This document shows, in pieces, positions 1-64,000 of a stretch of 64,000 bases of DNA. The position numbers were made by a program, and so were the translations under genes. The notes under the pieces were generated by a model. It did not search any database and was not told the DNA's origin. It saw only the letters and a program-made list of their open reading frames with translations. Position 1 is the first letter of the stretch. The number at the start of each line of letters is the position of its first letter. Source of the DNA: Cystobacter ferrugineus (GTDB taxonomy: Bacteria; Myxococcota; Myxococcia; Myxococcales; Myxococcaceae); contig NZ_MPIN01000018.1 in the NCBI RefSeq assembly GCF_001887355.1, positions 62,001 through 126,000 on the forward strand, given 5' to 3'.

Positions 1-99
1 CACGTGCAGCCAAACAGCAGACTGTCCTGCCAGCTCAAGGTCACCCCCGCGCTGGCCGGGCTGGTCGTCCGGCTCCCCATCTCCCAGACCGGCGAGTGA
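1..99 (+). CDS. 2Fe-2S ferredoxin, C-terminal end (partial)
   Basis: The reading frame open from the first base ends at TGA 97-99 and gives 32 residues. They include [20 protein letters not shown], which matches the C-terminal part of adrenodoxin/putidaredoxin-type [2Fe-2S] ferredoxins: the last cluster cysteine sits in the R-L-S-C-Q motif and is followed by a valine-rich strand. Such ferredoxins pass single electrons to P450s and other oxygenases. The gene lies directly upstream of a second, different ferredoxin and a P450 on the same strand, so an electron-supply role for that P450 is likely. The start and the first three cysteines are outside the window. Confidence 0.75.
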
Positions 100-150
100 A
101 TTCCCCCTGTTGAAGTCATGCGGTCCGCGGTCGTGACGAAAGGCAAGCCC

Positions 151-345
151 ATGAAGATCGTGGTCGATTGGAATCGCTGTGAAGCCAATGCTGTGTGCGT
201 GCGCGCGGCACCGAAATCATTCCAACTGGACGACAAGGACCAGTTGCACGTGCTCACCGAGTCCGTGCCGCCCGAACTGCGCGCCCAGGTGGAGCAGGCC
301 GTGCGCGACTGCCCGAAGCAGGCGCTGTCGCTCTCCCGGGACTGA
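151..345 (+). CDS. 3Fe-4S (or 4Fe-4S) single-cluster ferredoxin of the P450-partner type
   Basis: A 64-residue protein starting MKIVVDWNRC. It has the small-ferredoxin pattern C-x5-C (CEANAVC) near residue 10, then a P-x-x-F-x-L segment, and a closing CP pair near residue 55. One cysteine of the usual four is missing from the first group, which is typical of [3Fe-4S] ferredoxins that serve bacterial cytochromes P450. An upstream ATG at 118 is in frame, but the family begins at M-K/R-I/V, so ATG 151 is preferred. The P450 gene follows after about 50 bp on the same strand, so the two are probably co-transcribed. Confidence 0.8.
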   Translation: MKIVVDWNRCEANAVCVRAAPKSFQLDDKDQLHVLTESVPPELRAQVEQAVRDCPKQALSLSRD

Positions 346-398
346 GCTCGCGCCCACCCCGTCCCCCCGCTGAACTGAAAACCCACAGGAGGCTGTCC

Positions 399-1649
399 AT
401 GTCGCAAGAGCAGACGAAGTCCGAGGCGAAGTCCTGTCCCTTCAACCCGTATGCCCCCGGTTTCGACGTCAATCCGTACCCCGCGTTCAAGGAGCTGCGG
501 ACGCATGCGCCCATCTCCTACTGGGACCAGGGCCATGGCTGGATCGTCACCCGCTACGAGGATGTCGTCACCGCGCTGCGTGACAACAATCGCTTCTCAC
601 CCAACCCCGCCGATTGGGAGTTCGCCAGCACCCTGGGAAGGGCAGCGAGGTTTCCCGAGATGGAAGAGATCTCCAGCTCGAGCCTGCTGGTGCTGTCCGA
701 CGCGGACCATGCCCGGGTGCGCAGGCTCGTCAGCCCGGCGTTCACCCCCCGCGCCGTCGAGTGGCTGCGGCCGCAGATCCAGGCGATCGTGGATGAGCTG
801 CTCGACGCCGCGGCGGCCAAGGGCACGGTCAACGTGGTGAATGACATCGCGGACCCCATTCCCGCGCGCGCCATGGGCTCCCTGCTGAAGATTCCCAAGG
901 AGCGCGAGGTGCCCTTCCAGCGCTTCACCGAGGCGGTGATCAAGAGTCTCTCGCCCATCATGCTTCCTCCCGAGGAGGTGGAGGCGGTGCGCAAGGACAT
1001 GCGCGAGGGCCTCGTGCTGCTGCGCGAGACGATCGAGGAGCGGCGCCGCGACCCCAAGGAAAACGACATCCTCACCACCCTCATCCAGACCGAGGAGCAG
1101 GGCGACAAGCTGAGCACCGCGGAACTGCTGTCGCTCGTGGGCGCGCTCATCGTGGGCGGCTTCGAGACCACGGTGCACCTCATCGGCTTCACCATGTCCA
1201 ACATCCTGCGGCGGCCCGAGCTGTTCGCCCAGCTCAAGGCCGAGCCCGAGCTCATCAAGAACACCCTCGAGGAGGTGCTGCGCCACGACAACTTTGGCAA
1301 GCTGGGCCTCACCCGCTACTCGCGCGAGGACGTGGAACTGGGCGGCGTGAAGATCAAGAAGGGGCAGCGGTTGTTCCTCATGACCAACAGTGCGATGCAT
1401 GACGAGGCCGCGTTCCCCGATCCCGAGACGTTCGACGTGCGCCGCAACACCACCGCGACCGTCTCCTTCGGCAACGGGATGCACTTCTGCCTCGGCGTCC
1501 ACCTGGCGCGGCTCGAGGGGCGGATCACCGTGGGCACCTTGCTCGAGCGCTTCCCCGACATGAAGCTCGTCAAGCCGCCCGCGTTTGGTTCCCATCCGTC
1601 CCTCCGCAAGCTGGAGACGCTCGAGGTGCAATTGCTCGCCCGCTCCTGA
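399..1649 (+). CDS. Cytochrome P450
   Basis: A 416-residue soluble bacterial P450. ATG 399 is chosen because an AGGAGG-like site lies just upstream (388-393) and the N-terminus then has family length. Visible hallmarks are the I-helix segment GALIVGGFETT with the oxygen-activating acid/threonine pair, the K-helix E-x-x-R in EEVLRHDNF, and the heme-binding loop FGNGMHFCLGVHLARLE with the axial cysteine. A second glycine stands where many P450s have alanine (A-G-x-x-T) in the I-helix. The enzyme hydroxylates or otherwise oxidises an unknown substrate using electrons from a ferredoxin; the two ferredoxin genes upstream fit that. No biosynthetic gene cluster surrounds it here, so the substrate cannot be inferred. 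Confidence 0.93.
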   Translation: MSQEQTKSEAKSCPFNPYAPGFDVNPYPAFKELRTHAPISYWDQGHGWIVTRYEDVVTALRDNNRFSPNPADWEFASTLGRAARFPEMEEISSSSLLVLSDADHARVRRLVSPAFTPRAVEWLRPQIQAIVDELLDAAAAKGTVNVVNDIADPIPARAMGSLLKIPKEREVPFQRFTEAVIKSLSPIMLPPEEVEAVRKDMREGLVLLRETIEERRRDPKENDILTTLIQTEEQGDKLSTAELLSLVGALIVGGFETTVHLIGFTMSNILRRPELFAQLKAEPELIKNTLEEVLRHDNFGKLGLTRYSREDVELGGVKIKKGQRLFLMTNSAMHDEAAFPDPETFDVRRNTTATVSFGNGMHFCLGVHLARLEGRITVGTLLERFPDMKLVKPPAFGSHPSLRKLETLEVQLLARS

Positions 1650-1702
1650 GCGGACGGCATGCCAGGGCCCCTCTCAGCAAGATTTTCTTTGAAATCGCTG
1701 AA

Positions 1703-1740
1703 TTCAGGGATCAGGATGCCGTTCATCCTGATTTTCTGAA
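1703..1740 (+). terminator. Inverted repeat / probable terminator downstream of the P450 gene
   Basis: ATCAGGAT (1710-1717) and ATCCTGAT (1725-1732) form a perfect 8-bp stem with a 7-nt loop. The stem extends outward through G-T wobbles to TTCAG/CTGAA at 1703/1740. TTTT follows the core stem. It sits 60 bp after the P450 stop and upstream of the toxin gene, so termination is the simplest reading; an operator for the toxin is the alternative. Confidence 0.55.
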
Positions 1741-1751
1741 ATCTGGCCTTC

Positions 1752-1761
1752 GGGGGGGGGG
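1752..1761 (+). repeat. Poly-G tract (10 G) in the toxin leader
   Basis: Ten consecutive G residues lie 42 bp upstream of the ATG of the toxin-like gene. Homopolymer runs of this length in leaders can slip during replication and alter promoter spacing. Whether that happens here is unknown. Confidence 0.5.
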
Positions 1762-1803
1762 ATTGGTACCGTCTGGGAGAGTGTCGAGGCGGAGGTCGGT
1801 AAA

Positions 1804-2652
1804 ATGCTGAATCCGGTAGCGCTCAAGGCGATGTTGACCTCTGCTGCGCTGACCGTGCTCCTCACGATGACTCTGCCCGAGCCCGTCACCAAGGTCATCG
1901 CGGTCGCGTTGACGGCGGCCATGGTGGCCTACCTCCGCATGATTCCGGTCTGGGAGATGGGTCGTGGATTCGTCCGGCTGTGGGACGAGGCGGGGAAGGC
2001 GACGAGCGTCAACGAGTTGCAGGACATCGGGCTCCGGTTCGGGCGGGTGTTGGGAACAAACGGCACGCGCGTCCTGGTGCTACTCGTCACGGCGGGCCTT
2101 GGCGGAAGGAGCGCGATGGCGACCCAGGGGCCCAAACTCCCCGGTTTCTCCCAGGCCGCGGTTCGCGCGCAGGCCGAGGGGGGATTCCAGCTTACGGGCG
2201 CTCTGAATGGTGGGGTGGGCTCAATCGCGCTGCCTGCCGAAGGGGTACTCAACGTCGCGCTCGCTCCTGGAGCGGTCGCAGCGATTGCGATGTACTCGCA
2301 GGGGATAGTGTCAGGCGACGCAGAGGGCCCGGTTCATCACATCTGCACGAACAAGAACATGGTCTCCGCTGCGTCCGGCGGTCCTTGGACGCCATTCTGT
2401 GAGAAGCTATTCGGCCGAGCAGGGATGACGCTGGACGACATTGCGAACCAAGTAAGACTGAAAGCTCACCAGGGACCGCACCCCCAAGCGTATCATCAAG
2501 CAGTAATAGACCGTTTGCAGAAAGCGCTCGGGAAGTGCAAGTCAGAGGAAACGTGTCGTCCTCGGCTGGTTGAGGAACTTGCGAGGATTGCAAACGACCT
2601 GCTTACGCCGGGCTCGGATTTGCGGCGTCTGATTGTGACGGGTGAAGGGTAA
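1804..2652 (+). CDS. SitA-like polymorphic toxin with C-terminal AHH-type HNH/endonuclease VII nuclease domain, N-terminally short
   Basis: 282 residues. Residues 1-100 contain two hydrophobic stretches followed by a helical region of the kind found in the middle of myxobacterial SitA polymorphic toxins. Residues about 170-240 carry a nuclease-like domain with the motif VHHICTNKN, a conserved GPWTPFCEKLF stretch, and GPHPQAYH, which together resemble the AHH branch of the HNH/endonuclease VII superfamily. A short tail with C-x5-C (CKSEETC) ends the protein. From memory of the family, full-length members begin with a lipoprotein signal and about 150 more residues; neither is present here. An RBS (GGAGG, 1791-1795) supports ATG 1804. 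Codon use in the nuclease half (after about 2440) is visibly less GC-rich than in neighbouring genes, suggesting transfer of the toxin tip. The next gene is a matching immunity gene 1 bp away. Confidence 0.72.
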   Translation: MLNPVALKAMLTSAALTVLLTMTLPEPVTKVIAVALTAAMVAYLRMIPVWEMGRGFVRLWDEAGKATSVNELQDIGLRFGRVLGTNGTRVLVLLVTAGLGGRSAMATQGPKLPGFSQAAVRAQAEGGFQLTGALNGGVGSIALPAEGVLNVALAPGAVAAIAMYSQGIVSGDAEGPVHHICTNKNMVSAASGGPWTPFCEKLFGRAGMTLDDIANQVRLKAHQGPHPQAYHQAVIDRLQKALGKCKSEETCRPRLVEELARIANDLLTPGSDLRRLIVTGEG

Positions 2653-2653
2653 T

Positions 2654-3247
2654 ATGGAGCGCAATTTCTATGTGGTAGAAATTGGGGATGTGCCTCAATG
2701 GTGCCTCGACACCCCCGTTCCCGTAGCGGGTGGCACACTGGATGACCCCTGGATGTTCGTGGAAGGCAAGCTGGTGCCAGACCCTGGTCCGCTCAAGACC
2801 AAGCCCTTCCACCATGGAGAAATGCGCACATTTACGGTAGCCAATGCAGACCGTACACCCATTGCAAACGAGCAAGTCGCTCGTGCCTTCCGTGAGCTTG
2901 CACCTGACGACGTGCAATTGTTCCCGGTCGATGTCGAAGGTACGCCCGAGCGGTACTACATCGTCAACGCGACCAGGAGTTTCAAGTGCGTTGACGAAAA
3001 GAACTCTCGGGAGGTCCAGGTATACCCTCCAGATGGCGCCGTGCCCGAGCGGGTGGGGGAGTATCGCTCGATCTCCGGTCTGCGGATAGACACCTCGAAG
3101 ATCGAGAATGCGCGTGTCTTCCGCCCGATGGGTTGGGAAGTAGCCCTCGTCGTCTCCGAGGAGATCAAGGCGAGGATTGAGCGAATTGGCAACACAGGCG
3201 TGTACTTCAATCGTGTAACGGGGCCTCACGCGTCGAACGAGGGCTGA
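2654..3247 (+). CDS. Imm11/DUF1629-like immunity protein
   Basis: 197 residues with no signal peptide. It contains the family pattern ELAPDDVQLFPVDVEG, then ATRSFKCVDE, then VGEYRSISGLRID and ARVFRPMGWEVALVVSEE. The same blocks recur in the gene at 13922-14506, so the two are paralogues. Proteins of this type sit behind myxobacterial polymorphic toxins and are taken to neutralise the partner. Start at ATG 2654 is preferred (GAAGGG just upstream, 1 bp after the toxin stop); an in-frame ATG at 2642 would overlap the toxin gene. Translational coupling with the toxin is expected. Specificity for the AHH nuclease is inferred from position only. Confidence 0.72.
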   Translation: MERNFYVVEIGDVPQWCLDTPVPVAGGTLDDPWMFVEGKLVPDPGPLKTKPFHHGEMRTFTVANADRTPIANEQVARAFRELAPDDVQLFPVDVEGTPERYYIVNATRSFKCVDEKNSREVQVYPPDGAVPERVGEYRSISGLRIDTSKIENARVFRPMGWEVALVVSEEIKARIERIGNTGVYFNRVTGPHASNEG

Positions 3248-3265
3248 GGTGGAACGTCATTTCCA

Positions 3266-4237
3266 TCAGATGCCGCCTTCCCGGGGCGTCAGGGGGCTCT
3301 CCAGCGCGAAGCGGGCGATCTCGTCCTTGCGCATGAACACCACGCCTGGCTGTTTCTGGGCGTAGGTGATGAATTCCTCCAGTGCCTTGACGCGCGAGGG
3401 ACGGCCGGCGATCCGATCGTGGGTGCTGATGGACATCATGCGCCGGCGCGTGGCGGCCTCGGCGTAGAGCACATCGAACTCGTCCTTGAGCTCGCGCCCG
3501 AAGGCCTCGGCCGTGGCGTTGCGCCCCTCGAATTGGACGATGTCATTCATGCCCAGGGTATAGGGAACGACCGCGAAGGGTTTGCCTTTCACGGGAATGA
3601 GGAACGGCTCGTCCCGGCTCACGTCGTCGATGTGGTAGGTGAACCCGAGGCCCTGGAGGATCTCCAGCGTGCGGGGAGTCCCGCGCATCCAGAACGCATT
3701 GAAGCCCACCGGCTTCGTACCCGTGGCGCGCTCGATGCTCCGCACGTTGGCCTCGTACGAGGCCCGCTCCTCCTCGGGGCTCATCGAGAACTGGGGCGTC
3801 CAGGTCTGACCATGGGCGGCGGCCTCGTGGCCCCGCTCGACGATCTCCTTGGCCAACTGGGGGTGGAGGTCCACCGCCTGACCCACCATGTGGGACGTCA
3901 CCTTGACGCGCTTGCGCTCGAAGAGGTCGAGCAGCCGGGGGATGCCTTCCTTGACGCCATAGGCGTACCAGGTGGCGGCGGGCAGATCCGGGTACTTCGG
4001 ATCGATGGGAGGAAAGGGGCTGCTCGCGCCCCGCTCGGGCTGCGCGCCCGCCTCGAACTGCATGGAGAGTGAAATCACCAGCCGCGCACCGTCCGGCCAG
4101 AACTGTTTGGACTGAGAGCGACCGCCTCGCGCGGGGGAAGTCTCCCGAGGGGCCGTGGGCGCCGGGCTCGCGGCCAGCGCGTCGGAGGACGGGGCCGCCG
4201 CGATGAGCGCACCGGCGGCGAGCTGTGTCGTCTTCGC
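3266..4237 (-). CDS. Polysaccharide deacetylase family protein (NodB/PuuE-like), 5' end damaged or unclear
   Basis: The well-conserved part runs from KQFWPDGARLVISLSMQFEAG to the end, about 285 residues. It shows the features of PuuE-like carbohydrate-esterase-4 proteins: the H-x4-H metal motif in GHEAAAHGQTW, a following FWMRGTP stretch, and a late STHDRI motif. Before it lies a hydrophobic run (KTTQLAAGALIAAA) that looks like the core of a Tat or Sec signal peptide, but no ATG/GTG/TTG precedes it closely and no twin arginine is present. The only upstream in-frame Met is at 4519, deep inside the divergent LysR gene. Either a rare start is used or the 5' end was lost. The boundary given (4237) marks the beginning of the signal-like run. 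Confidence 0.62.
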   Translation of the reverse strand, partial: AKTTQLAAGALIAAAPSSDALAASPAPTAPRETSPARGGRSQSKQFWPDGARLVISLSMQFEAGAQPERGASSPFPPIDPKYPDLPAATWYAYGVKEGIPRLLDLFERKRVKVTSHMVGQAVDLHPQLAKEIVERGHEAAAHGQTWTPQFSMSPEEERASYEANVRSIERATGTKPVGFNAFWMRGTPRTLEILQGLGFTYHIDDVSRDEPFLIPVKGKPFAVVPYTLGMNDIVQFEGRNATAEAFGRELKDEFDVLYAEAATRRRMMSISTHDRIAGRPSRVKALEEFITYAQKQPGVVFMRKDEIARFALESPLTPREGGI

Positions 4238-4295
4238 GCCCTCTACTTGCGCCTCGCCGTGCCGATTGAGAACGTGGTTCCGAGGAAAGACGCTT

Positions 4296-4886
4296 GTGCC
4301 TGAATGGAAAAAACAGAGTCCGCTGCTGCTCGAGGGGCTAATGCCCCTGGTGGTGTTCGTGCGAGCCGTGGACAACCAGGGGTTCTCGGTGGCGGCACGG
4401 CAGCTCGGGTTGACGCCTTCGGCCGTGAGCAAGCAGGTGGCCCACCTGGAGGAGCGGCTCGGGACCCGGCTGCTCCGGAGGACCACCCGCCATCTGAGCC
4501 TCACGGAGGCGGGAAGCATCTTCTACCAGCACTGTCAGCGGGTACTCGGGGAGTTGGAGGAGGCCCGGCTCGCGATGGCGGCACTCGACGAGCGTCCGAG
4601 GGGCACCCTCCGCGTCTCCGTGCCCACGGTGCTCGGCGAGGTCCACATCGGGTCCGCCGCGGCGGCGTTCCAGGAGTCCATCGCCAACCTGCCGCGCTAC
4701 CTGGTGCTGGAGGAACTGCGCTCGGGGGCCCTGGTGTCACTCCTCGCCGAGCACCCGGTGACGCAGCGCCACATCTACCTCGTGTACCCGCACCGCCAGC
4801 TCACGCCTCCCAAGGTGCGGGCTTTCGCTGACTTCCTCGCCCGCTACTTCCAGCGCATCCTGGGCCAGGCCTGGGCGCGGCCGTGA
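4296..4886 (+). CDS. LysR-type regulator with large internal deletion (probably non-functional)
   Basis: 196 residues from GTG 4296, supported by AGGAAAG just upstream; ATG 4341 is an alternative. The N-terminal winged HTH is intact (FSVAARQLGLTPSAVSKQV, then LLRRTTRHLSLTEAG). The effector domain begins normally (GTLRVSVPTVLGEVHIG) but jumps after AAAAFQES straight into the end of the domain (NLPRYLVLEELRSGALV, then YPHRQLTPPKVRAFADF). About 120 residues of a normal 300-residue LysR protein are missing, in frame. It is divergent from the deacetylase gene, the usual layout for a LysR regulator and its target. DNA binding might remain; inducer sensing should not. Confidence 0.75.
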   Translation: MPEWKKQSPLLLEGLMPLVVFVRAVDNQGFSVAARQLGLTPSAVSKQVAHLEERLGTRLLRRTTRHLSLTEAGSIFYQHCQRVLGELEEARLAMAALDERPRGTLRVSVPTVLGEVHIGSAAAAFQESIANLPRYLVLEELRSGALVSLLAEHPVTQRHIYLVYPHRQLTPPKVRAFADFLARYFQRILGQAWARP

Positions 4887-4926
4887 TCGGCACCGTCATC
4901 GATTTGTAGGGCGAGCGGCCGGAGCA

Positions 4927-6219
4927 TCACCCCTCGGGCGGGCGGATGACCATCACGGGCCGGTCGGAGTGCGACATGACTTCCTTGGCCACCGTGCCCA
5001 TCACCGTCTTCTTCAGCCCCGAGTGTCCGTGGGTGCCCAGGCAGATCACGTCCACGCACAGGCGCTCGGCGACCTTGAGGAGCACCGGCGCCACGTCGTG
5101 GCCCGTCAGCACCATCACCCGCACCTCGCGCCCCTGGGCATCCGCGTCCTTGGGCAACAACTGGCGCAGCCGCGACCGCAACTCCTGCGCCTGCTCCGTC
5201 GCATGCTTCGCCACGGTCACCAGGTACACCGTGCCCCCGTTGGGCAGCAGGGAAAAGGCATACGGAATGGCCCGATTGGCCGCCTCCGAGAAGTCCGTGG
5301 CCACCAGCACCGAGCGCAGCGTGGGAACGGCGACCTCCGAGCCCCGCGCCGCCCCCGCGAGAGGCACGCTCACCACCGACATGGCCGCCAGCCGCAGCGC
5401 GTGGTGTGACACGCTCCCCATCTTGCTCAGACCCTTCCGCTGGTGCGAGCCCACCACCAGCAGGTCCGCCTTCTCGTCCGCCGCCAGCGCCACCAGGTGG
5501 TCCGCGATGCGTCCCACCCCGGCCTCCAGGCGCATGCGCACCGGCGGCAGGCCCTGTGTCTCCAGTGGCGTCACCTGCGTGCGCACCTCCTGCTCCAGCG
5601 CGCTCAGCAGCTCAGGCGTTACTTCCTGGTAGAACGTCGGATGCTCCAGTCCCATCCGGAAGTACTCCTCGTGAGGCCAGAAGATGCGCCCGGCCACCAC
5701 CTCCACGTCGCCGTAGCGCCGCAGGCCGCGCAGCCAGTCGCGTGCCGCCTCGAAAGGCAGCGAGCGATCCACGCCCAGCATCACCTTCAAGGGACGAGTC
5801 CCCTTCACCCAGGCCTCGAAGGACTCCGCCTCGCGCACCACCATCAGCGGCACCGGCAGCGTCGTGGCCAGCCTGTCCACCGTGCCGCCCACGCCCAGGA
5901 AGGGCGAGGCGCTCGTGGGCCCCGCCGTCACCACCAGCCCCGCTCCCTTCTCCTTCGCGAAGCGCGCCAGTTGCTCGGCCGGCTCGCCCGTGAGCAACTG
6001 GAAGCTCGTGCGTGCTCCCAGCTTCTCTATCCGTCGCGCCTCGTCTGACAGCGCCGACTGCATCGTCTCCTGCAGCGCCTGCCTGACGGCGCGCGACAGG
6101 TTGTCTGGCAGCACGTGCACCAGGAAGAGGGGCTCATCCAGTTTGCGCGCGAGCTGCGCGGCGGCCGTGGCCGCTCGCTGTGCGGCGTCCGAGAAGTGGG
6201 TGGCGCAAAGAATGGTCAT
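4927..6219 (-). CDS. Universal stress protein with three Usp domains
   Basis: 430 residues made of three UspA-like alpha/beta domains (about 1-130, 143-290 and 305-428). The last domain has a full ATP-binding signature G-x2-G-x9-G-T in GTHGHSGLKKTVMGTVAKEV. The second has GSHQRKGLSKMGSV, close to it. The first has GPTSASPFLGVGGTV, which departs from the consensus. Most Usp proteins carry one or two domains, so three is less usual. The role is likely a cytoplasmic stress or energy-status protein. It stands alone on the minus strand, between the truncated LysR gene and a flavodoxin gene. Confidence 0.85.
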   Translation of the reverse strand: MTILCATHFSDAAQRAATAAAQLARKLDEPLFLVHVLPDNLSRAVRQALQETMQSALSDEARRIEKLGARTSFQLLTGEPAEQLARFAKEKGAGLVVTAGPTSASPFLGVGGTVDRLATTLPVPLMVVREAESFEAWVKGTRPLKVMLGVDRSLPFEAARDWLRGLRRYGDVEVVAGRIFWPHEEYFRMGLEHPTFYQEVTPELLSALEQEVRTQVTPLETQGLPPVRMRLEAGVGRIADHLVALAADEKADLLVVGSHQRKGLSKMGSVSHHALRLAAMSVVSVPLAGAARGSEVAVPTLRSVLVATDFSEAANRAIPYAFSLLPNGGTVYLVTVAKHATEQAQELRSRLRQLLPKDADAQGREVRVMVLTGHDVAPVLLKVAERLCVDVICLGTHGHSGLKKTVMGTVAKEVMSHSDRPVMVIRPPEG

Positions 6220-6473
6220 GACGGCTCCCCGGGTTCACGTCCCTCCCTGGACTCTAATCAGCCGACCCCTTCCGGGGGGAGGGGTCTGGGCACGCCCCTG
6301 GCCGCCCGGCCCTGGAGTGCGGAGTCGAAGCCCCGGGCCACGGGGGGGCGGCCCTCCTCTTCCTCGCCATGCCTCCCAGTCAGGGAGGGCGAACGCGTGC
6401 CTCGTCCCACGAGTCGACGAACCCGCGGGGGCGTGTGGATTTTGTGGGAGGCCCGCTCGGAGGCGAATCCATC

Positions 6474-7007
6474 ATGAGAATTCTGGTCTGCTACGGTTCC
6501 AAGCGGGGGGGCACGGCCGGGATCGCGGACATCATCGCGCGGACGCTCGCCGCACGGGGTTTCCAGGTCGACCTGCGCCCGGCCGCCGAGATCGAGTCCG
6601 TCGACGGGTACGAGGCCGTCGTGGTGGGTGGCGCGCTCTACATGTCGCGCTGGCATCGCGACGCGCGCCGCTTCGTCAGGCGACACACCCAGGAGCTGCG
6701 GGCCCGGCCGGTCTGGCTGTTCAGCAGCGGACCACTCGATGACTCGGCCACCTGGAACGAGGTGCCGCCGGTGGAGCAGGTCCAGCGCTTGATGGCGCGC
6801 ATCGGGGCGCAGGGTCACATCACCTTCGGAGGTCGTTTGCTGCCCGATGCCAAGGGTTTCATCGCGAGCAAGATGGCCAGTTCGCTGGCGGGCGACTGGC
6901 GCGACCCGCGCATCATCCGCGCCTGGGCGGAGGGAATGGCGGATGGGCTGCGCGCCTTCGAGCGGACGCCGTCCCACGCCGCCGAGGACACACCCATCTG
7001 GCACTAG
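6474..7007 (+). CDS. Flavodoxin domain protein (HemG-like)
   Basis: 177 residues starting MRILVCYGSKRGGTAGIA, where the loop SKRGGT corresponds to the FMN phosphate loop of flavodoxins. GGALYMSRWHRDARRF fits the second flavin loop, and LFSSGPLDD the third. The size and motifs resemble menaquinone-dependent protoporphyrinogen oxidase (HemG)-like and other flavodoxin-domain proteins. ATG 6474 is preceded by GGAGG (6460-6464). Its 3' end overlaps the norR 3' end by 4 bp, convergent. A role in heme biosynthesis is not demonstrable from context. Confidence 0.8.
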   Translation: MRILVCYGSKRGGTAGIADIIARTLAARGFQVDLRPAAEIESVDGYEAVVVGGALYMSRWHRDARRFVRRHTQELRARPVWLFSSGPLDDSATWNEVPPVEQVQRLMARIGAQGHITFGGRLLPDAKGFIASKMASSLAGDWRDPRIIRAWAEGMADGLRAFERTPSHAAEDTPIWH

Positions 7008-8548
7008 ACGACGCCCAGGCGCCGGGCCAGCCGCCGGAGATTGGCGCGATCCATTCCCAGCTCCCGGGCCGCCGAGGCCCAGTTGCCCTGGTGCCGCTGG
7101 AGGCTCGCGTTGATCTGCTGCCGCTCGAAGCGCTCCACGGCTTCGCGCAGGTCTCCCACGGGCGCCGGCTCGGGCGGTGGTTCGGCTTGGGCCGGGGCCG
7201 GGGCGTCGCCATTGAGCGCGAAGTCCTCCGCCGACAGGGTGAGGATGCGGCTGTCATCCCGGCGCCGGCCGTAGGCCTTGAGCGCGCTCCGGGCCACCAG
7301 ATGCTCCAACTCGCGCACGTTGCCGGGCCAGGAGTAGGCGAGCAGGGCGGCCTCGGCATCGCCGCTCAGGCGCAGGCTGTGCAGCCCCAGGCGCGAGCGG
7401 TTCTCCTCGAGGAAATAGCCGGTCAGCAACAACACGTCGTGGCCCCGCTCGCGCAGGGCCGGAACATGCAACGGGAACACGCTGAGCCGGTGGTAGAGAT
7501 CGGCGCGATAGCGTCCCTGGCGCACCTCCTCGGCCAGATCCCGGTTGGTGGCGGCGATCAGCCGCACGTCGATGCGGTGCTCCCGGTCCGAGCCCAGGCG
7601 CTGCAACTGCCCGCTCTGCAGCACACGCAGCAGCTTGGCCTGCACCGTCAGCGGCAGCTCGCCCACCTCGTCCAGCAACAGGGTGCCTCCGTCGGCCAGC
7701 TCGAACTTGCCCCGCCGGTCGCTGACCGCACCGGAGAAGGCGCCCACCACATGGCCGAACAGTTCGCTCTCCACCAGCGTCTCGGGCAGGGCCGCGCAGT
7801 TGAGGCTGATGAGCGGCCGGTGCGCGCGGGGGGACGCCGCGTGGACGGCCTGCGCCACCAGCTCCTTGCCGACCCCCGTCTCGCCGCTGATCAGCACGCT
7901 CAGCGGACTGGCCCCCACCAGCGCGATGTCCTCCAGGAGCTTGAGGAAGGACGGGCTCTGTCCGATCAACGAGTGCGGGCGCTCCCTGGCGGCCAGGCGA
8001 TAGCTCTCCGCCCGCTGGAACTCGCCCTCGGCTCGCGTGACGAGCCGTTCGATGCGCTGGGCCACGCGAACGGTGGCCGCCGCCAGGCTGGCGAAGGCTT
8101 GCAGGGATGCCAGATCCACGGGCTCCAGTCTCCCCGGTGACAGTGCGTCCAGGGTCAGCAGACCCCAGATCTGCCCATCCACCAGCAGGGGACAGCCCAG
8201 GCAGTCATGCACCTGGAGGTCGCCCCTGGCCCCCAGCACCAGGCCATCGTAGGGATCCGGCAAGGGGCTGTCGGCGGGAAACCGGGTGGGCGTCGCGCTC
8301 GCGAGCAGGGCCTGGAAGCGCGGATGCTCGCGGACCCGGAAGCGCCGCCCCAGGGTGTCCTCGGAGAGGCCATTGACCGACAGCGGGACCAGCCACTCCC
8401 CCTCCAGGCGCAGCAGCGCGACCGCGTCACACGGCAGCAGCACGCGCAGCGCCTGCAGCAGCCGCCGGTAGCGCTCCCGCTCGGGCAGCTCCCGCGACAG
8501 GTCATCCACCAGGGGAATCAACGCGTGAAGCAGGGGATTGGGAGTCAT
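7004..8548 (-). CDS. norR: NorR-type nitric-oxide-responsive sigma-54 activator
   Basis: 514 residues. The N-terminal GAF domain (about 1-180) keeps residues associated with the NorR non-heme iron site, including the FRVREHPRF arginines, DPYDG and the H-x-C of HDCLGCPL. A central AAA+ domain follows with Walker A GETGVGKE, the sigma-54 contact loop GAFSGA (the classical sequence is GAFTGA), and Walker B GGTLLLDEVGEL. The C-terminus is a Fis-type HTH ending WASAARELGMDRANLRRLAR. ATG 8548 is chosen because the family begins just before the GAF domain; a longer frame to 8740 would run through the promoter. It is divergent from hmp, and three NorR boxes lie in between. Confidence 0.92.
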   Translation of the reverse strand: MTPNPLLHALIPLVDDLSRELPERERYRRLLQALRVLLPCDAVALLRLEGEWLVPLSVNGLSEDTLGRRFRVREHPRFQALLASATPTRFPADSPLPDPYDGLVLGARGDLQVHDCLGCPLLVDGQIWGLLTLDALSPGRLEPVDLASLQAFASLAAATVRVAQRIERLVTRAEGEFQRAESYRLAARERPHSLIGQSPSFLKLLEDIALVGASPLSVLISGETGVGKELVAQAVHAASPRAHRPLISLNCAALPETLVESELFGHVVGAFSGAVSDRRGKFELADGGTLLLDEVGELPLTVQAKLLRVLQSGQLQRLGSDREHRIDVRLIAATNRDLAEEVRQGRYRADLYHRLSVFPLHVPALRERGHDVLLLTGYFLEENRSRLGLHSLRLSGDAEAALLAYSWPGNVRELEHLVARSALKAYGRRRDDSRILTLSAEDFALNGDAPAPAQAEPPPEPAPVGDLREAVERFERQQINASLQRHQGNWASAARELGMDRANLRRLARRLGVV

Positions 8549-8598
8549 TTCGACCACCGGAAGTCGATTCGACTCCGCGCTCCCCAGGTCGAAATGAC
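8544..8598. promoter_or_regulatory. Three NorR binding sites (GT-N7-AC) between norR and hmp
   Basis: Three GT-N7-AC boxes occur: GTCATTTCGAC (8544-8554), GTCGATTCGAC (8563-8573) and GTCGAAATGAC (8588-8598). The first and third are exact reverse complements of each other. The third sits inside a perfect 7-bp inverted repeat, CCAGGTC/GACCTGG. In E. coli, three such boxes are needed upstream of norVW. The first overlaps the norR start codon, which would allow autorepression. Confidence 0.8.
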
Positions 8599-8641
8599 CT
8601 GGGCCCGCCCCAACCCCTTGATTTCCGGATGTCCAGAAGTC

Positions 8642-8655
8642 GGCATGGAAGCTGC
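8642..8655 (+). promoter_or_regulatory. Sigma-54 (-24/-12) promoter of hmp
   Basis: CGGCATGGAAGCTGCT carries GG at 8642-8643 and GC at 8654-8655 with exactly 10 nt between, the invariant spacing of sigma-54 promoters. Transcription would start near 8667, 65 bp before the hmp ATG, and the nearest NorR box would be centred about 74 bp upstream of that start. Confidence 0.65.
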
Positions 8656-8732
8656 TCCTATCAGAGCACGATGTCCCGGGGGTGGGGGTTTTCCCCGCCA
8701 CTCGCGCCGCAACCCCCCTTGGAGCCCATCCC

Positions 8733-9914
8733 ATGCTCAATGCTCAGCAACGTGCCATCGTCAAAGCCACCGTGCCGCTGTTGGAGACTGGTGGCGAAGC
8801 CCTGACCACGCACTTCTACCGCCTCATGCTCGGCGAGTATCCCGAGGTGCGTCCGCTCTTCAATCAGGCCCACCAGGCCAGCGGCGCCCAGCCCCGCGCC
8901 CTCGCCAACGCCGTGCTTCGCTACGCCCGTCACATCGACGAGCTGGAGCAGCTCGGCGGGCTCGTGAAGCAGATCATCAACAAGCATGTGGCCCTGCAGA
9001 TCCTGCCCCATCACTACCCCATCGTGGGCACGTGCCTGCTGCGCGCCATTCGCGAGGTGCTCGGGGCGGAGGTGGCGACGGACGAGGTGATCGCCGCATG
9101 GGCCGCCGCCTACCAGCAACTGGCCGATCTGCTCATCGCCAAGGAGGAGCAGCTCTACGACGAGACGGCCCATGCGCGCGGCGGCTGGCGCGGAGGGCGT
9201 GAGTTCCGGGTCATCCGCAAGGAGCAGGAGAGCGCGGAGATCACCTCCTTCTACCTGGCGCCCGCGGATGGCGGCCCGTTGATGGAGTTCCTGCCGGGGC
9301 AGTACATCGGCATGCGGCTCGTCATCGAGGGGGTCGAGGTGCGCCGCAACTACTCGCTGTCGGCGGTGCCCAATGGGGAGTACTACCGGATCAGCGTCAA
9401 GCGCGAGCCGAACGGCAAGGTGTCCAACTACCTGCATGACCGGGTGGGGCCGGGTGACTCGCTGGAGCTGTTCCCTCCCGTGGGCGGGTTCACCCTGCTG
9501 CCTGGCACCAAACCCCTGGTGCTGATCAGTGGCGGCGTGGGCATCACCCCGACGCTGGCCATGCTGACGGCGGCCCTGCCTCAGGGACGGCCCATCCACT
9601 TCATCCACTGCGCGCGCAACGCCGGGGTCCACGCCTTCCGCGAGTGGGTGGACGAGCAGGCCCACAAGCATCCCCACCTGCGGCGCTTCTACTGCTACTC
9701 CGAGGCCACCGTGGGTGCGCCCCAGCCGGATGCCGTCGGCCTGCTGGATCGCGAGCGGCTCGCGCGATGGCTGCCCGAGGAGCGGGACATCGATGTCTAC
9801 TTCCTCGGCCCCAAGCCCTTCATGGCGGCCATCCAGCGCTCCTTGAGGGAGCTGGGCGTGCCCGAGCAGCAGTGCCACTACGAGTTCTTCGGCCCGGCGG
9901 CGTCGCTGGCATAG
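8733..9914 (+). CDS. hmp: Flavohemoglobin / nitric oxide dioxygenase
   Basis: 393 residues, full length for Hmp. The globin domain (1-140) has the distal Tyr in HFYRLML and the proximal His in NKHVALQ. The reductase part has the FAD motif RRNYSLS and the NAD(P)H motif GGVGITPTLAML, ending with a flavohemoglobin-like VYFLGPKPFM segment. It converts NO and O2 to nitrate in the cytoplasm using NAD(P)H. ATG 8733 follows GGAG. Control by the divergent NorR through a sigma-54 promoter is strongly suggested by the intergenic sites. Confidence 0.95.
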   Translation: MLNAQQRAIVKATVPLLETGGEALTTHFYRLMLGEYPEVRPLFNQAHQASGAQPRALANAVLRYARHIDELEQLGGLVKQIINKHVALQILPHHYPIVGTCLLRAIREVLGAEVATDEVIAAWAAAYQQLADLLIAKEEQLYDETAHARGGWRGGREFRVIRKEQESAEITSFYLAPADGGPLMEFLPGQYIGMRLVIEGVEVRRNYSLSAVPNGEYYRISVKREPNGKVSNYLHDRVGPGDSLELFPPVGGFTLLPGTKPLVLISGGVGITPTLAMLTAALPQGRPIHFIHCARNAGVHAFREWVDEQAHKHPHLRRFYCYSEATVGAPQPDAVGLLDRERLARWLPEERDIDVYFLGPKPFMAAIQRSLRELGVPEQQCHYEFFGPAASLA

Positions 9915-9933
9915 AACTCCGGGTCGTTGGAAC

Positions 9934-9966
9934 GGGCTACCTTTCGTTCACGATGAAAGGTAGCCC
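9934..9966 (+). promoter_or_regulatory. Perfect 12-bp inverted repeat abutting the start codon of the XylR-like gene
   Basis: GGGCTACCTTTC (9934-9945) and GAAAGGTAGCCC (9955-9966) are exact complements separated by 9 nt. The right arm ends at the base before ATG 9967 and contains the only SD-like sequence (GAAAGG). It could be an operator, or an RNA hairpin that hides the ribosome binding site. There is no T run, so it is a poor terminator for hmp. Confidence 0.6.
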
Positions 9967-11595
<1,629 letters not shown>

Positions 11596-11641
11596 GCATT
11601 TCCCGCGTTCCCCGCCGGGCGCCGCCCGTATCATCCGCCGC

Positions 11642-12541
11642 ATGAATACCGGTGTCCTTCCTCCCGAACGACAGTCCTCCCTTCGTCTGAGTGATGGCCG
11701 CACCCTGGCGTGGTCCGAATGGGGACCCACCGAGGGGCTCCCCGTCCTGTTCTGCACGGGCGCCGCCATGAGCGGCTCGCTCGGCTTCGGCGCGAGCGAT
11801 CTCGCGGCGCTCGGCTCGAGGCTCATCGCCATCGACCGGCCCGGCCTCGGCGCCTCCGACGCGCATCCCGGCAAGACCCTGGCCTCCTGGGTGGAGGACA
11901 CGCGGCAGCTCCTCTCGGCACTGGGCTCGCCGCGGGACGTCACCGCCGTGGGCTTCTCCCAGGGTGCGCCGTTCGCGCTGGCCCTCGCGGGCCGGGAGCT
12001 CGTGAAGGCCGTGGCGATCGTGTCCGGACAGGATGACCTGGCCTGGCCCGCCCTGGCGCACCGGCTGCACCCCGACGTGGCCGCGATGGTGCGCGCCGCG
12101 CGGCAGGATCCCGAGGGCTTCGAGCAGTCCTTCGCGGGGATGGCCACGGCGGACGGCTTGTGGCAGCTCATCCTCGGGATGAGTGGTGAGCGAGACCGGG
12201 CGCTCTACCAGAGCGAGCCCTTCGGCACGGCGTATCAACGCTGCCTGCGCGAGGGCTTCTCCCAGGGCGCGCGCGGGTACGCGAGGGATCTCGTCAACGC
12301 GCTGGGCCCGTGGCTGGTGGAGCCGGAGCGCATCTCCGTCAAGGTGGACCTCTGGTACGGCGGCCAGGACACGAGCACGGTCCACTCGCCCGACTTCGGC
12401 GTCTCCCTGGCCGCCCGCCTGCCGAACGCGACCCTCACGGTGGATTCCCACGAGGGCGGCTCCATCCTCTGGACGAGGGCCCGGGACATCCTCGCGAGGC
12501 TCGAGAGCCACGTCTCGGGGAGCACGAGCGGGAAGCGGTAG
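11642..12541 (+). CDS. Alpha/beta hydrolase
   Basis: 299 residues with the alpha/beta-hydrolase fold landmarks. An early strand gives VLFCTGAAMSGS near the oxyanion hole, the nucleophile elbow is GFSQGA, a late acid lies in YGGQDTSTVHSPD, and the catalytic His in DSHEGGSI. Start at ATG 11642 gives family length; an in-frame extension to 11489 would overlap the upstream activator. It follows the XylR-type regulator by 46 bp on the same strand. The substrate is unknown. Confidence 0.83.
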   Translation: MNTGVLPPERQSSLRLSDGRTLAWSEWGPTEGLPVLFCTGAAMSGSLGFGASDLAALGSRLIAIDRPGLGASDAHPGKTLASWVEDTRQLLSALGSPRDVTAVGFSQGAPFALALAGRELVKAVAIVSGQDDLAWPALAHRLHPDVAAMVRAARQDPEGFEQSFAGMATADGLWQLILGMSGERDRALYQSEPFGTAYQRCLREGFSQGARGYARDLVNALGPWLVEPERISVKVDLWYGGQDTSTVHSPDFGVSLAARLPNATLTVDSHEGGSILWTRARDILARLESHVSGSTSGKR

Positions 12542-12676
12542 GCCGCGAAGCGGAGGCATGCCCGGTCGGGCTCCAAGCAGCACTGGGGAGTCCACTGGTT
12601 GAGCCGCGTGAGGCGCCCAACCGTTGGCGTGAACACGCGGGGAGCCCGCTCCGGGCCCCCATGAGGAGGAGCGGAC

Positions 12677-13105
12677 ATGGCGAGGTTGATCCGTGAAGTG
12701 ATGACGCGCAACGTGGAGGTCATCGGTCCGAACGACACCGTGCGTGAGGCGGCCCGGAAGATGCGCGACCTGGATGTGGGGCCCCTTCCCATCTGCGACG
12801 GCAAGCGGGTGCAGGGGATGATCACCGACCGCGACATCGTGGTGCGCGCCATCGCCGAGGACATGGATCCGGTCCGGACGCCCGTGTCCGCCATCATGTC
12901 CAAGGGGATCCAGTACTGCTTCGAGGACGATCAAGCCGAGGACGTGCTCGAGCGCATGGAGGAGTTGCAGGTGCGCCGCTTCATCGTGGTGGATCGAGAC
13001 AAGAAGCTGGTGGGCATCGTGGCGCTGGGAGACCTGGCGGGCGAGGAGAGTGGACACCGCGTGGGCAAGGCGCTCGAGGGCATCTCCGAGCCCGCGAGCC
13101 ACTGA
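12677..13105 (+). CDS. CBS-pair domain protein
   Basis: 142 residues made almost wholly of two CBS motifs: the first around VIGPNDTVREAARKM to DRDIVVRAIAED, the second from QAEDVLERMEELQVRR to GIVALGDLA. Stand-alone CBS pairs bind adenine nucleotides and often act as energy or stress sensors. RBS AGGAG is at 12663-12667. No partner gene is obvious. A GC-rich hairpin downstream likely ends the transcript. Confidence 0.88.
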   Translation: MARLIREVMTRNVEVIGPNDTVREAARKMRDLDVGPLPICDGKRVQGMITDRDIVVRAIAEDMDPVRTPVSAIMSKGIQYCFEDDQAEDVLERMEELQVRRFIVVDRDKKLVGIVALGDLAGEESGHRVGKALEGISEPASH

Positions 13106-13118
13106 GCCGCGAGACGCC

Positions 13119-13141
13119 GGAGCCCGGGTGGACCGGGCTCC
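13119..13141 (+). terminator. GC-rich hairpin after the CBS gene
   Basis: GGAGCCCGG (13119-13127) and CCGGGCTCC (13133-13141) form a perfect 9-bp stem with a 5-nt loop, 14 bp after the CBS stop codon. Only a short T run (TTT) follows a few bases later, so termination is plausible but not textbook. Confidence 0.5.
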
Positions 13142-13202
13142 GTACGGTTTATGGGGTGACGAGCCCGTAGGATGGAGCCCTACTCCATCTGGAGGGCGAC
13201 TC

Positions 13203-13922
13203 ATGTCACCTCGTCTGCTCGGTGCACTCTTGCTGTTGGTGCTCAGCGGGGATGGCCGCTACGCCCTCGCCATGTCCTTTGCCCTCGATGCCGTCATTCC
13301 CGAGATGATGGAGTCGTTCAAGGACATGGCCGACCCCGAGGCGATCAAGGCCTCCATCCTCTGGACGATGACTCTGTACGCAATGATGTGGATGGCACCC
13401 GAACCCGTGTTCTCCAAGGGGATCGCGGCGGTCGCGACGGCCAGTTTCATCTGCTACATCGGGGTGGATACGTTCTGGACGCTCATCCAGGGCTGGCGGC
13501 GGTTGGTAGAGGCCGCGGACATCGCCGCCTTCTTCTCGGAGATTCGCGAGGCGGGAAGGCGGTACGGACGGGTCATGGGAAAGAACGCGGCGAGGGCATT
13601 TGCCCTGCTGCTCACGGCGGCCATTGGCCAGACGGCCTCCAGTTTCTCGGCCAAAGTGCCCACACTGCCCGGTTCGGCTTCGGCGTCCGTGTTGGGTGCG
13701 ACGCAAGCAGGAATCCGCATCGCGGAGGTGGCTCAGGTGGAGGCTGTGACCATCTCGGCCGATGCGGTCACCATCTCTTACGAGCGACTGGATGAAGCGA
13801 CCAAGGGCTGTAGCAGCATCCAACAATGCCAGAAGGTGCTGACGGCGGAACTTCAACGGTTGGCGAAGCTTCTCTCGACCGAGGGTACCTCACTCAACAA
13901 ACTGGTGACCCGGAGCCCGTGA
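13203..13922 (+). CDS. SitA-like toxin remnant lacking the nuclease domain
   Basis: 239 residues. It starts with a hydrophobic signal-like segment (MSPRLLGALLLLVLS) with no lipobox cysteine. A membrane-helix and middle region follows that is clearly related to the toxin at 1804-2652 (PEPV..KGIAAVATA, GRRYGRVMGKNAARAF, AKVPTLPGSA). After AVTIS it goes directly to YERLDEATKGCSSIQQC, which aligns with the last 45 residues of the first toxin (RLQKALGKCKSEETC) including the C-x5-C tail. The HH and GPHPQ nuclease motifs between these blocks are absent. This reads as an in-frame excision of about 80 residues. The next gene is an intact immunity homologue overlapping by 1 base. It may be a dead toxin, or a non-toxic decoy still able to bind the immunity protein. 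Confidence 0.7.
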   Translation: MSPRLLGALLLLVLSGDGRYALAMSFALDAVIPEMMESFKDMADPEAIKASILWTMTLYAMMWMAPEPVFSKGIAAVATASFICYIGVDTFWTLIQGWRRLVEAADIAAFFSEIREAGRRYGRVMGKNAARAFALLLTAAIGQTASSFSAKVPTLPGSASASVLGATQAGIRIAEVAQVEAVTISADAVTISYERLDEATKGCSSIQQCQKVLTAELQRLAKLLSTEGTSLNKLVTRSP

Positions 13923-14506
13923 TGGAGACGACTCGCATTCCGAAGAAGTATTTCAAGCTGTCTCAGGAGGTTGACGGCTCTGGAGGATGGGATCTGGGCA
14001 ATCCCACGGACCCACGGGGCCGGGAGGTGGACAACCCATGGATCTTCAGAGAGGGCCTGCCGGTCGCGGACCCGGGGCGATTAACGCTTCCCGTTGGTCG
14101 CCCGGGTAGGGCTCTCGACTTCACCCTCGCGGGCTTCAGCATCCCGGTCGTTCACGCCAGGGTGACAGCCCTGTTCAAGGAACTGGCTCCCCGTGATGTT
14201 CAGCTTCTTCCGGTGGACATCCCAGGGCAGCCAGACCCGTTCTGCATCCTCGTTGCCACACGACTCATCCGGTGCATCGATGACCATGCCTCCGAGGAGG
14301 TGGAGTATTGGATGCCGGAAGATGGGCGACCCGAGAAGGTTGGACAGTATCGGGACGTGTCCGGCATGCGCATCGATCCCGCGAAAGTCGGTGACGCCAG
14401 GGTCTTTCGCACCTGGGGATGGACCATCGCGCTCATCGTCTCCGAGGAACTCAAGGAGGCCTTGGCGCGGATGGGCGCCACGGGGACGAAGTTCAAGGAG
14501 GTTTGA
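13922..14506 (+). CDS. Imm11/DUF1629-like immunity protein
   Basis: 194 residues, paralogous to the gene at 2654-3247. It shares LFKELAPRDVQLLPVDIPGQ, ATRLIRCIDDHASEEVEYW, VGQYRDVSGMRIDPAKV and ARVFRTWGWTIALIVSEE. Its ATG overlaps the last base of the preceding stop (TGATG), so translation is coupled. Unlike the toxin-like gene before it, this gene shows no deletion, which suggests selection to keep immunity, perhaps against sibling or incoming toxins. Confidence 0.7.
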   Translation: METTRIPKKYFKLSQEVDGSGGWDLGNPTDPRGREVDNPWIFREGLPVADPGRLTLPVGRPGRALDFTLAGFSIPVVHARVTALFKELAPRDVQLLPVDIPGQPDPFCILVATRLIRCIDDHASEEVEYWMPEDGRPEKVGQYRDVSGMRIDPAKVGDARVFRTWGWTIALIVSEELKEALARMGATGTKFKEV

Positions 14507-14554
14507 CCCACGGTCAGTCCCACCCCTTGCCTTCGCCCTCCGTTCACCCAGGGC

Positions 14555-15250
14555 TCAGCCCAGATCGAACAGCAGGGCCTCGAGCGGCTCGGTCGCGGAG
14601 AGCTCCAGCCGCGACTCCTCGGAGATGGCCACGCCGTCTCCGGCCTCGAGCGCCACGCCGTTGAGCGTGCCCGCGCCGCGCGCCACCTGCAGCCACGCGT
14701 GCCGTCCCGGCGCCAGGGTGTACTCCGTCTTCTCTCCCCGGCCCAGCACGGTGCTGTACAGCCGCAGGTCCTGGTTCACCTTCAGCGAGCCGTCTTGTCC
14801 CTCGGGGGACACCACCAGCCGGAAGCGGCCCTGGCGCTCCGCGAGCGGGAACTCCTTCTGCTCGTAGTCGGGGGTCAACCCCTTGCGCTCCGGGAGGATC
14901 CAGATTTGGAGGAGGTGCACCTCCTCGTCCGAGTTGTTCATCTCGCTGTGCCGCACGCCCGTGCCCGCCGTCATCCGCTGCATCTCTCCGGCGCGCAGCA
15001 CGCCCACCGAGCCCATGCTGTCGCGGTGCTCCAACTGCCCGTCGAGCACGTAGGTGATGATCTCCATGTCCCGATGGGGGTGCGCGCCGAAGCCGCTGCG
15101 CGGGGCCACCCGGTCCTCGTTGATGACGCGCAGGGCGCGAAAGCCCATGGCGGACGGGTCGAAGTAGTCCCCGAACGAGAAGGTGTGATGGGAGTCCAAC
15201 CACCCGTGGTTCGCATGGCCGCGCGCTTCTGAATTCCGAACGATCATCAT
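14555..15250 (-). CDS. Pirin family protein (YhhW-like quercetinase-type bicupin)
   Basis: 231 residues. The pirin N-domain metal site is visible: HPHRDMEIITYVLDGQLEHR provides two His and a Glu, and TAGTGVRHSEMN the following His. The C-domain is a degenerate cupin. Some members oxidise quercetin; others are redox sensors. Start at ATG 15250 (or ATG 15247) matches the family onset MIVRNSEARG. The LysR gene just upstream on the same strand is the likely regulator. Confidence 0.9.
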   Translation of the reverse strand: MMIVRNSEARGHANHGWLDSHHTFSFGDYFDPSAMGFRALRVINEDRVAPRSGFGAHPHRDMEIITYVLDGQLEHRDSMGSVGVLRAGEMQRMTAGTGVRHSEMNNSDEEVHLLQIWILPERKGLTPDYEQKEFPLAERQGRFRLVVSPEGQDGSLKVNQDLRLYSTVLGRGEKTEYTLAPGRHAWLQVARGAGTLNGVALEAGDGVAISEESRLELSATEPLEALLFDLG

Positions 15251-15349
15251 GATGCCGTGTCTCCTTCGCCAGACATCATGCGAGTGGGACCCGGCCTGCA
15301 CCAGAGGTGCTCCCCGGGACACACTGTTCTACCCATGGGACGTCGGATT

Positions 15350-16228
15350 TCAGGTCACGGCCCAGCGCTCGCGCGCGAGCTCCACGAAGGCCATCACCTT
15401 GGGCGCATGGTGGCGGCTGCTGGGATAGATGGCATGCACGGGTGTCTCGGTGCCGGCCCAGTCGGGCAGCAGGTGTTGCAGTCGTCCCGCGGCCACGTCA
15501 TCGATGCAGGAGATGTTGGGCAGCAGGGCGATGCCCGCGCCCGCCAGGGCCATGCCGCGCAACATGTCGGGCTCGTTCACGGCGAGGCGCGTGGACACCT
15601 GGACCTCGACGGATTTGCTTCCCGAGCGCAGCGTCCAGTGTTTGGCCTCCCGGGAGGAGCCGAAGAGAAGGCAGTCATGCTTCTCGAGGTCTCGCGGCGC
15701 CTTGGGGGCACCCCTCTGCTTGACGTAGTCCGGCGACGCCACCACCACGCGCTCGATGTTGCCGATCCGGCGGGCCATGAGCGAGGAGTCGGCCAGTTTG
15801 CCCGCGCGCACGGCGAGATCGAACCCCTCGTCCACCAGGTCCACCGTGCGGTCCGTGCACACCATCTCCACCTGTACGTCGGGATAGCGCCGGAGGAACT
15901 CCGCGACGATCGGCCCGAGGATGCTGAAGGTGAGCGGGGCCGTCACGCGCAGCAGCCCATGGGGAGCGGCCTGCATGCGCGTGACCGCCAGCTCGGCCTG
16001 CTCCGCCTCGGCCACGATGCGCGCGCAGTGCTCGTAGTAGGCCTGTCCCACTTCCGTGAGGCGGAGCTGGCGCGTGGTGCGTTGCAGCAGTTGCGCGCCC
16101 ACGCGCTCCTCCAACTCGGACACCTTCCGGCTCACCGTGGACTTGGGCATGCGCAGCCCACGCGCCGCCGCCGTGAAGCTGCCCGCCTGGACGACCTTGG
16201 CGAAGACGAGGAGTTCGTTGAGATCCAT
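15350..16228 (-). CDS. LysR-type transcriptional regulator
   Basis: 292 residues, full length, unlike the truncated LysR at 4296. The HTH is GSFTAAARGLRMPKSTVSRKVSELEERVG, of which the core AARGLRMPKSTVSRKV is typical. The effector domain runs from LLRVTAPLTFSILGPIV to YPSSRHHAPKVMAFVEL, like the CrgA/AaeR group. ATG 16228 is preferred, with GGGAG just upstream; an in-frame GTG at 16249 would add seven residues. It precedes the pirin gene on the same strand by 100 bp and is divergent from the sensor kinase operon. Confidence 0.88.
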   Translation of the reverse strand: MDLNELLVFAKVVQAGSFTAAARGLRMPKSTVSRKVSELEERVGAQLLQRTTRQLRLTEVGQAYYEHCARIVAEAEQAELAVTRMQAAPHGLLRVTAPLTFSILGPIVAEFLRRYPDVQVEMVCTDRTVDLVDEGFDLAVRAGKLADSSLMARRIGNIERVVVASPDYVKQRGAPKAPRDLEKHDCLLFGSSREAKHWTLRSGSKSVEVQVSTRLAVNEPDMLRGMALAGAGIALLPNISCIDDVAAGRLQHLLPDWAGTETPVHAIYPSSRHHAPKVMAFVELARERWAVT

Positions 16229-16396
16229 GCCGCTCCCGGGGTCGGACACCGTCCCAGGGGTGGGAACGGGCTGTCCAGACCGCCCCCTCTAATACAAGGC
16301 CGCCCGGGCTGTTTCCCGGTTGAAGTGTTGGCGGGTGGTTACGGGGCCGGGCCCGCGTTTTCCACTTTTCACCGGTGCGCTACATAGGGGTTCCTC

Positions 16397-17551
16397 ATGG
16401 TGGAAACCTTGTTCGAGGAGCTCAAGCGCTACGTGGGCTTCGAGCCGGCCGATGGCCTGTTGCTCCGGGAACTGCACGAAGTGGTGCGGCCGCGGTTTCC
16501 CGCCATCGCGGACGTCTTCTATGCCCGCATCCTGCGGCACGAGGGGGCGAGCAAGGCGCTCGCGGGCGAGAGCCAGGTGGGCCAGCTCAAGGTGTCGCTG
16601 CTCACCTGGATGGAGCAGCTCCTCAGCGGCCCCTGGGATGAGGACTACTACCAGGCGCGCTGCCGGATCGGCCGCATGCATGTGCGCGTCGCGCTTCCCC
16701 AGCATTACATGCTGGGCGCGATGAACGTGCTGCGGCAGGAGTTCAACCTCCTCATCGCCGAGCACCATGCGGGCCAGCCCGAGCGCCTGCGGGCCATGAG
16801 CTTCGCGTTGGGGAAGATCCTCGACCTGGATCTGGCCATCATGCTGCACACCTTCCGCGAGGATCTGCTCGCGCAGCAGGCGCGTCACGAGCGGCTGTCC
16901 ACCTTCGGCCAGCTCGTGGGTTCCATCGGCCACGAGCTGCGCAACCCGCTGGGCGTCATCGAGACGTCGCTCTTCATCCTCAAGGGCCGGCCCCTGGCCA
17001 GCGACGAGCGCGCCGCCAAGCACCTGGCGCGCATCGGCGAGCAGGTGGCGCTCGCCAACCGCATCGTCTCGGACCTGCTGGACATGATCCGGGACCGGCC
17101 GCTCAAGCGCGAGTCGCTGCGGCTGGAGGCCGTGTGGAAGGACGCCCTCTCCTCGGTGCACGCGCCCGCGGGCGTGTCCCTGCGCGCCGAGGGGCTCGAG
17201 TCGCTGCCCACGTTGGAGGGAGATCCGGGGCAGATCCGCCAGGTCTTCGTCAACCTGATGGAGAACGCCGTGCAGGCGGTGGGCGACACGGGCTCGGTGC
17301 GGTTGTCGGCCTCGACGGAGCCGGACGCGGTGGTGCTCGTCCTGGAGGACTCGGGACCGGGGGTGAGCGAGGCCATCCGGCGCCGGATGTTCGAGCCGTT
17401 GATCACCACCAAGTCCGGGGGCATCGGCCTGGGACTGCCGCTCGTCAAGCGCATCCTCGAGCGCCATGGGGGCTCCATCCTCTACGATCCCCAGGGCGGG
17501 GGAGGGGCTCGCTTCGTCCTCCGGCTCGCCCTTCCCCCTCACTCCACGTGA
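16397..17551 (+). CDS. Globin-coupled (protoglobin) sensor histidine kinase
   Basis: 384 residues. Residues 1-155 form a protoglobin-type heme domain with a distal Tyr42 (VFYARIL) and a proximal His95 ([10 protein letters not shown]). The kinase part has H-box [13 protein letters not shown] (His179), N-box [10 protein letters not shown], and ATP-lid motifs DSGPGVS and GGIGLGLPL. The layout matches AfGcHK from the myxobacterium Anaeromyxobacter, a heme kinase whose activity is stimulated by O2 binding. No membrane segment is present, so it is cytoplasmic. It heads a three-gene operon with spacings of 9 and 12 bp; the next gene is its probable phospho-acceptor. Confidence 0.92.
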
Positions 17552-17560
17552 GCGCCCGCC

Positions 17561-18205
17561 ATGAGGAGCTACCTGCTGCTCGATGACAATCTGGCCTTCG
17601 CGGAGAACCTCGCGGAGATCCTCCGGGACGGGGGAGACGAGGCCACGGTGGTGACGGAAGGGCCGCGGGCCCTGTCGCTCGCGGGCACCCGGCGCTTCGA
17701 CGTCCTCCTCACGGACATGAAGATGCCGGGCATGAATGGGGCGCAGGCGGTGCGCCACATCCGCCAGGTGGATCCCGGCCTCGCCGTCGTGGTCATCACC
17801 GCCTACCCGGGAGAGGAAGAGCTGGAGGCGGTCCGCCGGGAGGGACTGCTCGCGGTCCTGCCCAAGCCCGTGCCCCTCGCCCCGCTCGTGTCGTTGTTGT
17901 CCCACGCGCGCCGGGATGGACTGGTGGCGCTCATCGAGGGGGAGCCGGCGCGTGACGAGACCCTCGCCGAGCAGTTGCGCTCGCGCGGCTTCTCGTGTGT
18001 CACCGTGCGCGCGGTGGAGGACGCCGAGCGCCTCGCGGGGGCGCGGCTCTTCGCGGCGTTGGTGCCCTCGCGGCGGCTCGGCGAGCCGGAGTGTGAGGTG
18101 TTGCACTGGCTGCGGACACGCTTCCCCACACTGCCGGTGTTCTCCGAACCTGTCGACCTCCGGACACTGCTGGACACACTGGAGCGCGCCCACGACTCGC
18201 GCTAA
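17561..18205 (+). CDS. Response regulator with tandem receivers, the second degenerate
   Basis: 214 residues. The first receiver is complete: acid pocket DD at 8-9, phospho-acceptor Asp52 in LLTDMKMPGMNG, Thr and Lys in VVITAYPG and PKPV. Residues 125-210 have receiver-like size and rhythm, but the acceptor position reads ALVPSRRLG (Pro where Asp is expected), so it should not be phosphorylated. There is no output domain, so it must act by protein contacts or phosphotransfer. It stands directly between the globin kinase and a receiver-kinase, suggesting a relay. From memory, the Anaeromyxobacter partner has two functional acceptor Asps; this one appears to have one. Confidence 0.85.
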   Translation: MRSYLLLDDNLAFAENLAEILRDGGDEATVVTEGPRALSLAGTRRFDVLLTDMKMPGMNGAQAVRHIRQVDPGLAVVVITAYPGEEELEAVRREGLLAVLPKPVPLAPLVSLLSHARRDGLVALIEGEPARDETLAEQLRSRGFSCVTVRAVEDAERLAGARLFAALVPSRRLGEPECEVLHWLRTRFPTLPVFSEPVDLRTLLDTLERAHDSR

Positions 18206-18217
18206 CAGCACGGCCCC

Positions 18218-19318
18218 ATGAGCCTCTCCTCCTTCAATCCTCCCCGAGTGCTCGTCGTCGAGGACAACGCGGCCTTCCTGGACAATCTCCGGGAGCTGCT
18301 CGGCGACGCGGGCTACCTGGTGTCCGGCGCGAATAGCTGCCGTGAGGCGCACGAGCGGGTTCAAGACGGCTTCGATGTGGCGCTGGTGGATCTGCGCCTG
18401 CCGGACGGGGATGGGACGGAGCTCGCGCGGGAACTGAAGGAGAAGGTGCCCGAGTGCGAGGTGGTCCTGCTCACGGGCTTCGCCACGCTGGAGACGGCGG
18501 TGGCGGCGGTGCGCGCGGGCGCGTGCGCCTACCTGATGAAGCCCTGTGCGCCCAACGAGTTGTTGCTGACGTTGGAGCAGACCATGCGTCAGGTGCGCTT
18601 GCAGGCGGAGAAGCGCGAGCTGGCGCGCCGGGCGCAGGTGACGGAGAAGCTCGCCGCGGTGGGCACGCTCACGGCGAGCCTGTCGCACGTGATTCGCAAT
18701 CCCCTCAACGCCGCGGCCCTGCAGCTCGCCGTGCTGGAGCGGCGGGTGCGGCGGCTGTCCGCGGAGCAGCAACCGGCCTTGTTGGATCCTTTGCTGTTGG
18801 TGCGCGATGAAATCCGCCGGTTGGATCATGCGCTGGAGGACTTCCTCCAGTTCGCGCGGCCGCGGAGTTTCCGCCCGGAGCCGGTGGAGGTGGTGGCGCT
18901 GCTGCGGCGCGTGGTGGATTTCCTGGGCAGCCAGGCCGAGGCGCGGCGGGTGCGTCTGGAGTTGGAGGGCGAGGAGTCGCTTCCGCCGCTCAAGGGCGAG
19001 GAGGAGCGTTTGCGTCAGGTGCTCATCAACCTGACCCTCAATGCCCTGGAGGCCACGCCCGAGGAGGGACTCGTGCGCCTGTCGGCGCAGCGCGAGGAGG
19101 ACATGGTGCGCCTGTGCGTGGACGACACGGGCGCGGGCGTGCCCCCGGAGCTGCGCACCCGCGTCTTCGAGCCATTCTTCACCACGAAGGAGGCGGGCTC
19201 GGGGTTGGGGCTGTCCATCGTCCACTCCGTCGTGTCGCAGCACGGGGGCTCGCTGGAGGTGACCAGTTCCCCGTTCGGGGGAGCGCGCTTCCTGCTGCGG
19301 CTGCCCCTGGTGGATTGA
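18218..19318 (+). CDS. Hybrid receiver-histidine kinase
   Basis: 366 residues. The N-terminal receiver has the acceptor Asp58 in VALVDLRLPDGDG and Lys in LMKPC. After a helical linker come the dimerisation domain, with the phospho-His157 in SLSHVIRNPLNA, and a full ATPase domain (NLTLNALEA, DDTGAGVP, GSGLGLSIV). The residue after the His is Val instead of the usual Glu (H-E-x-x-N), a position important for catalysis of phosphotransfer, so activity may be altered. It is the last gene of the sensor operon and ends 42 bp before the TPP riboswitch. Receiver-first kinases are common in myxobacterial relays. Confidence 0.88.
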   Translation: MSLSSFNPPRVLVVEDNAAFLDNLRELLGDAGYLVSGANSCREAHERVQDGFDVALVDLRLPDGDGTELARELKEKVPECEVVLLTGFATLETAVAAVRAGACAYLMKPCAPNELLLTLEQTMRQVRLQAEKRELARRAQVTEKLAAVGTLTASLSHVIRNPLNAAALQLAVLERRVRRLSAEQQPALLDPLLLVRDEIRRLDHALEDFLQFARPRSFRPEPVEVVALLRRVVDFLGSQAEARRVRLELEGEESLPPLKGEEERLRQVLINLTLNALEATPEEGLVRLSAQREEDMVRLCVDDTGAGVPPELRTRVFEPFFTTKEAGSGLGLSIVHSVVSQHGGSLEVTSSPFGGARFLLRLPLVD

Positions 19319-19360
19319 GGCGGTTGCCACCACGGGTGCTCGCGGGTTACATGGGCCGTG

Positions 19361-21384
<2,024 letters not shown>

Positions 21385-21470
21385 GTCCTCCCGACCTTTG
21401 AAGTCTCGTCCCCCCACCGGACGCCAACCCCGTGACTTTTGTCCCGGAAATGACAGAATGTGAGGATTGA

Positions 21471-21491
21471 CGGGCGCGCTGATCGCGCCCG
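21471..21491 (+). promoter_or_regulatory. 8-bp hairpin in the leader of the DUF4870 gene
   Basis: CGGGCGCG (21471-21478) and CGCGCCCG (21484-21491) pair perfectly around a 5-nt loop, ending 24 bp before the ATG. It could be an mRNA structure or an operator. There is no T run, so it is not a classic terminator for thiC. Confidence 0.3.
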
Positions 21492-21515
21492 GCCGAACTT
21501 CAGAGGGAAGCCGAA

Positions 21516-21896
21516 ATGGAAACGCAGCATCGCGGAGGGTTCATCACCGGATCACCGTCGCCGACGGCGGACGAGAAGACGTGGGGAATGCTCGCGCACC
21601 TGAGCGCGCTGGTCGCGGGCCTGTTTGGCTTCCCGTTCCTCGGGCCACTCATCGTGATGCTCACCAAGGGCAAGGAGTCCGCCTGGGTGGAGCAGCACGC
21701 GAAGGAGGCGCTCAACTTCCAGATCACCATCACGGTGGCTCTGTGGCTCGCCGCGGTGAGCATGTTCTGCCTGGTGGGGTTCGTGCTGGCGCCGCTCGTC
21801 GCGCTCGTCGCGCTGGTGTTGACGATCCTCGCGGGCATCAAGGCCAACAATGGCGAGATGTATCGCTACCCGGCCACCGTCCGGCTGGTGAAGTAG
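21516..21896 (+). CDS. DUF4870 (Tic20-like) small membrane protein
   Basis: 126 residues. The DUF4870 layout is clear: an early MLAHLSAL motif, then a helix (about 29-50), the signature EQHAKEALNFQITI, and two more hydrophobic helices to LTILAGIKANNGEMYRYP. It should be an inner-membrane protein with 3-4 helices and unknown function. RBS AGAGGGAAG precedes the ATG. Its stop is 3 bp from the convergent moaA stop. Confidence 0.88.
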   Translation: METQHRGGFITGSPSPTADEKTWGMLAHLSALVAGLFGFPFLGPLIVMLTKGKESAWVEQHAKEALNFQITITVALWLAAVSMFCLVGFVLAPLVALVALVLTILAGIKANNGEMYRYPATVRLVK

Positions 21897-21899
21897 CGC

Positions 21900-22895
21900 T
21901 CAGCCGCCGATGCCCATCATCGGCAGCAGGGCGGCCGCCGCGCCGGGCTCGGTGAAGCGGTGGCCCTCGGGCTTGTCGCCGAGCGCCTGGCGGATGGCCA
22001 GGGCGAGCTCCTCGTCGGTGGCCCCGCCGCGGATGAGCGCGTGCAGGGGCGCCTGGGCACGTCCCCCGAGGCAGCTACGCAGGTCGCCATTGGAGGCCAC
22101 GCGCACGCGGTTGCAGCCGCCGCAGAAGTTCTGGGTGAGGGGAGAGATGAAGCCCACGAGCCCTCCAGGCGCGCGCCAGTAGCGCGCCGGACCCGCGGCC
22201 AACCCTTGAGGCCCCTCGTCCTCCACGAGCGGCAGGCCCCCGGCCCGGAGCTTCTCCACCAGCTCCGCCGTGGGCACCGGGGTGCCCTGACCAAAGGGCA
22301 TCAGCTCGATGAACCGGGGCGTCATGCCGCGCGCATGCGCGTGGGCGATGAGCTGGGGCACCTCGTCGTCATTCACCCCGCGCATGACGACGACGTTGAG
22401 CTTGAGCGAGGCGTAGCCCGCCGCCGCCGCCGCGTCGATGCCCGCGAGCACCGACGCCAGGTCGCCCTGCTTGGAGATGCGCCGGAAGGTGGCCTCGGAC
22501 AGGGTGTCCAGGCTGATGTTGAGCTGGCTCACCCCCGCCTCGCGCAGGGGCCCGGCGAGCCGCGCCAGGTGACTCGCGTTGGTGGTGATGGCCACGTGGC
22601 CGATGCCGGGCACCGCGGCGATGCGCCGGGCCACCTCGAGGATGTCCGGGCGGATGAGCGGCTCGCCGCCCGTGAGCCGCACCCGGCGGATGCCCATGGC
22701 CGCGAACACGGAGACGATGCGCTCGAACTCCTCGGGCGACAGCAGATCCTTCTTCCCGCCCCAACTCGCCGGAGAGCAGTACGTGCAGCGGAAGTTGCAC
22801 CGGTCGGTCACCGACAGGCGCAGGTACGTCATGGTCCGCCCCTGGGCGTCCTTCAGAGGGGGCGACAGGGGGGCCTGGGCGGGGGCGGGACTCAT
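21900..22895 (-). CDS. moaA: GTP 3',8-cyclase MoaA
   Basis: 331 residues. The radical-SAM motif C-x3-C-x2-C is in CNFRCTYC. The second cluster motif is FCGGCNRVRVASNGDLRSCL, and the protein ends in the GG pair (MMGIGG) needed for MoaA activity. It converts GTP to 3',8-cyclo-GTP in molybdopterin synthesis, together with MoaC. The other moa genes are not here; moeA lies 22 kb away in the window. ATG 22895 gives family length, with a short unconserved N-terminus. Confidence 0.96.
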   Translation of the reverse strand: MSPAPAQAPLSPPLKDAQGRTMTYLRLSVTDRCNFRCTYCSPASWGGKKDLLSPEEFERIVSVFAAMGIRRVRLTGGEPLIRPDILEVARRIAAVPGIGHVAITTNASHLARLAGPLREAGVSQLNISLDTLSEATFRRISKQGDLASVLAGIDAAAAAGYASLKLNVVVMRGVNDDEVPQLIAHAHARGMTPRFIELMPFGQGTPVPTAELVEKLRAGGLPLVEDEGPQGLAAGPARYWRAPGGLVGFISPLTQNFCGGCNRVRVASNGDLRSCLGGRAQAPLHALIRGGATDEELALAIRQALGDKPEGHRFTEPGAAAALLPMMGIGG

Positions 22896-22975
22896 GGGTG
22901 CTCTCTATAAACCGGAGCCTCCCGTCCTGGCACTCCCTTGTGGAGGCCCGGCCCGAGGCCTCCGTGCGAGGCGCG

Positions 22976-24277
22976 TCAGTCGCGCGGGTTGCCCTGGCGT
23001 CCCCCGGCGAGCACCGAGAGGACGACCCCCTGGTTGAGCGTGTTCGAACTCGAGGGGCTGGCCACGGGCGCGGGAGGAGCCGGAGGCTGGCGCACCGTGG
23101 GTCCCACCGGGCCGGGAATGGTCTGATCCAGCTCGTCCAGGTCCTCGGTCAGGCGGGCGAGCGTGGCCTCGGCCTCCTGCGCGTGGGCCTCGGCCTGCAC
23201 CAGCGTCAGCTTCCGGTTCTGCATGTCCTCCTTGATCTTCACGAGCGCCTGCTCGCCGATATCGAGGAAGGACCGGACGACCTCGCGGTCGAACTGGGTG
23301 CCGGCGCAGCGGTGGATCTCCGCGATGGCGTTGGCGAAGGTGGTTCCCTTGCGGTAGGGCCGATCACTCGTCATCGCGTCCAGGGTGTCCGCCACGGCGA
23401 AGATGCGCGCGCCGATGTGGATCTCCTGGCCACGGAGGTTGCGCGGGTAGCCCTGGCCGTCCCAGCGCTCCTGGTGCGACAGGACGATCTGCGCGGGCGT
23501 GGCGAGGAAGGGGATGTTCTGGATCATCTGGAAGCCGATGTCCGGATGCTTGCGCATCTCCTGCCACTCCTCGGGCGTGAGCTTGCCCGGCTTGAGCAGC
23601 ACGGCGTCCGGTACGCCAATCTTCCCGATGTCATGCAGGAGCGCGCCGCGGCCGATCTCCTCCAGCTCCGGGCCCTTGATGCCCATGCGCTCGGCGATGG
23701 CGCTCGTGTAGCGCACCACGCGCTGCGAGTGGTCCGACGTCTCGTGCTCGCGCGCGTCCAACGCCGCCACCAGGGCGAGCAGGGTGGACTGGTAGGTGTG
23801 GGCGATGTCACGCAGGGCGTTGCGCAGCTCGGTGGTACGGTCGCGCACCTTGCGCTCGAGCTTCTTCTGGTAGCGCTTGCGGGCCAGCTCGATGCGGCGC
23901 TTGGCCAGGGCGCGCTCGATGGCGCGGATGAGATCCGTCAGCTTCGGTGGCTTGAGCAGGTAGTCCACCGCGCCCCGGCGCAGGCAGTCCACCGCCGACT
24001 CGGTGTCTCCGTAGCCGGTGAGCATGATGACGGAGGTGTCCGGGTAGCGCTCGCGCAACTGCTCGAGAAGCCACAGGCCGTCCTTGCCCGGCATCTTCAT
24101 GTCGCTGATGACCAGGGGCGTCTCTTCCTGGCCGGCGAGATCCAGGGCCATTTCGGAGCCACTGGCCACAACGCAGTTGTAACCCTCCTCCCTGAGAAGG
24201 ACGGAGATGACGTCGCGGACGGAGTCGTCGTCGTCGACGATGAGGATCCGGGGAGGTACGGGAGGAATGGCTTCCAC
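22976..24277 (-). CDS. Response regulator with HD-GYP phosphodiesterase domain (RpfG-like)
   Basis: 433 residues. The receiver (about 1-125) has DDDDS, acceptor Asp in LVISDMKMPGKDG, and Lys in LLKPP. A coiled linker (ALAKRRIELARKRYQKKLERK) leads to an HD-GYP domain with HETSDHSQRV, LLHDIGKIGVPD, RKHPDIG, and HQERWDGQGYP. Such proteins hydrolyse cyclic-di-GMP. The tail after about residue 375 is a coiled coil plus a Pro-rich stretch. GTG 24277 is the likely start because it lies 9 residues before the receiver; no strong RBS is visible. No cognate kinase is adjacent. Confidence 0.88.
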   Translation of the reverse strand: MEAIPPVPPRILIVDDDDSVRDVISVLLREEGYNCVVASGSEMALDLAGQEETPLVISDMKMPGKDGLWLLEQLRERYPDTSVIMLTGYGDTESAVDCLRRGAVDYLLKPPKLTDLIRAIERALAKRRIELARKRYQKKLERKVRDRTTELRNALRDIAHTYQSTLLALVAALDAREHETSDHSQRVVRYTSAIAERMGIKGPELEEIGRGALLHDIGKIGVPDAVLLKPGKLTPEEWQEMRKHPDIGFQMIQNIPFLATPAQIVLSHQERWDGQGYPRNLRGQEIHIGARIFAVADTLDAMTSDRPYRKGTTFANAIAEIHRCAGTQFDREVVRSFLDIGEQALVKIKEDMQNRKLTLVQAEAHAQEAEATLARLTEDLDELDQTIPGPVGPTVRQPPAPPAPVASPSSSNTLNQGVVLSVLAGGRQGNPRD

Positions 24278-24630
24278 GAGGGGTGATTCTAGGAGGAACG
24301 GGCAACAGAAGGCCAACCCATCGCCGATTTTCAGCTCTCCTGGCTGTTCGCTGGCCCGGAGGTGTTCGCTCGCCGCCCCGTTTCCTCGGCAGGCGAGAAA
24401 CACTCGAAGCGGAAAGGTTTCAGGTTCATGGACGACTGGTCTTCGGCAACGAACAAGCAGGCCGTGAGAGGTGCCCGTGGAAGAGAGCAGGCAAGGGAGC
24501 GTCGCCCGGATGGGCGGGTGGATGAACCACCGCATGGCGCGCCGCGCGGCGAGGCCCTGGTGCAGGGCTTCGTCGCCAATCCAGTGCCACCGGTTGACGT
24601 CGGAAGGGCTTTCCATTAGCAAGGAGTCCC
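24278..24630. other. Gene-free gap before the his leader
   Basis: About 350 bp between the HD-GYP gene and the his leader peptide. No convincing protein with an RBS and homology was found on either strand. It presumably holds the his promoter; a TTGACG at 24594-24599 is too close to the leader start to be a comfortable -35. AAGGAG at 24621-24626 is the SD of the leader peptide. Confidence 0.5.
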
Positions 24631-24726
24631 GTGCACTTCGTGTCTGTCCACCATCATCCCGCGCATCATCATCGGTTCGGCCCCGACGGGACCGATCACC
24701 GTGTGCATGCCTGGGTCGATGTCTAG
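24631..24726 (+). CDS. hisL: Histidine operon leader peptide
   Basis: A 31-codon frame from GTG 24631 to TAG 24726, with AAGGAG ending 4 nt before the start. It encodes nine histidines, including two runs of three (VHHHPAHHHRF, residues 6-16). It is followed 34 bp later by an intrinsic terminator and then by hisG. This is the classical arrangement for ribosome-stalling attenuation: scarce charged tRNA-His stalls the ribosome on the His runs. The segment GACGGG (24685-24690) just after the His codons can pair with CCCGTC (24762-24767) in the terminator's left arm, a plausible antiterminator. Confidence 0.85.
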   Translation: MHFVSVHHHPAHHHRFGPDGTDHRVHAWVDV

Positions 24727-24760
24727 AGACAGCCCACCGCACCTGCCGCAGTGAACGAAA

Positions 24761-24788
24761 GCCCGTCCCACCCCGGACGGGCTTTTTT
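24761..24788 (+). terminator. Attenuator terminator of the his operon
   Basis: GCCCGTCC (24761-24768) and GGACGGGC (24775-24782) make a perfect 8-bp GC-rich stem with a 6-nt loop, followed immediately by six T (24783-24788). It lies between the His-rich leader peptide and hisG and points toward hisG, so it ends transcription before the structural genes unless relieved. Confidence 0.88.
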
Positions 24789-24825
24789 CGTTTCCGAGCC
24801 CGTCCCCCTCCCAGGTCTCTCTCCG

Positions 24826-25680
24826 ATGCTGAAGATCGCCCTTCCCAACAAAGGCCGCCTCTCCGACGAGGTTCGTGAACTATTCAACGATGCGGGACTC
24901 GAGGTCCGTGTCCGAGGCGAGCGGGCCCTCACCGCGTCGCTCGGTGGCGAGTTCGAGGCCATCTTCGTGCGCGCCCAGGACATCCCCGAGTTCGTCGCCG
25001 ATGGCGCGGCGGACGCGGGCGTCACCGGGTGGGATCTCGTGTGCGAGTCCGGCCGCGAGCTGGACATGCTGATGGACCTGGAGTTCGGCCGGTGCCGGCT
25101 CGTGGTGGCCGCCAGGGAGGAGAGCGGCATCCAGAAGCTGGAGGACATCCAGGATGGAGTGCGGGTGGCGTCCTCCTTCACGCGCCTCACCCAGGAGTTC
25201 TTCACCAAGCGGGGCCAGTCGGTGAAGGTGGTGCCGGTGTCGGGCGCCACGGAGATCGCCCCCCACCTGGGCATCGCGGACATCATCGTGGACCTGACGT
25301 CCACGGGCTCGACGCTGAAGATGAACGGGCTGCGCGAGGTGGGTACCATCGTCCAGTCGAGCGCACGGCTCATCGCGCGCAAGGGCCACGTGCCCGACGC
25401 GGCGGCCCAGCTCGACGAGCTGCGGCAGGCGCTGGGCTCGGTGCTCGCGGCCCGGGGCAAGCGCTACCTCATGGCCAACGTGCCGCGCCGTGTGCTGCCG
25501 AACGTGCACGAGGTGCTGCCGGGCCTCAACGGGCCCACCGTGGTGGAGGTGCAGGGCGGTGACTTCGTGGCCGTGCACGCCGTGGTGCCCGCTCGCAACA
25601 TCTACCGCACCATCAACTCCCTGAAGAACCTGGGCTGCCAGGGCATCCTCGTCACCCGCATCGAGAGGTTGATGCCATGA
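24826..25680 (+). CDS. hisG: ATP phosphoribosyltransferase (long form)
   Basis: 284 residues, the long hexameric form with a C-terminal ACT-like regulatory domain, so HisZ is not needed. The start is MLKIALPNKGRLSDEV; the PRPP loop is DLTSTGSTLKMNGLR; the C-terminal domain begins near residue 205 (GKRYLMANVPRR) and should bind histidine for feedback inhibition. It catalyses the first step, ATP + PRPP to PR-ATP. First structural gene of the operon, behind the attenuator; the stop overlaps hisD by 4 bp. Confidence 0.96.
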   Translation: MLKIALPNKGRLSDEVRELFNDAGLEVRVRGERALTASLGGEFEAIFVRAQDIPEFVADGAADAGVTGWDLVCESGRELDMLMDLEFGRCRLVVAAREESGIQKLEDIQDGVRVASSFTRLTQEFFTKRGQSVKVVPVSGATEIAPHLGIADIIVDLTSTGSTLKMNGLREVGTIVQSSARLIARKGHVPDAAAQLDELRQALGSVLAARGKRYLMANVPRRVLPNVHEVLPGLNGPTVVEVQGGDFVAVHAVVPARNIYRTINSLKNLGCQGILVTRIERLMP

Positions 25681-26978
25681 GCGCCCCTCCTCTGAAGTAC
25701 CGGGGCCGGTTGAAGGAGCTGGCCCCCGAGGCGCGCGGCCGGCTGTTGGATCGCTCGGGGGGCTCGGACGCCCGCGTCGCCCAGCGCACCGCGGAGATCA
25801 TCGCCCGGGTGCGCCGGGAGGGAGACCGCGCCCTGCGCGAGATGGCGCGCGAGTTCGACCGCGCCGAGCTGGGCTCCGTGGAGATTCCCCGCTCCGTGTG
25901 CGAGGCAGCCCTCACGTCGCTCGACCCCAAGGTGCGAGAGGCGCTCGGCCGCGCGGCGCGCAACATCGCCCGGGCACACGCGGCCCAGAAGCCCCAGGCC
26001 ATTGAAGTGGAGACCGAGCCCGGCATCCTCGTGGGCCGCCGGCCGGATCCGCTCGGACGCGTGGGCGTGTACGCACCCGGAGGCCGCGCCGTCTACCCGA
26101 GCAGCGTGCTGATGGGCGTGGTGCCGGCGAAGGTGGCCGGGGTGGGGGAGGTCATCGTCTGCTCGCCGCCCGGCCCGGATGGCGTGCCCTCGGCGGGTGT
26201 GCTGGCGGCGGCGGCGCTCGCGGGCGCGGATCGCGTCTTCGCGCTCGGAGGCGCGGGCGCGGTGGCGGCGATGGCCTATGGGACCGAGAGCGTGCCCCGG
26301 GTGGATCGCATCGTCGGACCCGGCAACGCGTACGTGGCCGCGGCCAAGCTCCAGGTGGTGGACGCGGTGGCCATCGACGCACCCGCGGGGCCCAGTGAGA
26401 TCCTCGTGGTGGCGGACGGCTCGGCGGATCCCGAGGCGGTGGCCCGGGAGATGCTGGCCCAGGCCGAGCACGACCCGGACGCCTGCTGTGTCACGGTGGC
26501 GGTGGGCGAGGCCCAGGCCGAGGCGGTGGCCATCGCGGTGGAGCGCCTGGCGGCCCGGGCCCAGCGGCGGGAGATCGTCTCGCGCTCCCTGAGCGAGCGC
26601 GGCGCGGTGCTGAGCGTGGACTCGTTGGAGGAGGCCTGGCCCTTCGTGGCGGACTTCGCTCCCGAGCACCTGCTGCTGGCCACCGAGAATCCCACCCAGG
26701 TGCTGCCCCGGGTGCGCAACGCGGGCACGGTGTTCGTGGGTCAGCATGCCTCCGTGGCCTACGGCGACTACATGACGGGCGCCAACCACGTGCTGCCCAC
26801 CGCGGGCCTCGCCCGGGCGTACTCGGGACTGAGCGTGCTCGACTTCTACCGATGGACCACGTACCAGCGCGTGACGCGCGAGGCGGCCTCCCGGCTCGCC
26901 GACGACGTGGGAACCCTGGCCGACAGCGAGGGCCTGTTCGCCCACGCCGAGGCCGCTCGTGCCTGGAGGCAATCATGA
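25677..26978 (+). CDS. hisD: Histidinol dehydrogenase
   Basis: 433 residues. It catalyses the last two steps, histidinol to histidine, NAD- and Zn-dependent. Conserved blocks include GRVGVYAPGGRAVYPSSVLM, RIVGPGNAYV, the IDAPAGPSEILVVAD signature, AQAEHDPDA with catalytic residues, FAPEHL, and GDYMTGANHVLPT. The ATG overlaps the hisG stop (ATGA), coupling translation. Length is normal for the family. Confidence 0.97.
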   Translation: MSAPPLKYRGRLKELAPEARGRLLDRSGGSDARVAQRTAEIIARVRREGDRALREMAREFDRAELGSVEIPRSVCEAALTSLDPKVREALGRAARNIARAHAAQKPQAIEVETEPGILVGRRPDPLGRVGVYAPGGRAVYPSSVLMGVVPAKVAGVGEVIVCSPPGPDGVPSAGVLAAAALAGADRVFALGGAGAVAAMAYGTESVPRVDRIVGPGNAYVAAAKLQVVDAVAIDAPAGPSEILVVADGSADPEAVAREMLAQAEHDPDACCVTVAVGEAQAEAVAIAVERLAARAQRREIVSRSLSERGAVLSVDSLEEAWPFVADFAPEHLLLATENPTQVLPRVRNAGTVFVGQHASVAYGDYMTGANHVLPTAGLARAYSGLSVLDFYRWTTYQRVTREAASRLADDVGTLADSEGLFAHAEAARAWRQS

Positions 26979-28015
26979 GCCTGCCCTCGCGTGCGTCGTA
27001 CCGGGACATTCCGCTCTACTCGCCCTCCAAGGCCCGCTGCCAGGTGGACCTGAGCGACAACACCAACCTCTTCGGCATGCCGCCCGCCGCCGAGCGCGTG
27101 CTGCGTGAGGCGGCCGTCCCCCTGGTGACGCGCTACCCCGTGGGCTACTCCCCGGACTTGCGCGACGCCGTGGCCCACTACACCGGCGTGGACACCGCCT
27201 GCGTCACCACCGGGTGCGGCTCGGACGACGTCATCGACAGCACCCTGCGCGCCTTCCTCGAGCCGGGAGATCTCATCGCCTTTCCCGCGCCCACCTTCGT
27301 GATGATGTCCTACTTCGCGAAGGTCAACGGCCTGCGCTACGCGCCGGTGACCCTGCGGCCGGACTTCGACATCGACGTGGAGGGGCTGCTGGCCACCCAG
27401 GCGAAGCTCATCTACGTGTGCTCGCCCAACAACCCCACGGGCACGGTGGCCTCGCGCGCCGCCCTGGAGCAACTGATCGAGCGCGCGCCCGGCATCGTCC
27501 TGCTCGACGAGGCCTATGCCGAGTTCGCCCGGGAGAGCCATCTGGACCTGGCGCGCCGGCCGAACGTGCTCGTGTCGCGCACGATGTCCAAGGCCTTCGG
27601 GCTGGCGTCCATGCGCGTGGGCTACGCGGTGGGCTCGCCCTCCCTGGTGGCCGAGGTGGAGAAGGCCCGCGGGCCCTACAAGGTGACGGCCCTGTCCGAG
27701 CGCATGGCCGTGGCGGCGCTGCGCGAGGACGTGGCGTGGATGCGGGCGAAGGTGGCCGAGTCCCTCGCCGTGCGCGAGCGGCTGGTGGCCGAGCTGAGCC
27801 GCATGGGGCTCACCTGCCTGCCCACCGAGGCCAACTTCGTGATGGTGAAACTGCGCGGAGCGCTCGAGGTGGCGGAGCGGATGCGCGCGCGGGACGTGAA
27901 CGTTCGGGCTTTCGCGGGCCTGCCGGCGGGCATCGGGGATGCGTTGCGCATCGGATGCGGGCCCTGGGATGTGATTCAGACGGCGCTCGATGCGCTGCGG
28001 GAGGAGCGACGGTGA
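26975..28015 (+). CDS. hisC: Histidinol-phosphate aminotransferase
   Basis: 346 residues, PLP-dependent fold type I. The NPTG motif (CSPNNPTGTV), LLDEAYAEFA, and the PLP lysine in SRTMSKAFGLASMRVGY are clear. It transaminates imidazole acetol phosphate with glutamate. ATG 26975 overlaps the hisD stop (ATGA). The substrate assignment rests on the operon position as much as on sequence. Confidence 0.95.
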   Translation: MSLPSRASYRDIPLYSPSKARCQVDLSDNTNLFGMPPAAERVLREAAVPLVTRYPVGYSPDLRDAVAHYTGVDTACVTTGCGSDDVIDSTLRAFLEPGDLIAFPAPTFVMMSYFAKVNGLRYAPVTLRPDFDIDVEGLLATQAKLIYVCSPNNPTGTVASRAALEQLIERAPGIVLLDEAYAEFARESHLDLARRPNVLVSRTMSKAFGLASMRVGYAVGSPSLVAEVEKARGPYKVTALSERMAVAALREDVAWMRAKVAESLAVRERLVAELSRMGLTCLPTEANFVMVKLRGALEVAERMRARDVNVRAFAGLPAGIGDALRIGCGPWDVIQTALDALREERR

Positions 28016-28605
28016 GAGTGACCCTGTTCGACTATGGAGCCGGCAACCTGCACTCCCTCGCCAAGGCGCTCGCGCTGGCGCCGGGAGTCAAGGTGCACGT
28101 GGAGGAGGATCCCCTGCGCGCCCTGGACACGGATCTGCTCGTGCTGCCCGGGGTGGGAGCGTTCGGCGCCGCGGTGGCGCGCCTGGCCCCGGGCGCCGAG
28201 AAGATGCGGCGCGCGTTGGATGACGGCCTGCCGTGCCTGGGCATCTGCCTGGGCATGCAACTGCTCTTCGAGGGCAGCGACGAGGGCGAGGGTCAGGGCC
28301 TGGGCTTCTTCCGGGGCCGGGTGACGCGGCTGACGTCCAAGCACGTGCCTCACATCGGGTGGAACTCGGTGGAGGAGGACACCGCGCTGCGCGACGAGAA
28401 GCCGGGAACCGTCTACTACGCGCACAGCTTCGTCTGCCGTGCCCAGGAGCCCGACGTGGTGGTGGGCTGGACGACGCACGAGGGGGATCGCTTCCCGGCC
28501 TCGGTGCGGCGCGGCAAGGTGCTCGGCGTGCAGTTCCATCCGGAGAAGAGCTCGGCCGCGGGTGTGCGCTTCGTGCACGCCTTCCTCGAGGAGGTGGGCT
28601 CATGA
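28012..28605 (+). CDS. hisH: Imidazole glycerol phosphate synthase, glutaminase subunit
   Basis: 197 residues, class I glutamine amidotransferase. The oxyanion/entry motif PGVGAFG, the nucleophile Cys in CLGICLGMQLLFEGS, and the His-x-Glu dyad in VQFHPEKSS are present. It supplies ammonia to HisF. Start is GTG 28012, overlapping the hisC stop (GTGA). Confidence 0.96.
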   Translation: MRVTLFDYGAGNLHSLAKALALAPGVKVHVEEDPLRALDTDLLVLPGVGAFGAAVARLAPGAEKMRRALDDGLPCLGICLGMQLLFEGSDEGEGQGLGFFRGRVTRLTSKHVPHIGWNSVEEDTALRDEKPGTVYYAHSFVCRAQEPDVVVGWTTHEGDRFPASVRRGKVLGVQFHPEKSSAAGVRFVHAFLEEVGS

Positions 28606-29315
28606 TCGCCATTCCCGCCATCGACCTGCGCGAGGGCGCGTGCGTGCAACTCGTGGGCGGCTCCTATGCCGACGAGCGCGTGCGGGTGAAGGATCCCCTG
28701 GAGGCCCTCAAGCGCTGGCGCGCGCACGGCTTCAAGCACTTCCATGTGGTGGACCTGGACGCCGCCCTGGGCAAGGGTTCCAACGAGGACGCCATCCGCG
28801 CGCTCCTCACGCACGAGCCGGGCCTCACCTTCTCGGTGGGCGGCGGCGTACGCAGCACCGTCAAGGTGGAGTCGTTGCTCATGCTGGGCGCCACCTCCGT
28901 GGTGGTGGGCACGCGGGCCATCGAGGACGCGGAGTGGCTGCGCGAGGTGGCCGAGCGCTTTCCGGGCCAGATCGTGGTCGCCGCGGACGTGAAGGGCCGC
29001 GAGGTGGTGACGCGCGGATGGACGGCCAGCAGCTCGCGCGACATCGTCAGCGTGCTGGAGTCGCTGGAGCCCCTGCCCCTGGCGGGCCTGCTCGTCACGG
29101 CCGTGCACAAGGAAGGGCAGATGGAGGGGGTGGACCTGCCGCTGATGGAGACGGTGGTGCGCACGAGCCGCCATCCGCTGTCCGCCTCGGGAGGCGTGAC
29201 GACGCTGGAGGACCTGCGGGCGCTCGGGGGCGTGGGGGCCAGCGGGGCCGTCATCGGCATGGCGTTGTACACGGGCAGATTGGACGCGGCCGAAGTGGCC
29301 CGGGAGTTCGCATGA
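28602..29315 (+). CDS. hisA: ProFAR isomerase
   Basis: 237 residues, a (beta/alpha)8 barrel. The catalytic first Asp is in IPAIDLREGACVQLVGG, the second acid in VVAADVKG, and phosphate-binding glycines in SVGGGVRS and SASGGVTT. It catalyses the Amadori rearrangement of ProFAR to PRFAR. ATG 28602 overlaps the hisH stop (ATGA). Confidence 0.96.
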   Translation: MIAIPAIDLREGACVQLVGGSYADERVRVKDPLEALKRWRAHGFKHFHVVDLDAALGKGSNEDAIRALLTHEPGLTFSVGGGVRSTVKVESLLMLGATSVVVGTRAIEDAEWLREVAERFPGQIVVAADVKGREVVTRGWTASSSRDIVSVLESLEPLPLAGLLVTAVHKEGQMEGVDLPLMETVVRTSRHPLSASGGVTTLEDLRALGGVGASGAVIGMALYTGRLDAAEVAREFA

Positions 29316-29848
29316 CAACCATCGTTCGGGAAACGAAGGAAACGAAGGTCACGGTGCAGATCGCCCTGGGCAAGGGCATCGCCCAGGTGGACACCGGCCA
29401 GCCCTTCTTCGATCACATGCTCGGCACCTTCGCGCGCTACGCGGGGTTGGACCTCACGCTGCACGCCCGAGGAGATCTGCGCCACCACCTCATGGAGGAC
29501 GTGGCCATCACCCTGGGCACCGCCGTGCAGAAGGTCGTCCCCGCCACGGCCGCGCGCTACGGCGAGCGCACCGTGCCCATGGATGACGCGCTCGTGCAGG
29601 CGTGCATCGACGTGGGCGGGCGCTTCTATTACCGCGGCCCCCTGCGCAACAAACTCTACGAGCACGTGATGCGCTCGTTCTGCGAGCACGCCCGGGTGAC
29701 GCTGCACCTGCGGATCCTCCGCGGCAAGGACAGCCACCACGTGACGGAGGCCGCCTTCAAGGCGCTCGGCATGGCGCTGCGCGATGCGATGGTGGACTCG
29801 GGTGTGGTGTTCAGCACGAAGGGCGCCGTCGCCCTGGAGGTGAAGTGA
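29312..29848 (+). CDS. hisB: Imidazoleglycerol-phosphate dehydratase (monofunctional)
   Basis: 178 residues, dehydratase only, without the N-terminal phosphatase found in enterobacterial HisB; the phosphatase step is supplied by hisN downstream. Metal-binding motifs are FFDHMLGTFARY, RHHLMEDVAITLG and DSHHVTEAAFKALG. The first pair reads DLRHHLMEDV, slightly different from the common D-x-H-H-T-x-E-D. ATG 29312 overlaps the hisA stop. Confidence 0.95.
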   Translation: MTTIVRETKETKVTVQIALGKGIAQVDTGQPFFDHMLGTFARYAGLDLTLHARGDLRHHLMEDVAITLGTAVQKVVPATAARYGERTVPMDDALVQACIDVGGRFYYRGPLRNKLYEHVMRSFCEHARVTLHLRILRGKDSHHVTEAAFKALGMALRDAMVDSGVVFSTKGAVALEVK

Positions 29849-29849
29849 G

Positions 29850-30608
29850 ATGCTCACGCGACGACTGATCGTCTGTCTGGATGTGAAGGGCGGCCGCGTG
29901 GTCAAGGGTGTCCAGTTCGAGGGCCTGCGCGACGTGGGAGATCCCGTGGAGCTCGCCCTGCGCTACGAGGAGGCGGGCGCCGACGAGGTGACCTTCCTCG
30001 ACATCTCCGCGACCCAGGAGGAGCGCGGCACGCTGTGGGAGCTGGTGCGGCGCACCGCCGAACGGCTGTTCATCCCGCTCACGGTGGGCGGTGGCGTGCG
30101 CACGGCGGACGACGTGGGCCGGGCCCTGCGGGCGGGCGCGGACAAGGTGAGCATCAACTCGGCGGCGGTGGCCCGTCCCGAGGTGCTCACCGAGTGCGCC
30201 GAGCGCTTCGGGGCCCAGTGCGTGGTGGCGAGCATCGACGCCAAGCGCGATGGCGCGGGCTGGCGCGTGTACACCCATGGCGGCAAGAAGCCCACGGACC
30301 TGGAGGCCATCGCCTGGGCGCGCGAGTGTGTGAAACGCGGCGCGGGGGAGATCCTGCTCACGAGCATCGATCGGGACGGCGCCCGTTCGGGGTATGACCT
30401 GGAGCTGACGCGGGCCGTCGCCGAGGCGGTGGCGGTGCCCGTCATCGCCTCGGGAGGCGCGGGCAACGCGGAGCATGTCCGGGCCGCGCTGAAGGAGGGT
30501 GGGGCGGATGCGGCGCTGGTGGCGGGCATCCTCCACGACGGCGTCACCACGGTGGGAGCCATGAAGACGCTGCTGCGAGGCAGCGGTCTGGAGATCAGGA
30601 GCCATTGA
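29850..30608 (+). CDS. hisF: Imidazole glycerol phosphate synthase, cyclase subunit
   Basis: 252 residues, a (beta/alpha)8 barrel starting MLTRRLIVCLDVKGGRVVKG, with catalytic Asp11 in CLDVKGGR and a late Asp in LLTSIDRDGARSGYD. Phosphate-binding glycines lie in VGGGVRT and ASGGAG. It makes IGP and AICAR with HisH. ATG 29850 has the end of hisB (GGAGGTGAAG) as its ribosome binding site. Confidence 0.96.
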   Translation: MLTRRLIVCLDVKGGRVVKGVQFEGLRDVGDPVELALRYEEAGADEVTFLDISATQEERGTLWELVRRTAERLFIPLTVGGGVRTADDVGRALRAGADKVSINSAAVARPEVLTECAERFGAQCVVASIDAKRDGAGWRVYTHGGKKPTDLEAIAWARECVKRGAGEILLTSIDRDGARSGYDLELTRAVAEAVAVPVIASGGAGNAEHVRAALKEGGADAALVAGILHDGVTTVGAMKTLLRGSGLEIRSH

Positions 30609-30610
30609 GC

Positions 30611-31384
30611 ATGGATGCGCGATCGTTGATGCAGGCGGCGGAGGAAGTGGCTCGCAAGTCGGGCGACGTGGCACTGGGCTTCTTCCGCCAGGGCGTCACG
30701 GTGGACACCAAAGGAGACGGCACACCGGTGACGGTAGCGGACCGGACGGCCGAGAAGACGGCGCGCGAGTGGATTGAATCGCACTTCCCCGAGGACGGTA
30801 TCCTCGGGGAGGAGTTCGGTGAGACGCGGCCCGGAGCGAAGCGCCGGTGGATCCTGGATCCCATCGATGGCACCAAGACGTTCATCCGCGGGGTGCCGTT
30901 GTGGGGCACGCTGGTGGCGGTGACCGAGGGGGAGACGATTCTCGCGGGCGCGGCGTACTTCCCGCCGGTGGGGGAGATGCTGGTGGCGGCGCCGGGGCAG
31001 GGGTGCTGGTGGAATGGAAAGCGGACGAAGGTGTCGGCCGAGGCGGATCTGTCGCGCGCCCTGGTGCTGACCACCGACGAGCGCTTCCTGACGTATCCCC
31101 AGCGCGGGGCGGCATGGCGAGGCCTGGCGGCCAAGGCGTCCGTCTCCCGGACCTGGGGCGATTGCTACGGCTACCTGATGCTGGCCACCGGCCGGGCCGA
31201 GGTGATGGTGGACGAGCTGATGTCCCCCTGGGACGCGGCCGCGCTGCAGCCCATCATCGAGGAGGCGGGCGGCGTCTTCACGGACTGGACGGGCAAGCGC
31301 ACGGCGTTCGGCGGCAACTGCATCGCCACCAACGGGGTGCTCGCGGAGCAGGTGCGCGAGCTGCTCGGGGCGAAGGGGACGTGA
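30611..31384 (+). CDS. hisN: Histidinol-phosphatase, inositol-monophosphatase type
   Basis: 257 residues with the Mg-dependent phosphatase motifs of the IMPase family: [24 protein letters not shown], and the late [16 protein letters not shown]. Assignment to histidinol phosphate rests on its place in the his operon and the monofunctional HisB. ATG 30611 is 2 bp after the hisF stop; a TTG at 30605 overlapping that stop is an alternative. Confidence 0.9.
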
Positions 31385-31998
31385 TGTTGGACCTGTCGAA
31401 GCTGGATTTCACCAAGGGCAACGGGCTGGTGACGGTGGTGACTCAGGACGCTCACACGGGCGACCTGCTCATGGTCGCGCACGCGGACCGTGAGGCGCTC
31501 GAGAAGACGATCGAGACGGGCGAGATGTACTACCGCTCGCGCTCGCGGGGCCTGTGGCACAAGGGCGGCACGAGCGGCAACGTGCAGCGCGTGGTGTCCC
31601 TCACGGCCGACTGCGACGCGGACGCGGTGCTCGCCCGGGTGGAGAAGGCGGGTCCGGCCTGTCACACCGGGGCGGAGACGTGCTTCGACATCGGTCCGGT
31701 GGATGCGCTCGTGGCGTTGGACAAGACCATCGCCGAGCGCGCCAGGAAGGCCCCGGAGCCCGGCGAGAAGCCGAGCTACACGCGGCGGCTCCTGGACGAT
31801 CGCAACCTGCGCCTGAAGAAGATCGGCGAGGAAGCGGCGGAGCTGGTGACGGCCTGCGCCGATGGCGACAAGGAGCGCGCGGTCGAGGAAGCCGCCGATG
31901 TCCTCTACCATGTGCTCGTGGCGGTGCGGCCGCTGGGCGTGACGCTGGAGGACGTGAAGGCGGTGCTCGCGCGCCGCGCCAGCAAGCCGGCGAAGTGA
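31384..31998 (+). CDS. hisI: Bifunctional PR-AMP cyclohydrolase / PR-ATP pyrophosphatase
   Basis: 204 residues (HisIE fusion). The N-terminal cyclohydrolase (1-120) has [14 protein letters not shown] and the zinc/metal motif [11 protein letters not shown], then CHTGAETCF. The C-terminal pyrophosphohydrolase (about 130-200) is all-helical with [13 protein letters not shown] and [12 protein letters not shown]. It does the second and third steps. The ATG overlaps the hisN stop by one base. Last gene of the operon; the next gene is convergent and 12 bp away. Confidence 0.95.
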
Positions 31999-32010
31999 GA
32001 CGCGGCGGGC

Positions 32011-33903
32011 CTACTCGACGAGCGTCAGACCGATGCGGCCCGGGTGCTCCTCCGTGAAGGCCACGCGCACCCGGAGCGGCATCCCGAGCGTGAAGGCGCG
32101 CGTGGGCCCCACGAGCGAGGTCTCCCGGGCCTCCGGTGCATAGGGGCCTCCCGGGAGTTGCTCCAGGGGAAGAAACCCCTCCACGAGCGGCTGGTCGAGC
32201 TGGACGAGCAGCCCCGAGGCGCGCACCCGGGTGATGTGCCCGTTGAACTCCTGGCCCACGTGCCTGGCCATCACCCGCGCCTCCAGCAGCCGATGCCGCT
32301 CCTTCTCCGCGCGCTGGCCGCGCCGGGTGCGCTCGTTGAGGTGGAGCGAGAGCCGCTCGACGTCCGGGTCCTCGTGCGGAAAGTCCCGCCGGCCGCGCAG
32401 GTAGTGCTTGAGGGCGCGGTGGACGGTGAGGTCCGCGTAGCGCCGCAGCGGCGAGGTGAAGTGCACATAGGCGCGCGCCGCGAGGCCGAAGTGGGGCGCG
32501 GGCACCACGGTGTAGCGCGAGGAGGCGAGCACCTTGAACATCACCGAGCGCAGCGCGGCCTCCTCGGGCACACCGGAGAGCTGCCGGGCGAACGCGGCGA
32601 GGGACAGCGGGGTGAGCGTGCGGCCCAGGCCCGCGGCGAAGCCCGAGTGGAGGGCGAAAGCATCCAGGTCCGCCACGGCCTGGGGCTCGGGTTCTCCCTG
32701 GACGCGGAAGGGGACGGGAATGCCCCGCTCGACGAGCCAGCCGGCGATGGCCTCGTTGGCGGCCACCATGAAGCGCTCGACGAGGGCATGAGCCGTCGTG
32801 GGCCGCTCGGTCTCGATGCCCGAGACCTCTCCCGTGGCCTCATCGAAGGTGAAGTGGGCCTCGTCGCGCGTCTGGTCGATGCCCCCGCGTCCCGCTCGCG
32901 CCACCGTCAGCCGCGCCGCCGCCGCGCGCAACCACGGCATCGCCTCGCGCACCCGGGCCATCGGCTCGGACACCTCGCCCCGGTCGAGGTACGCCGCCAC
33001 CTCGGTGTAGCTCAGCCGCGCCCAGGAGCGCAGCAGGCTCTCGTAGACATCCACCGAGGTGACCCGTCCTTCCGGATCGATGCGCAGCTCCACCGTGACG
33101 CACAGCCGCTCCTCGCCCGGCACGAGGCTGAGCGAGCCCGCCGACAGCGCCTCGGGGAGCATGGGCAGCAGGGTGTCCCCGAGGTACACGTTGGTGGCCC
33201 GCTCGCGCGCCTCGCGATCCAGCGCGGAGCCCTCGGGGATGAACTCGGCGGCGTCCGCGATGGAGACGAACAGCCGCAGCGCGCCATCCCCTCCGGCGGG
33301 AAGCACGGAGAGGGCATCATCGATGATGCGGGTCGTGGGCGAGTCCACGGTCACCGTGGGCACCTCGCGCAGGTCCCTCCGGCCCTCCCGCGCGAGCGGC
33401 CGGGCGAGGACCTGGGAGACCTCGGCGTGGGCCTCCGGGCCGAACTCACGGCGCAGGCCATGGCGCAGCAGGAGCCGCTCCAGGGAGCGGTCCGCTCCGG
33501 GCGCGAGCTTGCGCACCAGCCGGACCTTGTCCTCGTCGATGCGTGCCACCACCGCGTCGCCGGGCTGGACCTCGACGCCGTCCGTCTCCAGGGGCCAATT
33601 CCCCGCGCCCACGTCCCGGTCGGGGCGGAGCAGCACGCGCTCCTCGTGCACCACCACCTCGCCATAGAGCTCCTGGCGGGGCCGGTGCACGAGCGACAAG
33701 CCGCTGGCGCTCCATCGGCCGTCCTCCGCGAGGGTGATTCTCGCGGAGACGACATCGTCGGCCAGGTGATGCTTCAGCTCCGGGGGCGGGATGAAGGCGG
33801 AGAGCCCCTCGGAGGTGAGGGTGGGCCGCACGACGAGGAAGCCATGGCCCCGGTGGTGGACGTCGATGTGGCCGGTGACGGTGCGGGAAGTGGGCGAGTC
33901 CAT
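32011..33903 (-). CDS. RNB-domain exoribonuclease (RNase II-like)
   Basis: 630 residues. An N-terminal OB region (1-80) precedes an RNB domain with the active-site block VTVDSPTTRIIDDALSV, then YVHFTSPLRRYADLTVHRAL, and a short S1-like C-terminus (VGQEFNGHITRVRASGLLVQL). Compared with RNase R ([10 protein letters not shown]), the acids at the first and last two positions are kept but the middle one is Ile; the plant/cyanobacterial branch has a similar S-T-x-x-I-D-D-A-L. Start at ATG 33903 (MDSPTS) avoids overlap with the next gene. A second, canonical RNase R is at 47673. Confidence 0.87.
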   Translation of the reverse strand: MDSPTSRTVTGHIDVHHRGHGFLVVRPTLTSEGLSAFIPPPELKHHLADDVVSARITLAEDGRWSASGLSLVHRPRQELYGEVVVHEERVLLRPDRDVGAGNWPLETDGVEVQPGDAVVARIDEDKVRLVRKLAPGADRSLERLLLRHGLRREFGPEAHAEVSQVLARPLAREGRRDLREVPTVTVDSPTTRIIDDALSVLPAGGDGALRLFVSIADAAEFIPEGSALDREARERATNVYLGDTLLPMLPEALSAGSLSLVPGEERLCVTVELRIDPEGRVTSVDVYESLLRSWARLSYTEVAAYLDRGEVSEPMARVREAMPWLRAAAARLTVARAGRGGIDQTRDEAHFTFDEATGEVSGIETERPTTAHALVERFMVAANEAIAGWLVERGIPVPFRVQGEPEPQAVADLDAFALHSGFAAGLGRTLTPLSLAAFARQLSGVPEEAALRSVMFKVLASSRYTVVPAPHFGLAARAYVHFTSPLRRYADLTVHRALKHYLRGRRDFPHEDPDVERLSLHLNERTRRGQRAEKERHRLLEARVMARHVGQEFNGHITRVRASGLLVQLDQPLVEGFLPLEQLPGGPYAPEARETSLVGPTRAFTLGMPLRVRVAFTEEHPGRIGLTLVE

Positions 33904-33928
33904 GGGACCGCACCATGTGCCCCTCGCG

Positions 33929-34738
33929 TCACGGTGTCGAGAGGCCCCGCTCCACCAGGGACACGAGATCCGCCTGCACACCCAACACCGCGAAGCCGAA
34001 GTTGCCCCAGTTGTAGATGTTTCGACGTGTCACGTCCGCGCCACCCCCGAGGAGCCGCAGCCGCGCGTAGGCATTCACGTCGCCCCGCGTGTTCAGCGGA
34101 ACACCCAACGTCAGGGCCACGTCGTAGATGCCGCCCGTGGTGTTGCCCACCAGACCAAAGGTGGAGAGCGCGTCGGCCTCCAGCCCCGCCCACACGCGCG
34201 AGGGCAGCTCGTAGCGCAACCGGGTCTTCAGCGCGCCCACCACGCCGATGTCGCTCTCCTGCGAGTAGCGCGAGCCATCCACCGCGCCCCATCCCACCAG
34301 GGCGTTGCGGATCTGCACGCTCGCGCCGATGTCCCACTTGAAGCGCTCCCCGTCGATGAGCCGGAAGAGGTAGCTGCCGCGGAACCCATCGAAGAGGTAG
34401 CGGCTGTCCACCACGGTGCCCGCGGGGAACACGGTTCCGCGGAAGTCGATGTCCCGGGACAGCGTCGTGCGCGTGGTCACATCGAACGGGGCGTACAGCA
34501 GGATGAGGCCATGGCGAGCACCCAGGCGGGCCTCCACGGCGGCGCGCCAGGTGCGGTAGAGGGTGGCGTTCTGCTGGAGATCCTCGGCCGAATAGGACGT
34601 GCCCGAGGGGCCATAGCGGCCATCGTTCTGGAAGATGGCGGCCGGGCCCGTCTCGTATTCGGCGAGCAGCCCCGTGAGGGGACTCGCGGCGAGAGCGGGC
34701 ATGGAGAACAGGGTCAGGACGAGCAGGGACGTTCGCAT
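33929..34738 (-). CDS. Predicted outer-membrane/periplasmic beta-rich protein, function unknown
   Basis: 269 residues. A signal peptide MRTSLLVLTLFSMPALA ends in an A-x-A-like site. The mature part alternates hydrophobic and polar residues (GLILLYAPFDVTTRT, RVWAGLEADALSTFG, VNAYARLRLLGG) with aromatic residues at strand ends, as in outer-membrane barrels. I do not recognise the family. It sits between an RNB exonuclease and another envelope-associated gene on the same strand. Confidence 0.6.
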   Translation of the reverse strand: MRTSLLVLTLFSMPALAASPLTGLLAEYETGPAAIFQNDGRYGPSGTSYSAEDLQQNATLYRTWRAAVEARLGARHGLILLYAPFDVTTRTTLSRDIDFRGTVFPAGTVVDSRYLFDGFRGSYLFRLIDGERFKWDIGASVQIRNALVGWGAVDGSRYSQESDIGVVGALKTRLRYELPSRVWAGLEADALSTFGLVGNTTGGIYDVALTLGVPLNTRGDVNAYARLRLLGGGADVTRRNIYNWGNFGFAVLGVQADLVSLVERGLSTP

Positions 34739-34763
34739 GGTGCCCGCTCCAACGTCTCGGCCC

Positions 34764-35879
34764 TCAGCGCGTTACACTGGCTTCCACGTCGATCAACGAA
34801 AGTGAACGCTTCGCCGGAAAGACACTGATCGCCTCCACGTCGAGGAGGGCGGTCGGCAGCGCGCAGGACTCCCACTGTCCGGTGCCTTGGAACTGGCAGA
34901 CCCTGGGGCGGACGAAGTTCGTCCGCGTGTCCGGGTCGTGCAGCCCCACCTCTTCCCGCACCCGGACCATGGCCCGCAGCAGGCCCGGGCCTCGCGCGCG
35001 CACGCGCAGGGCCGTCAGTGCTTGAGCGGGGGGCTCGAACACCGCGCTCAGCGCGCCGTCCTTGCGCCACCGGGGGGCCTGCTCCGCCACCGTGAGGGTC
35101 ACGGACGTGGACTCCTGCCCGTCGAAGGCTCGCTCCGCCCCCTCGGGGCCCACGATGCGGTCCGGTTTCAGCACGTTGGTCGTGGTGGTGGGCATCGCCG
35201 TCTGGACGAGCGAGGCCAGGGCGGGCACGTCGCCTTGCGCCACGACAGCGCGCAGCAGCGGGGAGGACACCTGTCCCTCACGGGCACAGACCGGGGTGAG
35301 CTGCTCGAGCCAGGTCTTGCGCTCCTGCGTCAGGGGATCCTCGTCCAGGGCAGCGGGCGCGAGCAGGGTGCGCACCACCTCGGCACAGGCCCCCTGGGTT
35401 CCCGGGCCGGCGTGCTCCAGGTGCCAGAGGGGGAGGGCAGGCGGGGGTGTTCCCCTCTGGCTCGCGGCCCTCACCGCGCGAACGACGGCTTGTTCGCAGG
35501 GGTTGGCGCCGGAGGGGCAGCGTTGACACAGCACGTCGAGCAGCTCGTGCGCGGGGGCCTCTCCAGCCTTCAAGGGGAAGCGGGCATCCAGGGCGGGGCC
35601 CAGCTCGCACACCCGGATGGGCGGGGTGGGGCAGGCCTCCAGCTCCCTCCGGGCCGAGGCGAGGGCGGTGGCGTCTTCGGGAGCCTTCAGGACGCCCTCC
35701 AGGGTCTTCTCGAGAGTCGGGCAGCTCGGGGCGGCGGGGGAGGGGGCGGACGGGACGCCGCGCGGCGGCACGGGGACGGCCCTTCCTTCTGGCTCCCTGT
35801 GGGTGACGTAATAGAGGCGCGCGAAGGCCACCAGGGCGAGTGTCATCAGGAGGAGTGATCGGACGGGGAAGCGTCGCAA
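34764..35879 (-). CDS. Membrane-anchored Cys-containing protein of unknown function
   Basis: 371 residues. One N-terminal hydrophobic segment (about 8-24) should anchor it in the inner membrane with the rest outside. A Pro/Ala linker follows, then a helical region with paired cysteines (CPTL, ELEACPT, RVCELG, LCQRCPSGANPCEQ). The C-terminal ~140 residues (from GAERAFDGQESTSVTL) look like a beta-sandwich and faintly recall F5/8-type carbohydrate-binding folds. Start is TTG 35879 with AAGGAG upstream. Not assigned to a family. Confidence 0.55.
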   Translation of the reverse strand: MRRFPVRSLLLMTLALVAFARLYYVTHREPEGRAVPVPPRGVPSAPSPAAPSCPTLEKTLEGVLKAPEDATALASARRELEACPTPPIRVCELGPALDARFPLKAGEAPAHELLDVLCQRCPSGANPCEQAVVRAVRAASQRGTPPPALPLWHLEHAGPGTQGACAEVVRTLLAPAALDEDPLTQERKTWLEQLTPVCAREGQVSSPLLRAVVAQGDVPALASLVQTAMPTTTTNVLKPDRIVGPEGAERAFDGQESTSVTLTVAEQAPRWRKDGALSAVFEPPAQALTALRVRARGPGLLRAMVRVREEVGLHDPDTRTNFVRPRVCQFQGTGQWESCALPTALLDVEAISVFPAKRSLSLIDVEASVTR

Positions 35880-35955
35880 GGTTGCAAACTCCTTGATTCC
35901 AGCCGGGAGGGGTGGTTATCAGCGCCGCGCGGTTACATCCACCCCGGAGGCATTC

Positions 35956-37353
35956 GTGGCTGAGACTTTCGACGTGGTGATCATCGGTTCGGGCCCGGGG
36001 GGTTATGTCGGTGCGATCCGGGCGGCGCAGCTCGGGTTGAAGACGGCCCTCATCGAGAAGGACAAGCGCCTGGGTGGCACGTGCCTCCATCGGGGCTGCA
36101 TCCCCACCAAGTCGCTGCTGTGGAGCGCCTCGCTCCTGCATCACATCAAGGAAGCGGCGGACTTCGGCATCGAGGTGCCGGCGCCGGTGGTCAACTGGGC
36201 CAAGGTCCAGGAGCACAAGCAGAAGGTGGTCACCAAGGGTGCCAACGGCATCGACTACCTGATGAAGAAGAACAAGATCTCGGTCTTCAAGGGCCACGGC
36301 CGCATCGCCGGCAAGGGCAAGGTCGAGGTCACCGCCGACGACGGCTCCAAGCAGTCGCTGGACACCAAGAACATCATCATCGCGACGGGCTCGGTGCCCA
36401 AGTCGCTGCCCAACGTGCAGGTGGATCACCAGCGCGTGCTCAACAGCGACTCCATCCTCACCATCGACCGCATTCCCAAGAGCCTCATCGTGATCGGCGC
36501 GGGCGCGGTGGGTTGTGAGTTCGCCTCCGTCTTCAACCACATGGGCACCCAGGTCTCCGTGGTGGAGTACCTGCCCAACCTGCTGCCCATCGAGGACGTG
36601 GACGTCTCCAAGGAGTTCGAGAAGCACTTCAAGAAGCGCAAGATCGACGTGCACACCGGCGCCAAGGTGGAGAAGGTGGAGAGCAGCGCCAACGGCGTGA
36701 AGCTCACCATGACGGTGGGCACCGAGACGCGCACCATCGAGGCCGAGTACGTGCTGTCCGCCGTGGGCCGCGCCCCGGTGACCGAGGACATCGGTCTGAG
36801 CTTCACGTCCATCAAGACCGATCGCGGCTTCATCAAGACGGACGAGATGATGCGCACCACCGAGCCGAACGTGTACGCGATCGGTGACGTCATCCCCACG
36901 CCGATGCTCGCCCACGTGGCCAGCGCCGAGTCGGTGCTCGCGGTGGAGCACATCGCCGGCAAGAAGCCCACGCCCATCAACTACGACCTGACGCCGTCGG
37001 CCACCTACTGCTACCCCGAGGTGGCGTCCGTGGGTCTCACGGAGAAGAAGGCCAAGGAGCGCGGCTACGACGTGAAGACGGGCATCTTCCCGTTCTCCGC
37101 CGTCACCAAGGCCTCCATCTCCAACGAGGGCATCGGTCTGGTGAAGGTGGTCTCGGACAAGAAGTACGACGAGGTGCTCGGCGTCCACCTGGTGGGCCCG
37201 CACGCCACCGAGCTGCTCGCCGAGGCCTGCGTGGCGCTCCGCCTGGAGATCACCACCGAGGAGCTCGCCCACACGATGCACGCCCACCCCACGCTCTCGG
37301 AGATCGTGAAGGAAGGCGCCGAGATGACCCTGGGTCATCCGATCCACATCTGA
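35956..37353 (+). CDS. lpdA: Dihydrolipoyl dehydrogenase (E3)
   Basis: 465 residues. The FAD motif is VVIIGSGPGGYVGAIRAAQ, the redox disulphide is in GGTCLHRGCIPTKSLL, the NAD motif is VIGAGAVGCEFASVF, and the interface His-Glu pair is in HAHPTLSE. It reoxidises lipoyl groups of 2-oxoacid dehydrogenases and the glycine cleavage system. Start is GTG 35956 with GGAGG 5 bp upstream. It belongs to a cluster with lipA, an E2 and lipB. Confidence 0.96.
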   Translation: MAETFDVVIIGSGPGGYVGAIRAAQLGLKTALIEKDKRLGGTCLHRGCIPTKSLLWSASLLHHIKEAADFGIEVPAPVVNWAKVQEHKQKVVTKGANGIDYLMKKNKISVFKGHGRIAGKGKVEVTADDGSKQSLDTKNIIIATGSVPKSLPNVQVDHQRVLNSDSILTIDRIPKSLIVIGAGAVGCEFASVFNHMGTQVSVVEYLPNLLPIEDVDVSKEFEKHFKKRKIDVHTGAKVEKVESSANGVKLTMTVGTETRTIEAEYVLSAVGRAPVTEDIGLSFTSIKTDRGFIKTDEMMRTTEPNVYAIGDVIPTPMLAHVASAESVLAVEHIAGKKPTPINYDLTPSATYCYPEVASVGLTEKKAKERGYDVKTGIFPFSAVTKASISNEGIGLVKVVSDKKYDEVLGVHLVGPHATELLAEACVALRLEITTEELAHTMHAHPTLSEIVKEGAEMTLGHPIHI

Positions 37354-37378
37354 GCCGGGCGCTTCACGCTCGTTTCAC

Positions 37379-38167
37379 TCAGGCCGTCCGAGACGACTCC
37401 GTTTCGGGCGGCCGTTGCATGTCCGGGGGCGGGTGCACCGGGACGTGGCCGAGCAGCTCCGCCAGGTCGAACGCGTCCAGCAGCGCGTGTCCGTGCAGGT
37501 CGTTGTTGAAGTACACCCAGGCGTCGCGTCCCTTCTGGCGCCAGGCCTTCAGGTCTCTCGCCACCGGGCGCAGCGCCGTGCGGCCGTAGCGTCCGGCGTA
37601 GCGAGCCCCCAGTCCGTGGAAGCGCAGGTAGCGGAAGCTCCCCGTGGGGCGGGGCGCGGGCACCGGGACCAGGTCATGCTCGCACAGGGCCACGTCCCAC
37701 CGGTCGAGCACCTCCAGCACCTCGTCGTGGTACCAGGCGGCGTCACGGAACTCGAAGACGGAGTGGATGCCGCGGGGCAGGGCGGCGAGGAAGCGCTCCA
37801 GCCGCTCGGGGTCTGGCTTCTTCATGTGCGGCGGGAGCTGCCAGAGCACCGGGCCGAGCTTCGGGCCCAGGCGGAGGATGACGCGGAAGAAGCGCGCCAG
37901 GCCCTCGCCCACGTCCGTCAGCCGCTTCATGTGGGTGAGGTAGCGGCTGCCCTTGCACGCGAAGCGGAAGCCCGGAGGCGTCTGCGCGTACCAGCCGTCC
38001 ACCGCGTCCACCGTGGGCAACCGGTAGAAGGAGGCGTTGAGCTCCACGGTGGAGAACACCTGGGCGTAGTAGGGCAGCCAGCGGCTGGTGGGCAGCCCGG
38101 GTGGATAGAACAAAGCCTTCCAGTGCTTGTAGACGTACCCGCTCGTCCCGAGGTGGATGGCCCTCAT
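37379..38167 (-). CDS. DUF72 (YecE-like) family protein
   Basis: 262 residues. Landmarks are IHLGTSGYVYKHW at the start, FSTVELNASFYRLP, PPGFRFACKGSRYLTHMKRL, a central WQLPPHMKKP, and the late AWVYFNNDLHGHALLDA. These match the DUF72 TIM-barrel-like family, whose biochemical role is unknown. Start at ATG 38167 (MRAIHLG) is preferred over 38185. It interrupts the lipoate gene group on the opposite strand. Confidence 0.9.
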   Translation of the reverse strand: MRAIHLGTSGYVYKHWKALFYPPGLPTSRWLPYYAQVFSTVELNASFYRLPTVDAVDGWYAQTPPGFRFACKGSRYLTHMKRLTDVGEGLARFFRVILRLGPKLGPVLWQLPPHMKKPDPERLERFLAALPRGIHSVFEFRDAAWYHDEVLEVLDRWDVALCEHDLVPVPAPRPTGSFRYLRFHGLGARYAGRYGRTALRPVARDLKAWRQKGRDAWVYFNNDLHGHALLDAFDLAELLGHVPVHPPPDMQRPPETESSRTA

Positions 38168-38430
38168 GCCGCCAAGCATGGGCATTCCGGGAGCGGGCTG
38201 GCGGGAAGGGCGTGCTCGCCCGCCCGGTGGCCGAGCCGCTCATCCCCCGGGCGAGCCGGGCTGATGGTCCCGATGGGGGGCGCGAGTGTTCCGGAGCGGA
38301 CGCGCGCTGCCTGGAAAGGCGGGCCGCGTTAGAAGGGAGAAGCGTTTGAATCCGCGCGAGAGCTGACATATCGCGTCAAGGCTTCCCGCTTGACCCTGCT
38401 TTCGCCCCAACCGTAGAAGGCCCGCGACCC

Positions 38431-39366
38431 ATGGCGACTCCCGATCGTTTTCCCCTGCCGCAGGTAGCCGAATCCACCCGGAAGCCCGAGTGGTTGAAGG
38501 TGCGTCTCCCGCACGGGGAGGGGTATGAGCGGGTGAAGTCCATCGTGCGCCGCACGAAGCTGGCCACGGTGTGCGAGGAAGCCCGCTGCCCGAACATCGC
38601 CGAGTGCTGGGGCGGTGGCACCGCCACGGTGATGCTCATGGGCGAGGTGTGCACGCGCGCGTGCCGCTTCTGCCACGTGAAGGTGGGCGCGCCGCCGCCG
38701 TTGGATCCGATGGAGCCCATCCACCTGGCCCAGGCCGTCAAGGAGATGGACCTGGAGTACATCGTGGTCACCTCGGTGAACCGGGATGATCGGCCGGATG
38801 GGGGCGCGAGCCACTTCGCCTCGGCCATCCGCGAGCTGCGCCAGCACTCGCCCAAGACGATCGTCGAGGTGCTCATCCCCGACTTCAAGGGCAAGGAGCA
38901 GGACCTGGACACCGTGGCCCAGGCCCGGCCGCACGTGGTCGCCCACAACGTGGAGACGGTGGAGCGCCTCACCCCCACCGTGCGCGATCGCCGCGCCACC
39001 TACCGCCAGTCGCTCCGGGTGCTCGAGTACCTCAAGAACCGCCCCGAGCGGCTCTACACCAAGAGCTCCGTCATGGTGGGCCTGGGCGAGACGGACGCCG
39101 AGCTGGAGCAGACCTTCCGCGACCTGCGCTCGGCGGGCGTGGACGTGCTGACGCTGGGCCAGTACCTCCAGCCCTCGCAGTACCACCTGCGCGTGGAGCG
39201 CTTCGTGAGCCCGCCCCAGTTCGAGGCCTACAAGCAGCTCGCCGAGTCCTTCGGCTTCCTCTACGTCGCCTCCGGGCCGCTCGTGCGCTCGAGCTACCGC
39301 GCCGCCGAGTTCTTCATGAAGGGCCTCATGGAGCGTGAGCGCCTGGGGCTCGCCAGCAACACCTGA
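38431..39366 (+). CDS. lipA: Lipoyl synthase
   Basis: 311 residues. The auxiliary cluster motif C-x4-C-x5-C is in CEEARCPNIAECW, the radical-SAM motif C-x3-C-x2-C in CTRACRFCHVK, and the C-terminal R-S-S-Y motif in VRSSYRAAEF. It inserts two sulphurs into protein-bound octanoyl groups. A possible promoter is TTGACC (38390-38395) with TAGAAG 18 bp later. The E2 gene, a likely lipoylated substrate, starts 35 bp downstream. Confidence 0.97.
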   Translation: MATPDRFPLPQVAESTRKPEWLKVRLPHGEGYERVKSIVRRTKLATVCEEARCPNIAECWGGGTATVMLMGEVCTRACRFCHVKVGAPPPLDPMEPIHLAQAVKEMDLEYIVVTSVNRDDRPDGGASHFASAIRELRQHSPKTIVEVLIPDFKGKEQDLDTVAQARPHVVAHNVETVERLTPTVRDRRATYRQSLRVLEYLKNRPERLYTKSSVMVGLGETDAELEQTFRDLRSAGVDVLTLGQYLQPSQYHLRVERFVSPPQFEAYKQLAESFGFLYVASGPLVRSSYRAAEFFMKGLMERERLGLASNT

Positions 39367-39401
39367 CGCCTTTCCTCCCCTCATCCCGAAACGGAACCCG
39401 A

Positions 39402-40673
39402 ATGGCGATCTTCGAGTTGAAGCTTCCTGATCTTGGCGAAGGTGTTCAGGAGGGCGAACTGGTCAAGTGGCACGTCAAACCGGGTGACCTGGTCAAGGAG
39501 GACCAGACCCTCGCCGAGGTGATGACGGACAAGGCCACGGTGACCGTTCCCAGCCCCAAGGCCGGCCGGGTCGTGCAGACGCACGGCAAGGAAGGCGAGA
39601 TGGCGAAGGTGCACCAGCTCCTCGTCACGCTCGAGCTCGAGGGCTCCGCGCCCGCCCAGGCCCCGTCGAGTCATGGGGCTCCGGCGGCGGCTCCCGCTCC
39701 CGCCGCTGCTCCCGTGGCCGCGGCGGCCAGCGCGGCTCCGGAGGCCGCGTCTTCGTCCAAGGTGCTCGCCACGCCGCTCACCCGCCGCATGGCGCGCGAG
39801 CACGGGTTGGATCTCTCGCAGATCGCCGGTTCCGGGCCGCACGGCCGCGTGATGAAGGCGGACGTGAAGGCGGCCATCGCGGGCGCCACCGCCGCGCGCA
39901 ACGAGGTGTCGGCTCCCCCCGCCGCCGCGCGTCCGGCCGCGCCGCCGGTGGCCTCGGGCCGGGCCGACGAGCGCATCCCGCTGCGTGGCCTGCGCAAGAA
40001 GATCGCCGAGAAGATGGTGCGCTCGAAGTTCACCGCGCCCCACTTCGGCTTCGTCGAGGAGATGGATGCCACGGAGCTCGTCGCCCTGCGCAAGCGGCTC
40101 AACGAGAGCCTGGCCGCCACGGGGGACAAGACGAAGCTGTCCTTCCTGCCCTTCATCGTGAAGGCCGTCATCGCCGCGATGAAGAAGTTCCCCCACCTCA
40201 ACGCCCAGATGGACGAGGCCGCCCAGGAGCTCGTCGTCCGGGGCGAGTTCAACATCGGCATCGCGGTGGCCACCCCCGAGGGGCTCACCGTTCCGGTGAT
40301 CAAGAGCGCGGACCGGCTCACCCTGCGCGAGCTGGCCGAGGAGATCCTCCGCCTGAGCACCGCGGCGCGCGAGCGCAAGCTGAAGATGGACGAGCTCACC
40401 GGCGGCTCCTTCACCATCACCTCGCTCGGACAGTCGGGCGGCATCTTCGCCACGCCCATCATCAACCACCCCGAGGTGGCCATCCTGGGCATCCACCGCA
40501 TGCGCAAGCGGCCCGTGGTGGACAAGAACGACCAGGTGGTCGTGCGCGAGATGATGAACATCTCCATCTCCGCCGATCACCGCGTCATCGACGGTCAGAT
40601 GGCCGCGGACTTCGTCTACGAGGTCATCAAGTACCTGGAGCATCCGGACATGCTGTTCCTGGCCATGGCCTGA
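39402..40673 (+). CDS. 2-oxoacid dehydrogenase E2 (dihydrolipoamide acyltransferase)
   Basis: 423 residues: one lipoyl domain (1-77) with the lipoylation lysine in VMTDKATVTVP, an Ala/Pro linker, a peripheral-subunit-binding domain (ATPLTRRMAREHGLDL to GRVMKADV), and a catalytic acyltransferase domain ending with SISADHRVIDGQMAADFV. The sequence resembles branched-chain E2 (BkdB/BkdC) more than pyruvate E2, but E1 genes are not present to decide. It follows lipA by 35 bp. Confidence 0.93.
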   Translation: MAIFELKLPDLGEGVQEGELVKWHVKPGDLVKEDQTLAEVMTDKATVTVPSPKAGRVVQTHGKEGEMAKVHQLLVTLELEGSAPAQAPSSHGAPAAAPAPAAAPVAAAASAAPEAASSSKVLATPLTRRMAREHGLDLSQIAGSGPHGRVMKADVKAAIAGATAARNEVSAPPAAARPAAPPVASGRADERIPLRGLRKKIAEKMVRSKFTAPHFGFVEEMDATELVALRKRLNESLAATGDKTKLSFLPFIVKAVIAAMKKFPHLNAQMDEAAQELVVRGEFNIGIAVATPEGLTVPVIKSADRLTLRELAEEILRLSTAARERKLKMDELTGGSFTITSLGQSGGIFATPIINHPEVAILGIHRMRKRPVVDKNDQVVVREMMNISISADHRVIDGQMAADFVYEVIKYLEHPDMLFLAMA

Positions 40674-40705
40674 CGGCCGGCGGCCTTCACGAGGGAGTAC
40701 GGCCC

Positions 40706-42061
40706 ATGGCCGAGAACGTCCGCGACGTCATCCGCGCCGCCCAGGCGGCGGAGCTCGGAGGCGACAAGCGCCGGGCCATCGAGTTGTTCCAACGCGCCGC
40801 CGAGCTGTGCCGGCGCGGGGGAAACCGGGCCCGGGCGGGACAGCTCCTGCGCTATGCCCTGCGGTTGGATCCTTCTCGCACCGACCTGGAGGAGGCGCTG
40901 CGCCGGTTGGAGGCCGAGGAGAGCGAGCCCTCGCCCTCCGTCCCGGTCGTGGCCTCGGATGAGGACGATGACGAGGACGACCTCCACGAGGGCAGCACCT
41001 GGGTGATCGAGGAGGATTCCTCGACGCTCCAGGATGCGTTGCGCGAGGCCACGCTGGCCGTGGATCGCCGGACCAACCCGGTGGGCCTGGCGGTGAAGGT
41101 CATGCGTTCGGCCGTCCTCACCGCGGAGAGCGTGGGGACGCGGCGGGAAGAACCGCCCACGCCGCCCGCCGTGTCCTCCCCGCCTCCGCTGGAGCGGGAA
41201 GGCATGTTCATCGAGCGGGGGCCGACCCGGGCCGATCCCTCGCTCGAGGCGTGGTGCTCCTTCTGCTGCCGGCCCCGGACCGAGGTGGGGCCACTGGTGG
41301 CGGGTCCCGCCGGTGCGTTCATCTGCGCGGCCTGCCTCGGAGAGTCCAGCTCGCTCCTGGGGGGCGTGACGGCGCGTGCCCCGTCCGCACGGCCCCGGGC
41401 GTCGCGGCCCGTCACCCAGGAGCTGCTGGGACAAGCGGAGGCGCGGGAGCGTCTGGCGAGCGGGCTGGCGGCGGGGGTGCGCCGGGTGCTGGTGCTCGGG
41501 CCCGAGGGCTCGGGAAAGAGCACCTGGCTGCGGGCGCTCGCGGAGGCGGGGCAGGGGGAGTTCGTCACTCCGGAGTCGATTGATCGGGCCTCGGTGGAGG
41601 CCACGCTGCTCGTGGAGGACGTGGACCGGCTGCCTTCCGCCGGACAGGCCGCGCTCGGGGCCTTCCTGAGCCGTCATTCCCAGCGCACGGTGGTGATGTC
41701 CGCCCGGGGCGGCGCGGTGGCGCCCGGGCCCGAGCTCGTGTCGGACACGGGCCGCCTCTACGTGCCCACCACGGCCTCGCTCTCCGAGGCCACCCGCGGT
41801 GCGCTCTCCCTGTCGTTGTTGGAGCAGGTGCAACTGCTCGTCACGCTCGAGTCGCCCGGCGTCGAGCTGCTGCGGGAGATCGCCCGGCGACAGCTCGCCG
41901 CCCGGGACGACATCCAACTGTCCGAGGAGGCGCTCACCGCGCTCGCCGAGGTGGCCGCCCGTTCGCCTCGGACCGGACATGAATTGAAGGCGCTCCTGGC
42001 GCGGATTCCCCCCGGCTCCTGGCGGCGGGTGACTCCGGGGCCGGACAAGGGAGACACGTGA
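40706..42061 (+). CDS. TPR / ClpX-type C4 zinc finger / P-loop ATPase protein, novel architecture
   Basis: 451 residues, not recognised as a named protein. Residues 5-70 form one or two TPR-like helix pairs (GDKRRAIELFQRAAELCRR). An acidic, Pro-rich linker follows. Residues 183-211 are a C4 zinc finger of the ClpX type (WCSFCCRPRTEVG, then GAFICAACL; Cys184, 187, 207, 210). Residues about 240-450 are a P-loop ATPase with Walker A GPEGSGKST, Walker B TLLVEDVDRLP, a sensor-like TVVMSARGG, and a helical lid. The ClpX finger usually recognises unfoldase adaptors and substrates, so a substrate-targeting or chaperone role is conceivable. It lies between E2 and lipB, overlapping lipB by 4 bp. Confidence 0.75.
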   Translation: MAENVRDVIRAAQAAELGGDKRRAIELFQRAAELCRRGGNRARAGQLLRYALRLDPSRTDLEEALRRLEAEESEPSPSVPVVASDEDDDEDDLHEGSTWVIEEDSSTLQDALREATLAVDRRTNPVGLAVKVMRSAVLTAESVGTRREEPPTPPAVSSPPPLEREGMFIERGPTRADPSLEAWCSFCCRPRTEVGPLVAGPAGAFICAACLGESSSLLGGVTARAPSARPRASRPVTQELLGQAEARERLASGLAAGVRRVLVLGPEGSGKSTWLRALAEAGQGEFVTPESIDRASVEATLLVEDVDRLPSAGQAALGAFLSRHSQRTVVMSARGGAVAPGPELVSDTGRLYVPTTASLSEATRGALSLSLLEQVQLLVTLESPGVELLREIARRQLAARDDIQLSEEALTALAEVAARSPRTGHELKALLARIPPGSWRRVTPGPDKGDT

Positions 42062-43155
42062 ACACTCTGACGGTCTATCGGCTCGGTCAGGTCGAGTACG
42101 AGGATGGCTTGCAGCTCATGAAGCTCTTCGGCGAGACCCGGCGGCAGGGCCTCTGCGGGGACGTGTTGCTGCTGCTCGAGCACCCGCCGGTGCTCACCCT
42201 GGGCCGGGCCGCCAAACGCGAGAACGTCGTCGCGGACGATGCGCGGCTGGCCGAGGAGCACATCGGGTTGTTCCAGACGGACCGGGGCGGCGATGTCACC
42301 TATCACGGCCCCGGACAGCTCGTGGGCTACCCCATCTTCCTGCTGCCCGAGCACCGCCAGGACGTGCGCCGCTACGTGCGGGATGTCGAGCAGTGCATGC
42401 ACCGCACGCTCGCCGAGTATGGCCTGTCCTCGTCGACGATTCCCAAGTGGCCCGGGGTGTGGCTCGGCGGAGAGGCGACGCACGATGCCCGGAAGATCGC
42501 CGCCATCGGGGTGCATCTGGCGCGCTGGCTCACCACGCATGGCTTCGCGCTCAACGTGAACACGCACCTGGAGCACTTCCAGCTCATCGTTCCCTGTGGC
42601 ATCCGCGAAGCGGGCGTCACGTCGCTGCAGCGCGAGCTGGGCCACCCCGTGCCCATGGCCGAGGTGGAGGAGAAGGTGGCGCGGCACTTCGCCGACGTCT
42701 TCGAGCTCCAGCGCGTCGAGGCCCCGCCACCCACGCGCACCGTGAGCGTCACGCTCCTCAAGGGCGAAGGCGCCGACACCCGCGTGCTGCTCTTGCGCCG
42801 GCGTCCTCATCGGGGCGGCTTCTGGCAGATCGTCACCGGACGGCTGGAGCCGGGCGAGTCACCTCGCGAGGCCGCCGCGCGTGAGCTGTTCGAGGAGACC
42901 GGACTGCGCGCCGACGTGGTGGATCTGGACTACCGCCATGCCTTCGCGGTGGGCAACACGGTGCCGCCCCGGCTCGTCGAGGAGAATGCCTTCGCCGCCC
43001 GCTGCGACGGCGGCTTCGAGGTGCGGCTGGGGGACGAGCACGATGCCGCCGAGTGGGTGGATGTTCCCACGGCGCTCGAGCGGCTGCCCTTCCGGGGGCT
43101 GCGCGAGGGCGTGGAGCGCGCCCTCCAGCGCGGCGCGCGCGACGTCAGAGGGTGA
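42058..43155 (+). CDS. lipB: Octanoyltransferase LipB fused to a Nudix hydrolase
   Basis: 365 residues, about 140 longer than normal LipB. Residues 1-220 have the LipB signature RGGDVTYHGPGQLVGYP, the catalytic Lys in ARKIAAIGVH and the catalytic Cys in IVPCGI. Residues 225-355 are a Nudix domain with the box GRLEPGESPREAAARELFEETG. LipB moves octanoate from ACP to target lysines. The Nudix substrate is unknown; the domain resembles dihydroneopterin-triphosphate or nucleotide pyrophosphohydrolases only in general. GTG 42058 overlaps the upstream stop (GTGA). The 3' end overlaps the convergent MBL gene by 11 bp. Confidence 0.93.
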   Translation: MNTLTVYRLGQVEYEDGLQLMKLFGETRRQGLCGDVLLLLEHPPVLTLGRAAKRENVVADDARLAEEHIGLFQTDRGGDVTYHGPGQLVGYPIFLLPEHRQDVRRYVRDVEQCMHRTLAEYGLSSSTIPKWPGVWLGGEATHDARKIAAIGVHLARWLTTHGFALNVNTHLEHFQLIVPCGIREAGVTSLQRELGHPVPMAEVEEKVARHFADVFELQRVEAPPPTRTVSVTLLKGEGADTRVLLLRRRPHRGGFWQIVTGRLEPGESPREAAARELFEETGLRADVVDLDYRHAFAVGNTVPPRLVEENAFAARCDGGFEVRLGDEHDAAEWVDVPTALERLPFRGLREGVERALQRGARDVRG

Positions 43156-44053
43156 TCGTCTCCAGCTCCCGCGCGGCGAGCACCTCGGGGCGGTGCTCGC
43201 GCACCCGGGCGACGAAGGCATCCATCTCCTCGTCATCGCGCGTGGGATCGTGGTGGAAGAGCACCAGCTGCTTCACGTGGGCGGTGTTGGCCACGTGCAC
43301 CGCCGCCTCCCACGTCGAGTGGCCCCAGCCCAGCTTCGGGGCGCCCTTGCGGCCCCGGTACTCATCCTCGGTGTACATCGCGTCGATGATGAGCACGTCC
43401 GCGTCCCGCGCGAACTCCATCAGCTCGCGATCCATGTCGCAGCCGTGCTCCACGTCCGTCGCGTACACCACCGAGCGGCCATCGCAGTCCACGCGATAGC
43501 CCAGGTTGCCGCCCGGATGGTTCAGATCCAGGGCGCGCACGGTGGCCGGTCCCAGCTCCACCTGGTGCCCGGGCGCCATGTCCCGGTGGGTCAGCGTGGC
43601 CTTGGTCACCTGGGCCATCGTCACCGGGAAGTAGGGCTGCACCATCTGCCCGGCCAGCACGTCCTTCACCGAGCGCCCCTCGCGCGTGGCGCCATACACC
43701 GTGAAGGAGAAGCGCGGGTTGAAGAACGGGGTGAAGAACGGCACACCCTGCAGGTGATCGTAGTGGTAGTGGGACAGGAAGATGGACGCGCGCAGCGGCC
43801 CACTCCCCGCGCTCAGCGTCTCGCCCAACGCGCGAGACCCCGTGCCCATGTCGAAGATGAGCAGCTCGTCCCCGCATCGCACCTCGACGCAAGGCGTATT
43901 GCCCCCATAGCGCTGGGTTGTCGGTCCCGGGGAGGGGACAGAGCCGCGCACCCCCCAGAACCGGACGTGAAAGGGGACTCGCGACCCGGCGTGCTCCCCC
44001 GGCGCGTCCTCAGCCCACCTTGGCTTCTGTGTCGTCCTCGGCGAAGAGCTCAA
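43145..44053 (-). CDS. MBL-fold metal-dependent hydrolase
   Basis: 302 residues. Metal motif H-x-H-x-D-H is in LSHYHYDHLQG, with further ligands in DLNHPGGNLGY, YATDVEH and FHHDPTRDDEE. The opening VRFWGVRGSVPSPGP and TQRYGGNTPCVEV resemble cyclic-nucleotide phosphodiesterase/RNase Z-like hydrolases often found next to signalling genes. The only available start is TTG 44053, which overlaps the ribA 3' end by 44 bp on the same strand, so coupling is likely. Its substrate is unknown. Confidence 0.85.
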   Translation of the reverse strand: MSSSPRTTQKPRWAEDAPGEHAGSRVPFHVRFWGVRGSVPSPGPTTQRYGGNTPCVEVRCGDELLIFDMGTGSRALGETLSAGSGPLRASIFLSHYHYDHLQGVPFFTPFFNPRFSFTVYGATREGRSVKDVLAGQMVQPYFPVTMAQVTKATLTHRDMAPGHQVELGPATVRALDLNHPGGNLGYRVDCDGRSVVYATDVEHGCDMDRELMEFARDADVLIIDAMYTEDEYRGRKGAPKLGWGHSTWEAAVHVANTAHVKQLVLFHHDPTRDDEEMDAFVARVREHRPEVLAARELETITL

Positions 44054-44675
44054 TCAGGTGTCCCGTGCGCTCGCGCTTTGTCCTCAGGTAGTCCACGTTA
44101 TGTGGATTATGCGCCGTACGCGAGGGAATGCGTCGGCGTACGGGAATACCCTCTTCCACCAATCCTGCAATTTTCAGGGGGTTGTTCGTGATGAGGTCCA
44201 CGGAACGCACTCCCAGTGAGCGCAGCATCTCCGCGGCGACGTCGTAGCTGCGCAGATCGTCGGCGAACCCCAGCTTCCGGTTGGACTCGTAGGTGTCCAG
44301 CCCCTGGGCCTGCAGGGCATAGGCCTTGATCTTGTTGCCCAGGCCGATCCCCCGGCCCTCCTGGCGCAGGTAGAGCACCACCCCACAGCCATTCTGGGTG
44401 ACGAAGTCCAGCGCCCGGTCGAGCTGCTGCCGGCAGTCGCACTTGAGGCTGCCGAACACCTCGCTGGTCAGGCACTCGGAGTGCACACGCACCGGCACCC
44501 CCTCCTTGTCGTGGATGTCCCCCACGATGAGGGCCACGTGCTCCCGCCCATTGCGCTTCTCCCGGAAGACGACCGTGCGCAGCACGCCCCGCTCCGTCGG
44601 GACGTCCGCTTCGGAGAACCTCTCCAGGAGCGAAGAGCTTTTTCGGGTGGGGAGGACCTGAGGCGTGTCGGACAT
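44010..44675 (-). CDS. ribA: GTP cyclohydrolase II
   Basis: 221 residues. Zinc cysteines are in CLTSEVFGSLKCDCRQQL, and the active-site region in VLYLRQEGRGIGLGNKIKAY. Substrate loop LRSYDVAAEML and the closing IPVRRRIPS are conserved. It opens GTP to start riboflavin synthesis. It is stand-alone, not fused to RibB. ATG 44675 is supported by AGGGAGAAAGG upstream. No FMN riboswitch was recognised before it. Confidence 0.93.
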   Translation of the reverse strand: MSDTPQVLPTRKSSSLLERFSEADVPTERGVLRTVVFREKRNGREHVALIVGDIHDKEGVPVRVHSECLTSEVFGSLKCDCRQQLDRALDFVTQNGCGVVLYLRQEGRGIGLGNKIKAYALQAQGLDTYESNRKLGFADDLRSYDVAAEMLRSLGVRSVDLITNNPLKIAGLVEEGIPVRRRIPSRTAHNPHNVDYLRTKRERTGHLIELFAEDDTEAKVG

Positions 44676-44742
44676 GAGAAGACCTTTCTCCCTTACAACA
44701 TTTGGGGACACAAGATGGATGCTCGCCGGGGGCCGTTGTTCC

Positions 44743-45969
44743 TCAGGCGCTCCAGGACAGGAGCAATAGCTCGACCTTGTCCCCAGTAGTCAACCTACTA
44801 GAAGTACGAGGGAAATGAAGCAGATGAGTGGCCGAGGCCGCGGATCGCAGTGCCCCCGAGGTCTGGGTGGCCAGGGGCCTGGCCCACAGCTCGCCCTCCC
44901 GCCAGGTGGCGGTCACCCGGATGTAGTGGTCCAGCCCCGGGGCCTTCTTCAGCTCCCCCTCGAGCCGGCCCGGCACCCGCGGCGGCTCCACGTCGGCGTG
45001 TCCCAGCATGCGGCGCAGGGCGGGACGCACGAAGAGCTCGAAGGTCACCAGGGACGAGGTGGGATTGCCGGGCAGTCCGCAGTAGAGGGTGCCCCCCTTG
45101 CGACCCACCGCCAGGGGCTTGCCCGGCTTGATGGCCACGCGCCAGAAGTCCTGCGCCACGCCCAGGTGCGCCAGCGCCTCGCGCACGAAGTCGTGCTCGC
45201 CCACCGACATGCCCGCGCTCGTGAGCACCAGATCATGGCCCTCGGCGGCCGCGAGGTGGCGGGACACGTCCTCCCGGGTGTCCCGGGCAATGCCGAGCAC
45301 CGAGGGCACCCCACCGGCGCGCAACACCGCGAGGCTGAGCGCGGGCGCGTTGGCGTCCACGATGCGGCCCTCGGCGGGGGCGTCCGCCGGGCACAGCTCG
45401 TCCCCCGTGGAGAGGATGGCCACCCGGGGCCGGCGGGGCACGGGCACGCTCGTGCGCCCCTGGCCCAGCAGCAGGCCCAGCTCGGGGATTCCCAGGGGCG
45501 TTCCCCGGGGCAGCAGCACCTCGCCCTCGCGCGCGTCCTCGCCCCGGGGCCGCACGAAGTTGCCAGGGCCCACCCCCTCGAGGATTTCCACCGCGTCCCC
45601 CTCGGGCGTCAGCCGCGTCCGCTCACGCATCACCACCGCGTCGGCGCCAGGGGGGAGGGGAGCGCCCGTCATGATGCGCGCGCACGCCCCGGCACGCACC
45701 TCCTCGCGCGGCGTCTGCCCCGCGTAGATGGTCTCCCCCACCCGCAGCCGCACGGGCATGGGGCCCGTCAGATCCGCGCTGCGCACGGCGAAGCCATCCA
45801 TGGCCGAGTTGTCCCAGGGCGGCAGGGTGCGTTGGGCCCGGACGTCCTCGGCCAGCGTGCGCCCGAGCGCGTCCTCCCAGCGCACCCACTCGGTGGGCAA
45901 CGGTTGGACGAGGGCGAGGGTGCGGGCTCGCGCTTCCTCCACGGCGAGCAACTCGGTGTCTTCCTTCAT
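44743..45969 (-). CDS. moeA: Molybdopterin molybdotransferase
   Basis: 408 residues. MoeA blocks are visible: LPPWDNSAMDGFAVRS, ARIMTGAPLPPGADAVV, RPRVAILSTGDELCPAD, GRIVDANAPAL, LTSAGMSVGEHDFV, and GLPGNPTSSLVTFELFVRP. It inserts molybdate into adenylylated molybdopterin. ATG 45969 gives family length. It is near ribA on the same strand but separated by 67 bp. Confidence 0.94.
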   Translation of the reverse strand: MKEDTELLAVEEARARTLALVQPLPTEWVRWEDALGRTLAEDVRAQRTLPPWDNSAMDGFAVRSADLTGPMPVRLRVGETIYAGQTPREEVRAGACARIMTGAPLPPGADAVVMRERTRLTPEGDAVEILEGVGPGNFVRPRGEDAREGEVLLPRGTPLGIPELGLLLGQGRTSVPVPRRPRVAILSTGDELCPADAPAEGRIVDANAPALSLAVLRAGGVPSVLGIARDTREDVSRHLAAAEGHDLVLTSAGMSVGEHDFVREALAHLGVAQDFWRVAIKPGKPLAVGRKGGTLYCGLPGNPTSSLVTFELFVRPALRRMLGHADVEPPRVPGRLEGELKKAPGLDHYIRVTATWREGELWARPLATQTSGALRSAASATHLLHFPRTSSRLTTGDKVELLLLSWSA

Positions 45970-46187
45970 GCGGGGCGTCCTCGGGGGAGAGGGTGGGGCG
46001 AACAGCCTGGTACAGGCGTGTAGCGATGGGGCCCTTTTGGCATCAAAGTCCCCAGGAAATTCAAGACTTTGTTTGACAGGTCTGATGATCACCGTTACAA
46101 GCCGTGATGATCGCGAGGACCTGATCTGGTCGTGGTCAGGTGTGCCAACCCGTTGAGATGACACGGGAATTCAAGGAGACAGCGTCG

Positions 46188-47558
46188 ATGGCCAAGCCCA
46201 GGTCCGGGGCCAAGAAGGCGACTCCCGCCGCGAAGAAAGCCAAGACGGCGAAATCGGGTGTCCTCAAGAGCGCTTCCAAACGCGTGGCGAAGGCGGCCGC
46301 GAAGTTGGTGGCCAAGGCGACCGAGGCGTCCAAGGCGGGAAAGAAGGCCCCCGCGAAGAAGAAGTCCGCGGCCCCCGCCGCGAAGAAGGCCGCCGCCAAG
46401 GTGAAGCAGGTGGCCAAGGCGGCCACGAAGGTGGTGGCCAAGGCGGCGGCGAAGGTGAAGGAGGCCGCCAAGGGCAAGGAGGCGGCCAGGCCCAAGGAAG
46501 CGGTCAAGGGCAAGGAGCCGTCGGCCAAGGCGGCCGCTCGCGCCGAGCCGATCACTCCTCCGGTCGAGAAGCCTCGTCCCCGTGCCACCAAGCTGCCCCC
46601 ACCGGGTGAGCCCCTCAACAAGCGCGACATGGAGCAGTTGCTCACCGCCGGCCAGGGCCGGGGCGTGGTGGGCGAGGGCAGCCTCAAGGGCCGCCTGACG
46701 CTCGTGGAGGGCCTGCCGGGGCTCGTGGTGATCGGCCGCGACAAGCGCGAGCTGGTCTTCATCCTCCAGGGTCCAGATCAGGAAGTGCTGCCGGCCTACG
46801 TGGACCACAAGGTGTCCGTCAGCGGTCTCATCAAGAAGACCACCAACTACGGCGGCACGGTGGACGTGCGGAAGTTCTCCGCCAAGAAGCCGGAGGCCGA
46901 GGAGCCGGCCCCCGCGCCGGTGGAGTCGGAGAACCGCCTGCGCTACCTGTCGCCCGGCGAGGTATCGCAGGTGATCTCGGCGGGTATGGGCGCGGGCATG
47001 AAGGGTTTCGCCGCGCTGCGCGGCAACCTGGAGATGACCGGCGAGGAGTTCGTGCTGGTGGTCTCCAACGCCGGCACCCGGCAACAGGTGTCCTACATCC
47101 TCGAGGGCAAGGGCGCCAAGGGCCTGCGCCGCTACCTCGGCCAGACCCTGTCCGTCACCGGCGTGGTGGACAAGTCCTCGGGTTGGGGCGGGCGCATCGA
47201 CGTGGAGAACGTGGAAGTGCGCCCCGCGGAAGTCCGCCCCATGTCCCGCGAGGGCCTGGAGACGGTGCACGTGGAGGGCGAGCAGTCGACCAGCATCGAC
47301 GTGCGGCTCAACCACGCCTTCACCGTGCGCCTCCAGGAGCAGCCGGGCTTCTCGTGGGCCATCGAGCCCACGGCGGCCAAGCGTCTGGGGCTGCGCGAGG
47401 CCAACTTCGAGGTCAGCGCCGAGGGACCCGCCTCGCGCGAGTTCTTCTTCACGCCCCGCAATCCGGGCGTCTCGGAGGTCGAGTTCTTCCTCGCCAAGGC
47501 TTTCAACCCGGGTCAGGTGGAGCGCTCGTTCAAGCTCAACGTGACCGTCAAGGCCTGA
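46188..47558 (+). CDS. Basic H1-like tail + duplicated domain + chagasin-like protein
   Basis: 456 residues of unusual design. Residues 1-130 are Lys/Ala-rich (repeats of KAAAK, KKAPAKKK) like histone H1 tails and should bind nucleic acid. Residues about 145-235 and 250-345 are two copies of one beta-rich domain: each has an AG-x-G-x-G start, an L-x-G-x-L strand, an IL-x-G, then SV(S/T)G and YGG/WGG-x-(V/I)DV. Residues 350-456 resemble chagasin-type (I42) protease inhibitors (LQEQPGFSWAI, FFFTPRNPGVSEVEF, NPGQVERSF). ATG 46188 has AAGGAGA upstream. Function is unknown; a DNA-associated protease inhibitor or scaffold is a guess. Confidence 0.72.
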   Translation: MAKPRSGAKKATPAAKKAKTAKSGVLKSASKRVAKAAAKLVAKATEASKAGKKAPAKKKSAAPAAKKAAAKVKQVAKAATKVVAKAAAKVKEAAKGKEAARPKEAVKGKEPSAKAAARAEPITPPVEKPRPRATKLPPPGEPLNKRDMEQLLTAGQGRGVVGEGSLKGRLTLVEGLPGLVVIGRDKRELVFILQGPDQEVLPAYVDHKVSVSGLIKKTTNYGGTVDVRKFSAKKPEAEEPAPAPVESENRLRYLSPGEVSQVISAGMGAGMKGFAALRGNLEMTGEEFVLVVSNAGTRQQVSYILEGKGAKGLRRYLGQTLSVTGVVDKSSGWGGRIDVENVEVRPAEVRPMSREGLETVHVEGEQSTSIDVRLNHAFTVRLQEQPGFSWAIEPTAAKRLGLREANFEVSAEGPASREFFFTPRNPGVSEVEFFLAKAFNPGQVERSFKLNVTVKA

Positions 47559-47606
47559 GAGGGTCCCGCTGACCATCCTCCGTCCCCATCTTTCTCTCTT
47601 CCAGCC

Positions 47607-47649
47607 AAGCCCGGGGGTCCCCAGTGGGACCGGCCGGGCTTATTTTTTT
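47607..47649 (+). terminator. Strong intrinsic terminator
   Basis: AAGCCCGG (47607-47614) pairs with CCGGGCTT (47634-47641) and an inner GGTCCC/GGGACC extends the hairpin; ATTTTTTT follows (47642-47649). It ends the transcript of the basic-tail gene 49 bp after its stop and separates it from RNase R. Confidence 0.9.
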
Positions 47650-47672
47650 CAGGGCCCGTTGGGCTCCCTTCC

Positions 47673-50600
47673 GTGGGAACTCTCGTGACGGATCTTCTTC
47701 AAGACGTGAAGCGACACCTGGCCGAGTCCAAGCACCCCCTCGGCGTCAAGGAACTGCTCAAGCTCACCCAGCTTCACCCCGGACAGCAGACCCAGCTCAA
47801 GCGGACGCTCCGGGACATGGTGCGCGCGGGCGACCTGCTCAAGGAGGGCAAGCGCTTCCGCCTCCGGGGCTCGCAGCCGCCTTCGTCCGGAGGTGACGGC
47901 TCCCGGGGTGACGGCTCCCGGCCTCCCTTCCGGCGCGAACGGGACGAGAAGTCGCCAGGAGCCTGGCGAGCAGGCCCCCGGGAAGAGCGCGGGGCACCTG
48001 GTCCAGGGGCGCGAACCCCGTCCGAGATCGACTCGCGCTTCGCTCCCCGGGGTCGCTTCTCCAAGGAGGGCCGTCCCGAGCCGCGCGGCCGCTTCGTGCG
48101 CGAGGGCCGTGCCGAGCAGCCCCGGAGCCGTTTCGAGGACCGGGGCGCCGAACCGCGTGGCCGCTTCGCCCGTCCCGAGCGCCCAGGTGACACGGGCCGC
48201 TCCGCTCCTCAGGGCCGGTTCGCCCGGGATGATCGCCGGCCGGGGCAGGGGGGCCGTTTCGACAGGGACGAGCGCCGGCCGGGGCAGGGGGGCCGTTTCG
48301 ACAGGGATCGCCGTCCCCCGGCGGAGGGGCGCTCCTTCCGTGAGGAGCGCTTCGTGCCCCGTGACCGGGGCGAGCGCGGGGGAGACGGGGGCCGGGAGAC
48401 CCTCTCCGTCGAAGGCGTGCTCCACGTGCACCGGGATGGCTACGGCTTCGTCCACCCGAGCTCGGGGCAGGGCGACAACATCTTCCTGCCGCCCCAGGAG
48501 GCCGCGCGTGCGCTCGACAATGATCGCGTGCTCGTGGAGGCGTGGGGCCGTCCCGGACGCATGGAAGGTCGCCTCGTGCGCGTGGTGGGCCGCCTGCGCC
48601 AGCTCGTCGTGGGCACCTACGAGACGCGCGGCCGACACAGCGCCCAGGTGTTGCCCTCCGACAAGAACCTGCAGATGCAGGGCCCCATCCGCGTGCCGCC
48701 CACCCAGATGGCGCGCGACGGAGACCTGGTGAAGGTGCGGCTGGGCGTCGGCGCCGGCCTGCTCGATCCGGGCGAGGGACTCTATGGCGAGGTCGCTGGC
48801 TCACTCGGCAAGCCCGGGGATCCGAGCGCGGAAGTGCTCTCCATCGCCTACTCGCAGGGCTTCTCCGACGAATTCCCCTCCGAGGTCATGGACGAGGCGG
48901 ACCGTATCCACACCGTCGTCTCCGAGGAGGAGGCCCGGGGGGAGGATCGCCGGGACCTGCGCTCGCTGCCGCTCGTCACCATCGACGGCGAGGACGCGCG
49001 GGACTTCGACGACGCCGTCTACGCCGAGGACCGGAGCGAGGGCTGGCGGCTCGTGGTGGCCATCGCCGACGTGACGCACTACGTGCGCGAGGGCACCGCG
49101 CTCAACGCCGAGGCCCTGCGCCGCGCCACCTCCGTCTACCTGCCCGACCGCGTGCTGCCCATGCTCCCCGAGCGCCTGAGCAACGGCATCTGCTCGCTGC
49201 GTCCCGACGAGGACCGGCTGTGCATGGTGGCCGACATGGTGATCGACCGGAAGGGTCTGCTCGTCTCCAGCGAGCTGTACCCGGCCGTCATGCGCAGCCA
49301 CGCGCGCTGCACCTACAACGAGGTGCAGGACGTGCTCGACGGCAAGGACGTGCCGCACCGCAACGCCTTCAAGCCCCACTTCGAGCGGCTCCAGGCCCTG
49401 GCGCGCACGCTCACCCAGATGCGCAAGGAGCGCGGCGCCATCGACTTCAACCTGTCCGAGCACAAGGTGGTCATGGGCGAGGACGGCCTGCCCTCCCGCA
49501 TGGAGAAGCGCGAGCGCAAGGACAGCCACCGGCTCATCGAGGAGTGCATGCTCGCCGCCAACGAGGCGGTGGCGAAGTTCTTCGCCGACCAGGAGCTGCC
49601 CAGCGTCTACCGCTATCACGGTGAGCCGGACGAGGAGAAGCTCGCCATCTTCGCCCAGATGGCCCAGGCCTACGGCTTCAACCTCAACGCCGAGGACATC
49701 ACCCCCAAGGCACTCAATACCTTCATGACGCAGTTGCAGGGCCACCCCGAGGAGCGCGCCCTCAACCAGCTCCTGCTGCGCTCCATGATGCAGGCCGTCT
49801 ACACCTCGGGCGACCGGGGCCACTACGGCCTGGCCGCCGAGTACTACCTGCACTTCACCTCGCCCATCCGCCGCTACCCGGACCTGCTCGTGCACCGGCT
49901 GCTCAAGGCGCACTGGAACCGCAAGGGCCAGAAGCGGCTGGAGGCCCATCTCGAGCGCGAGGAGCGCGCGCTGGAGGACATGGCCGCCCAGAGCTCCGAT
50001 CGCGAACGCGCCGCCATGCAGGCCGAGCGCGAGGTGGTCTCCTACTACGCGGCCCTCATGGTGAAGGACCGGGTGGGCGAGGAGTTCGCCGCCACCGTCG
50101 CCGGCATCGCCGAGTTCGGCTTCTTCGTGGAGCTCGATGAGCTGCACATCGAGGGGCTCGTGCGCGCCGACACGCTCGGCTTCGGGGCCCGCTTCGACAA
50201 GGCGCTGCTCGCCCTGATGCTGCCGGGCGGCTTCCGCGTGCGCGTGGGCCAGAAGGCCCGCGTGCGGCTGACCAGCGTGAACCTGACGCTGCGGCGGATC
50301 GACTTCGAGGCGCTCGAGGTGGGCGGCCACACGGTGAAGGCCATGCAGGCCGTGGAGCGCCAGGAGCACGAGGAGCAGCGTCGCCAGACGAAGGAGGAGC
50401 GCAAGAAGGCGGCCCGCATCGCGCGCGAGCGCGAGCGCCAGGAGAAGTGGGGCAAGCCCCGGGTGGACACCGGCTCCGAGCGCTCGCTCGCCGAGGCCGA
50501 GGAGGCCCAGCGGCGTCAAGCCGCCGATGCTCCCGAGACGATCGAGATTCCCTCGGGGATCATCGACGCCGTGGCCGCGGCGGCTCCTCCGGAGGTTCCC

Positions 50601-51134
50601 GCCGAGGTCGTTCCCGTGCCGTCCGCGGGCTTCGAGCGCATCCGCGCCCTCGCGGCCCTGGATCAGCCTTCCGAGCAGCAGGTGCCCGAGAAGGTAAAGG
50701 CCGTGCCGCCCACGCGGCGCAAGCGGGCCGCCGCTGCCGCCGAGGAGAAGCCCACGCGGGCGAAGCCGCCCGCGACCCGGAAGCAGGCCGCCGCCAAGAA
50801 GCCCGCGGCGAAGAAGGCCGCGGCGGCCAAGAAGGCTCCCGCGAAGAAGCCCGCCGCCAAGAAGGTCACGGCCAAGAAGGCCGTTGCCAAGAAGGCCCCC
50901 GCGAAGAAGCCCGCGGCGAAGAAGGCCGCGGCGGCCAAGAAGGCTCCCGCGAAGAAGGCCGCGGCGGCCAAGAAGGCTCCCGCGAAGAAGGCCGCGGCGG
51001 CCAAGAAGGCTCCCGCGAAGAAGGCCCCGGCCAAGAAGGCCGCCGCCAGGAAATCCACGGCGGCCTCCAAGGCTCGTCCCACCAAGGGCGGGGCGAAGAA
51101 GATGGCCGCCTCCCGCCGGGGAAGGAAGTCCTAG
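47673..51134 (+). CDS. rnr: RNase R with RG-rich insert and histone-H1-like C-terminal tail
   Basis: 1153 residues, roughly 350 more than E. coli RNase R. Order: N-terminal winged helix (1-66), an Arg/Gly-rich low-complexity stretch (67-240) with repeated GRF(D/A)R motifs, cold-shock domains (from [17 protein letters not shown]), the RNB domain with [14 protein letters not shown] (all four catalytic Asp, near 435-448), S1 (near 800-880), a charged coil, and a Lys/Ala tail (1012-1153) made of [11 protein letters not shown] repeats. A processive 3'-5' exoribonuclease is assured; both extensions should bind RNA. GTG 47673 or GTG 47685 is the start. The gene follows a terminator and precedes dbpA. 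Confidence 0.93.
48234..48307 (+). repeat. 39-bp tandem repeat in the RG-rich linker of rnr
   Basis: Two nearly identical 39-bp units begin at 48234 and 48273, encoding [12 protein letters not shown](E) twice. The period is a multiple of three, so copy changes keep the frame. Confidence 0.8.
50916..51014 (+). repeat. Three exact 33-bp tandem repeats in the basic tail of rnr
   Basis: Three identical 33-bp units (50916-50948, 50949-50981, 50982-51014) encode [11 protein letters not shown] three times. Imperfect copies flank them. Slippage would lengthen or shorten the tail by 11 residues without a frameshift. Confidence 0.88.
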
Positions 51135-51251
51135 CGGCGGGCGACAGCCCTCTTTGCCGGAGCCACCCGGGGACCACCAGCCGTGGAGCTGGGGGCTCCC
51201 CGTGGGGGCGCTCCGGTGTCGCCTTTTCACCTCCGCCGCTCGAGGCCCTCG

Positions 51252-52637
51252 ATGGACTTTTCCGCACTCGCCCTGTCCCCGCCGTTGTTGCAGGTCCTCG
51301 CGGAGCTGAAGTTCCAGACCGTCACGCCCATCCAGGCCCAGAGCATCCCCGTGCTCCTCCAGGGCCGGGATCTCGTCGGTCAGGCGAAGACGGGCAGTGG
51401 GAAGACCGCCGCCTTCGCGCTCCCGCTCCTGCAGAAGATCCAGCTCTCGCACCGGCGGCTCCAGGCGCTCGTGCTCTGCCCGACGCGGGAGCTCTGCGCC
51501 CAGGTGGCTGGAGAGATTCGCCGCCTGGGCCGGAGGTTGCCCGGCCTCCAGGTCCTCGTGCTCGCGGGAGGCCAGCCCGTTCGTCCGCAGATCGAAGCGC
51601 TCGAGCGTGGCGCCCACCTCGCGGTGGGGACACCCGGCCGCGTGCTGGATCTCCTCCAACGCGAGGTGCTCGACACCCGCCACCTCTCCACCGTGGTGCT
51701 CGATGAGGCCGACCGGATGCTCGACATGGGCTTTCGCGAGGACATGGAGCGCATCCTCGGTGCCACCCCGAAGACGCGTCAGACGGTGCTCTTCTCGGCC
51801 ACGTTCCCCGACTCCATCGAGGCGATGAGCCGCGCCTTCCAGAAGGAGCCCACGCGCGTGACCGTCGAGTCGGCCGACGCGGCTCCCGACATCCAGCAGC
51901 TCGCCTATCCCTGCGCGCCCGAGGAGAAGACCGCCCTGCTGCTGCGGTTGCTCCGGCACTACCAGCCCACATCCGCCATCGTGTTCTGCAACCTCAAGGC
52001 GACGGTGGTCGACGTGACTCGCGCGCTGAACGAGGCCGGGGTGAGCGCGGACGGCCTCCAGGGTGACCTGGAGCAGTTCGAGCGCGACCGCGTCATGGCG
52101 AAGTTCCGCAACCACAGCACCCGGGTGCTCGTCGCCACGGACGTGGCGGGCCGGGGCATCGACGTCGAGGCGCTCGACGCCGTCTTCAACTTCGATCTGC
52201 CCTCACAGCCCGAGCCCTACGTGCACCGCATCGGCCGCACGGGACGCGCGGGACGCCAGGGCCTCGCCCTCTCCCTCGTCACGCCGAAGGATGATCGCAA
52301 GGTCGAGGAGATCGAGCACGCCACCAAGTCCAGGCTGGAGCACGCGAGCGTGGAGTCACTGCCCCCGGCGGACGCGGCGGGCACGGAGTCCCTGGGCTCC
52401 GCCTGGGAGACGCTGTGCATCTCCGCCGGGCGCAAGGACAAGATGCGGCCAGGTGACATCCTCGGAGCCCTGACCGGCGAGGCCGGTGGGCTCAAGGCCA
52501 CGGACATCGGGAAGATCGAGATCCAGGACCGGCTGTCCTACGTCGCCGTGGCCAGGAGCGTCGCGCGCGTGGCGCTCCAGAGCCTGAGCCAGGGCCGCAT
52601 CAAGGGGCGCAGGCACCACATCGAGCGGGTGCGCTGA
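51252..52637 (+). CDS. dbpA: DEAD-box RNA helicase DbpA
   Basis: 461 residues. Helicase motifs: Q motif [18 protein letters not shown], Ia [59 protein letters not shown]. The C-terminal ~75 residues ([20 protein letters not shown] to [13 protein letters not shown]) form the DbpA RNA-binding domain that targets hairpin 92 of 23S rRNA. It is a ribosome-assembly helicase. ATG 51252 follows a long leader; an in-frame ATG-like start at 51183 is less likely. Confidence 0.95.
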
Positions 52638-52700
52638 CGCCGTGCCTCCCCGTCACCGCCGGGAGCGAGCCCGAACGGTGACGGGGAAGGGGAGGGGACC

Positions 52701-55112
52701 TCACGCCCTCAGGGCCACCACCGTCACGCCGTCGCCGCCCTCGTGGTTCTCTCCGGGGCGGAACATGCGGATGTACGGCGACGCCGCCAGGTAGTCCCGG
52801 ATGGCCTGCCGCAGCGCCCCCGTGCCATGCCCGTGGATGATGAGCGCCGCTTCCTCTCCACTGCGCATGCCCCGGTCCAGGAAGGACTCCAGCTCGCCCA
52901 GCGCGTCCTCGGCCCGCATGCCACGCACGTCGCAGCGGTAGTTCGTCGACGGCACCGCCTCGGGCGCCGCCGCCTTGGCGCGCTGCAACTGCTGCGCCTG
53001 CTTGTTGCGCTCGGGGAACTTCGACTCCTTGGGCTTGCCCGTGCGCGTCCCCGACAGCTCCGATACCGGCACGCGCATCTTCATGATGCCCGCCGCCACC
53101 AGCGCCTGATCCCCGTGCAGCTCCAGGATCTCCACGTCCTTGTTCAGCCCCGAGTGCCGCGCCCACGCTCCCACGCGCAAGTCCGCCGGCCCCGGCGCCT
53201 CCACCTGGAACAGCTCCGCCCGCGCCGCCTTCGCCCGCTGGTTGGCCTCCTCCATGCGCTGCAACAACTGCGCGCGCGCCTCGCTCGCCGCCTTCTCGTT
53301 GGACTGTGCCCGGAGCACCTTGAGCAGCTCCTGCACCTCCGCCGCCGCCTGCTCGCTCGCCGCCGCCACTTCCTCGTTGAAGCGCATCAGCCGCGCCTTG
53401 CGCTCGCGCTCGAACTGCACCTTCTGCTCCTCGAGCTCCTTGCGCAGCCGCTCGCTCTCCTCCGCCGCCACCTTGGCCCGCTCCAGCTCGTCCTGCAGCC
53501 GGCGCCGCTCCTCCTCCGCCGCCGTCAGCGCCTTGGCCAGTGCGCCGCCCGCGTTCATCGACAAGTCCCGCGCCCGCTCGCAGATGTGCGCCGGCAGCCC
53601 CATGCGCGCGGCCACCTCGATCGCCGAGGACGCACCCGCCGCGCCCAGTTGCAGCTTGTACGTGGGCGCCATGCGCTTGGGATCGAAGCCCACGCGCGCG
53701 TTGAGGAAGCGCGGATCCAGGTGCGCCAGCGCCTTGAGCTCCTCCAGGTGCGTCGTCACCAGCACCACCGCCCCCTTGCCGAGCAGCTCCTCCAGCACGG
53801 CGATGGCGATGGCCGCGCCCTCGCGCGGATCCGTGTCCGCGGCGATCTCGTCGATGAGCACGAGCGAGTTCTTCGCCACCGCGAGGGTGATGTCACGCAG
53901 GCGCGCCACGTGCGCGCTGAACGTGGACAGTCCCTGCGACAGATCCTGCGCGTCGCCCACCGTGGAGTGCACCGTGTGGTACAGCGGCATCCGCGAGCCC
54001 TCGCCCGCGGGGATGGGCAGACCCGCGCGCAGCATCAACGCGCACAGGCCCACCGCCGTCAGCGTCACCGTCTTGCCGCCCGCGTTGGGGCCGGACACCA
54101 CCAGCGCCCGCGCCTGGCCCTTCATCTCCACGTCGTTGGGCACCACCTCGGTGTCGCGCAGCACCAGCCGCGGATGCCGCAGCCGCACCAGCGACAGGTC
54201 CTCCACGCCCTGGAACTCCGGCGTGTAGGCGCGCAGGTCTCCGGCCAGCACCGCCGCCGCCTCCGCCTCGTCCAGCTCCGCCACCGCCTCGATGCCCTCG
54301 AGCGCCTTGGCCGCCTCGCGCCCGAGCTGGTTCGTCAGCTCCTGGAGGATGCGCCGCTCCTCCTCCGCCACCAGCGACTGGGCAATGGCCAGGTCGTTGC
54401 CCAGGCCCACCAGCCGCTCGGGCTCGACGAACAGCGTCTGCCCCGTCTGGCTCGCGTTGTGGACGATGCCCGGCACCTCGCCCCGGTAGTTGGAGACGAC
54501 GGGCACCACGTACCGGCCATTGCGGATGGTGTAGTAGTTCTCGCGCAGCTTGGGCAGGAAGTTCTCGTCGTGGAGCATCTCCTCGAGCTGGCCCTTGATG
54601 CGCCGGTGCAGGCCCCGCACCCGGTCGCGCGCCTCGCGCAGCTCCGGACTCGCCCGGTCGGAAATCTCCCCGTCCGCCTCGAAGCTCCGGTCGATGCGCA
54701 CCGCGAGCGGCTCGAGCAACGGCAGCCGCCGCGAGATGGCCGCCAGCCGGGGCACCACGTGTTGCCGCTCCTCCAGCGCCTCGCGCGTGCGCACGAAGGC
54801 GAACAGGAGCTGCGCCGCGGCGATGAGCTGCCGGGGCTCCAGCAGGCCGTTCTTCGACGCCAGCTCCAGCGCCCCCCGCAGGTCCGTCACCCCGCCGAGC
54901 GGCAGGGAGAACTGCTCCTGGGCCAGCCGCCGCGTCTCGGCGACGAGGGCCAGGGCCTCGGCGACCTCTTCCTCCGTCCCGAGGAACGGCCGGGCGAGCG
55001 CGCGCTCCCTCCCGGGTTCGGTCCGACAGCGGTGGGCCAGCGCACGAAGCACTTCCGCGTAGCCAAGGTCCTCTAATGTTCTTTGAGCGATCTGCACGTT
55101 CATGGGTTTCAT
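52701..55112 (-). CDS. mutS2: MutS2 (endonuclease/ribosome-splitting ATPase)
   Basis: 803 residues. After the core and lever helices comes the ATPase with Walker A GPNAGGKTVTL, the signature STFSAHVARLRDI, and Walker B SLVLIDEIAADTDP; then a long coiled coil with an Arg/Lys/Glu-rich run, a KOW-like segment (GDQALVAAGIMKMRVP), and a C-terminal Smr domain (DVRGMRAEDAL, IIHGHGTGALRQAIRDYL). Known roles are suppression of recombination and, in Gram-positives, rescue of collided ribosomes. ATG 55112 or ATG 55103 is the start. Divergent from the TPR gene. Confidence 0.95.
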   Translation of the reverse strand: MKPMNVQIAQRTLEDLGYAEVLRALAHRCRTEPGRERALARPFLGTEEEVAEALALVAETRRLAQEQFSLPLGGVTDLRGALELASKNGLLEPRQLIAAAQLLFAFVRTREALEERQHVVPRLAAISRRLPLLEPLAVRIDRSFEADGEISDRASPELREARDRVRGLHRRIKGQLEEMLHDENFLPKLRENYYTIRNGRYVVPVVSNYRGEVPGIVHNASQTGQTLFVEPERLVGLGNDLAIAQSLVAEEERRILQELTNQLGREAAKALEGIEAVAELDEAEAAAVLAGDLRAYTPEFQGVEDLSLVRLRHPRLVLRDTEVVPNDVEMKGQARALVVSGPNAGGKTVTLTAVGLCALMLRAGLPIPAGEGSRMPLYHTVHSTVGDAQDLSQGLSTFSAHVARLRDITLAVAKNSLVLIDEIAADTDPREGAAIAIAVLEELLGKGAVVLVTTHLEELKALAHLDPRFLNARVGFDPKRMAPTYKLQLGAAGASSAIEVAARMGLPAHICERARDLSMNAGGALAKALTAAEEERRRLQDELERAKVAAEESERLRKELEEQKVQFERERKARLMRFNEEVAAASEQAAAEVQELLKVLRAQSNEKAASEARAQLLQRMEEANQRAKAARAELFQVEAPGPADLRVGAWARHSGLNKDVEILELHGDQALVAAGIMKMRVPVSELSGTRTGKPKESKFPERNKQAQQLQRAKAAAPEAVPSTNYRCDVRGMRAEDALGELESFLDRGMRSGEEAALIIHGHGTGALRQAIRDYLAASPYIRMFRPGENHEGGDGVTVVALRA

Positions 55113-55180
55113 GCGCGGCCGGGCGGCCGTCAAGAGGAAGTGCGGTTGGACTGCGCGTGCCGCTCTGCTATCAGCCAGCC

Positions 55181-55879
55181 ATGCTCTGGCTCCTGGTAGC
55201 GGGCACCCTCGCGGCCGCCACGGACGTCCCCGTCTCCGGGGACCTGACACCCGCCCTCACCCAGGAGGCCGCCGGCGACTCCGAGGGGGCGCTCGCGGCC
55301 GTCCAGGAAATCATCCAGTCCTGGCCCAATGAGGCCCTTCCCCGCCTGGAGGCCGCCCGCCTGAGACTCAAGCTGGGAGGGGACCTCGATCTGGTGGAGA
55401 AGGACCTGGAGGTGGCCTTCGCCTCGGCGCCCAACAACCCCCGGCTGCACTTCCTGCGCGGACTCTTGTGGGAGGAGCGTGGCCAGTTGTCGCGCGCGGC
55501 CAGTGCCTACGAGCGCGCTGTCTTCCTGCGCTCCTCGTACGACGAGGCCCGCTTCCGCCTCGGCGGCGTCTGGGCCGCCCTGGGAGACTGGCTCAAGGCG
55601 GAGATGCACTACCGGCTGCTCGCCCGCACCCGCCCGGAGTGGATCCAGGTCCGCCTCCAGCTCATCCACGTCATCGAGCAGCAGGGCCGGCTGGAGGACG
55701 CCGAGAAGGAGTGGCGCCAGTTGAGCGCTGAACAGCCCGCCAACGTGCTCGTTCTCGAACAGTTCGCCCGGTTCTACGAGCGCACGGGGCGCCCTCGTCT
55801 GGCGACCCAGCTCCGAGCGGAGCTGCGGCCCGCCTCACCTCCCAAGAAAATGCGTCCGCTCCGCCCGTCTCGTCGTTAG
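55181..55879 (+). CDS. Secreted TPR protein
   Basis: 232 residues. An N-terminal hydrophobic signal (MLWLLVAGTLAAATDVPV) suggests export. Four or five TPR-like helix pairs follow (GDSEGALAAVQEIIQSWP, LHFLRGLLWEERGQLSRAASAYERAV, ARFRLGGVWAALGDWLKAEM, GRLEDAEKEWRQLSAEQP). It ends in a basic tail. Likely a periplasmic scaffold; partners are unknown. The cyclase gene starts 27 bp downstream on the same strand. Confidence 0.8.
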   Translation: MLWLLVAGTLAAATDVPVSGDLTPALTQEAAGDSEGALAAVQEIIQSWPNEALPRLEAARLRLKLGGDLDLVEKDLEVAFASAPNNPRLHFLRGLLWEERGQLSRAASAYERAVFLRSSYDEARFRLGGVWAALGDWLKAEMHYRLLARTRPEWIQVRLQLIHVIEQQGRLEDAEKEWRQLSAEQPANVLVLEQFARFYERTGRPRLATQLRAELRPASPPKKMRPLRPSRR

Positions 55880-55906
55880 GCGAACGGGGGGCGCTTCCGC
55901 GATTGC

Positions 55907-57178
55907 GTGGATCGTGTCACTGCATACACTGCCCCCGCCTTGAAGACCGCCAACCTCGCCATCGTGTTCACCGACATCCAGGGCTTCTCCGAGCGGACCA
56001 GCCGGCAGACGCTCGAGGAGAACGAGCGTCTGCTCCGGGTGCACGGCGAGCTGCTCGTGCCCCTGTTCAAGGCGTTTGGCGGGCGCATCCTCAAGTCCAT
56101 CGGGGACGCGTTCATGGTCACCTTCGAGTCCCCCACCCAGGCCGTCCTGAGCGGCATGGCCATCCAGGACCGGCTCTGGCAGTACAACCAGACGGCTCCG
56201 GCCGCCGAGCGGCTCGACGTGCGCGTGGCCATCAACGTGGGCGAGGTGCGGCTGGAGGAGCAGGACGTCTTCGGCGAGCCCGTCAACATCGCCGCCCGCG
56301 TGGAGTCCATCACCGAGGCGGGCGAGGTCTTCTTCACCGAGGCCGTCTACCTCGCGATGAACAAGGCCGAGGTGCCCTCGCGCGAGGTGGGCCTCTTCGA
56401 GCTCAAGGGCATCCCCGGCAAGATTCGTGTCTTTCGCGTCCCCCGAGGGCCGTACCGCATGGGCGCCCCCGAGCAGGAGGCGCCGCCCGAGCCCGCGCCG
56501 GAGCGCCCCCCGTTCGGCAACCTGGCCCTCTCGCGCGTCCCCGAGTCGATGCTGGCGCCGGGAGATCTCGCCACCGCCGCGGCCCAGGTGGGCGAGCGCC
56601 TCGCCCAGCGCACCCGGACGGTACTGCTCGCCGTGAAGACCCATCGGCAGCGGCGCTGGCCCCCGTCGCCCCGGGCGCTGAAGGTGGGCGGCGCGGCGCT
56701 TGCCCTGGTGCTGCTGCTCGCGGTCGGAGGCTTTCTCCTGCTGCGCGACTCGCCCGTCGAGGCCGCCATCGAGGCCGCCGCCAACAGGGAGTTGCCGTCC
56801 GCCGAGCGGGCCGAGTGGGGGGAAAAGGCCCGCAAGCTCATTTCCGAGGACAAGGAGCTCCCCGCGGGCGAACGGCGGTGGCTGCTCGGGCGGCTCGAGG
56901 AGGCGCTGCAGCGGCCCGAGCGCGCGGTGGAGCATTACCGTCTCGGGGCGAAGGCCGGTGAGGAGCGGGCCGGGATGCAGCTCATCGAGATGCTCGAGAA
57001 CCCGGACTGTCGGCTGCGCGTCGAGGTCGCTGATACGTTGGGAGAACTCCGGCTGGTGTCCGCCCGGAATGCGTTGGAGACGCTCGCGAAGAAGGGCGGT
57101 GCCGGAGAGAAGCCCGGCCTGTTCGGATGTGATTCACGCGAGGCCGCGGCGCGGGCGCTGGGCCGGCTCGGCCGCTGA
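55907..57178 (+). CDS. Class III adenylate/guanylate cyclase with C-terminal membrane segment
   Basis: 423 residues. The cyclase domain (15-180) has metal Asps in VFTDIQGFSERT and IGDAFMVTFES, and the substrate/transition-state part in VRVAINVGEVRL and GEPVNIAARVES. After a Pro-rich linker there is one membrane helix (about 265-285, GGAALALVLLLAVGGFLLL). The C-terminal ~130 residues look helical, with HEAT-like repeats (CRLRVEVADTLGELRLVSARNAL). A reversed layout, with the cyclase N-terminal and cytoplasmic, is thus predicted. GTG 55907 is the start. Base preference (ATP or GTP) is not settled here. Confidence 0.85.
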   Translation: MDRVTAYTAPALKTANLAIVFTDIQGFSERTSRQTLEENERLLRVHGELLVPLFKAFGGRILKSIGDAFMVTFESPTQAVLSGMAIQDRLWQYNQTAPAAERLDVRVAINVGEVRLEEQDVFGEPVNIAARVESITEAGEVFFTEAVYLAMNKAEVPSREVGLFELKGIPGKIRVFRVPRGPYRMGAPEQEAPPEPAPERPPFGNLALSRVPESMLAPGDLATAAAQVGERLAQRTRTVLLAVKTHRQRRWPPSPRALKVGGAALALVLLLAVGGFLLLRDSPVEAAIEAAANRELPSAERAEWGEKARKLISEDKELPAGERRWLLGRLEEALQRPERAVEHYRLGAKAGEERAGMQLIEMLENPDCRLRVEVADTLGELRLVSARNALETLAKKGGAGEKPGLFGCDSREAAARALGRLGR

Positions 57179-57191
57179 GAGGGAGCACGTG

Positions 57192-58385
57192 ATGAGACGG
57201 GTGAAGACGGGACTGGATGTGTGGGTGGAGCAGGGCTTCGCGCCGCTCAAGGGCAAGCGGGTGGGGGCCATCGTCAACCCGACCAGCGTGGACTCGAACT
57301 TCCAGCACCTGGCGGACCTGCTGGCGCGCACGCCGGGCGTGCACCTGGCGGCCCTCTTCGGCCCCGAGCACGGCGTGCGTGGCGAGGCCCAGTACATGGT
57401 CGCCGTGGACGCGGACCGGGACCGGCGCACGGGCGTCCCCGTGCACAGCCTCTACGGCTCCACCTTCGAGTCGCTCTCCCCCCGTCCCGAGTGGCTCGAG
57501 GGCCTGGACGCGCTCGTCTTCGACATCCAGGACGTGGGCAGCCGCTACTACACCTACGTCTACACCATGGCGCTGGCCATGAAGGTGGCGGGCGCGGCGA
57601 AGATCCCCTTCTACGTGTTGGATCGGCCCAACCCCCTCAACGGCGTCACCATCGAGGGCAACCTGGTGGGCGAGCGCTACCGCTCCTTCGTGGGGCTCTA
57701 CCCCATCCCCAACCGTCACGGGATGACGGCGGGGGAGCTGGCGCGCCTCTTCAACGACGAGCAGGGCTTTGGCTGCGAGCTGACCGTGGTGCCCATGCAG
57801 GGCTGGCGCCGCGAGGACTTCTGGAGCGACACGGGGCTGCCCTTCCTGCCGCCCTCGCCCAACATGCCCACGGCCGACACGGCGCTCGTCTACCCCGGCA
57901 TGTGCCAGGGCGAGGGCACCAACGTCTCCGAGGGCCGGGGCACCTGCCGCCCCTTCGAGCAGTTCGGCGCCCCGTGGGTGGACTCGGACGCCCTCATCGC
58001 CCGGCTCGAGCGCGAGCAGTTGCCCGGGGTGCGATTCCGGGCGGTGGGATTCACCCCCACCTTCGACAAGTACCGGGGCGTGTCGTGCAACGGCGCCTTC
58101 ATCCACGTCACGGACCGCGACGCCTTCCTCCCCCTGCGCACGGGCATCGCCATCTTCCAGGCGCTTTATGAGCTGTGGCAGGGCCGGGGGTTCGCCTGGC
58201 GCGAGGACGCCTACGAGTTCGTGGACGACGTGCCCGCCTTTGACTTGCTGTGTGGGACGGACCAGGTGCGCCGGGGCATCGAGGCGGGCTGGCCCCTGAA
58301 CCGTTTGCTGGAAGGCTTCGACGCCCAGGCCCAGGAGTTCGCCCGGCGCAGGGAGCGCCACCTGCTGTACGCTCGCGGTTCGTGA
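57192..58385 (+). CDS. DUF1343 protein, NamZ-like exo-beta-N-acetylmuramidase
   Basis: 397 residues with the DUF1343 blocks: VGAIVNPTSVDSNFQHLADLL, LFGPEHGVRGEAQ, VFDIQDVGSRYYTYVYTM, FYVLDRPNPLNG, and PSPNMPTADTALVYPG. B. subtilis NamZ (YbbC), in this family, releases MurNAc from peptidoglycan ends. No signal peptide is seen here, unlike exported members. It starts at ATG 57192 and overlaps the next gene by 4 bp, forming an operon with a phosphoesterase-like gene and nadD. Confidence 0.88.
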   Translation: MRRVKTGLDVWVEQGFAPLKGKRVGAIVNPTSVDSNFQHLADLLARTPGVHLAALFGPEHGVRGEAQYMVAVDADRDRRTGVPVHSLYGSTFESLSPRPEWLEGLDALVFDIQDVGSRYYTYVYTMALAMKVAGAAKIPFYVLDRPNPLNGVTIEGNLVGERYRSFVGLYPIPNRHGMTAGELARLFNDEQGFGCELTVVPMQGWRREDFWSDTGLPFLPPSPNMPTADTALVYPGMCQGEGTNVSEGRGTCRPFEQFGAPWVDSDALIARLEREQLPGVRFRAVGFTPTFDKYRGVSCNGAFIHVTDRDAFLPLRTGIAIFQALYELWQGRGFAWREDAYEFVDDVPAFDLLCGTDQVRRGIEAGWPLNRLLEGFDAQAQEFARRRERHLLYARGS

Positions 58386-59065
58386 GCCACGACGTCATCG
58401 GGATTCTCTCCGACAGCCATGGGGATCTGGCCGCCTTCGACGCGGCCTATGAGTTGTTGCGCGCCAAGGGCGCCCAGCGCTTCGTCTTTCTCGGCGGCCG
58501 CTACACCGATCTGGACGAGTGGATCCTCTCCCGGCGCGAGCGCAGCCGGGGCGGGCGGGAGTACTCGGGCACGGACTTCCTCGAGGACGTGGAGCGCTGG
58601 CTGTCCGTCTCCGACAAGAAGCCCCGTCCGCGCTCGCTGTCGGTGAGCCGCGAGGAACTCGAGAAGGAGGCGGCGGATCCCCTGCGCGTGCGCGAGAACT
58701 TCCTGCGCACCCCCGAGCGCGACAGCCTCCAGTACCGCGACCCGTCCATCCCCCGGAAGGTGCTGGACATGGTGGGCGACACGCTGTGCTGCCTCGTCTA
58801 CGACAAGAACGACCTGGAGCGGGACGATCTCATCAACGCCAGCCTCTTCCTCCACGGCCGCGAGTCCGAGCCGAAGCTCGTGCAGATCGGCCCGCGCTTC
58901 TTCCTCTCGCCCGGGCGGCTCGCGGGCGCCGCGGAACAGACCTGTGCCCTCCTGGAGCGCGTGGACCGCGACGTGCGCTTCTCCGCCTGGCGGTTGGATG
59001 GAAAGGCCGTGCTGGAGCCCCGGGTGCTGCCCCTCGAGCGGCGCACGAAGATGTCCGTCAAGTGA
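58382..59065 (+). CDS. Calcineurin-like phosphoesterase-related protein, degenerate active site
   Basis: 227 residues. The opening VIGILSDSHGDLAAFDAAYELL is the first metal motif (D-x-H) of YfcE/MJ0936-type phosphoesterases, followed by AQRFVFLGGRYTDLDEW where G-D is expected. The later G-N-H-D motif appears replaced by YDKNDLERDD. Catalysis is therefore doubtful; it may bind without cutting. GTG 58382 overlaps the upstream stop, and the 3' end overlaps the nadD start (GTGA). The specific function is unknown. Confidence 0.62.
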   Translation: MSHDVIGILSDSHGDLAAFDAAYELLRAKGAQRFVFLGGRYTDLDEWILSRRERSRGGREYSGTDFLEDVERWLSVSDKKPRPRSLSVSREELEKEAADPLRVRENFLRTPERDSLQYRDPSIPRKVLDMVGDTLCCLVYDKNDLERDDLINASLFLHGRESEPKLVQIGPRFFLSPGRLAGAAEQTCALLERVDRDVRFSAWRLDGKAVLEPRVLPLERRTKMSVK

Positions 59066-59619
59066 AGCCCATGCGCATCGCCCTGCTCGGAGGCTCCTTC
59101 AATCCCCCCCACGTGGGACACCTCATGGCCGCCCACTACGTCCGCGCCACCCAGGACGTGGACGAGGTGTGGTTCATGCCCACCTTCCGCCATCCCTTTG
59201 GCAAGGCGTCCGTCCCCTTCGAGCACCGTGTGCGCATGTGTGAGCTGCTCGGAGCGGACACCTCGGGCTGGCTGAAGACGTCCCAGGTGGAGAGCGAGGT
59301 GGGCAAGGACGGGCGGACGGTGGACACGCTGGACTTCCTCCGGGCGCGCTACCCCGAGCACCACTTCTCGCTCATCATCGGCTCGGACATCCTCAAGGAT
59401 CTGCCGCACTGGAAGGACTTCGAGCGCGTCCAGCGGCTCGCGCGCGTGGTGGTGCTCTACCGCGCGGGCTACCCGGCCGAGGGCACCGTGGGGCCACCGC
59501 TCGCCGAGGTCTCCTCCACGGAGATCCGCGAGCGCATGGCCCGGGGAGAGCCTCCCTCGGAGCTCGTGCCGGCTCCGGTGCTTGCCTACGCGCGTGAGCA
59601 CCACCTGTACGGCTTCTGA
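59062..59619 (+). CDS. nadD: Nicotinate-nucleotide adenylyltransferase
   Basis: 185 residues from GTG 59062, or 182 from ATG 59071. The nucleotidyltransferase motif GGSFNPPHVGHLMAA (H-x-G-H) and the late SSTEIRERM are diagnostic; FIIGSD-like LIIGSDILKDLPHWKDF supports NadD. It makes nicotinate adenine dinucleotide in NAD synthesis. The GTG overlaps the upstream stop (GTGA). Confidence 0.92.
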   Translation: MKPMRIALLGGSFNPPHVGHLMAAHYVRATQDVDEVWFMPTFRHPFGKASVPFEHRVRMCELLGADTSGWLKTSQVESEVGKDGRTVDTLDFLRARYPEHHFSLIIGSDILKDLPHWKDFERVQRLARVVVLYRAGYPAEGTVGPPLAEVSSTEIRERMARGEPPSELVPAPVLAYAREHHLYGF

Positions 59620-59709
59620 GCCGGGGGGTCCCCATCCCCTCCCATCCCGGGCCCCCACGGAAAACACACCCAGGGTCTTCCCTGACCGGGACGGGGTGCA
59701 CAATTTTTC

Positions 59710-59742
59710 GTCACGAACATGTAACGAACGCGAAACGAGCCA
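59710..59742 (+). promoter_or_regulatory. Probable PHO box (11-bp phased direct repeats)
   Basis: Three direct repeats lie exactly 11 bp apart: GTCACGA (59710), GTAACGA (59721) and GAAACGA (59732). PhoB sites are 11-bp-phased repeats of this kind, and the gene downstream is a PhoU-like DUF47 protein. The site is 62 bp upstream of that ATG. Confidence 0.5.
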
Positions 59743-59804
59743 ACGGCTTTATGGGGCCGGCGTTCCCCTGAGCCATTCATCTGGTGAGGCGAACCGGAGG
59801 TTGC

Positions 59805-60431
59805 ATGCTCGAGAGATTGATGCCCGGAGCGGATGGGTTCCACGACGACTTCGATGCCCAGTGCGCCACGACCCTGGCCGGCGCGCGCCTGTTCCATGAG
59901 TTGTTGAGCGACTATCGTGACGTGTCCTCCAGGGTCGAGGCGCTCCAACGGCTGGAGCACCAGGGCAACTCGGTGAACCACGTCGCGCTGGAGCGGCTGC
60001 ACTCGGCCTTCATCGCCCCGTTCGAGCGCACGCACATCCACGCGCTGCTGGCGCGGATCGACGAGGTGCTCGACTTCACCCTCGCGGCGGCGCTCCGGCT
60101 GCAGTTCTACGAAATCCCCGCGAGCCTGCCGGAAGCCACGCGGCTGGCGCACCAGCTCGTGACGCTCACCGAGAAGCTGCGCGAGGTGGTGCGGGCGCTG
60201 CGCTCGCTGCGCAACCCCGAGCCCATCCTCTCGGGCTGCAAGGAGCTCAAGCTGCTGGCACGCGAGGCGAAGGACGTGCTGCGCGCCAGCAAGGGCCAGC
60301 TCTTCAAGGGCGGGATGGATCACCTCACCGTGCTCAAGTGGAAGGAGATCTACGACGCCGTCACGAGCGCGGTCTTCAAGTGCCGGGACGCCGCGGATGT
60401 CATCGAGGGGATCGTCCTGACGTACGCCTGA
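59805..60431 (+). CDS. DUF47 / PhoU-like phosphate transport accessory protein
   Basis: 208 residues, mostly helical, with the DUF47 pattern: LERLMPGADGFHDDFD, then an ALQRLEHQGNSVNH acid/His patch, ARIDEVLDFTLAA, and late LKWKEIYDAVTSAVFKCRDAADVIEGI. Such proteins fold like PhoU and usually accompany a low-affinity Pit transporter, but no pit gene is adjacent here. ATG 59805 follows GGAGGTTGC. A probable PHO box lies upstream. Confidence 0.88.
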   Translation: MLERLMPGADGFHDDFDAQCATTLAGARLFHELLSDYRDVSSRVEALQRLEHQGNSVNHVALERLHSAFIAPFERTHIHALLARIDEVLDFTLAAALRLQFYEIPASLPEATRLAHQLVTLTEKLREVVRALRSLRNPEPILSGCKELKLLAREAKDVLRASKGQLFKGGMDHLTVLKWKEIYDAVTSAVFKCRDAADVIEGIVLTYA

Positions 60432-60440
60432 GGCGCGGGC

Positions 60441-60875
60441 TCACCCGGGCAGCCGCGCCATCAGTTGCCGGCAGGAGAGGATGCCGAAGGGCAGGCCCAC
60501 GCGATCGGCCATGGACAACACCCGCTTGTCCTTGCTCACGAGCCACCGGGCCCCCGCGCGGGCGGCGAGCTCGAGGAACTTCTGATCATCCCGGTCGCGG
60601 CAGCGGGGCAGGGGCGGCAGGGGCGCGCCCGGCTCCACCGGCACTTGCCGCACGAGGCCCTGGTAGCGCTCGAGGACCGAGCGCTGGGCGGCCTCGTCCA
60701 GGCGGAAGGTGGGGTAGGCGAGCACGTACTTCAGCTCCCGGAGGGTGTGCTCATCCGCCCACGCGGTGGCCGCGCCCGACGCCAGCGCGCGCGCGAGGGG
60801 CCCCAGGGCGGGGTCGTCGAACACCAGCAGATCCAGCACCACGTTGGTGTCGAGCACCAGGGGCAACGGGCTCAT
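60441..60875 (-). CDS. PIN-domain protein (putative toxin-antitoxin toxin component, COG1569 type)
   Basis: 144 residues. Acidic residues of the PIN nuclease centre are visible: LVLDTNVVLDLLV, RELKYVLA, and RDRDDQKFLELA, with a late LVSKDKRVL. This is the COG1569 type. No antitoxin gene is recognised on either side, so it may be an orphan or a non-TA RNase. ATG 60875 is the start that begins the PIN fold. Confidence 0.85.
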   Translation of the reverse strand: MSPLPLVLDTNVVLDLLVFDDPALGPLARALASGAATAWADEHTLRELKYVLAYPTFRLDEAAQRSVLERYQGLVRQVPVEPGAPLPPLPRCRDRDDQKFLELAARAGARWLVSKDKRVLSMADRVGLPFGILSCRQLMARLPG

Positions 60876-60961
60876 TCGGGGACGCTCCCAAAAGCGGGGG
60901 CCCGGCACTCCTCCCTGGGGAGGAGCCACCGGGCCCCGGAGTCGAGCCGCGGACGGGCGGC

Positions 60962-62527
60962 CTACTTGATGACCTTGTCCAGCGGCCTGGCCTCGGTGCT
61001 GGCCTGCTCCTTGGTCCAGTCGATGACGGGCGTCTGCCAGGACATACCCGTCTCACCCGGCTCGGGGTCGAGCTTCTCGAACTCGAAGCCATCCCCGCCG
61101 AAGTAGAGGTACTCGACGGTGGCGATCTTGTACTCCTTCTTCGGATCCACCGGCTTGCCCTTGGCGTCCTTGAACTTGCCCTTGCCGGCCGCGGTGAAGC
61201 CGGAGAACACCGCCTCCGGGTTGGCGAGCTGGCGCGCCAGATCCTCGCCCTTGAGCTCCACCACCAGCAGCGAGTTCTCGAAGGGCAGCACCGAGTACAC
61301 GCTGCCCTTGGTCACCTTGCCCGCGGGCAGCCCCGCGCGGAAGCCCTTGCGGTTGAGCACCACGCCGTCCGTGTCGAGCTGCTTCTGGATGGCGCCCGCC
61401 ACCCAGGCCCCGAGCTGCTTGGAGTCCGCGGGCAGCGCCTTCTTCACGAAGCCGATCTCCTCGCCGAGCACCTTGTCCAGGCGCTGCTGGAAGTCGGCGA
61501 GCTGCTGGGTGATGTCCGCGTTGGCCGCCGGCGCGCCCTCGCCGCCCGTCACTTCCTCGAGCGTGGCGTCCACCGCCGTCACCTGCTCACCCTCGGGCTT
61601 GGAGGGATCGAAGGTGTAGGAGGCGCGCAGGTACTTGCCGAAGCCCTTGCCGAGCGACACGTACGTGGTGTCGCCGTCCTTGCTCGTCTCCGTGGGCTGC
61701 GGGCACCGCCCGCCGGCCACCAGCGATACCTTCCACTCCTTGTGCGCGCCCACCACGGCCTTCAGGTCGCTCGGGCACTCGTCCGCGAGTACCACCACGG
61801 TGTCCGCCCCGGCCTTCTGCGCCTCGGCCACCGCCTGCGTCAGCGCCTGCTCGTCGGGGATGACTTCCAGGCCCTCGGCGCGGCCGGCCATGGCCGTGGA
61901 CACCGTCTTGGGCGAGGTGAGGCCCACCACGCCCACCTTCAGGCCCTGGCGCTCGAACACCTTGAAGCCCGGCAGCTCCCAGCCCTTGGCCAGCACCGCG
62001 TCCTTCACCTTCAGGTTGGCGGCGAGGAAGGGAAAGCCGCCGAGCTGCTGGTTCTTCTGGAACTGCTCCCGCCCGAAGTCCAGCTCGTGGTTGCCCAGCG
62101 CGGACGCGGCATAGCCCATGCGGCCCATCACCGTGGCGGTGGACTCGCCGTAGAGGAAGGAAGAGAGGGCGGGGCCATTCCAGGCGTCGCCGATGGTCAG
62201 CGCCAGCGTGGAGGCGTTCTCACACGAGGCCTGCCCGTCCTTGAGCGGGCCGGGACAGTGCTTCTCCTTGGCCTCCCACCAGCCGAGTAGCTGCGCCGCG
62301 CCGGGCGGCGTCGTGCCCTCCTCGGTGGGCGTGGGGGCGAGCTGACCATTGACGCTGCCGGTGACGAGCACCGTCACCGTCGTCGGCTGGGGCGCGGGGG
62401 CGGGCGCCGGAGCCGAGGGAGCCGGGGCCGGCGCGGGCTCCGGGGTGGACTTCTTGTCGTCGCAGCCGGTGAGCGCGCCCACGAGTGAGAGGGCCAGGAC
62501 ACCGGAAGCGCGGCGCCACGGCTTCAT
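60962..62527 (-). CDS. 5'-nucleotidase/bifunctional metallophosphatase-like lipoprotein
   Basis: 521 residues. Signal with lipobox LVGALTGC near residue 21, then an Ala/Pro linker. The calcineurin-like domain has GNHELDFG, but the first D-x-H motif is replaced around LVTGSVNGQLAP and few His ligands follow, so it may be inactive. The C-terminal domain (about 350-500) has the nucleotidase substrate fold (GVVLNRKGFRAGLPAGKVTKG, VYSVLPFENSLLVVELKG). It should be exported and lipid-anchored. ATG 62527 is the start. Confidence 0.8.
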   Translation of the reverse strand: MKPWRRASGVLALSLVGALTGCDDKKSTPEPAPAPAPSAPAPAPAPQPTTVTVLVTGSVNGQLAPTPTEEGTTPPGAAQLLGWWEAKEKHCPGPLKDGQASCENASTLALTIGDAWNGPALSSFLYGESTATVMGRMGYAASALGNHELDFGREQFQKNQQLGGFPFLAANLKVKDAVLAKGWELPGFKVFERQGLKVGVVGLTSPKTVSTAMAGRAEGLEVIPDEQALTQAVAEAQKAGADTVVVLADECPSDLKAVVGAHKEWKVSLVAGGRCPQPTETSKDGDTTYVSLGKGFGKYLRASYTFDPSKPEGEQVTAVDATLEEVTGGEGAPAANADITQQLADFQQRLDKVLGEEIGFVKKALPADSKQLGAWVAGAIQKQLDTDGVVLNRKGFRAGLPAGKVTKGSVYSVLPFENSLLVVELKGEDLARQLANPEAVFSGFTAAGKGKFKDAKGKPVDPKKEYKIATVEYLYFGGDGFEFEKLDPEPGETGMSWQTPVIDWTKEQASTEARPLDKVIK

Positions 62528-62679
62528 CGCGCGAAACACCGGCTTGGAATCGAACTCTGGAGGCATGCGGTCTCCGAAGGGGTTGACGCTGCGATCGGGC
62601 GAATAGCACACCTCCCGCTCCGGAGCCTCAGAAAGGGGGCCTCCCCGGCCCCCGGAGGCCCCGTGCTAACGTCCTGCCC

Positions 62680-63783
62680 GTGCATGGCCATCACCAGAAG
62701 GCTCCTGCTGCACCGGCGCGGGGCGGACCGGGACAGCACTCCTCCCACGAACAGACCCTGTGGAGTGTGTGGGACAACGTAAGACGTCACGCGGAACACC
62801 TGCCGTGGCAGGTGGCTTCTCCGCCCGTGAGTCGTTGGGGCCAATTCGTTCAGGGGTTTTGTCTGCCTTTCCAGTTGGTCAGGGTTCTGCTGACGGATCC
62901 GGGGACGCGGCGGCACTACCTGACGGTGGGCTTCACCCAGGCGGCCGTCATCATCGCGCTGGTGGTGATGTTCCCGGAGTGGAAGGACGACGTCGCGCGC
63001 GAGGTGGGCAAGCTCACGGGAGTCGAGCTGTGGCTGGTGTACTCGGCGGCGATCCTGTCCTCGCTGCAGCTCGTCCAGTGGATTGTCATCGCCCTGTCGC
63101 GCGATCACCACACGGAGCTGTCGCGCGAGGCGAGCGTGCGCACGGGGCTGGAGCCGGAGGATGAGCCGCTCGAGCCCCGGGTCCGGCTCAACATTCCCTG
63201 GCTGGTCAAGAAGCTGAAGCAGCACTGGCGGGCGATGTGGCTGTTCGCCTGGGGCATGCCCGTGCTCTGGGGGGCAAATCGGCTGGGCCGCCTGGCCTAC
63301 GGCAACGTGCTCGGGGAGACGGGGTTGATGCCGATCCTGGCCTCGCTGTGGGGCGCGTGGTGGTTCGTGGTCTTCACCGCCGGCAAGAGCGCGCGGGCCT
63401 GGACCCAGGAGAACGCGCGCGCGCCCTGGTTCCTGCGCGCCTGGGACTGGCTCGGCTCGCGCGTCGCGCCGTTGGGCTCCTATGGCCGGCGCTGGGCGCG
63501 CGTCACCCACCCGGTGTACTCCCCCGCGGCGTGCGTGGAGCAGCGGCCCTGGGGGCTCATGGGGCTCGCGCTGGCGCGGGCCCTGTCGGCGCTCCCGCTG
63601 GTGAGGTGTTTCCTGCGCCCCACCATTCCCGTGGCCGCCGCGCACCTGCTCGCGGCGGAGGGTCATCCCGTGCGGAGTGCTAACCCGCCTGCTTCCGCTC
63701 TGGCGGCGGTGGGGTCTCTTCCGCCGGACGCGACTCCAGCGTCACCACCTCTCCCGGTTGCCGGGGCTCGGCCGCCTGGATGA
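62680..63783 (+). CDS. Multi-pass membrane protein of unknown function
   Basis: 367 residues from GTG 62680. Hydrophobic helices lie near residues 83-98 (GFTQAAVIIALVVMF), 117-138 (LWLVYSAAILSSLQLVQWIV), 188-200 and 222-235 (LASLWGAWWFVVFTAG). The ends are hydrophilic. The last ~100 bp overlap the convergent cyclic-nucleotide-binding gene, so the tail after about residue 330 may be unneeded sequence. No family recognised. Confidence 0.6.
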   Translation: MHGHHQKAPAAPARGGPGQHSSHEQTLWSVWDNVRRHAEHLPWQVASPPVSRWGQFVQGFCLPFQLVRVLLTDPGTRRHYLTVGFTQAAVIIALVVMFPEWKDDVAREVGKLTGVELWLVYSAAILSSLQLVQWIVIALSRDHHTELSREASVRTGLEPEDEPLEPRVRLNIPWLVKKLKQHWRAMWLFAWGMPVLWGANRLGRLAYGNVLGETGLMPILASLWGAWWFVVFTAGKSARAWTQENARAPWFLRAWDWLGSRVAPLGSYGRRWARVTHPVYSPAACVEQRPWGLMGLALARALSALPLVRCFLRPTIPVAAAHLLAAEGHPVRSANPPASALAAVGSLPPDATPASPPLPVAGARPPG

Positions 63784-64000
63784 CGGCGCGCAACTGCTGG
63801 CTCACCGCGCGGAAGAAGCCCGTGAGCAGCTCCGGCCGGTCCGCCAGCAGATCGAGGAAGTCGCGCCGGTCGATGACGAGCGCCCGCGTGTCCTCCGTCG
63901 CGACGGCGTCGGTGGGGCGGGGCGCGCCGTCCAGCAGGCTCAGCTCGCCGAAGGTCTCCTTGGCGCGCATGCGCATCACGTGCTCGCCATTGCTGACGGC
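63680..64000 (-). CDS. Cyclic-nucleotide-binding domain protein, C-terminal part (partial)
   Basis: The frame is open past the right end of the window. About 106 residues are visible, with a cNMP-binding core: AVSNGEHVMRMR, then KETFGELSLLDGAPRPTDAVA containing the phosphate-cassette-like G-E-L-S-L-L-D-x-x-P-R, and ALVIDRRDFLDLLADRP. It ends in a Pro/Glu-rich tail. No HTH is seen after the domain, so it is not a Crp-type regulator in this part. Its 5' end and start lie beyond 64000. Confidence 0.8.
   Translation of the reverse strand, partial: AVSNGEHVMRMRAKETFGELSLLDGAPRPTDAVATEDTRALVIDRRDFLDLLADRPELLTGFFRAVSQQLRAVIQAAEPRQPGEVVTLESRPAEETPPPPERKQAG

Follow-up and report, generated by a model that had tools for sequence, protein, structure and literature searches.

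Attenuation of histidine operons is a textbook mechanism, and the leader frame of the enteric hisL system is translated from a Shine-Dalgarno site inside a 5′ untranslated region. Attenuators of hisG have been reported for Gammaproteobacteria (PMC4833913) and for some Gram-positive bacteria (PMC9413887). The Gram-positive His attenuators, which comprise leaders of the Bacillus cereus group, Erysipelotrichales and Eubacteriales (PMC9413887) as well as the hisS/hisZ leaders of bacilli (PMC2965389), were predicted by comparative genomics. Leaderless mRNAs are known from attenuators that respond to other amino acids. The 5′ end of the leader-peptide mRNA of Sinorhizobium meliloti trpL (rnTrpL) is the start codon, which is followed by an attenuator (PMC7298713), and for the ilvBNC attenuator of Corynebacterium glutamicum both a leaderless leader mRNA and an anti-antiterminator hairpin have been discussed (PMC11857589). 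The literature that we searched contained no hisG attenuator for Myxococcota or Gemmatimonadota; its coverage was partial and an earlier prediction may exist.

The locus described here is situated in a stretch of 64,000 nucleotides from Cystobacter ferrugineus, called the window throughout. Inspection of the letters of this DNA had led to the original prediction of a histidine leader peptide and a terminator in front of hisG. Our comparative analysis indicates that the region very probably controls the his operon by ribosome-mediated transcription attenuation, and that its leader-peptide mRNA is probably leaderless. It comprises the following elements:

24594..24599, + strand: -35 element TTGACG of the predicted leader promoter (conserved promoter layout)
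24617..24622, + strand: -10 element TAGCAA, 17 nt past the -35 element (conserved promoter layout)
24621..24626, + strand: AAGGAG, probably incidental (overlaps the -10 element, upstream of the predicted start site)
24631..24726, + strand: frame of the His-rich leader peptide with GTG start (31 codons, nine of them His; evolves like a coding sequence)
24649..24672, + strand: putative regulatory His codons, HHH-PA-HHH (block kept in relatives as HHHHAHH(H))
24673..24694, + strand: predicted anti-antiterminator hairpin CGGTTCGGCCCC-GAC-GGGACCG (box locally paired in the ribosome-free fold)
24685..24690, + strand: predicted antiterminator 5′ arm GACGGG (complements CCCGTC of the terminator 5′ arm)
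24757..24788, + strand: intrinsic terminator (attenuator) GAAAGCCCGTCC-CACCCC-GGACGGGCTTTTTT (terminator scan; covariation)

Features shared with hisL (RF00514; see PMC1183508 for his of S. typhimurium) are the short frame with a run of His codons, the terminator before hisG and an antiterminator whose formation is predicted to depend on the position of the ribosome. Unlike hisL, the locus is predicted to start without a 5′ leader; one box hairpin stands in for the A:B, C:D series, the peptide is longer and the antiterminator resides inside the frame. By scanning positions 24300-25000 with cmscan (E up to 10), neither the Rfam His leader RF00514 nor a T-box model was matched. The best Rfam matches (Thr leader, rnk leader and ar14) scored far below their gathering thresholds and mainly reflected the terminator. 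The enteric hisL logic initially proposed for this site is thus appropriate as an analogy, but not as family membership, since RF00514 was unmatched at E = 10. A leader peptide, a terminator and an alternative antiterminator are also common to the Gram-positive leaders (PMC9413887, PMC2965389); however, the phyla differ, and the likeness is one of layout. With S. meliloti trpL the locus would share the coincidence of 5′ end and start codon, but it concerns His instead of Trp and another operon, and its 5′ end was predicted whereas that of trpL is reported on experimental grounds. The C. glutamicum ilvBNC attenuator, similar in the leaderless mRNA and the additional hairpin discussed for it, belongs to branched-chain amino acids and differs in sequence and phylum. 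As far as the sequences tell, the mechanism would be of a known kind, and what appears to be new is its leaderless design, together with the family of sequences and their distribution across phyla.

Downstream of the leader, all genes expected for the complete his operon that had been claimed could be assigned:

24826..25680, + strand: hisG, ATP phosphoribosyltransferase, first structural gene, ATG at 24826 (TIGR00070; PF01634)
25677..26978, + strand: hisD (TIGR00069)
26975..28015, + strand: hisC (TIGR01141 as best match, slightly under the cut-off)
28009..28605, + strand, start approximate: hisH (TIGR01855)
28602..29315, + strand: hisA (TIGR00007 as best match, slightly under the cut-off)
29315..29848, + strand: hisB, imidazoleglycerol-phosphate dehydratase (best matches PRK00951, under the cut-off)
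29850..30608, + strand: hisF (TIGR00735)
30605..31384, + strand: hisN, histidinol-phosphatase (TIGR02067)
31381..31998, + strand: hisIE (NF002747)

Despite their scores below the cut-offs, the identities of hisC, hisA and hisB are unambiguous by gene order and family.

The leader frame extends on the + strand from the GTG at 24631 to the TAG at 24726 and encodes the peptide MHFVSVHHHPAHHHRFGPDGTDHRVHAWVDV. Its 31 codons include nine His codons with triplets at 24649-24657 and 24664-24672, confirming the counts and the two triplets read from the letters. The rate at which such frames arise by chance was gauged on the 64 kb window and by a model search of the whole genome. Among the 359 frames of 12-60 codons in the window, the leader frame is the only one with more than three His in ten codons, of which it holds six, and the covariance-model search of the whole genome of the species yielded one strong copy of the leader. 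Related leaders of the family follow the consensus [V/M]..S..HHHHAHHRxGPDGTxxRAHAWVxx and are succeeded by the same terminator. In these relatives, 21 of 23 insertions or deletions inside the leader frame had a length that is a multiple of three, versus 53 of 197 beyond the stop codon. Variability within the His block amounted to 0.017 at first and 0.261 at third codon positions, and synonymous exchanges of CAT and CAC were found among the leaders. Judged by these substitutions and length changes, the leader frame evolves as a coding sequence. Downstream of the His block the second codon position is more variable than the third, indicating that selection there does not act purely on the peptide. 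The codon choice itself is conspicuous, as CAT makes up 75% of the His codons in leaders of the Myxococcaceae (414/552) versus 4% in their hisG genes (4/104). This preference, which is seen at 24649-24672 and in the relatives, may reflect a rare-codon or an RNA-folding constraint; a codon bias affecting sensitivity has already been documented for attenuation leaders (PMC1183508).

An intrinsic terminator lies between the leader frame and hisG. Its core GCCCGTCC-CACCCC-GGACGGGC-TTTTTT begins 34 nt beyond the leader stop codon, so that the distance, the 8-bp stem and the six T of the original prediction could be confirmed; including the flanking A/T pairs, the stem comprises 12 bp (24757-24786). 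A terminator scan of 700 bp disclosed three sites versus 0.4 in shuffled sequences, and the site on the + strand was the strongest by far. Since the gene upstream, a response-regulator/HD domain frame ending at 22976, is located on the minus strand, this terminator has no other evident client. It is conserved and covaries: of 38 sequences from the family, 20 have AU and 17 have GC at one base pair, and across phyla 46 double-change cells were counted, a value reached by none of 500 shuffles. Directly behind the T-run (24789-24795) the sequence CGTTTC is strongly conserved in Myxococcaceae, even in three leaders (L016, L068, L080) whose terminator stem differs.

Among the 67 tabulated leaders, 64 combine the box GACGGG with a perfectly complementary sequence further downstream. 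In genus g7 the box reads GTCGGG and its partner CCCGAC, which represents an isolated compensatory change. Covariation of the antiterminator was sought as well and proved uninformative, because its core is nearly invariant. Similarly, a comparison of the duplex energy between the box and the downstream region with that of shuffled sequences was not significant for most leaders, since GC-rich shuffles pair well too.

To follow the pairing in dependence on translation, the leader was folded up to the terminator loop at 30 °C with the footprint of the ribosome masked. When the A site occupied the tandem His codons of the window leader, the probability of GACGGG pairing with CCCGTC was 0.93-1.00. 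It fell to 0.22 one codon past the last tandem His codon and to 0 further on, and was 0 without a ribosome and 0.01 with a ribosome at the stop codon. Thus, the pairing that had been suspected from the letters was borne out by folding, provided that a ribosome was placed no further along than the His codons. Across 66 leaders of the family, the mean antiterminator probability was 0.93 at the His codons, 0.09 without a ribosome and 0.20 at the stop codon; 63 of them switched relative to the ribosome-free state and 57 relative to the stop codon, and in leaders of genus g7 the modelled switch stayed on at the stop codon. Ribosomes shield approximately 12 nt past the codon being read (PMC4833913), and 12 nt past the last tandem His codon (24670-24672) is position 24684, one base before GACGGG. 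As a control, the window leader was recoded synonymously, leaving peptide and terminator unchanged. The switch index, 0.86 for the natural sequence, averaged 0.15 over the recodings, three of 150 of which performed as well as the original. Four relatives gave a similar outcome, the weakest being L060 with 13 of 150. The competition by a GACGGG antiterminator, for which folding had been recommended as a check, hence appears in our models as a ribosome-dependent switch that is lost on synonymous recoding; according to these computations (masked folding and recoding), the antiterminator is exclusive with the terminator and dependent on the ribosome position.

We also studied the distribution of the leader. 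HisG was found in 73 of the 96 Myxococcaceae genomes sampled, and in 71 of these 73 the covariance model R1 gave a single strong match just upstream of hisG, with His codons and terminator kept. The conservation in other myxobacterial hisG leaders that the first reading had called for is therefore given. Carriers include Archangium violaceum, Hyalangium versicolor, Myxococcus xanthus, Pyxidicoccus and Corallococcus. The two exceptions, G021 (L012) and G022 (L020), lack the leader and possess a distant HisG (33-35% identity), suggesting replacement or separate acquisition of hisG. R1 matches of nearly that strength did not occur in other families of the phylum sample, and the region was not contained in any of the phage records. 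Further matches, located in other families or as second sites of Myxococcus genomes, were inspected individually; they had no His leader and were mostly ordinary terminators. As a side observation, 23 of the 96 family genomes, several of them at least 97% complete, had no HisG match and might belong to histidine auxotrophs.

The nearest HisG proteins outside Myxococcaceae were those of Gemmatimonadota and Candidatus Eisenbacteria (64-72% identity), whereas HisG from other families within the order showed 34-38% identity. Together with the two leader-less family members, these span 32-38%, and the distant HisG of other Myxococcota comes without the leader. Nearly all of the loci outside the family exhibited the layout TTGAC-N17-TA, 5-10 nt, ATG, HHHAHHGHGPTGRG..., followed by GGCCCGTCC..GGACGGGCC-T, and in 49 of 51 hisD was located directly 3′ of hisG. 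In these leaders GACGGG is read as CCG ACG GGT (PTG), while Myxococcaceae read it as CCC GAC GGG (PDG). The box has been kept despite the other reading frame, which argues that it is the RNA that is conserved. The simple two-state fold surpassed both controls in just 10 of 48 leaders outside Myxococcaceae, and with this less clear-cut fold the switch is less well supported there. The loci had been selected by HisG similarity; hence an unbiased sample of genomes was added and searched with a cross-phylum model, R2, taking E <= 1e-5 as a strong match. Of 101 evenly drawn Gemmatimonadota genomes, 83 contained HisG and 37, about a third of the sample, a strong R2 match; each of the 37 had a match just upstream of hisG. 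In the Eisenbacteria phylum, strong matches were obtained for seven of 47 genomes. The only second strong match was detected in the Gemmatimonadota genome G291, approximately 9 kb away and directly before hisC-hisH. The his operon of G291 is split, with a leader in front of each part. The two leaders on its contig C210 (L268 before hisG-hisD and L269 before hisC-hisH) are near-identical, as if the attenuator had been duplicated along with the detached half of the operon.

In a HisG tree, the leader-bearing sequences of all phyla were separated from the leader-less Myxococcota by a branch with a support of 97. The closest HisG homologues carry the attenuator and the other Myxococcota carry a distant HisG without it, for which reason operon and attenuator probably moved between phyla as a unit. 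We consider it likely that one lineage of the his operon took an uncatalogued family of leaderless His attenuators along as it spread between Gemmatimonadota, Candidatus Eisenbacteria and Myxococcaceae. Vertical descent, by which Myxococcaceae and Gemmatimonadota would have kept an ancient form of HisG that was lost elsewhere, is an unlikely explanation, though one to be taken seriously. Many deep branches are open inside the leader-bearing clade, which is in keeping with it and allows more than one direction and number of transfers. On the other hand, vertical descent would need many independent losses, given the well-supported branch, and it fits poorly with a HisG that is so much closer across phyla than to families of the same order and to the two leader-less members of the family. 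Two metagenome-assembled genomes named Planctomycetota (L211 and L190) have a HisG and a leader nesting in Myxococcaceae and Gemmatimonadota, respectively; they may be mislabelled bins or further transfers.

The start of the leader mRNA was predicted from its promoter. Upstream regions were aligned on the leader start codon, and the geometry of the -35 and -10 elements placed the transcription start of the window at approximately 24629-24631, at the GTG or at most 2 nt off. The same arrangement, TTGA[CT]-N17/18-TA with the -10 hexamer 6-9 nt before the start codon, was present in 66 of 70 family leaders, and its layout recurred in 43 of the 48 leaders from other groups than Myxococcaceae. Shine-Dalgarno-like 4-mers were rare, occurring in four of 67 distinct upstream regions of the family and in 4/48 outside. 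Given a conserved promoter that ends some 7 nt ahead of the start codon and relatives lacking Shine-Dalgarno motifs, a leaderless mRNA is probable. The AAGGAG 4 nt before the GTG, noted in the first reading, does exist, but probably does not serve in ribosome binding: it overlaps the -10 element and is not conserved, same-genus relatives having GCAAGGTG and GCTAGTTC at this position. With a transcript predicted to begin at the start codon, AAGGAG would be missing from the RNA and so is unlikely to be used. An attenuator with an ordinary 5′ untranslated region, transcribed from further upstream and translated from AAGGAG as a genuine Shine-Dalgarno sequence, would agree with the identical letters in G002 of the same genus; the nearly fixed distance between promoter and start codon and the rarity of similar 4-mers make it improbable.

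Explanations that dispense with sensing by a ribosome fare worse. A gene for a small functional His-rich (e.g., metal-binding) protein followed by a constitutive terminator, with no His sensing, is conceivable: peptides rich in His are able to bind metals, and Myxococcaceae conserve the C-terminal part GPDGT..HAHAWV. Such a protein does not account for the linkage of the element to hisG, and to hisC in the split operon, nor for a box lying in different reading frames in different phyla. It is also at odds with a modelled switch that responds to the ribosome position precisely at the His codons and is lost by recodings leaving the peptide the same, and we regard it as very unlikely. Elsewhere in bacteria, his genes are under the control of T-boxes and of the HisR repressor (PMC9413887). 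Another sensor in the leader, whether a T-box reading His-tRNA, a riboswitch or a protein controlling termination, nevertheless seems hardly credible here: the region is without a T-box or riboswitch match at E up to 10, and what is conserved is a translated frame with an overlapping antiterminator.

The ribosome attenuation originally proposed is, on the other hand, supported by its conservation in the family, the coding-type frame, the covarying terminator, the switch with its recoding control and the hisC leader copy of G291. Under a ribosome-mediated attenuator with a leaderless leader mRNA, transcription would begin at or beside the GTG, and ribosomes would enter at the 5′ end, independently of any Shine-Dalgarno sequence. 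When charged His-tRNA is plentiful, the ribosome would pass the His codons and GACGGG would refold in its own hairpin (24673-24694); with the box sequestered, our computations predict a free terminator arm and a stop of transcription at 24788. A ribosome stalled at the His codons would mask with its leading edge the 5′ side of the hairpin up to just before GACGGG. The freed box would then pair with CCCGTC and block the terminator, and hisGDCHABFN-IE would be transcribed. This cis element would belong to a family common to Gemmatimonadota and Candidatus Eisenbacteria, travelling with one HisG lineage.

The data point to His attenuation as a consistent property of the his operon of Myxococcaceae, probably in a leaderless form that Rfam lacks. 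With Myxococcus xanthus among the carriers, the mechanism is testable in a tractable model organism. If the model is true, transcription and translation of the sensor begin at the same nucleotide, which bears on how a leaderless mRNA, without Shine-Dalgarno recruitment, supports the tight coupling of ribosome and polymerase required for attenuation. The cis-regulatory RNA was probably inherited across phyla together with its operon; if so, a transferred cis regulator would have stayed functional, needing just ribosome, polymerase and His-tRNA.
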